From positions 1-21,567 of the IMG/VR virus record IMGVR_UViG_3300011113_000226: DNA of 21,567 nt. One strand, 5' to 3'. The translations under genes were made by a program, and so were the position numbers. Below, in pieces: positions 1 through 21,567 of the stretch (positions are counted from its first letter, which is position 1; each line of letters begins with the position of its first letter). A model generated the notes under the pieces. That model was not told where the DNA came from and ran no database searches. It was given only the letters and a program-made list of their open reading frames with translations. This DNA comes from a virus.

Positions 1-329
1 CCCATAATTAGAGGTATTTGAGCATTATCACCGTCTAAGAAGAACCCAATGACAATATCACCCTGTTGTAATTGTGTTCCAGTTGCAACGTTTGCAGCAC
101 CTGTTCCTGCTGTTACAGGGAACATTACTTGTGCCCAGGGCAAGTCCTCATCTTTTAAGTCTTTATCATCTAGTGGATGATAACCAAGAATTCTAACCTT
201 ATATCTCTGACCCCAACCATTTCCACTTACTTGTTCAATCCAATGTTTAATTTCAGGAATCTGCCCGATCCACCAACGGAATCCATCTCTACCGATAAAG
301 TGACTTTGAAGTAATGATTGGTCTAACAT
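1..329 (-). CDS. 5: Baseplate hub protein gp5, N-terminal part (partial)
   Basis: The visible 109 codons run off the left edge of the window. The N-terminus (MLDQSLLQSHFIGRDGFRWW, then a region with GWGQRYKVRILGYHP and GDIVIGFFLDGD) resembles the OB-fold domain that opens T4 gp5, the hub protein carrying the central spike. In T4 this domain is followed by a lysozyme domain; whether this phage has one cannot be seen here. The ATG at 329 directly follows the stop codon of the gp27-like gene (TAA then ATG), with no clear ribosome-binding site, so translation is probably coupled. Position as last visible gene of the hub cluster and next to the gp27-like gene fits gp5, because gp5 and gp27 form one complex. 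The gene call rests on context plus the OB-like N-terminus. Confidence 0.72.
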   Translation of the reverse strand, partial: MLDQSLLQSHFIGRDGFRWWIGQIPEIKHWIEQVSGNGWGQRYKVRILGYHPLDDKDLKDEDLPWAQVMFPVTAGTGAANVATGTQLQQGDIVIGFFLDGDNAQIPLIM

Positions 330-1658
330 TTATTTTTTGATTCCGAATGTATCTCTTACAAGTTTTAAGGATGTATATGAATTTCTAGCGTCAAAGTGAT
401 GACATAACTCTTTAATCATATATAGACCACTCTGATCCTCGTCATATTCTCTTGCTGGATTGCGGGTAATCTTGGGGAATAAGCACTCAATAATATCACC
501 TGCTCTCAAATTAGTGTTAGATGGTACAATCACATTAAATGTTTGTCTAAACAGTTCATTATATCTTAAAAGTGTTTGTGATTGATACTCTGTAGGGTCA
601 GCATTTCTTTCTCTTGAAACACCACGGGTCATAGTTCCAATATCAAGAATTGCAGTCATAATTCTTGTAGGAACATCACCAAGAGTTTCGGATGAATTCT
701 TATTTAATTTTGGTAATTTAATCTCTTCTCTTCCAAGATTTGTGACTTTACCTTTATAATCACTTTGTCTAAATCTAATTTTTCCTGGGTCTGTAATGCC
801 ACCCGTAAGAGGATTGAAGAATATTCTATAGTTTGAATAAGTTCCAAGTCTTAATTTCTCAATCAAGTTTTGATTTCTTTCAATATTGTAATTCAAAATC
901 TTAAAGTCATTATTGTTTTTCTTGTCATTAGTATCATATGATTCCGTTGCTTCACTGTAAATAAAAGTTGCCTTGACTGGTTGCTTATTCAACAAATCAA
1001 TTGACCTAAATTGAAATCCATCAACCGTTTGATAGAAAAAGAACCCAGCAGTTCCACTACCACCTTCTACAACAGGCGCTGCTTTTGATGCTAACCAAGT
1101 TAGCACTGTAAATGGTTTTCTTAAATTACCAATGAAAGCATACTTGTTAGCAGATGGATCAATTGTTCCAATCTTATTTGCCCGCAATACATTTTGAAGA
1201 ATTAATGATGCTGATTGGTCAATTGATGTGGTATATTTCTTTGAAACTCTACTTGTTTCATTTGTAATTGCTTCTCGTGATACTAGATGTAATGTGAAAC
1301 TTTCCCTGTTGTTTTCTGCAATTACATCTGAAATACTAGAAACATAAAGATAACTCTTTGGGTCAGTTGAAAAATCAAGACCTGGATTTCCATCTCTGTT
1401 TCCAGCAATCTTAATCGCAACTCTTTCACCACCTCTCAAAGGTAATCCATTGTAGATTGATTGTCTTTGGTCATCTTTGCTATCTGGGGCAGTAATCGTG
1501 TTACCTGTATTGACAACTCTTATTTTTGCAGTAATCGTTGGTGAGAACACATCCTCATAATAATCAATCTGAATTGAACCAGATGTAATATCAACCTGTC
1601 TAGATCCATCATTGGATTCAATAACTATCTCTTCAAATATTGACTGCTTAATTGACAT
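330..1658 (-). CDS. Baseplate hub protein, gp27-like
   Basis: A 442-residue protein at the place where T4-like phages keep the hub protein that binds gp5. The opening region (residues 1-60) alternates beta-strands and polar turns, with ITSGSIQIDYYEDVFSPTIT, as in the barrel-forming hub proteins of contractile tails (T4 gp27, P2 gpD). A late segment near residue 390 (NLRAGDIIECLFP) followed by SGLYMIKELCHHFD is also typical of this fold, where a final barrel strand closes the ring. T4 gp27 has 391 residues. The ATG at 1658 overlaps the last base of the upstream stop (TAATG), so the gene is translationally coupled to the hydrolase gene. No enzymatic motif is seen. The call is inferred from fold-like features and gene order; cyanophage annotations often leave it as structural protein. 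Confidence 0.6.
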   Translation of the reverse strand: MSIKQSIFEEIVIESNDGSRQVDITSGSIQIDYYEDVFSPTITAKIRVVNTGNTITAPDSKDDQRQSIYNGLPLRGGERVAIKIAGNRDGNPGLDFSTDPKSYLYVSSISDVIAENNRESFTLHLVSREAITNETSRVSKKYTTSIDQSASLILQNVLRANKIGTIDPSANKYAFIGNLRKPFTVLTWLASKAAPVVEGGSGTAGFFFYQTVDGFQFRSIDLLNKQPVKATFIYSEATESYDTNDKKNNNDFKILNYNIERNQNLIEKLRLGTYSNYRIFFNPLTGGITDPGKIRFRQSDYKGKVTNLGREEIKLPKLNKNSSETLGDVPTRIMTAILDIGTMTRGVSRERNADPTEYQSQTLLRYNELFRQTFNVIVPSNTNLRAGDIIECLFPKITRNPAREYDEDQSGLYMIKELCHHFDARNSYTSLKLVRDTFGIKK

Positions 1659-3625
1659 TATAGGTAATTTAAATCTAGAAGAAGTTTGTTCTTGATAAAG
1701 TTATTTAACAACACGGAGTCGGGCATTTGAATTTGTAAGTCACCACCGCCACCAGAAGATATAACTTGCTGAACACCACCCATTGATCGGTCATCAATAA
1801 TAAGAATTTTTCGTCCTTGCCTCTCTTGTGTGATACCATTTAAGAGACCTGCTAGATATGCATTGGTCTCTATTTCAACTTGGTCCTCAGTATCTGTAGT
1901 GATTGATGGAGCACCAGGCACTAATGAAGCAGTTGTTGTTACAGGTGAAAATTTCCCTTTGTTTTTATTTCTAGTTAGTAATAGTAGTCTAACATACTGA
2001 TCTAAATTTGCAACATAATTTGGGTCATCGTTTATTGCTCCACCACCACGCATACCTTTTTTGGTATCATACTCAAGGTGAATATGAGGACCAGAGGCTC
2101 TTCCAGATTGACCAACTCTTGCAAAAGATGTTCCAGCAGGTATTTTGCCAGATTTAATTAAAACTGAACTCAAGTGTGCCAGTCTTAATTGAATTCCCTT
2201 ACTTGGAATCCAAACATCAATTAAAAGACCATAATTTCCATAGGTTCCTGATGCTACAACTTCACAATCAACTCTCAATGCAATATAAGTTCCAGATGGT
2301 GCTGCAATATCAATTCCTCCATGATTTCTACCATCTCCAACAAGACTTGTAACTTGAATATAATCAACATCTTTGCCAAGAGACTTTGTAAAGATATCCC
2401 CAGATTGTAAGCGTCTTTGACCGCTGGGTGTTTGCGTTGGTTTTTGTCTTGCTACTGGTGGTTGCGGTACTGGTAAGTTGAAAGGAGCTGCTCCTCCTGG
2501 TCTTATATAAGTATAAGGATAACCAGCAGCTTGAGAAGTAAGAAATTGATTATCTCCTCTACCACCACGCCAAGATGTTCCAGGATAACGAACACCTATA
2601 TTTGGTGGAGAACCTCTAAATTCAGTTGCACCACCAACAAAAGTTGCTGCCTTTGATTGTAATGTAGGATCTTGAATATTTTGAATAATTCCCAACAAAG
2701 CACTTTTACTTTGTCCAGACCATTTAGCTGCATCATCTAAAGTTTGAATTTTTCTAAATGCTTGTGGTCCACCAGGTCTTTTCCATACTCCTTCAAATGC
2801 AACATTTTTACCACCAGTTCCTGCTGCAAGAATATCTGTGTATGTTGCATCTTTTTTAGATGCTTTTCTATTCACAACAACTTGCATCATATCAACGGTT
2901 GATTGTGCTCCAGATCCTTCAGTAGAAAGTGCGGCAGCAATTCTATACATCTCCGCTGATTTTGGATCAGGAAGATTCCCACCTGGGGGTGTTGGAGTAG
3001 GCGTTGGTTCATCAGGTTGAATAGTTCCTGGAGGTGGAACATCTTTAAAAGGTTGAAGCATAACATCAAATGCTTCTTTCAATCCAACACCCAAACTATC
3101 AATCTCATTCTTCAAATCATTTAAAGAACCTCTTACAAGATAGGAACTATCAGTAAAATCAAAATTTGAAATATTTTGAAGTGCTGCACGGAAAACATTT
3201 GCAATTCCATTCATAGCATTAATGGACTCATCACCATAACTGCTAAGAATGCCACCAGCAGTAATTAATCTTGAAGTGAATTGATTTCCAAGGGCAATCC
3301 AAGTTGGCATATTGCTTAAAATCCAACCGGCAGAAAGATAACCAATAAACCCAAGTAATCTATCACTAATACTTGTACTCTTATCTGCCAAGGCAAGTGA
3401 TCGTGCTCCTCCTTGACGAGTTACTAAAACTGGTGCTAAAAGTCTGTCTCTTAAAGCATCTCTTTTACTAATATCACGTCTTCTTCTTTTAAATAAACCT
3501 ATACTCGTTGATATATTTTTCTTTGTCTCTATATTTCTAGAGAGCAATCTAGCAAGACCTATAGTCCTTTTTGTTGTAGTTTTTGCTGCTGCTGTTAAAG
3601 AAGATAATGGTGAAGATATTGCCAT
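1658..3625 (-). CDS. Tail protein with SleB-like and M23 peptidase domains
   Basis: A 655-residue tail-cluster protein carrying two apparent cell-wall-degrading domains. Residues 1-115 are basic and then hydrophobic (around 92-112). A proline/threonine-rich linker lies at about 197-216. Residues 222-365 look like a SleB-type cell-wall hydrolase (Hydrolase_2), with E236 in AALSTEGSG at the expected catalytic glutamate position, then VVVNRK and GGATEFRG. Residues 430-530 form an M23/LytM peptidase with its zinc ligands: H435-x3-D439 (HGGID), H484 (LAHLS) and H514-x-H516 (GPHIHLEY). The protein probably opens the peptidoglycan during DNA injection, a task done in T4 by the gp5 lysozyme. It sits directly upstream of the gp27-like gene. 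The C-terminus (about 560-655) is low-complexity and unassigned. The ATG at 3625 follows the upstream stop by one base. Confidence 0.78.
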   Translation of the reverse strand: MAISSPLSSLTAAAKTTTKRTIGLARLLSRNIETKKNISTSIGLFKRRRRDISKRDALRDRLLAPVLVTRQGGARSLALADKSTSISDRLLGFIGYLSAGWILSNMPTWIALGNQFTSRLITAGGILSSYGDESINAMNGIANVFRAALQNISNFDFTDSSYLVRGSLNDLKNEIDSLGVGLKEAFDVMLQPFKDVPPPGTIQPDEPTPTPTPPGGNLPDPKSAEMYRIAAALSTEGSGAQSTVDMMQVVVNRKASKKDATYTDILAAGTGGKNVAFEGVWKRPGGPQAFRKIQTLDDAAKWSGQSKSALLGIIQNIQDPTLQSKAATFVGGATEFRGSPPNIGVRYPGTSWRGGRGDNQFLTSQAAGYPYTYIRPGGAAPFNLPVPQPPVARQKPTQTPSGQRRLQSGDIFTKSLGKDVDYIQVTSLVGDGRNHGGIDIAAPSGTYIALRVDCEVVASGTYGNYGLLIDVWIPSKGIQLRLAHLSSVLIKSGKIPAGTSFARVGQSGRASGPHIHLEYDTKKGMRGGGAINDDPNYVANLDQYVRLLLLTRNKNKGKFSPVTTTASLVPGAPSITTDTEDQVEIETNAYLAGLLNGITQERQGRKILIIDDRSMGGVQQVISSGGGGDLQIQMPDSVLLNNFIKNKLLLDLNYL

Positions 3626-3626
3626 T

Positions 3627-4856
3627 TTACATCACCACATTATAACTTACTTGAGCATATAATGTATAAAAATTATCAGGATTTGATGAAGGAATCAATG
3701 GAACATCTGTAAGAGTTTGTGTTTCTCCCGAAACAACAGATGATTGAGACTGTTGCCCAGTTGATGTATAAATGATATCTGGTTTTGCCTCTGGTAAAGC
3801 ACTAATGTTTGGTTTTTGAGTTGCCGCTGGCGGTGCTTGAAATGGAACTGTTTGCAACTGAATTGGTTTTGATGCTGGTGCTTGAGAGGGTTTTCCTTCT
3901 TCCACATTACCTTTTACTTCCTTTGCTGGAGCATCTAGATTGATACCAAAGAAATTTGAAACATTTTGTCCCATAGCGCCAATATCAAATTTTGGCAATG
4001 AAGGCATTTTCACTCCTTGAGGTAAAAACTTGGACATATCAATATTTTTACCACCAAATACTTCATATCCAAAACTTGCAAGTGCTGCTGGAAGTTGAAC
4101 TGGCGATGGAATAATTGATGCTCCGCTAAGAATTGCTCCAGGAACATCACCCTCTTTAACATTTTCTGCTAATCCAATTGCGCCACCGACTGATGTAAGT
4201 CCTCTACCCAATACCCCCAGAAGATTTATTCCACCACCGCCTGTTGGAACTCCACCACCCGTTGGTTTTACACCAGGCACAAATTTCTTAAATACATCTG
4301 CAATGGCTTTAAATGGTGAAGCAGCAAGAGATAGTATTGCTTTTGAAATTCTACTTGTAACGCCAGTAATTGAACGTATAACAGCACCAAATCCACCTTT
4401 TAATGCAGATAATCCAGATCCAATTGCATTGAAAGAATTGCGAATTAATCCACCAATACCAGTTAATGCTTTAAGACTTGCACCAGCAGCATTTTTAAAA
4501 CCATTGATTACTGTAGTGCCAATGAATCCTGTGAATAAGAAACGAAGAGCATTTGTGATTCCATTAAATGTTGAAGTCAGTTTCTGCTCTAATCTAGCAA
4601 CTGGTTGTGCAACTGCTGCTGTAACTTTTTTCTGTAATTCTTGTTCTTGCCCTACTCTAACTTCTCTCTCTGCGAGTAATCTTTCTTGCTCTCGCTCTTG
4701 TAAAAGTCTTTGTTGATCTAGAAAACTATCCGCTTGAATGAGTGATGCAACATTTTGAAGACCAATGTTCGTCGCTGCAATTTCTGTGCGAACGGTATCC
4801 AATTGTCCTGAAAGACCAACTAATGCAGTAGTAGTTGCGACGTTTCCGTTAGCCAT
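3627..4856 (-). CDS. Tail structural protein, coiled coil plus hydrophobic glycine-rich core (tape-measure-like candidate)
   Basis: A 409-residue protein between gp51 and the hydrolase gene. Residues 40-80 are an E/R/Q/L-rich stretch predicted to be a coiled coil (QQRLLQEREQERLLAERE). Residues 95-180 are alternately hydrophobic and glycine-rich (LRFLFTGFIGTTVINGF and similar repeats), able to span or disturb membranes. Residues 195-235 are Gly/Pro-rich, and the C-terminal third is Pro/Gln-rich. In T4 the genes after 51 are 27, 28 and 29, gene 29 being the tape measure; this composition and position could suit a tape-measure or hub-plug role, but length and sequence do not prove it. The start overlaps the end of gp51 by 8 bases. 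I do not recognise a named family. Confidence 0.6.
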   Translation of the reverse strand: MANGNVATTTALVGLSGQLDTVRTEIAATNIGLQNVASLIQADSFLDQQRLLQEREQERLLAEREVRVGQEQELQKKVTAAVAQPVARLEQKLTSTFNGITNALRFLFTGFIGTTVINGFKNAAGASLKALTGIGGLIRNSFNAIGSGLSALKGGFGAVIRSITGVTSRISKAILSLAASPFKAIADVFKKFVPGVKPTGGGVPTGGGGINLLGVLGRGLTSVGGAIGLAENVKEGDVPGAILSGASIIPSPVQLPAALASFGYEVFGGKNIDMSKFLPQGVKMPSLPKFDIGAMGQNVSNFFGINLDAPAKEVKGNVEEGKPSQAPASKPIQLQTVPFQAPPAATQKPNISALPEAKPDIIYTSTGQQSQSSVVSGETQTLTDVPLIPSSNPDNFYTLYAQVSYNVVM

Positions 4857-5022
4857 TTGATTGGTTCTTCAGGTTTTCTTCTTCAATGTACTGTTGAAGG
4901 AGACCGACATAGATTTCTCTCTCCCAGGGGATCATATTTTCTAACTCGGTCAAAGAGTATTTATGATGCTGAATGAGGGCAAAATTTGTCTTATAGTATG
5001 ACGCAAGATCTACGTGCGCCAT
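4849..5022 (-). CDS. 51: Baseplate hub assembly protein gp51
   Basis: A 57-residue gene fitted between gp26 and the 409-residue tail protein, overlapping the latter by 8 bases and following the gp26 stop after two bases. It begins MAHVDLASYYKTNFALIQHH and continues with a compact acidic helix-rich part (YSLTELENMIPWERE, then YIEEENLKN). Small proteins of this type follow gp26 in cyanomyoviruses and are annotated gp51. T4 gp51 is needed catalytically for hub assembly and is not known as a structural part of the virion. The tryptophan-glutamate motif PWERE is the most distinctive feature. The tight packing on both sides and the gene order 26-51 support the call; sequence likeness to T4 gp51 itself is low, so the identity rests mainly on the cyanophage pattern. 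Confidence 0.75.
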   Translation of the reverse strand: MAHVDLASYYKTNFALIQHHKYSLTELENMIPWEREIYVGLLQQYIEEENLKNQSNG

Positions 5023-5024
5023 CC

Positions 5025-5744
5025 CTAGCCGAAAAAAGATGTAAGACCCTCCAAGACGATTTCACTTTCTACACCAGTGTTGGGGTTCTTGACCTTAACT
5101 GTATGAGAAAGTTTAGGCATTGTTTCAAAGAACTTTTCAACTTCTTTAAATTGTTGCGATGTAAGTTGTTCAATAAACTCATTCAGTTCTTTCTTTGTTA
5201 CATCGGATGCTGCCCAGGACTCTTCTTCATTATAAATTTGCTCTACACAAGATGTAATCATATTAAAGGTATCATCTACGGTTGTATCACCTTCTCCTGC
5301 AAAGTTAGTCTTCACAAACTCTTGCATTGAAGGATATTTCATTCTCAAAGTCAAACTATCATCAAGTTTAATATCTCTTGAATGTTCTGCTTTTACAACA
5401 ACATTAATCTCATCTAGATTAATTGATGCTGGGACTTGTGTGACACCATCATCAGGGCAAGTCAAAAGAACATCAACTTCTTCACCCACAGACTTGCCGC
5501 GAATGTTAAGAAATAGATATTCAATATCAAAAATAGATAACTGCTCTACTTTAATACCTCTTGTGAGAATGCAGTTTCCAATGACAGTTTTAAGTGCTTC
5601 TGCAATTTGTGATGGATCTTCACTCTCCATCGCAATAATCAAAATCTTTTCTTCTTTAACTAGAAAAGGACGATACTTAACAGTTTTCTTTAATGAAGGG
5701 ATTTCCAACTCATAGGTTGGTGTTGCAATTTTTGGAAGAACCAT
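5025..5744 (-). CDS. 26: Baseplate hub protein/assembly chaperone gp26
   Basis: A 239-residue protein starting MVLPKIATPTYELEIPS and continuing KYRPFLVKEEKILIIAMES, the usual opening of the T4 baseplate gp26 family (PF12322 type). T4 gp26 takes part in assembling the central hub of the baseplate. The remaining sequence is mixed alpha/beta and acidic, including a segment with LLTCPDDG near residue 125 and a helix-rich C-terminal half ending in EIVLEGLTSFFG. I choose the ATG at 5744 rather than the in-frame TTG at 5756: the family usually starts at this methionine, and a late-promoter box (5769-5776) lies close upstream, which leaves little room for the longer form. No convincing ribosome-binding site is visible. 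gp51 follows directly, so 26-51-tail genes form one operon. Confidence 0.85.
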   Translation of the reverse strand: MVLPKIATPTYELEIPSLKKTVKYRPFLVKEEKILIIAMESEDPSQIAEALKTVIGNCILTRGIKVEQLSIFDIEYLFLNIRGKSVGEEVDVLLTCPDDGVTQVPASINLDEINVVVKAEHSRDIKLDDSLTLRMKYPSMQEFVKTNFAGEGDTTVDDTFNMITSCVEQIYNEEESWAASDVTKKELNEFIEQLTSQQFKEVEKFFETMPKLSHTVKVKNPNTGVESEIVLEGLTSFFG

Positions 5745-5768
5745 TTTTTTATTCAAATCATTTAAATG

Positions 5769-5776
5769 TATTTATT
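5769..5776 (-). promoter_or_regulatory. Late promoter box for the gp26 operon
   Basis: The minus strand reads AATAAATA, one base from the T4 late -10 box TATAAATA, 24 bases before the gp26 ATG at 5744. It lies in the 82-base AT-rich gap between the gp54-like gene and gp26, which otherwise contains no gene. In T4-like phages late boxes are recognised through gp55 with the coactivator gp33, and gp33 is encoded at 13196-13456 here. Confidence 0.5.
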
Positions 5777-5826
5777 GTTCAAGTTTAATTCTTAATGTAG
5801 TATCAATATTTCTTTAATAAAAATAT

Positions 5827-6645
5827 TTAGTTGATAATTGGTTGCCCAGAAGCACTGAAAAATCTTCTATTGACTTCGGCACTAGTTCTTGTATCAATGC
5901 TTGGATCATAAAAAACAACACCACTCTGCCCACGAACTGGAATTAAAGTTCTTGGGGTACTAGCAGGAGTAGAATTAGTATTTTCTTGCTTATTATTATC
6001 GTTACCGATAAACTGATTGATACTTAATGCTCTACCTGCAATGTAACGGTCATATTTGAAGCTCACCGAAACTTTTAAAGTATCGGATTGAACATAAGAC
6101 AGTTGAGGAGCACTCATTGCAATTGGCCATAGACCAACAAAAGTATATTCTATTTCTGCTCCATAGTTTCTATCAAATTTAATAATCTTTGTGTAATTGC
6201 ATTTATAATTTTCAGGATACTGCATTCTTATAAAGTAGTTTGCATTTCTTTGATTAACTGGACCAGCTTCTGCTTCAATTGGATTGTGAGAACCACTTGC
6301 AATGAATTCCATCCACGATTCCAAAAACTTAATCATCAAATAGTTGCTATCAACATAAAAATCAAGAGTAATCTCATCATACTGTCTAGCAATAGCAAAT
6401 TTCTCTTGAACTCCCATAAAGTTACCATCAACTACTTTTGGACTAAAAGATGTTGTAGGTAATGAGGCATTGTAGCAAAGTAATCCAGCGGACTCATTCA
6501 CAAAAAATGGTGTAACTCCTCTTCTTGCCAAATAGTTTCTCAATTGACTTGGAAGACCACCAAATATTACTTGATAATGAGAAGTTTGTGCTAGGTTAGT
6601 AAATAGCGGTTTAATATCCGATATTCTACGGGGCTTCGCTGGCAC
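5827..6645 (-). CDS. Baseplate tail-tube initiator-like protein (gp54/gp19-type fold)
   Basis: A 272-residue protein with the hallmarks of the tail-tube fold shared by T4 gp19, gp48 and gp54. It has an N-terminal segment TSHYQVIFGGLP, a central FDRNYGAEIEYTFVGLWPIAMSAPQLSYVQSD region (residues about 158-188), and LKVSVSFKYDRYIAGR just after it. The last 60 residues are Ser/Asn/Pro-rich. Its position beside gp26 and across a divergent promoter from gp4-gp48-gp53 suits the tube initiator gp54, but a second tube-like protein cannot be excluded. Translation starts at GTG 6645, preceded by an AGGA ribosome-binding site nine bases upstream; no ATG is available near. A late-type box CTAAATAC lies 32 bases upstream. 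Confidence 0.65.
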   Translation of the reverse strand: MPAKPRRISDIKPLFTNLAQTSHYQVIFGGLPSQLRNYLARRGVTPFFVNESAGLLCYNASLPTTSFSPKVVDGNFMGVQEKFAIARQYDEITLDFYVDSNYLMIKFLESWMEFIASGSHNPIEAEAGPVNQRNANYFIRMQYPENYKCNYTKIIKFDRNYGAEIEYTFVGLWPIAMSAPQLSYVQSDTLKVSVSFKYDRYIAGRALSINQFIGNDNNKQENTNSTPASTPRTLIPVRGQSGVVFYDPSIDTRTSAEVNRRFFSASGQPIIN

Positions 6646-6677
6646 TCTAAATATCCTATATGAGTTTTATAGTATAA

Positions 6678-6685
6678 GTATTTAG
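6678..6685 (-). promoter_or_regulatory. Late-type promoter box for the gp54-like gene
   Basis: The minus strand reads CTAAATAC, matching six of eight bases of TATAAATA, 32 bases before the GTG at 6645. It lies back to back with the exact plus-strand TATAAATA box at 6687-6694, and the 16 bases 6679-6694 are nearly palindromic. The same CTAAATA form recurs upstream of gp48, the FmdB-like gene and the DUF6433-like gene, so it may be a local variant of the late box; this is inference. Confidence 0.4.
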
Positions 6686-6686
6686 A

Positions 6687-6694
6687 TATAAATA
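6687..6694 (+). promoter_or_regulatory. Late promoter TATAAATA, plus-strand structural cluster
   Basis: An exact T4 late -10 box, TATAAATA, 28 bases upstream of the ATG at 6723. It would drive the endonuclease-like gene and probably gp4, the 122-residue gene, gp48 and gp53, which follow almost without gaps. Confidence 0.65.
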
Positions 6695-6722
6695 ATTGGG
6701 AAAGAAAGTTTATAGTTCCCTT

Positions 6723-7154
6723 ATGCAATATAAATTTGATACTAAAAAGATAAGTGAAACTTTGAACATTACAGACATTGGCATTATTTATTTTTCTTTA
6801 GATGAAGATGAGAAATGGAATTGCTATAACGATGATGTAATTAATAAAATAAAAAATACAACTGCTTTATATTGGAATAATTTAAGTAGTGAAGAAAGAT
6901 ATGAAAGATTACAAAATCATGGAATGACTGGTAAAAAACATACTCCTAAGACTATTGAAAAAATGCGAAAATCTGCCACAGGATCTAAAAGACCATCTTT
7001 ATATAAAAGTGGAAAATTAATTAAAAATGGTAAAATAGTTGAATTTTCCTGTTTATCTCATTTTTGTAAAGAAAATAATTTAAGTTCTGGACACATATGT
7101 GAATTATTGCAAGGAAAAAGAAAATCTGTAAAGGGATGGAAAAATGTCATATAA
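6723..7154 (+). CDS. Homing-endonuclease-like protein with NUMOD3 and NUMOD1-type DNA-binding modules
   Basis: A 143-residue lysine-rich protein. Residues about 70-95 (HGMTGKKHTPKTIEKMRK, then SATGSKRP) match the NUMOD3 pattern seen in GIY-YIG and HNH homing endonucleases. Residues about 108-141 (FSCLSHFCKENNLSSGHICE to GWKN) match the NUMOD1/IENR1 helix-turn-helix module. The first 65 residues show no GIY-YIG, HNH or LAGLIDADG motif, so it may be a nuclease-less remnant or carry an unrecognised nuclease fold. The start is ATG 6723, since the longer frame would begin at TTG 6696, too close to the promoter box. Its last 11 bases overlap the start of gp4 and supply the purine-rich gp4 ribosome-binding region. 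Base composition is visibly more AT-rich than gp4. Confidence 0.7.
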   Translation: MQYKFDTKKISETLNITDIGIIYFSLDEDEKWNCYNDDVINKIKNTTALYWNNLSSEERYERLQNHGMTGKKHTPKTIEKMRKSATGSKRPSLYKSGKLIKNGKIVEFSCLSHFCKENNLSSGHICELLQGKRKSVKGWKNVI

Positions 7155-7581
7155 AGGTAAGTATAAACCATCATATCCAAAGAAGTACAAGGGAGATCCA
7201 ACAAACGTTATCTACCGTTCTTTATGGGAAAGAAAATTCTGTGTTTATTGTGATACCAATGAACGAATATTAGAGTGGGGTAGTGAAGAAGTATTTGTGT
7301 GGTACAAGTCTCCAATTGATGGGAAACCTCACCGATACTTTCCAGATTTTTATATCAAAGTTCAAGAAGCAAACGGAACCACTAAAAAATATCTCATTGA
7401 AATCAAACCACAAAGGCAGACGGTTCCACCAACAAAACCTCAAAGACAGACAAAAAAATACATCAGTGAAGCCTATGAGTATGCTAAAAATCAGTCAAAG
7501 TGGGAAGCAGCACGAGAATGGTGTGCTGATCGTGGGTATGAGTTCAAGGTCATCACAGAAAACGAATTAGGTATCGGTTAA
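7144..7581 (+). CDS. 4: Head completion protein gp4 (PD-(D/E)XK-like fold)
   Basis: A 145-residue protein closely matching the gp4 head-completion family of T4-like phages (gp50/gp4 in T4), which acts after DNA packaging so that tails can join heads. The opening MSYKGKYKPSYPKKYKGDP is characteristic. A nuclease-like core is visible: E29 in RSLWERKF, D68 in YFPDFYI, and E86-x-K88 in LIEIKP, the layout of the PD-(D/E)XK superfamily, as in TnsA-like and Holliday-junction nucleases. The start at ATG 7144 is preceded by an AAGGGATGG stretch that lies inside the end of the endonuclease-like gene. The stop overlaps the next ATG (TAATG), so the genes are coupled. Confidence 0.88.
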   Translation: MSYKGKYKPSYPKKYKGDPTNVIYRSLWERKFCVYCDTNERILEWGSEEVFVWYKSPIDGKPHRYFPDFYIKVQEANGTTKKYLIEIKPQRQTVPPTKPQRQTKKYISEAYEYAKNQSKWEAAREWCADRGYEFKVITENELGIG

Positions 7582-7949
7582 TGCCTAGAAAGACGCTTCA
7601 ACAACGAAATCGTATTGCTCCACTTGTTAAAAAGTTGATTGGAGTTGAAGATCCTGATGAACTAATGCTTGAACTGATGGGTGTTCTCACAGAAAGTAGA
7701 GAACCTCCAAGAGCTGGACGTTATTATATTTTTGTATATAATGCTAAAACACCAAGTTTAAGATACGACCAGAACCCTTTTGTTTATGTGAAGAACGTTT
7801 ATAAATGGGGATTTGATGGTATCAATTATCACTGGGGTGAAGAGAGACAATATACTTGGGATGAAGTTGCTGGTAGAATGTATGAGATTTATAAAGAAGA
7901 AGTTGGTGATTTAAGACGCATCCCTTTTGGCAATATTAGAACTAAATAA
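7581..7949 (+). CDS. Conserved unknown protein between gp4 and gp48
   Basis: A 122-residue protein with a one-base start/stop overlap with gp4 and a 13-base gap before gp48. It is basic at both ends (MPRKTLQQRNR; LRRIPFGNIRTK) and rich in aromatic residues in the middle (RYYIFVYNAKTP, FVYVKNVYKWGFDG, INYHWGEERQYTWDE). It has no signal peptide, membrane segment or catalytic motif. Its fixed place among head-completion and tail-assembly genes suggests a small structural or assembly role in virion maturation. I do not recognise a family with a known function. Confidence 0.75.
   Translation: MPRKTLQQRNRIAPLVKKLIGVEDPDELMLELMGVLTESREPPRAGRYYIFVYNAKTPSLRYDQNPFVYVKNVYKWGFDGINYHWGEERQYTWDEVAGRMYEIYKEEVGDLRRIPFGNIRTK
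7942..7949 (+). promoter_or_regulatory. Possible late-type box before gp48
   Basis: CTAAATAA overlaps the last codons of the 122-residue gene, 13 bases before the gp48 ATG. It resembles the CTAAATA boxes found before other genes here, but part of it is the stop codon and its context, so chance is quite possible. Confidence 0.25.
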
Positions 7950-7962
7950 TTAGAAAAAATAG

Positions 7963-8862
7963 ATGGCAGATACTACAAGATTTGATTATAGATATCCGCT
8001 TACAAAACTTACCAGTTCCGATGATTATTTGAAGATTACGGTTCTTGATTATAAACCACCTGGATTTACTCCAACTTCAGGAACAGGATTTACTTTACCA
8101 ACTGCTGGTGAAGTTGGAGGATATAACATTAAGCAAGAAAAAGGAACTATTATACTTCCCATTCCCGATAAAGTTGAAGATAAAAATAGTGCAACTTGGG
8201 GAAAATCATCTTTAGGGCCAGTAGAGGCAGGAGTTTTAGCATTTGGTGAAAATGCAATAAAAGATCCTAAAAAAATTCCATCAAATATACAAAATGTTCT
8301 TAGTAGTGTTTTAGGTGCTTCTCAAACTGGAACATCACAAAAAATGCTTCAAGGTGGTGCAATTCAGTATGCGGCGAATATATTAATGGGAGGTCAAGGT
8401 AAAGTAGATTTTATTTCAAGATACTCGGGTGCCATATTCAATTCAAACATTGAACTAGTTTTTAGTAGTGTTAATATAAGAGAACCTTTTAATTTTGGAT
8501 TTGATATTGTTCCTCGTTCTCAAAAAGAAGCACAGCAAGTCAAAGAGATTATTAGAACATTTAAAAAACACAGTGCTGCTAAAAAAAATGTAGGAGCAGC
8601 GACAGGATTGTTTCTCAAAGCACCAGAAGTATTCAAACTTGAGTATATGAGTGGCAATAAGCGGCACCCTTACCTGAATAGATTTAAAATTTGCGCTTTA
8701 CAAGGTATGAGTGTTGATTATACTGGCACCAACAACACTTATGCTACATATCCAGATGGAGCGCCAATTAATATGATTTTGGGACTCAGTTTCCAAGAAC
8801 TCACTCCAATCTTTGCAGAAGATTATGATGAAGGTATCGGTACAGAAGGGACGGGTTACTAA
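7963..8862 (+). CDS. 48: Baseplate tail-tube cap protein gp48
   Basis: A 299-residue protein matching the gp48 family of cyanomyoviruses, the baseplate protein that caps the hub and starts the tail tube in T4 together with gp54. Seen here are an N-terminal RFDYRYPLTKLTSSDDYLKI segment, a variable Gly/Ala-rich middle (residues about 85-150), and a tube-like C-terminal part: RYSGAIFNSNIELVFSSVNI, then LKAPEVFKLEYMSGNKRHPY, FKICALQGMSVDYTG, and ILGLSFQELTPIF near the end. This final pattern (short strands ending in SFQEL plus an acidic tail) is typical of gp19/gp48/gp54 proteins. The stop overlaps the gp53 ATG (TAATG), so both are translated together. Confidence 0.82.
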   Translation: MADTTRFDYRYPLTKLTSSDDYLKITVLDYKPPGFTPTSGTGFTLPTAGEVGGYNIKQEKGTIILPIPDKVEDKNSATWGKSSLGPVEAGVLAFGENAIKDPKKIPSNIQNVLSSVLGASQTGTSQKMLQGGAIQYAANILMGGQGKVDFISRYSGAIFNSNIELVFSSVNIREPFNFGFDIVPRSQKEAQQVKEIIRTFKKHSAAKKNVGAATGLFLKAPEVFKLEYMSGNKRHPYLNRFKICALQGMSVDYTGTNNTYATYPDGAPINMILGLSFQELTPIFAEDYDEGIGTEGTGY

Positions 8863-9509
8863 TGTCTTACTTTAGAGAACTACCAAATCTAGAATATCAA
8901 TCTTTTCTATCGGACAGAAAGTCTGTTGATGAATACATTTTAGTAAAGAATTTATTCCGTAGAGTAAAACTTCGTGATGACTTACAGAACATCTTCACCA
9001 TTTTTGACAAGTACCAAATTGTTGATGGTGCTCGCCCAGATACAGTTGCAGAAGAACTTTATGGAAGTGCTCAATATGACTGGGTTGTTTTAATTGGTGC
9101 AGGAATTACAAGAGTAAGAGACCAATGGCCTCTTTCTGATAAGCAGGTTTATGATTATGCAGAGTCCATTTATGGTGAAGACTTAAATGCAATTCACCAT
9201 TATGAGACCACAGAAGTTAAGGACTCACAGGACCGTTTAATTCTCCCAGCAGGTAAAGTCGTTGATGCTAATTTTACAATTCCAAAACCAGGCGATCCAA
9301 CAACGACATTGAATCCAGTAGTTGGAGTATCAAACTATGAATATGAGGTTCTTAAAAATAATGATAAGCGTGGTATCTACGTTCTTAAACCAAGGTACTT
9401 ACAACAAGTTCTTCTTGATACAAGAAGAGAGATGTATTATGATAAGTCCTCACAATATGTCAATGATAGACTAATCAAGACTGAAAATACCAGAGCATCA
9501 AACCCATAA
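8862..9509 (+). CDS. 53: Baseplate wedge protein gp53
   Basis: A 215-residue protein of the T4 gp53 baseplate wedge family. It opens MSYFRELPNLEYQSFLSD, followed by KNLFRRVKLRDDLQNIFTIF and DGARPDTVAEELYGSAQYDW, then a hydrophobic VVLIGAG turn; this AEELYG-DWV pattern is a familiar mark of gp53 homologues, whose core resembles LysM. In T4 gp53 joins the wedges to one another. It is coupled to gp48 by a one-base overlap and ends the plus-strand cluster. Its last 12 bases overlap the end of the convergent Mom-like gene, and no intrinsic terminator separates the two converging transcription units. Confidence 0.87.
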   Translation: MSYFRELPNLEYQSFLSDRKSVDEYILVKNLFRRVKLRDDLQNIFTIFDKYQIVDGARPDTVAEELYGSAQYDWVVLIGAGITRVRDQWPLSDKQVYDYAESIYGEDLNAIHHYETTEVKDSQDRLILPAGKVVDANFTIPKPGDPTTTLNPVVGVSNYEYEVLKNNDKRGIYVLKPRYLQQVLLDTRREMYYDKSSQYVNDRLIKTENTRASNP

Positions 9510-10088
9510 GAGTTTTAAGTTTTTATCAAACATCATCACATATCGGTGTTTGCGGGAACGGTCTTTCCATTCTCCTGCAGCACCTTTAATTTTGCCTCTA
9601 GAGTGTTTAGTTCCGTCTGCATAGTAAAAATCTTTCTTTGGGTCTGAAAGTCCGCAATATTTAAAATTACAAGCGCGATAGATTGTACCAAAGTGGAAAT
9701 CACTATCAGCGTAAGAGATGATTGCCCTAACTTTTGTATCCTTCCGTAACTGTCTAATCGCTCTTGAAACAAACCAAGAAGTGATATTATATTCGGTTCC
9801 TTGGGTTTCAGGGTGAATGCAAAGTCGTGAAAGTTCAAATAATCCTTCTTGCTCATTCCGTTCTAGTCCAAATGCTCCTTGTGCGATTTCAGGAACAGGG
9901 AGACCTGTAAAAATTGCTGTTCCTAAAAGAGGTCCTATGTTTAGTGGGGAAAAGTCATTTTTCTTAAAAAGACCATAATTATAACCAGAGCGGTAACCTT
10001 TAGAAAAATCTTTTAGATAATGATAATTCAGTAGAAGGTCTGCTGCCTGCTTCTTTGTGATTCGGTCAATGTAATAGTCGGTTTTCAT
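9498..10088 (-). CDS. Mom-like DNA adenine modification protein (GNAT-type fold)
   Basis: A 196-residue protein resembling phage Mu Mom, which adds a methylcarbamoyl group to adenines and so hides phage DNA from restriction enzymes. Diagnostic segments are LFELSRLCIHPETQG (residues about 83-97) and ISYADSDFHFGTIYRACNFK (124-143) followed by YCG, matching the core of Mom and related GNAT-like proteins. The N-terminal half (YHYLKDFSKGYR, GTAIFTG) also fits. No Com-like zinc-finger regulator is present nearby. The ATG at 10088 immediately follows a terminator-like hairpin and U-run, and a perfect sigma70-type promoter lies just upstream, so expression looks unusually controlled. The 3' end overlaps gp53 by 12 bases, convergently. 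An unrelated GNAT acetyltransferase role is the main alternative. Confidence 0.75.
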   Translation of the reverse strand: MKTDYYIDRITKKQAADLLLNYHYLKDFSKGYRSGYNYGLFKKNDFSPLNIGPLLGTAIFTGLPVPEIAQGAFGLERNEQEGLFELSRLCIHPETQGTEYNITSWFVSRAIRQLRKDTKVRAIISYADSDFHFGTIYRACNFKYCGLSDPKKDFYYADGTKHSRGKIKGAAGEWKDRSRKHRYVMMFDKNLKLLWV

Positions 10089-10114
10089 AAAAAAGGGGAG
10101 ACCTTTGCCTCCCC
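10089..10114 (-). terminator. Terminator-like hairpin in the leader of the Mom-like gene
   Basis: On the minus strand GGGGAG pairs with CTCCCC across an 8-base loop, followed by six T residues that touch the ATG at 10088. It could end readthrough from the GIY-YIG gene, or act as an attenuator or 5' stabiliser for the Mom-like mRNA, because the predicted transcription start lies at its 5' edge. Confidence 0.75.
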
Positions 10115-10117
10115 CAT

Positions 10118-10146
10118 ATTATAGCACAGAATCAGTCCTTTGTCAA
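10118..10146 (-). promoter_or_regulatory. Perfect sigma70-type promoter for the Mom-like gene
   Basis: The minus strand carries TTGACA (10141-10146), exactly 17 bases, then TATAAT (10118-10123): both hexamers match consensus fully. The -35 box lies in the last codons of the GIY-YIG gene. The expected start is near 10111-10115, at the base of the GGGGAG/CTCCCC hairpin. Confidence 0.8.
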
Positions 10147-10848
10147 TTTTTTACCTTTATTCCAGGGAATTCTTCCTTTACAAGATTCACTTATCTTTTT
10201 TCTAACTTCTGGTCTTTTGGTTGGATTTTTATCACCAACTAATTTTCCTCTTGCTCTCAAACCTTTTTCTATATCTGACTGCCTTCTTTTTTCAGTCATA
10301 GTTTTTGGAGTTCCTCTATTTGCCTCTGCTATTTTTCTCTTATGTTGTTCAGTTAATTTTCTTCCTTTTGTTGCTTTACTTATTTTTTTCTTTGCTTCTT
10401 CTGTTAATTTTCTACCCTTACAAGCAACACTTAATTTTTGTCTTTGCTCCAAACTCATTTTTTTACCTTTATTATGGGGAGGTTTATTTTTTCTAGCATC
10501 ATTCATTTTTTTTATAATTTCAGGATCTCTAGGAATGCCCTTGTTCCAAGAAGTCATTCCCTTTCTACTAAATCCTGTAGAGGTTTGATATGATCTATTA
10601 GCAAAGTGTGGATTTTTTACTACTTTATAATATTCTTGTAAAATAATCTCATCAGCATATGCTTCTTCTCTTGTAGCATAATTACTTTTTAGGATTATTT
10701 TTTGTGTTGGTTTGAATGTTTTATCTTTAAAAGAACCAAAATACTTTACATCTTCTTCTGGAAGACATTTACAAGTTCTACTACCAAAATATCCTCTTCC
10801 CCATTCTTCATAGGAATAATAGACGTAGTGATACTCTTTGAGTTCCAT
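10132..10848 (-). CDS. GIY-YIG homing endonuclease with NUMOD3 repeats
   Basis: A 238-residue free-standing homing endonuclease, Seg-like. Residues 1-90 form the GIY-YIG nuclease: YHYVYYSYEEWGRGYFGSRT holds the variant Y-V-Y and Y-F-G strands, and TREEAYADEIILQEYYKV holds the catalytic glutamate helix, followed by NPHFANRSYQ. Residues about 95-238 are lysine-rich NUMOD3-type DNA-binding repeats, at least five units, several with GKK or GRK and E/K-rich helices (for example CKGRKLTEEAKKKISKATKG). I chose ATG 10848; the longer frame begins with TTG 10875, too near the late box at 10879-10886. The gene lies exactly between the gp32 terminator and the promoter of the Mom-like gene, a neat insertion between two transcription units. 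Confidence 0.85.
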   Translation of the reverse strand: MELKEYHYVYYSYEEWGRGYFGSRTCKCLPEEDVKYFGSFKDKTFKPTQKIILKSNYATREEAYADEIILQEYYKVVKNPHFANRSYQTSTGFSRKGMTSWNKGIPRDPEIIKKMNDARKNKPPHNKGKKMSLEQRQKLSVACKGRKLTEEAKKKISKATKGRKLTEQHKRKIAEANRGTPKTMTEKRRQSDIEKGLRARGKLVGDKNPTKRPEVRKKISESCKGRIPWNKGKKLTKD

Positions 10849-10878
10849 AATTCTGCTTCTAAATTGTGTTCGCAATAC

Positions 10879-10886
10879 TATTTATA
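10879..10886 (-). promoter_or_regulatory. Late promoter TATAAATA for the GIY-YIG gene
   Basis: An exact T4 late box on the minus strand, 30 bases before the ATG at 10848. It begins where the T-run of the gp32 terminator ends, so a terminator and a promoter are fused back to back. Confidence 0.65.
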
Positions 10887-10910
10887 AAAGAAAAGAGGCA
10901 TTTCTGCCTC
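10887..10910 (-). terminator. gp32 intrinsic terminator
   Basis: On the minus strand GAGGCA pairs with TGCCTC around a GAAA tetraloop, followed by TTTTCTTTT. It lies 43 bases after the gp32 stop and would separate gp32 from the GIY-YIG gene. Many T4-like phages end gene 32 with a similar structure. Confidence 0.8.
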
Positions 10911-10952
10911 CTTTCCACTCTTATGGATGCGAACACATTAGAGCACTATTAT

Positions 10953-11876
10953 TTATTCCGCTAATTTTGCGAAGTATGACAAGGTTTCGTCGGCATCGTC
11001 TTCATCTTCCTCAACCGCAGCACGGCGAGTGGGTTTCAGATTGGACAGTTCCTCACGCAGGTCATCATCCAGTTCCTTGACAGAACCACGGGTGTTGTCC
11101 TCATCCAGATCTTCGGGGTCCTGATAGCGGGGAGTACCCTTATTACCTAGCACATAGTCAAGACGCTTCTTCAGTTCATCATAAGACTTGAACTGGTCAG
11201 CAGCGATGTGATCAGCAAGCGAATACTGCTTCTTCCACACTGCTTCCATAGCGTCATCATCGTCCAGCAGAGGACCAGGTGCAGCAAACTCAGAAGAATC
11301 ATAGTTGCGATAACCAGCAACATTCTTCGCTTTCAGTTTGAAGTTGGCACCTTGCCAGAAGTCAAACGGATCAATCGCTTGCTCATCTTCAAACTCGGGT
11401 TGCATTGCAGCAGTCAGTTTGTCAAAGATTTTCTTACCATACTTGAAGAGAAACACTTTACCCTCATTTTGAGGATTGGCAGGATCTTTAACAACATAGA
11501 TGTTAGAGATGTAAGTCAGTTTGCGCTTCTGCTTACGCGCAAGTTCTTTACCAGCATCAGTGCCGTTGTTCCACAGTTCAGAGTTCAGTTCGGACACAGG
11601 GTCCTTCTGACCCAGGGTGGTGAGACTGTTCTCAATGTACCAACCACCAGAACCTTGGAATGCGTGACTATACAGCTTCACGAATGGCAGGTCTTCACCA
11701 TTGGGGGCAGGCAGGAAACGGATTACGGCATAACCATTGCCGCTCTTATCTACATCCAGTTTCCACAGGCGGTCATCACTAGAACCGCTGGTTGTATTCA
11801 TTTTTTCAACTTCTTTGACCAGTTTGGCAGTCAAAGAACCAAGTTTAGATTGCTTCTTAAGGTCAGCAAAAGACAT
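10953..11876 (-). CDS. 32: Single-stranded DNA-binding protein gp32
   Basis: A 307-residue homologue of T4 gp32 (301 residues), which coats single-stranded DNA in replication, recombination and repair. The order is as in T4: N-terminal cooperative segment; core with DRLWKLDVDKSGNGYAVIRF and LPAPNGEDLPFVK; the conserved YISNIYVVKDPANPQNEGKV and FKYGKKIFDKL; and a long acidic C-terminal tail from about residue 255 that in T4 recruits partner proteins. The zinc-ribbon cysteines of T4 gp32 are absent, and the protein contains no cysteine at all. Upstream are a near-consensus promoter (11920-11948) and a tandem repeat that includes the GAGG ribosome-binding site. GC content is higher than in the surrounding endonuclease genes, as often in highly expressed core genes. 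Confidence 0.95.
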   Translation of the reverse strand: MSFADLKKQSKLGSLTAKLVKEVEKMNTTSGSSDDRLWKLDVDKSGNGYAVIRFLPAPNGEDLPFVKLYSHAFQGSGGWYIENSLTTLGQKDPVSELNSELWNNGTDAGKELARKQKRKLTYISNIYVVKDPANPQNEGKVFLFKYGKKIFDKLTAAMQPEFEDEQAIDPFDFWQGANFKLKAKNVAGYRNYDSSEFAAPGPLLDDDDAMEAVWKKQYSLADHIAADQFKSYDELKKRLDYVLGNKGTPRYQDPEDLDEDNTRGSVKELDDDLREELSNLKPTRRAAVEEDEDDADETLSYFAKLAE

Positions 11877-11878
11877 TT

Positions 11879-11922
11879 GGATTACCTCGGATAGTTTGGA
11901 TTCGGGGGATTACTCGGATAGT
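11879..11922 (-). repeat. Direct repeat in the gp32 leader, possible operator
   Basis: On the minus strand ACTATCCGAGTAATCC (11907-11922) is repeated as ACTATCCGAGGTAATCC (11879-11895), differing by one extra G. The first copy overlaps the -10 box and the second contains the GAGG ribosome-binding site eight bases before the gp32 ATG. T4 gp32 represses its own translation through its leader RNA, so an operator role is plausible but inferred. Confidence 0.5.
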
Positions 11923-11948
11923 ATAACAGAATTTCTCTCAGCGGTCAA
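11920..11948 (-). promoter_or_regulatory. Sigma70-type promoter for gp32
   Basis: The minus strand has TTGACC (11943-11948), 17 bases, then TATACT (11920-11925), each one base from consensus. It overlaps the end of the DUF1825 gene. The expected start is near 11913, giving a 36-base leader before the gp32 ATG. Confidence 0.7.
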
Positions 11949-12270
11949 TGTATTGCTTGAGAGATTCAATGGTTTTGTTCATACTATTGAATAACAGTTG
12001 CATATCAGTCTCTGGTGGGAAACCCATCAGTGCCACTGATTTGCGTAGGTTCTCTTTCATCTCAACCGCTTGGGGGTCGTCTGAAAGGGATAACCTAGTA
12101 TACATCACTCTCTGCTTTTCTAGCAAGAGCTCAAGTTTTTCAATGTGTTCCAGTTTGGTCTCACGGGGCATCACACCAAAAGTAAGAATACTTCCGTAAA
12201 TTTCTTCCTGTAACTTGTTGATTTCTCTCAGTTCTTCTTGAATAATATCGGAATCGAAAAAGCTACTCAT
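11938..12270 (-). CDS. DUF1825-like protein shared with cyanobacteria
   Basis: A 110-residue helical protein starting MSSFFDSDIIQEELREINKL, very like the cyanobacterial DUF1825 family opening (SFFDSEIVQ), with a middle LEHIEKLELLLEKQRVMYTR and a C-terminus LLFNSMNKTIESLKQYIDR of the same pattern. The function of DUF1825 is unknown; it occurs widely in cyanobacteria and their phages. Here it lies between gp59 (overlapping by 8 bases) and gp32, inside the replication operon, which hints at a link to DNA replication or to host takeover. No membrane segment or catalytic motif is visible. It lacks an own clear ribosome-binding site and probably relies on translation of gp59. Confidence 0.75.
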   Translation of the reverse strand: MSSFFDSDIIQEELREINKLQEEIYGSILTFGVMPRETKLEHIEKLELLLEKQRVMYTRLSLSDDPQAVEMKENLRKSVALMGFPPETDMQLLFNSMNKTIESLKQYIDR

Positions 12271-12853
12271 TTATAATTTCCCGTAAAATTTTCCTATACT
12301 GGAATACGTCAATATTTATGAAGGGGTTATATTTTTTGATTTTCAAACTGACGGTTTCCCACACTGGGTCCAGGAGTTTCTTGTCAAATTTATTCCCGAA
12401 CAGGAATATCTTATCATAGATTACTAGGGTTTCTAGGCTAATCTTCCCGCTCAGGAACTTTTTAAGAACGGGTGGATGACCCTTGGAACAATTCAGTGCA
12501 TCGTCTAATTTTGTCTCCGAGAACAATTCTGCTGATTGCTCCTTGAACAAGTACGTCAAACTCTGCTGTCTTTTCATCCAGTCTGCGTAAGTCCTTTCGC
12601 CAGAACTTATAATTTCTCCAATCCATAAGTTTTGTGGGTTATCGGCAGCAACAAAATTTGAGACTAGAAAATCTAAAACTTCTTTATCAGAATACTTTCT
12701 TGATGTCTTCTCAAAAAAATATTTATCCTTGCGTTTGTTAAACGAAGTTAAACTGGCACGGGTTTTCGCACCGTACTTGAAGAAGTCGTATTTTGGGTTT
12801 GTGAAATGGTTTTTAAGTGACAAATAATGTTGATAAGTTTCAAAGGGAGACAT
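12263..12853 (-). CDS. 59: Helicase loader gp59
   Basis: A 196-residue homologue of T4 gp59 (217 residues), which places the gp41 replicative helicase on gp32-coated forks. Likeness to T4 is visible in YDFFKYGAKTRASLTSFNKR followed by KDKYFFEKTSRKY (T4 has KYDVIKY and RRDKYFFQKLSEKY), and in FLVSNFVAADNPQNLWIGEI. The C-terminal half (ISLETLVIYDKIF, WETVSLKIKKYNPFI) is helical as in T4. I chose ATG 12853 (MSPFETYQHYLSLKNHF): the longer frame adds 38 unrelated hydrophobic residues that are only a shadow of the HNH gene. The start overlaps the end of that HNH gene by 14 bases; an AACGGAGG stretch about 14 bases upstream, inside the HNH gene, may serve as ribosome-binding site. Confidence 0.88.
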   Translation of the reverse strand: MSPFETYQHYLSLKNHFTNPKYDFFKYGAKTRASLTSFNKRKDKYFFEKTSRKYSDKEVLDFLVSNFVAADNPQNLWIGEIISSGERTYADWMKRQQSLTYLFKEQSAELFSETKLDDALNCSKGHPPVLKKFLSGKISLETLVIYDKIFLFGNKFDKKLLDPVWETVSLKIKKYNPFINIDVFQYRKILREIINE

Positions 12854-13199
12854 TATAAGAATGGTAACCTCCGTTTTTAAATCTATCTCTATTATTTTCA
12901 GACCAGTCACCCCAATAAAGATTATCAAGAGACCAGTTTTGCCTATTGTCATCCCTATGTAAGACACAAGGCTTATTATATGGGTTAGGTATAAAGTGCT
13001 CTGCTAAAAGTTTATGAACCTTTCCATTTATCTTTTTACCATTATGTCGTAGAGTATATCTAGGATAGCAGTTTTTATCATTAGGGTCAAACACTACTTT
13101 CAAAAATCCTCCCACAACACCCTTACGAGGAATAGAATATACCCTACCATCTTCATATAGAATATAGTTAGGGTATCCATTAATTTTCGTACTCCTCAT
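12840..13199 (-). CDS. HNH homing endonuclease between gp33 and gp59
   Basis: A 119-residue HNH endonuclease with an N-terminal NUMOD4-like part (INGYPNYILYEDGRVYS, residues about 6-22) and a C-terminal HNH core: KVHKLLAEHFIPNP, then KPCVLHRDDNRQNWSLDNLY and WGDWSENN (residues about 60-105), with the expected His, Asp, Asn and Asn positions. I chose ATG 13199, which overlaps the gp33 stop as ATGA; a longer frame from 13256 adds only gp33 shadow sequence. Its end overlaps the first codons of gp59. In T4 genes 33 and 59 are neighbours, so the gene has been added exactly at this boundary while keeping coupled translation on both sides. Confidence 0.85.
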   Translation of the reverse strand: MRSTKINGYPNYILYEDGRVYSIPRKGVVGGFLKVVFDPNDKNCYPRYTLRHNGKKINGKVHKLLAEHFIPNPYNKPCVLHRDDNRQNWSLDNLYWGDWSENNRDRFKNGGYHSYNVSL

Positions 13200-13456
13200 A
13201 GAGGCAGTTTTGCTTTTGAAGTTCTTTTCATAAAGTTCAGACGAGTGGCATCCCACTTCAATCTTTCTTTCAGAGGTTTTGAAATGAGTTTTGTGACTGA
13301 TTCTACTTCAAGACTATTGATTTCACAATAATGGCAGATCGCATCAATATAGTTCATATTTTCGGTTGCGACAATATGCTCTATCTCCAAAGCAAACTTG
13401 GAAGGTGTCAAAAACTTATTTTCTATTACCTGTTCTAATTCTTTATTTGGTTCCAT
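13196..13456 (-). CDS. 33: Late transcription coactivator gp33
   Basis: An 86-residue homologue of T4 gp33 (112 residues), which links RNA polymerase carrying gp55 to the sliding clamp and so activates late promoters. The conserved part is FALEIEHIVATENMNYIDAI followed by CHYCEINSLEVESVTKLI, comparable to T4 IIEKMVEEFGMSYLEATTAF. The C-terminus RLNFMKRTSKAKLPL ends in the hydrophobic tail through which gp33/gp55 proteins contact the sliding clamp. I prefer ATG 13456 over ATG 13555: the shorter form overlaps the exonuclease gene by only 14 bases, matches the usual size in cyanophages and removes a serine/asparagine-rich extension that looks like out-of-frame sequence. The gp33 gene explains how the late boxes noted in this window could be used. 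Confidence 0.85.
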   Translation of the reverse strand: MEPNKELEQVIENKFLTPSKFALEIEHIVATENMNYIDAICHYCEINSLEVESVTKLISKPLKERLKWDATRLNFMKRTSKAKLPL

Positions 13457-14123
13457 AGAGTTCCAGTTTATCTCCAACAAACTTTCTAATGTATTGGGTG
13501 AGTAGTTTGAGGTACTTTGCTTTGTCTCTTTCTTCATAAACGACGCATTCTCCATTTTCGCAAGCCATAATGATTACAAGTTTTTTAACAGTCAGTCCTG
13601 TTAGTTCATAAAGCATAGCACCGTATGCCATACACTGAACAAAATAGTGTTCAATCCACTCGCGTGGTTTTGGTTTTTTAGAAGTCTTAAAGTCGATTAT
13701 TGCTAACTCGCCGTCATATTCAGCGATACAGTCAACAGTCCCAGCAATACCCAATTGCTTACTATATAGGGACCCTTCAAGGGCGTAAATATTATTTATA
13801 CGATTTAGATTCGTCTTCGCAATCTTAAAAAGAAAATCCGCAATAGGCGAAACTGGCGGTAGAGTTTTATTGTAAAGATGATTTTCCACAAGAGAATGCA
13901 TATCTGTGCCGCGAGAAGTAGCCGCTTTAGTAATCTTTTGCGCTTCATCCTCACCAATCTTTTTGCGCCAGTTATCGAAGATTTCACGATTAAAATGACT
14001 AGTAACAGAAGTAATCGAAACTAAACGAAGAAGTTCTTCGTCATCTGGAACCTTGTAATAACGAACACCATCTATAGTTTCACGCTCCAACTTAGGGAGT
14101 TCAATATCAATATGATTAAACAT
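13443..14123 (-). CDS. RecB/Cas4-like PD-(D/E)XK exonuclease
   Basis: A 226-residue nuclease of the RecB-like PD-(D/E)XK superfamily, common beside phoH in cyanomyoviruses. Core residues in order: H76 in GTDMHSLVE, E116 in YALEGSLYS, D131 in IAGTVDCIAEYDG, D144-x-K146 in AIIDFKTSKK and Q163 in YFVQCMAYGAML. These match the His-Glu-Asp-(D-x-K)-Gln pattern of metal-dependent exonucleases. It probably processes DNA ends in recombination, or degrades host DNA. It starts at ATG 14123, overlapping the PhoH stop by one base (TAATG), and its end overlaps gp33 by 14 bases. Its function in the phage is inferred only from family membership. Confidence 0.85.
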   Translation of the reverse strand: MFNHIDIELPKLERETIDGVRYYKVPDDEELLRLVSITSVTSHFNREIFDNWRKKIGEDEAQKITKAATSRGTDMHSLVENHLYNKTLPPVSPIADFLFKIAKTNLNRINNIYALEGSLYSKQLGIAGTVDCIAEYDGELAIIDFKTSKKPKPREWIEHYFVQCMAYGAMLYELTGLTVKKLVIIMACENGECVVYEERDKAKYLKLLTQYIRKFVGDKLELYGTK

Positions 14124-14875
14124 TAAAAACCAGATTCCATTTTTGCAATGATGTATTCCTTAACAAGTCCAGAACGAACGATGTCTTCTACACCAAATTC
14201 AATTATATCAAAAGAAGGCATTTTACGCAATACCGACATAAAATCGACGATGCCATTACGCTCGTTTGTTTTCTGTAAATCCGATTGAGAAGCATCGCCA
14301 CAGAAACAAATTTTAGTATTTTCCCCTACACGAGTAATAATCGAATCTAGTTCGTGGAAGTTTAGGTTTTGAAACTCATCTACAATCACAATGGCATTAT
14401 CAAGAGTTGTGCCACGTAAAAATGAAGTGCTCCAGAACTTGATGGTTTCTTGTGACTTGAGATTTCCATAAAGCATCTCAAAGTCTGCATCAGTAGGCAT
14501 TTGGAACATATACTTGACCATATTCTTATATGGAATCTGGTAAATATCTGCTTTATCTTCATGAGAACCAGGAAGAAATCCAATTTCTCTTGTTGCAACT
14601 AATGAACGAACAAGATAGATTCTTTCATAAGGAGTTCTCTCATCAAGAACATCTTTGAGAGCATTATAGAGAGTAATAAAGGTTTTACCTGTACCAGCAC
14701 ACCCATAAGCAATTAAATGTTTTCCTTCTGCATAAGAATCAAAAAGTTTTTTCTGATTATCTGTAAGTGGATCAATATCAACTAGATAATCAGAACTTAA
14801 TGGTTTTCTACGCTTCATTTGACGAGTAGTAAGACCAACCCCGATTGGTTGCTCTGCTCTTTTTCTTCTTGCCAT
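14123..14875 (-). CDS. phoH: PhoH-like P-loop ATPase
   Basis: A 250-residue PhoH-family ATPase, a common marker gene of marine phages. It has the Walker A motif GCAGTGKT at residues 58-65 and Walker B AIVIVDE at 161-167, followed by FQN, then the conserved KICFCGDASQSD (188-199), which in this family resembles a helicase motif. Host phoH belongs to the phosphate regulon, but the role of phage phoH is not established; RNA or nucleic-acid metabolism has been proposed. The N-terminal 30 residues are strongly basic. The gene lies between the FmdB-like gene (one-base gap) and the exonuclease (one-base overlap), so the three form one operon. No PhoB-type Pho box was recognised in the short upstream gap. 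Confidence 0.93.
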   Translation of the reverse strand: MARRKRAEQPIGVGLTTRQMKRRKPLSSDYLVDIDPLTDNQKKLFDSYAEGKHLIAYGCAGTGKTFITLYNALKDVLDERTPYERIYLVRSLVATREIGFLPGSHEDKADIYQIPYKNMVKYMFQMPTDADFEMLYGNLKSQETIKFWSTSFLRGTTLDNAIVIVDEFQNLNFHELDSIITRVGENTKICFCGDASQSDLQKTNERNGIVDFMSVLRKMPSFDIIEFGVEDIVRSGLVKEYIIAKMESGF

Positions 14876-14876
14876 T

Positions 14877-15125
14877 TTAGAGTTTCTTTACAGTTGAACC
14901 TGGTGCTTTTGAAGCCTTTTCAAGTACATCATTCCAACCTGGATTACGATTAATCAATTTGTTCCTCCACTCACCAACTTCCCCTGGTTGAGGACAAGTA
15001 GATGGATCAGACCAGTCACGAGTCCAGTCTGGGTTATTTGTTTTCCACTGGTCCCAGTCGTGGATACTCATTTCCACTTCTTTCTGTTCGCCAGTTTTTT
15101 TATTAACGACAGGATATACAGGCAT
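14877..15125 (-). CDS. Small conserved protein with FmdB-like N-terminus
   Basis: An 82-residue protein upstream of phoH. The opening MPVYPVVNKKTGEQKEVEMS follows the spacing of FmdB zinc-ribbon proteins (MPxYxxxC..CG..F), but the cysteines that would bind zinc are replaced, and the only cysteine is at STCPQP. The rest is tryptophan-rich (DWDQWKTNNPDWTRDWSDP, WRNKLINRNPGWNDVL). Such proteins next to phoH recur in cyanophages; their function is unknown. It has a one-base gap to phoH and probably shares its transcript. The 26-base gap upstream carries a CTAAATAA box at 15148-15155, which may be its promoter. Confidence 0.75.
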   Translation of the reverse strand: MPVYPVVNKKTGEQKEVEMSIHDWDQWKTNNPDWTRDWSDPSTCPQPGEVGEWRNKLINRNPGWNDVLEKASKAPGSTVKKL

Positions 15126-15147
15126 AAAATTACGAATTCAAGATAAT

Positions 15148-15155
15148 TTATTTAG
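15148..15155 (-). promoter_or_regulatory. Possible late-type box for the phoH operon
   Basis: The minus strand reads CTAAATAA, 22 bases before the ATG at 15125. Its first bases overlap the stop codon of the HNH gene, so the match may be partly accidental. Confidence 0.3.
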
Positions 15156-15718
15156 ACCCATTCCAGGGATCTTTTAGAAAGTTTTTTTATATGATCGGAA
15201 AATTTATTTAAAGATAAATCCATTTTCATAGTATTGCATATGTTACAGCAAGATACGGAATTACTGGGAATATATCCAATATCATTATCTTGTCTGTCTA
15301 TTCCCCAATGAGAGAAAGGAATACCAATATTACTTTCTCTTAAAATTGGAGGTTCTCCACAATAATAACAAGGTTTTGTTATTATGTCAAAATGTTCTTT
15401 TTTTGTTAAAGACCATTCTTTTCCTCTATGTTTGGCAGATCTTTTACAATCACCATAAACCTTATTATGATAGGATTCTATCGTTTTTTGTTTTTTTCCA
15501 GTCTCCTTAGCTTTATCAGATCTAAAGCATCCACAACTTTTACTTGTTCCTCTTATTAAATAGTCACCTCTAACTAATTTTTCTATCCCACAATCACATT
15601 TACATAGAAAACATCTAACAGGACGATTATTTTTTCCAAAATATTGAGTTGTAGGGGAAGAACTGATGACTCTCCACCTATTAAACTTTTGTCCCACTTT
15701 AAAGTTAATTGCTTTCAT
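15152..15718 (-). CDS. HNH-type homing endonuclease with cysteine-rich N-terminal module
   Basis: A 188-residue protein with two cysteine-containing parts. Residues about 10-75 (FNRWRVIS, CFLCKCDCG, TSKSCGC) form the small metal-binding module often attached to phage HNH and AP2-type endonucleases. Residues about 110-175 carry the nuclease-like core: CYYCGEPP, then HWGIDRQDNDIGYIPSNSVS and CCNICNTMK, i.e. two CxxC pairs around H-W-G-I-D-R and the Asn-containing segment of HNH enzymes. I chose ATG 15718 because the longer start at 15733 would leave only six bases after the exact late box TATAAATA (15740-15747). The gene lies between thyX and the phoH operon, is AT-rich, and looks like an insertion. 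Confidence 0.8.
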   Translation of the reverse strand: MKAINFKVGQKFNRWRVISSSPTTQYFGKNNRPVRCFLCKCDCGIEKLVRGDYLIRGTSKSCGCFRSDKAKETGKKQKTIESYHNKVYGDCKRSAKHRGKEWSLTKKEHFDIITKPCYYCGEPPILRESNIGIPFSHWGIDRQDNDIGYIPSNSVSCCNICNTMKMDLSLNKFSDHIKKLSKRSLEWV

Positions 15719-15739
15719 AGATACAACATACACTATATC

Positions 15740-15747
15740 TATTTATA
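15740..15747 (-). promoter_or_regulatory. Late promoter TATAAATA for the HNH gene
   Basis: An exact T4 late box on the minus strand, 21 bases before the ATG at 15718, in the 40-base gap after thyX. Confidence 0.6.
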
Positions 15748-15758
15748 CATTCACTACA

Positions 15759-16409
15759 TTATATTACCCAATCGGATTTGCCACCCAATGCTTCATAACA
15801 AATGGGAAATTGTTCAGCAAAAACTGCTTTACACGCCTTTGCAATATCCATATGCTCTTTTTGAGTTCCTGATTTTTCACGAAGAGCAATATATGTTATC
15901 CATGACCTGCAAGATCCACTCATATAGATGCGTGTGGGCGTCGCCAAGGGCAGTACGAACCTTGCACACTCTTTTGCTACACCGTGAGCAAGCAACTCCT
16001 TGTAGAGTTGCATAGAGTGTGCAAAATGCTCTTGAATTTTGCTCTGCAAAGTCAGTTTCTCATACTCAGCAATATCATCAATAGAGTTCTGACGGTTCTT
16101 GGTGTCTTGACGACGAAGATCGGGTACGGGAATATAATCACTCAACAGAGAAGAATCTGCATAACGCTGTGAAAATTCTTGATATGTGAATGAACGGTGG
16201 CGAAGAATTTGAGCAGCAATACCACGGTTTGTTTCAATCTCCAAAGTCATAAAACTTTGCTCAAACACACTCCAATGATTGTGCTTAATACAATAACGTA
16301 GCAGACCTGCATAGTTTTCAGAATCCTGATTCGCTGGATTAGAAACTCGCGCAACATAAGCCATTGTTTGTTCTGCATCGGGAGTCACACTGATGAGTTT
16401 TACAGTCAT
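15759..16409 (-). CDS. thyX: Flavin-dependent thymidylate synthase ThyX
   Basis: A 216-residue ThyX, which makes dTMP from dUMP with FAD, NADPH and methylene-tetrahydrofolate, supplying thymidine for phage DNA. The family signature is at residues 70-83 (RHRSFTYQEFSQRY), a variant of the usual RHRxxSxNExSxRY with tyrosine-glutamine in place of the asparagine region; this form is usual in cyanobacterial and cyanophage ThyX. Later conserved parts are ARFVLPLATPTRIYMSGSCR (residues about 148-167), containing the arginines that bind dUMP, and RSWITYIALR. Length is normal. Its ATG at 16409 overlaps the stop of the small upstream gene as ATGA, so ThyX is translated with two small partners. Confidence 0.95.
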   Translation of the reverse strand: MTVKLISVTPDAEQTMAYVARVSNPANQDSENYAGLLRYCIKHNHWSVFEQSFMTLEIETNRGIAAQILRHRSFTYQEFSQRYADSSLLSDYIPVPDLRRQDTKNRQNSIDDIAEYEKLTLQSKIQEHFAHSMQLYKELLAHGVAKECARFVLPLATPTRIYMSGSCRSWITYIALREKSGTQKEHMDIAKACKAVFAEQFPICYEALGGKSDWVI

Positions 16410-16573
16410 TTTTTACCAAATCCTTTTGATGTTTTTGCTTCTAGTTCTGCGAGTTCTTCTTTCAATGCTCGCAGTTGTTGTTTCATTTCTATGATTTTTT
16501 CGTCAGTATAAAGATGCTCTTGCTTGACAAGTCTTTCAAGCAACTTTATAAGTTTCCGTGCCCTACTAGTCAT
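16406..16573 (-). CDS. Small coiled-coil protein upstream of thyX
   Basis: A 55-residue, highly charged helical protein: MTSRARKLIKLLERLVKQEH, then LYTDEKIIEMKQQLRALKEELAELEAK in heptad-like order, ending GFGKK. It is likely a short coiled coil. It overlaps thyX by four bases (ATGA) and the 56-residue gene upstream by 8 bases. This tight coupling supports a real gene despite its size. I do not recognise a family; the operon position hints at a role linked to nucleotide metabolism, but that is a guess. Confidence 0.7.
   Translation of the reverse strand: MTSRARKLIKLLERLVKQEHLYTDEKIIEMKQQLRALKEELAELEAKTSKGFGKK
16524..16552 (+). promoter_or_regulatory. Possible antisense promoter within the small gene upstream of thyX
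   Basis: The plus strand reads TTGACA (16524-16529), 17 bases, then TATAAG (16547-16552): eleven of twelve consensus bases. It points against the thyX operon and would yield RNA antisense to the 56-residue gene. No matching plus-strand terminator was seen, so it may be chance. Confidence 0.35.
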
Positions 16574-16736
16574 CTAAATCAGAATCCTCAAAAATTTCGT
16601 CGTAATCTAAAATTGGTCGGTTTCTTACTTCTGCGTGAGTTTTATACGCAGAAACATCAGAATAAACTTCCGCTTTGAGAGAATCAACCAATAGTTCCAG
16701 ATTACGGACAATCAGTTTTAGTTTGTCTTTGTCCAT
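16566..16736 (-). CDS. Small acidic protein, first gene of the thyX operon
   Basis: A 56-residue protein: basic and helical at the start (MDKDKLKLIVRNLELLVDSL), acidic at the end (LDYDEIFEDSDLDD). It overlaps the next small gene by 8 bases and is the first gene after the terminator at 16768-16793. A weak promoter, TTGATC-N17-TAAAAT, can be read across that terminator (TTGATC in its loop). No family is recognised; strand, coding-like composition and coupling support reality. Confidence 0.65.
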   Translation of the reverse strand: MDKDKLKLIVRNLELLVDSLKAEVYSDVSAYKTHAEVRNRPILDYDEIFEDSDLDD

Positions 16737-16767
16737 AAGATACCATTCTCTCAGGGCATTTTACCAT

Positions 16768-16793
16768 AAAAAAAGGAGGGGATCAACCCCTCC
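16768..16793 (-). terminator. Intrinsic terminator after the 58-residue gene
   Basis: On the minus strand GGAGGGG pairs with CCCCTCC around a TTGAT loop, followed by seven T residues. It separates the thyX operon from the small genes upstream. Confidence 0.88.
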
Positions 16794-16801
16794 TCTGAAC
16801 G

Positions 16802-16978
16802 TTACGTTTTACTCAGCATCTCCCGACATATCCTTTTACACTGTTGTTGATTCTCGTCGCACTCAATCAAACAATTGAAATAGTCATTCATTAACTCATT
16901 TTGTTCTGTAAATTCATCAATTGTTTTTTCAAGTTTAATCCATCCAGCTAATTGATTGTAAGAAATTAAATTGTGCAT
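16802..16978 (-). CDS. Small unknown protein with C-terminal cysteines
   Basis: A 58-residue protein beginning MHNLISYNQLAGWIKLEKTI and ending CLIECDENQQQCKRICREML plus SKT, with four cysteines in the last third. The ATG at 16978 has a strong GGAGG ribosome-binding site five bases upstream, which decides it over the frame start at 16996. It ends 8 bases before a strong terminator. Between it and the terminator at 17123-17143 lie about 145 bases without a gene, where I see only a very short frame (MSENSLL). Function unknown; helical and acidic overall. Confidence 0.7.
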   Translation of the reverse strand: MHNLISYNQLAGWIKLEKTIDEFTEQNELMNDYFNCLIECDENQQQCKRICREMLSKT

Positions 16979-17122
16979 AATGACCTCCACGCACAAAGAA
17001 TGTCATAGCAAAGAATTTTCGCTCATTTGTATGACCTCATTATTCTACTACTATCTATTACTTTTGTTTTGATTTTCTGACTTTTCGCAACAAAAATTTA
17101 TGCCTACGAGTTTATACCTATT

Positions 17123-17143
17123 AAAAAAGGGGGGTTGCCCCCC
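17123..17143 (-). terminator. Intrinsic terminator after the coupled small genes
   Basis: On the minus strand GGGGGG pairs with CCCCCC around CAA, followed by six T residues. It lies seven bases after the stop of the 28-residue gene. Confidence 0.9.
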
Positions 17144-17150
17144 TGGTGTT

Positions 17151-17237
17151 TTATTTGTAAAGCCACTGAATGTATGCTGAAAATGCAATCGTTGTTAAAG
17201 CAATTGCAGCAGTTGAAGATACAATGACTTGTGCCAT
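17151..17237 (-). CDS. 28-residue single-pass membrane peptide
   Basis: MAQVIVSSTAAIALTTIAFS followed by AYIQWLYK: nearly the whole peptide is one hydrophobic helix with a short polar, aromatic end. It is coupled to the 32-residue gene by TGATG (stop and start share bases) and has GGGAG seven bases before the ATG. A terminator follows at once. Small membrane peptides are common in cyanophage accessory regions; the role is unknown (a membrane or photosystem effector is only a guess). Confidence 0.65.
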   Translation of the reverse strand: MAQVIVSSTAAIALTTIAFSAYIQWLYK

Positions 17238-17335
17238 CACTTTGCTCCCACTAGTTGTGCTAGTTGTGCTTGATGACGACGCTCTTCTTTTTGCTTTTGT
17301 TCTTTGATGAGTTGTAGGAAGTTTAGTTTTTGCAT
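17237..17335 (-). CDS. 32-residue charged helical peptide
   Basis: MQKLNFLQLIKEQKQKEERR followed by HQAQLAQLVGAK: a charged helix rich in Gln and Lys. It is joined by TGATG overlaps to both neighbours, with an AAGGAGG ribosome-binding site ten bases upstream. The three small frames fill the space exactly, which supports translation. No family recognised. Confidence 0.6.
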   Translation of the reverse strand: MQKLNFLQLIKEQKQKEERRHQAQLAQLVGAK

Positions 17336-17472
17336 CACTTATGCCCCTCCTTAACGTAACGAACACCACGATAGGTTTCGTTGTATTGTTGGGGTTGTTG
17401 CATCATTTGCTGTTGATACTCAATACGCTTTTGCGTATCATACTCAACACCGCGATAAACTACTTTTGACAT
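17335..17472 (-). CDS. DUF4278-like small protein
   Basis: A 45-residue protein with two copies of a YRGVxY motif: MSKVVYRGVEYDTQ at the start and ETYRGVRYVKEGHK at the end, separated by a glutamine-rich part (EYQQQMMQQPQQ). YRGV/I-type motifs mark DUF4278, a small cyanobacterial family of unknown function. The ATG at 17472 has AAGGAG seven bases upstream, and the stop overlaps the next start (TGATG). It leads a group of three coupled small genes. Assignment to DUF4278 rests on the repeated motif alone. Confidence 0.7.
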   Translation of the reverse strand: MSKVVYRGVEYDTQKRIEYQQQMMQQPQQYNETYRGVRYVKEGHK

Positions 17473-17582
17473 TAGGTTTCTCCTTAATGGTTTAGGTTAA
17501 AGAGCGTTCCTTCAGTCGGCGTTTGCGTCCCAATGGGATGAACGTTCCGTTCCGCGTCGGCTTACTTCCGTCCTATTTGGTT
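17473..17582 (-). other. GC-rich leader with short palindromes and repeats
   Basis: The 110 bases between the 68-residue and DUF4278-like genes are unlike their surroundings: 17521-17580 has 33 G/C of 60. On the minus strand they contain the palindrome GAACGTTC, the near-palindrome TCCCATTGGGA, two GCCGAC copies and three GGAACG copies. A 25-residue frame from GTG 17589 to 17512 also crosses it. It could be a structured leader, a small RNA or a hidden peptide gene; I cannot decide. Confidence 0.4.
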
Positions 17583-17789
17583 TTAGCACCTTGTAATTAC
17601 GTCTTTTCGCAATTCTAATAGCAATTGGTCTTCTTTTCTCTGGTGGACTACATCGTCGTTTTTAACGATGTCCATTAGTTCCCACGCTGCATTACAACTT
17701 ATCGTAACTGGATATTCAGTTTTAATAAGTTGTGGTGTCGCAAAAGAGAGAAGTGGAACCCATCCTAAAAGCAAGAGTGCTTTTGTCAT
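17583..17789 (-). CDS. Small exported or membrane-anchored protein
   Basis: A 68-residue protein whose first 18-20 residues (MTKALLLLGWVPLLSFATPQ) look like a signal peptide or membrane anchor with a possible cleavage after SFA. The rest is a charged helix with two cysteines (ISCNAAWELMDIV and the final RC). The ATG at 17789 lacks a clear ribosome-binding site. A sigma70-type promoter at 17884-17913 would give a leader of about 88 bases containing an AGAGG/CCTCT hairpin with a second TATAAT-like box at 17810-17815. Function unknown. Confidence 0.65.
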   Translation of the reverse strand: MTKALLLLGWVPLLSFATPQLIKTEYPVTISCNAAWELMDIVKNDDVVHQRKEDQLLLELRKDVITRC

Positions 17790-17883
17790 AGGATGAACGT
17801 TAGAGGATTATTATACCTCTATTCATAATATATAGGTGAGTTTTATGGTGAAATGGTAACAATCACTACAAAAAAGTATCCAT

Positions 17884-17913
17884 ATTATACTAAAAAACGT
17901 GAAGATTTGTAAA
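17884..17913 (-). promoter_or_regulatory. Sigma70-type promoter inside a terminator
   Basis: The minus strand has TTTACA (17908-17913), 18 bases, then TATAAT (17884-17889). The -35 box lies in the loop of the terminator at 17892-17923 and the spacer includes its T-run. Confidence 0.55.
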
Positions 17914-17923
17914 AACCCTCACG
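17892..17923 (-). terminator. Intrinsic terminator after the 117-residue gene
   Basis: On the minus strand CGTGAGG pairs with CTTCACG (one G-T pair) across a 12-base loop, followed by six T residues. A second hairpin without T-run (ATTTCCC/GGGAAAT, 17944-17964) lies right at the stop codon of the upstream gene. Confidence 0.7.
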
Positions 17924-17963
17924 CGAAAAATTTTGCCGGAGAAATTTCCCCCGATCTGGGAAA

Positions 17964-18317
17964 TCACTTCCGCTTTTTGGTTTTGGGTGCTTGGTAACCC
18001 CAGAGTTTTGGGTTCACTCTACCATACCCAAAGTCAATGTGCTTTAAGTTTCCACGAAACTTATCCCAATACATATCAAACAAACGAACTCTTGTACCTC
18101 TTGTTAGATCATAACAAATATTATCATCTACAACATACTTAACAATATAAGCATCGTTAGGTGCATCTTTGGTGCAGACATCAGCATAAGAACCGTTCTC
18201 AATCAGAATGTCACAACCGTAGCGTGACTTACAGGTTTCTTTTTCTACTGATGTCCAATGGTCCATGTGCTTTTCCGTATTTTGTGTTTCTTCAACTACA
18301 TTACGAACTTGACTCAC
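17964..18317 (-). CDS. Conserved unknown protein, 117 residues
   Basis: A protein beginning VSQVRNVVEETQNTEKHMDH (GTG start read as Met) with three cysteines in the middle (KETCKSRYGCD, ADVCTKD) and a basic end (GYQAPKTKKRK). The C-terminal half has aromatic, strand-like parts (IVKYVVDDNICYDLTRGTRV, MYWDKFRGNLKHIDFGYGRV). I chose GTG 18317: it overlaps the upstream stop (GTGA), with GGGGAGG six bases before it, clearly better than the TTG at 18332. It is coupled to the DUF6433-like gene. I recognise no function. Confidence 0.7.
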   Translation of the reverse strand: MSQVRNVVEETQNTEKHMDHWTSVEKETCKSRYGCDILIENGSYADVCTKDAPNDAYIVKYVVDDNICYDLTRGTRVRLFDMYWDKFRGNLKHIDFGYGRVNPKLWGYQAPKTKKRK

Positions 18318-18928
18318 GAACGACCTCCCCAATGAATATCAGGATATGCCTCAGCGACAATTTCCTTAGTGATCTTATATTTTTCACCAAGTTTTTTATC
18401 TTTTACAAGACAGATAATTTCTGCTTCAAGAGGGTGAAGTCCTTGCAGAAGATTAATGAACATTGATTCTCTACGAATATTATTCAAACCATCATTACCA
18501 CCCTTCACAAAATGATAGAAGTTCTTAAACTCTTTACGAATCGTGGTGTGCCCTTGCTTATCACTGGAACCCATAGAGAATGATCCAGTCTCATGCATTT
18601 TACGAACCTCTTCTGTAATCTTAGTAGAAAGAGTTCCGCTATTTACTGTCTGGTCATCAAAGTCAGCATAAGGTACTGGTCCTTCTGGCAGCATTGATAT
18701 AACAGTTTCATCAAAGTTCCAAATAAAAATTGATTTGATTGATGGATCTTCGTATTTTTTCAGAACTTCAACTTTTTTTACATTGGATCTCTGGCGCGAA
18801 ACAAGATCCAAAACTTCAAAAATAAAAGGATTAGTTGGCAGTTTGTCAACAATTGGAGCAGGTTCAGACTTTTTGACTTGAACTGTTTTTGCTTTTGTTG
18901 CTGCTTTCTTTTGTGTTGTCGTAGTCAT
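18314..18928 (-). CDS. DUF6433-like T4-type phage protein
   Basis: A 204-residue protein with a lysine/alanine/proline-rich start (residues 1-30) and a helical body. Recognisable parts are LVSRQRSNVKKVEVLKKYED, IKSIFIWNFDETVISMLPEG, NFYHFVKGG, and RRESMFINLLQGLHPLEAEI followed by CLVKDKKL. This order (LPEG, then E-x-LFIxLLxxLHPxEAE and KDKKL) matches a family in T4-like phages I know as DUF6433; the name is from memory and not checked. Function unknown. The frame could start at TTG 18937, but ATG 18928 is preferred. A CTAAATAT box lies 27 bases upstream. The next gene overlaps its stop. Confidence 0.65.
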   Translation of the reverse strand: MTTTTQKKAATKAKTVQVKKSEPAPIVDKLPTNPFIFEVLDLVSRQRSNVKKVEVLKKYEDPSIKSIFIWNFDETVISMLPEGPVPYADFDDQTVNSGTLSTKITEEVRKMHETGSFSMGSSDKQGHTTIRKEFKNFYHFVKGGNDGLNNIRRESMFINLLQGLHPLEAEIICLVKDKKLGEKYKITKEIVAEAYPDIHWGGRS

Positions 18929-18955
18929 AAATCTCAAAATCTAGTGTCATTTGTA

Positions 18956-18963
18956 ATATTTAG
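18956..18963 (-). promoter_or_regulatory. Possible late-type box for the DUF6433-like gene
   Basis: The minus strand reads CTAAATAT, just after the stop of the 77-residue membrane gene and 27 bases before the ATG at 18928. Confidence 0.35.
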
Positions 18964-19197
18964 TTAGTCTTCTTCATCTTCATCTGGTTCTTCATCAAGA
19001 AAGTAATCAGGATTGAAACTAACTGCTAAGACTTCATCTGCAATTACATTACCTTTATCATCAAAGAATTCTGGATGAAGTTTTGGTTTATCCTGATAAT
19101 TCATCATATATTCTCTGGCAACCCAACCAGTTATAATCCCCACTACAAGAAACAAAACGGTTAGAAAGGAACCGAAAACTAAACTAACTGCGAGCAT
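18964..19197 (-). CDS. Small membrane protein with acidic tail
   Basis: A 77-residue protein: residues 1-26 form one hydrophobic helix (MLAVSLVFGSFLTVLFLVVG then IITGWVAREYMM) and the rest is polar, ending in a very acidic tail (FLDEEPDEDEED). It is probably a single-pass inner-membrane protein with its tail in the cytoplasm, although orientation cannot be proven. There is a GAGG ribosome-binding site about 10 bases before the ATG. Similar small membrane proteins are frequent in cyanomyoviruses; no function is known to me. Confidence 0.72.
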   Translation of the reverse strand: MLAVSLVFGSFLTVLFLVVGIITGWVAREYMMNYQDKPKLHPEFFDDKGNVIADEVLAVSFNPDYFLDEEPDEDEED

Positions 19198-19432
19198 TTC
19201 TTTTACCTCGGGAAACTACTTTTCTCTTCCTTGACTTCAAGGAAAATTCAAAATAGACAGTTACTTCCCGATTTAGAAAGCAAACTATCTTCTCAAAAAT
19301 GATGTGAAACGGTTGAGTTTGCTTTCTTTTACCTCCATAGAGTAGAAGTTCAACACCACGATTTCTGTGGTTAGAATTATTTATGTCAGGACTTGATGAT
19401 TTGTTGCTCTTTGAGGAATTTGATTGTGTCAA
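19184..19432 (-). CDS. Possible small basic protein between glutaredoxin and the membrane protein
   Basis: An open frame filling a 188-base gap, ending 14 bases into the next gene. From about residue 24 the sequence looks protein-like: RGVELLLYGGKRKQTQPFHI, then IFEKIVCFLNREVTVYFEF. The first 20 residues (Ser/Asn/Lys-rich) overlap the glutaredoxin gene. The only in-frame start is TTG 19432, with AGGAGG five bases upstream, though those bases also encode the conserved glutaredoxin Gly-Gly. A CATAAATA box (19378-19385) lies within the frame, and an unannotated start further down is possible. A rival short frame (MEVKESKLNRFTSFLRR, 17 residues) also exists. Real coding status is uncertain. Confidence 0.4.
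   Translation of the reverse strand: MTQSNSSKSNKSSSPDINNSNHRNRGVELLLYGGKRKQTQPFHIIFEKIVCFLNREVTVYFEFSLKSRKRKVVSRGKRNARS
19378..19385 (-). promoter_or_regulatory. Possible late box after the glutaredoxin gene
   Basis: The minus strand reads CATAAATA directly after the glutaredoxin stop. It could serve the membrane-protein gene at 19197, 180 bases downstream, or a small gene between. Confidence 0.35.
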
Positions 19433-19628
19433 CTGATCCTCCTAGTTTCCTATCATCACAAATAACTTGTGGAAATGTAGAACCTTCACCAAATTCAGCA
19501 TAAAACTCTTCTCTGGTAAAATGTTCATTAAGATTATAAACCACAAAGTTACTTCCTGTCAACTCTAATACTTGTTTGACCTTGTAGCAATACTCACACC
19601 CATCTTTACTGTATACGGTAAAGTTCAT
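19386..19628 (-). CDS. Glutaredoxin (NrdC-like)
   Basis: An 80-residue glutaredoxin. The active site CEYC lies at residues 11-14 after MNFTVYSKDG. The cis-proline is in TFPQV (residues about 52-56) and the glutathione-binding GGSVD at about 64-68, all in normal positions. In T4-like phages such proteins (NrdC) give electrons to ribonucleotide reductase for deoxynucleotide synthesis. The start is ATG 19628: the upstream in-frame ATG at 19643 is immediately followed by GGGGGAG, which is the ribosome-binding site of the shorter form. A perfect TTGACA-N18-TATAAT pair occurs inside the gene (19533-19562). Confidence 0.9.
   Translation of the reverse strand: MNFTVYSKDGCEYCYKVKQVLELTGSNFVVYNLNEHFTREEFYAEFGEGSTFPQVICDDRKLGGSVDTIKFLKEQQIIKS
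19533..19562 (-). promoter_or_regulatory. Possible internal sigma70-type promoter in the glutaredoxin gene
   Basis: The minus strand has TTGACA (19557-19562), 18 bases, then TATAAT (19533-19538), both exact, within glutaredoxin codons. It would transcribe the possible small gene and the membrane-protein gene. Being inside coding sequence lowers confidence. Confidence 0.45.
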
Positions 19629-19644
19629 TTTTTTCTCCCCCATT

Positions 19645-20283
19645 TTAATGATAATTAATTGTTTCTAAACCATTTTTATAATCTTCTATTATACCATTAG
19701 AAATGCGAATAAGAGCATTTTTAAGTCTATAATCAGATTGTTTATCAGCAATTTCTTTTATATATCTAGACTTTTCTAACTGATATTTTTTGTGTGCCTC
19801 AAAAGGATCATCATATATTCCTAAATAAAAAACTTTCCCTTCTTTACTAAGATAAGAATGAAATCCTTTACTACTTTTACAATAGTACACACCCAAAGGA
19901 TACTTACCTCGCTTTTTGTCACATTTTGTCAATAATAAATTTATATAACTTGGAACAAAGACACATTTATCTGGTGCATACACTTTATTTCCAGGATATA
20001 AAATGTCTTTATCTAAATGTTTATCCTCCCAATCTTGCTTTTCCATCCATAGTTTAAAATTAGAAAAATATTTCCACTCATCGCAGACAGAACAACCAAT
20101 ATAAGCAGGATGTCTTTTTAATGAATTTTTAGAATAGCATCTTGTTATTAATGCCTCCCATTTCTTGTAATAGGGACAACTTTTTCTTTTTCCATTTATA
20201 AGTGGTTTTATAACATAATCAGCATCATTTACACCAAATCCACAAATTAATCTTCTTTGCGATTTACTTGCCACTATACTCAT
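19645..20283 (-). CDS. HNH-like homing endonuclease with AP2 DNA-binding domain
   Basis: A 212-residue protein of a type widespread in phages. Residues about 36-118 hold the nuclease-like part: CPYYKKWEALITRCYSKNSL, GCSVCDEWKYFSNFKLWM, then HLDKDILYPGNKVYAPDKCV and FVPSYINLLL, resembling HNH-fold proteins where the second half carries an Asn helix. Residues about 126-175 (LGVYYCKSSKGFHSYLSKEG, VFYLGIYDDPFEAHKKYQLE) form an AP2-type DNA-binding domain. It lies just upstream of glutaredoxin (16-base gap) and just downstream of the candidate small RNA terminator. AT-rich composition fits recent insertion. A TATAAATG sequence lies only 4 bases before the ATG, too near to be a useful promoter. Confidence 0.78.
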   Translation of the reverse strand: MSIVASKSQRRLICGFGVNDADYVIKPLINGKRKSCPYYKKWEALITRCYSKNSLKRHPAYIGCSVCDEWKYFSNFKLWMEKQDWEDKHLDKDILYPGNKVYAPDKCVFVPSYINLLLTKCDKKRGKYPLGVYYCKSSKGFHSYLSKEGKVFYLGIYDDPFEAHKKYQLEKSRYIKEIADKQSDYRLKNALIRISNGIIEDYKNGLETINYH

Positions 20284-20307
20284 AACATTTATAGTAATTT
20301 ATAATAG

Positions 20308-20334
20308 AAAAAAGGAGGGTATAAAACCCCCCTC
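20308..20334 (-). terminator. Intrinsic terminator of the candidate small RNA
   Basis: On the minus strand GAGGG pairs with CCCTC around a 9-11-base loop, followed by C and six T residues. It lies upstream of the AP2 endonuclease and ends any transcript from the promoter at 20415-20443 or from the 131-residue gene. Confidence 0.8.
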
Positions 20335-20408
20335 AGTAACCACCAACTCACCTCTTCACACCACCGAAGAGGGTCTTTCATTCTCAAAGATACAAAGATT
20401 TGAAAGAC
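20308..20408 (-). ncRNA. Candidate small RNA, about 100 nt
   Basis: The stretch has no open frame of note. A perfect promoter (20415-20443) predicts a start at about 20408, which is also the first base of a hairpin whose 8-base stem is GTCTTTCA/TGAAAGAC (20401-20408 with 20373-20380). A second hairpin follows without a gap: CCTCTTC/GAAGAGG (20366-20372 with 20351-20357), with the loop GGTGGTGT. Next comes a short unpaired linker that also contains GGTGGT, then the terminator. Promoter, start, structure and end thus agree on one RNA. Its targets are unknown; the repeated GGUGGU could pair with an ACCACC-type target. No RNA family is recognised. Confidence 0.6.
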
Positions 20409-20414
20409 TTGATT

Positions 20415-20443
20415 ATTATAAAGGATTTTGAGTCAGGTGTCAA
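20415..20443 (-). promoter_or_regulatory. Perfect sigma70-type promoter for the candidate small RNA
   Basis: The minus strand has TTGACA (20438-20443), exactly 17 bases, then TATAAT (20415-20420). It begins one base after the stop codon of the 131-residue gene. The next gene is 125 bases away behind a terminator. Confidence 0.8.
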
Positions 20444-20444
20444 G

Positions 20445-20840
20445 TCAGAGTGCGTGAAGTGCTGTGGTCGCTTCAGCAAGTTTTGCGGTTGCAGCAGATT
20501 CCTTTGCTCCTGCAGTGGCATCATCACCATCTTGTCTTGCCTGCTGTGCTTCACCAGAGAGAACTGATGCCTCAAAATAAGGAGTGGCAACTGATTGATA
20601 CTCTGCTTCGGTCAAAACCTGAACGGAGTTCTTTCCACAAGGACTCGCAACTGTTGATACTGCAGTTGAATCTGGGAGTTCTGCAAGGCAAACATCAACT
20701 CCCTCTGCATCGCTCAACCAAACTTTTACATCAAGTCCTGCATACTCTTTCCAGGGATGTCTCTTATACTGTGGTTCTGTTGTTTCGCAACAAAAAACAT
20801 CGTTGCTATCATCAACATAGTAGTGTTTGATATATTGCAT
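20445..20840 (-). CDS. Unknown 131-residue protein
   Basis: The N-terminal half (MQYIKHYYVDDSNDVFCCET; KEYAGLDVKVWLSDAEGVDV) looks like a compact alpha/beta domain, and the last 50 residues (ASVLSGEAQQARQDGDDATA to TALHAL) are alanine-rich and helical, probably a coil. The three cysteines before the middle and one CGK motif show no metal-site pattern. The ATG at 20840 has no clear ribosome-binding site but a late-type CATAAATA box lies 23 bases upstream. Proteins of this pattern occur in cyanophages as hypothetical; I know no function. Confidence 0.7.
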   Translation of the reverse strand: MQYIKHYYVDDSNDVFCCETTEPQYKRHPWKEYAGLDVKVWLSDAEGVDVCLAELPDSTAVSTVASPCGKNSVQVLTEAEYQSVATPYFEASVLSGEAQQARQDGDDATAGAKESAATAKLAEATTALHAL

Positions 20841-20858
20841 TGTAAGTTAAAAAAATCT

Positions 20859-21524
20859 TTAGTTATTTATGAGAATCCCATACTTTTGGGATAGTTCTCG
20901 ATTTTGATCTTCCATTGTAGGAAATCCTTTAACCTTAGCCCAACAAACAATTGAATATCTTTTACCTCTTGTTACTGGTTCGACTCCGTGCTTATAATGA
21001 TGATTTGATGGGAAGCAAACCAACATACCTGGTTCGGGACGAACTCTTACTTTAAGATCTGGAAAAATAAAATCACCACCTTCAAAGTCGTCATTTAAAT
21101 AAAAGACCATTGACAGATCTCGTTCGGTTGATTTCTTCCAGATTAATTCACCATCTGGAGTTTGCCATAAAGACTCACCATCAATATGAGGACAGTAATG
21201 ACCTCCAATACTGTAAGATAAAATTTGAGGAATCTCACTTTCAGAAATCTCAACACCATAAAAAGGATTCACAACTTCTTTGACGACATTATGCATCAAC
21301 TCAATAATCTTTGGTTGAATTGGACCCATATTAATGTGCTGTGTATCACGAATCGTCTTATCAACTCTCCATTCTTTACCACCAGTTTCATTTGACTTGT
21401 GTGGATCAAAGACTGCAAGATCAGTTGATGATGAAGATTTGATGTGTTGGACTATTTCTTGAACCCCGTGTTCGTTTATTACATTCGGTCTTATCAAAAT
21501 ATAAGACAAAGGATTTTCAATCAT
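20859..21524 (-). CDS. 2-oxoglutarate/Fe(II)-dependent oxygenase, prolyl-hydroxylase-like
   Basis: A 221-residue protein of the 2OG-Fe(II) oxygenase superfamily, prolyl 4-hydroxylase branch. Iron ligands are H113-x-D115 in HYCPHIDGE and H179 in YKHGVEPV, with R189 (GKRYSIVCW) ten residues later to bind 2-oxoglutarate. The core double-stranded helix is clear: DLSMVFYLNDDFEGGDFIFP, then VRPEPGMLVCFPSNHHYKHG. T4-like cyanophages usually encode several such enzymes; their substrates are unknown (protein, nucleobase or metabolite). The ATG at 21524 lacks a good ribosome-binding site. A TATAAT at 21549-21554 may be its -10 box, with the -35 box beyond the window edge. Confidence 0.87.
   Translation of the reverse strand: MIENPLSYILIRPNVINEHGVQEIVQHIKSSSSTDLAVFDPHKSNETGGKEWRVDKTIRDTQHINMGPIQPKIIELMHNVVKEVVNPFYGVEISESEIPQILSYSIGGHYCPHIDGESLWQTPDGELIWKKSTERDLSMVFYLNDDFEGGDFIFPDLKVRVRPEPGMLVCFPSNHHYKHGVEPVTRGKRYSIVCWAKVKGFPTMEDQNRELSQKYGILINN
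20864..20871 (-). promoter_or_regulatory. Late-type promoter box for the 131-residue gene
   Basis: The minus strand reads CATAAATA, one base from TATAAATA, 23 bases before the ATG at 20840. It overlaps the last codons of the 2OG oxygenase gene. Confidence 0.45.
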
Positions 21525-21548
21525 AATTTAAAATGATTACACTGAATA

Positions 21549-21554
21549 ATTATA
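21549..21554 (-). promoter_or_regulatory. Possible -10 box of the 2OG oxygenase promoter (cut by the window edge)
   Basis: The minus strand reads TATAAT 25 bases before the ATG at 21524. The -35 region would lie about five bases beyond the end of the window, so the promoter cannot be confirmed. Confidence 0.35.
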
Positions 21555-21567
21555 CAATAACTGGAGC

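Follow-up and report, generated by a model that had tools for sequence, protein, structure and literature searches.

A probable family of small-RNA genes with two exposed GGUGG motifs in T4-like cyanophages

A short intergenic element in a viral DNA stretch of 21,567 nt (IMG/VR record IMGVR_UViG_3300011113_000226, positions 1 to 21,567, here called the window) very likely represents a real and apparently uncatalogued family of phage small RNAs. In the reading that we prefer, with a probability of about 0.6, T4-like cyanophages carry it as a stand-alone gene for a small RNA that pairs in trans through GGUGG seeds. That the element is an RNA gene is the firmer part of this reading; pairing in trans is probable, though less so. 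All the pieces listed in a preliminary description of the window could be found, and they lie on the minus strand, which that description had left unnamed:

20438–20443 (-): -35 hexamer TTGACA, predicted promoter of the RNA gene; 12/12 matches together with the -10 hexamer
20415–20420 (-): -10 hexamer TATAAT, separated from the -35 hexamer by a 17-nt spacer
20308–20408 (-): predicted small RNA of about 101 nt, conserved in S-SRM01 and IMG/VR
20373–20408 (-): P1 hairpin, outer 8-bp helix (20408–20401/20380–20373) plus an inner UCU/AGA helix
20351–20372 (-): P2 hairpin abutting P1, 7-bp stem and 8-nt loop
20360–20365 (-): GGTGGT in the P2 loop, candidate seed 1; GUGGU invariant in a 60-sequence alignment
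20339–20344 (-): GGTGGT in the linker, candidate seed 2, near-invariant
20308–20334 (-): intrinsic terminator, stem 20334–20312 (about 9 bp) and T6 run 20313–20308, with compensating changes in relatives

The promoter is free of mismatches, as claimed, and the predicted start at 20408 is the first base of P1, 7 nt past the -10 box. P1 had been described as one 8-bp hairpin; its outer helix stands, but the second, inner helix had been missed. The adjoining 7-bp hairpin and the T6 terminator are as described, and the fold leaves both GGTGGT copies free or almost free of pairing. Sites of the form TTGAC-N18-TATAAT occur twice in the window, against 0.03 expected by chance under dinucleotide shuffling. 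A second perfect TTGACA-N17-TATAAT lies at 10118–10146 (-), upstream of a Mom-family DNA-modification-like gene (9498–10088, PF25680). Folding the 104-nt strand gives -36.4 kcal/mol vs -25.3 +/- 3.5 kcal/mol for dinucleotide shuffles (z = -3.17, 0/200 as good), and the fold of the opposite (+) strand (131 nt at 20380–20510) is unremarkable (z = -1.1). The described element is far beyond chance. The earlier statement that no gene fits here holds as well: no reading frame within the RNA is conserved, nor is the frame kept between stem classes, and a small ORF starting at an ATG in the 3' arm of P1 was rejected, as its frame shifts between relatives and its start codon is missing in 5 of 67. The stable RNAs C and D of phage T4 lie in a tRNA cluster; no tRNA was found within the window.

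The element is also present, at 81% identity (megablast and blastn), in the cultured phage S-SRM01, a member of the Kyanoviridae with the host Synechococcus sp. KCZYC6, where it occupies an unannotated intergenic gap with gp012 on one side and gp013, the glutaredoxin gene, on the other. The predicted S-SRM01 RNA of 100–106 nt lies at about 10975–11078 on the plus strand of NC_070963, and its 5' end is expected one base ahead of UCUU in P1. More than half of the 80 IMG/VR loci closest by glutaredoxin protein carry it directly upstream. Pattern scans (for P2, the P1 loop, promoter plus P1, and P2 plus linker) yielded further copies, so that the IMG/VR collection comprises 244 loci in 126 distinct element contexts, a count to which one contig can contribute several loci and for which one scan selected perfect promoters. 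The copies mostly lie just upstream of a glutaredoxin gene, and two contigs hold two copies each. Two degenerate members (L067, L070) have no promoter, as would be expected if the element can be lost. Another group of copies (L113, L114, L120, L122, L135, L158, L171 and L190–L192), likewise without a recognisable promoter, is situated between an upstream sulfotransferase-like and a downstream collagen-like tail gene and may be a 3'-UTR-derived version. At L097 (12585–12690, minus strand) and L194, a second copy retains the promoter, P1 and half of P2 before running into a glycine-rich frame at GGTGGTGG; either recombination or an assembly chimera could account for it.

Two models found no match in eight other cyanophage records (S-SKS1, AG-345-L05, S-T4, DSL-LC03, P-SSM2, S-PM2, Syn9 and the freshwater phage S-CRM01), and blastn with divergent members as queries found none in other phage records. 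A host origin was considered and rejected: a pattern scan of 84,980 prokaryote species returned only four stretches, all of them non-cyanobacterial and none convincing under the covariance model (best E 0.0065).

At loci found without selection for a perfect promoter, 64 of 65 distinct cores match the promoter at 11–12 of 12 positions. The spacer of 17 nt and the offset of P1, 6 nt after the -10 box, are the same in all 64 relatives scoring at least 10/12, and TTGACA is exact in 58 of these 64. Pairwise identity is 0.78 over the transcript vs 0.61 at third codon positions of the glutaredoxin gene; over the 40 nt upstream of the -35 hexamer it is 0.30, which is in effect unalignable. Within the RNA, the stems vary, and the P2 loop GUGGU, the linker UGGUGG and the P1 loop stay largely constant. 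The P1 loop (UUGUAUCUUUG in the window, UUGUAWCUUUG in the family) is highly conserved.

The preliminary description would have been contradicted by hairpins without compensating changes in relatives, and such changes are present. Pairs 3, 4 and 5 of P2 swap between C-G and U-A and are still paired in 65, 67 and 67 of 67 sequences, vs about 50–56 of 67 in the shuffled control; this count is ungapped, anchored on the P2 loop and independent of any structure-fitted alignment. We also built a covariance-model alignment of 47 members, including the strongly diverged L261, L264, L267, L270 and L282. Its figures lean upwards because the members are related and were aligned by fitting to the structure: 98.1% of cells are paired vs 89.3% in shuffles, 16 of 22 pairs have changes on both sides, 117 cells are changed on both sides vs 33 in shuffles, and the covariation score is 0.398 vs 0.217 (at most 0.18 in slid controls). 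They agree with the independent P2 count. A consensus fold from MAFFT alone understated P2, since stem lengths differ, and the anchored counts and the structure-guided alignment were used instead. The predicted fold is supported by this covariation. With a conserved family, compensating changes, a promoter at fixed spacing, a terminator of its own and no Rfam match, the proposal of a new small RNA is well borne out.

Both GGUGG motifs are exposed: the mean probability of being unpaired is 0.99 for the copy in the P2 loop and 0.79 for that in the linker, which points to pairing. By inspection, the linker motif of the L261 group can sit in the loop of a third hairpin, GUGU-UGGUGGUA-ACAC. The near-invariance and accessibility of the motifs speak for the earlier idea that GGTGGT is a pairing motif, but no target is established. 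We searched the gene starts of S-SRM01 and two contigs of 211–213 kb for pairing with the linker, the P2 loop and the P1 loop. Among 118 orthologous gene starts, that of a DUF7717 gene is the sole one with CCACC in all three. It is also the best joint candidate, with -15.5 to -19.4 kcal/mol, although 4 of 100 shuffled linkers are as good, and the energies over 68 homologues give a similar picture against shuffles. The pairing falls mostly on ACC threonine codons. The search proposed earlier thus yielded one weak candidate, and a phage target is unproven because these energies are not convincingly beyond shuffles. In L335 and its homologues, on many contigs, the DUF7717 gene is preceded by a strongly conserved leader, TATAAT...CATACGCAAC, which is possibly an early promoter with a fixed 5' end.

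The same exposed motifs could instead serve a decoy, with hairpins and GGUGG titrating a host RNA-binding protein, a part of the ribosome or a small RNA. Such a function would suit an exposed motif that occurs twice, the lack of an outstanding mRNA target in the phage and the conservation of the P1 loop, which GGUGG pairing leaves unexplained. However, pairing of the loop and linker with the Yfr1 motif, the Yfr2 5' motif and the anti-Shine-Dalgarno tail stays within the shuffled range, and no protein partner is known. The preliminary suggestion of a decoy is therefore unsupported for Yfr1/Yfr2 and the anti-Shine-Dalgarno; decoys of other kinds are rather unlikely, but they are the rival that we take most seriously.

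Whether the RNA is free or a leader of the next gene can be judged from its downstream neighbourhood, which in the window consists of:

20295–20303 (-): TATAAATTA box behind the terminator, conserved in relatives
19645–20283 (-): HNH endonuclease-like gene, separating the RNA gene from glutaredoxin (phrog_953, E 1e-87)
19386–19643 (-): glutaredoxin gene, the usual downstream neighbour (PF00462)

If the element were a cis-acting leader of the glutaredoxin gene, P1 and P2 would sense a signal and the terminator would be conditional. Attenuators do have this anatomy of a structured RNA ahead of a terminator, and in 154 of 176 collected elements glutaredoxin starts less than 60 nt downstream. However, the same downstream gene at every copy, as expected of a glutaredoxin leader or riboswitch, was not found. 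The distance exceeds 600 nt in three of the 176 (the window, L009 and L011); in the window the HNH gene, which most relatives do not have at this place, separates the two. At L287, glutaredoxin is about 250 nt away with other sequence between, and for 19 of the 176 elements no glutaredoxin gene is within reach, in some cases owing to the end of the contig. Copies of the L110/L127/L164, L113-like and L141 types adjoin sulfotransferase-like, collagen-like tail and glycosyltransferase-like genes (names that come from reading translations), and in the L110, L113 and L141 types a sigma-70-like TTGAC...TATAAT site for the next gene follows right behind the RNA terminator.

The conserved box behind the terminator also speaks against a leader; TATAAATT is found downstream in 61 of 65 relatives, and most members in glutaredoxin context have it behind the terminator. 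The TATAAATTA box resembles, but is not identical to, the motif ATAAATA. In three of these phage genomes ATAAATA shows a 16–20 fold enrichment ahead of genes, so that the box may be a variant late-type phage promoter of the next gene, although no enrichment is seen for ATAAATT. Finally, P1 and P2 have family-wide mean formation probabilities of 0.93 and 0.96, which counts against a leader too. We regard a leader as improbable. Since the copies away from glutaredoxin have a downstream promoter of their own and an HNH gene has been inserted in the window, we read the RNA and its neighbour as separately transcribed and the RNA as free. The same two observations favour the trans-acting RNA of the preliminary description over a cis leader, short of proof.

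Much less probable still is a strong promoter and terminator acting as an insulator or spacer around an RNA without function of its own: these two parts are the most recognisable of the element, but the letters of loop and linker are clearly better conserved than the flank and third codon positions, and the stems of P1 and P2 covary. A type III toxin-antitoxin-like unit, of which this would be the RNA half, has the same order of promoter, RNA, terminator and gene, yet this reading is the least likely of all: the element shows no tandem RNA repeats, and it is followed by glutaredoxin, HNH or another non-toxin gene.

Rfam 15 contains no family that matches the RNA above the gathering threshold, and a permissive threshold gave chance-level matches only. 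In a limited search of the open literature we found no earlier description of the family. CfrI, an antisense RNA of cyanophage S-PM2 (PMC12197685), is likewise a small RNA of a T4-like cyanophage, but it is a cis antisense RNA of about 225 nt at psbA, whereas the window RNA is intergenic, about 100 nt long and opposite no gene. Identity with CfrI was rejected, as the window RNA is not antisense to psbA and our model has no match in S-PM2. The cis-regulatory Rfam RNAs of cyanophages (wcaG, manA and the glnA/glutamine riboswitch; PMC9964418) are also structured and intergenic; the window RNA differs from them in the lack of an Rfam match, in its own promoter and terminator and in its varied downstream genes. 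On one cyanophage contig (L040, 4847–4895, plus strand) we observed a glutamine riboswitch (RF01739) above the gathering score.

In form, the RNA resembles the cyanobacterial small RNAs Yfr1/Yfr10 and Yfr2 (PMC6778093, PMC2518516), which are likewise short and intergenic and expose an invariant motif, either on stem-loops or between them. In Prochlorococcus MED4, Yfr1 adjoins the thioredoxin gene trxA (PMC2518516), much as the window RNA family lies beside glutaredoxin. However, the motif is GGUGG here and ACUCCUCACAC or its complement in Yfr1/Yfr2. A sponge for, or relative of, these RNAs was rejected, as neither ACUCCUCACAC nor its complement is exposed and pairing is not above shuffles. With the trans-acting sRNAs of other phages (PMC12197685) the RNA shares the proposed mode, that is a host-type promoter, an intrinsic terminator and base pairing in trans; several of those have targets, and a sequence relation to the window RNA is not known. 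At the sequence level, the window RNA has two marks of a bacterial-type trans-acting sRNA: it lies between genes with a promoter and a terminator of its own, and its conserved structure leaves a conserved seed accessible.

From the anatomy of the gene, which is observed, we infer the following course. Host RNA polymerase with the primary sigma factor would read the gene from the consensus promoter; early transcription, as proposed before, has the sigma-70 consensus as its sole basis. Transcription from the first base of P1 to the RNA's own terminator would yield a transcript about 100 nt long whose 5' end is structured and which displays two candidate seeds, GUGGU (P2 loop) and UGGUGG (linker). 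These would most likely pair with CCACC stretches near mRNA starts and so alter translation or decay of the mRNA in trans. Host targets seem likelier than phage targets. It is possible, though somewhat less likely than not, that such RNAs form a widespread host-takeover class in which a single RNA, through its two GGUGG seeds, rewires many mRNAs of the host at an early stage, and that the gene is a movable cassette which has spread to several genome positions.

To our knowledge, few small RNAs of lytic phages have been described, and for fewer still is the comparative-genomic evidence as strong as here. The RNA family is common to many cyanophage lineages and predicts a start site, a length and seeds at the level of sequence. 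Together with the cultured pair of S-SRM01 and Synechococcus sp. KCZYC6, these predictions make phage RNA control of cyanobacterial genes directly testable. If our reading is true, this RNA may give cyanophages a new means of controlling gene expression during infection.
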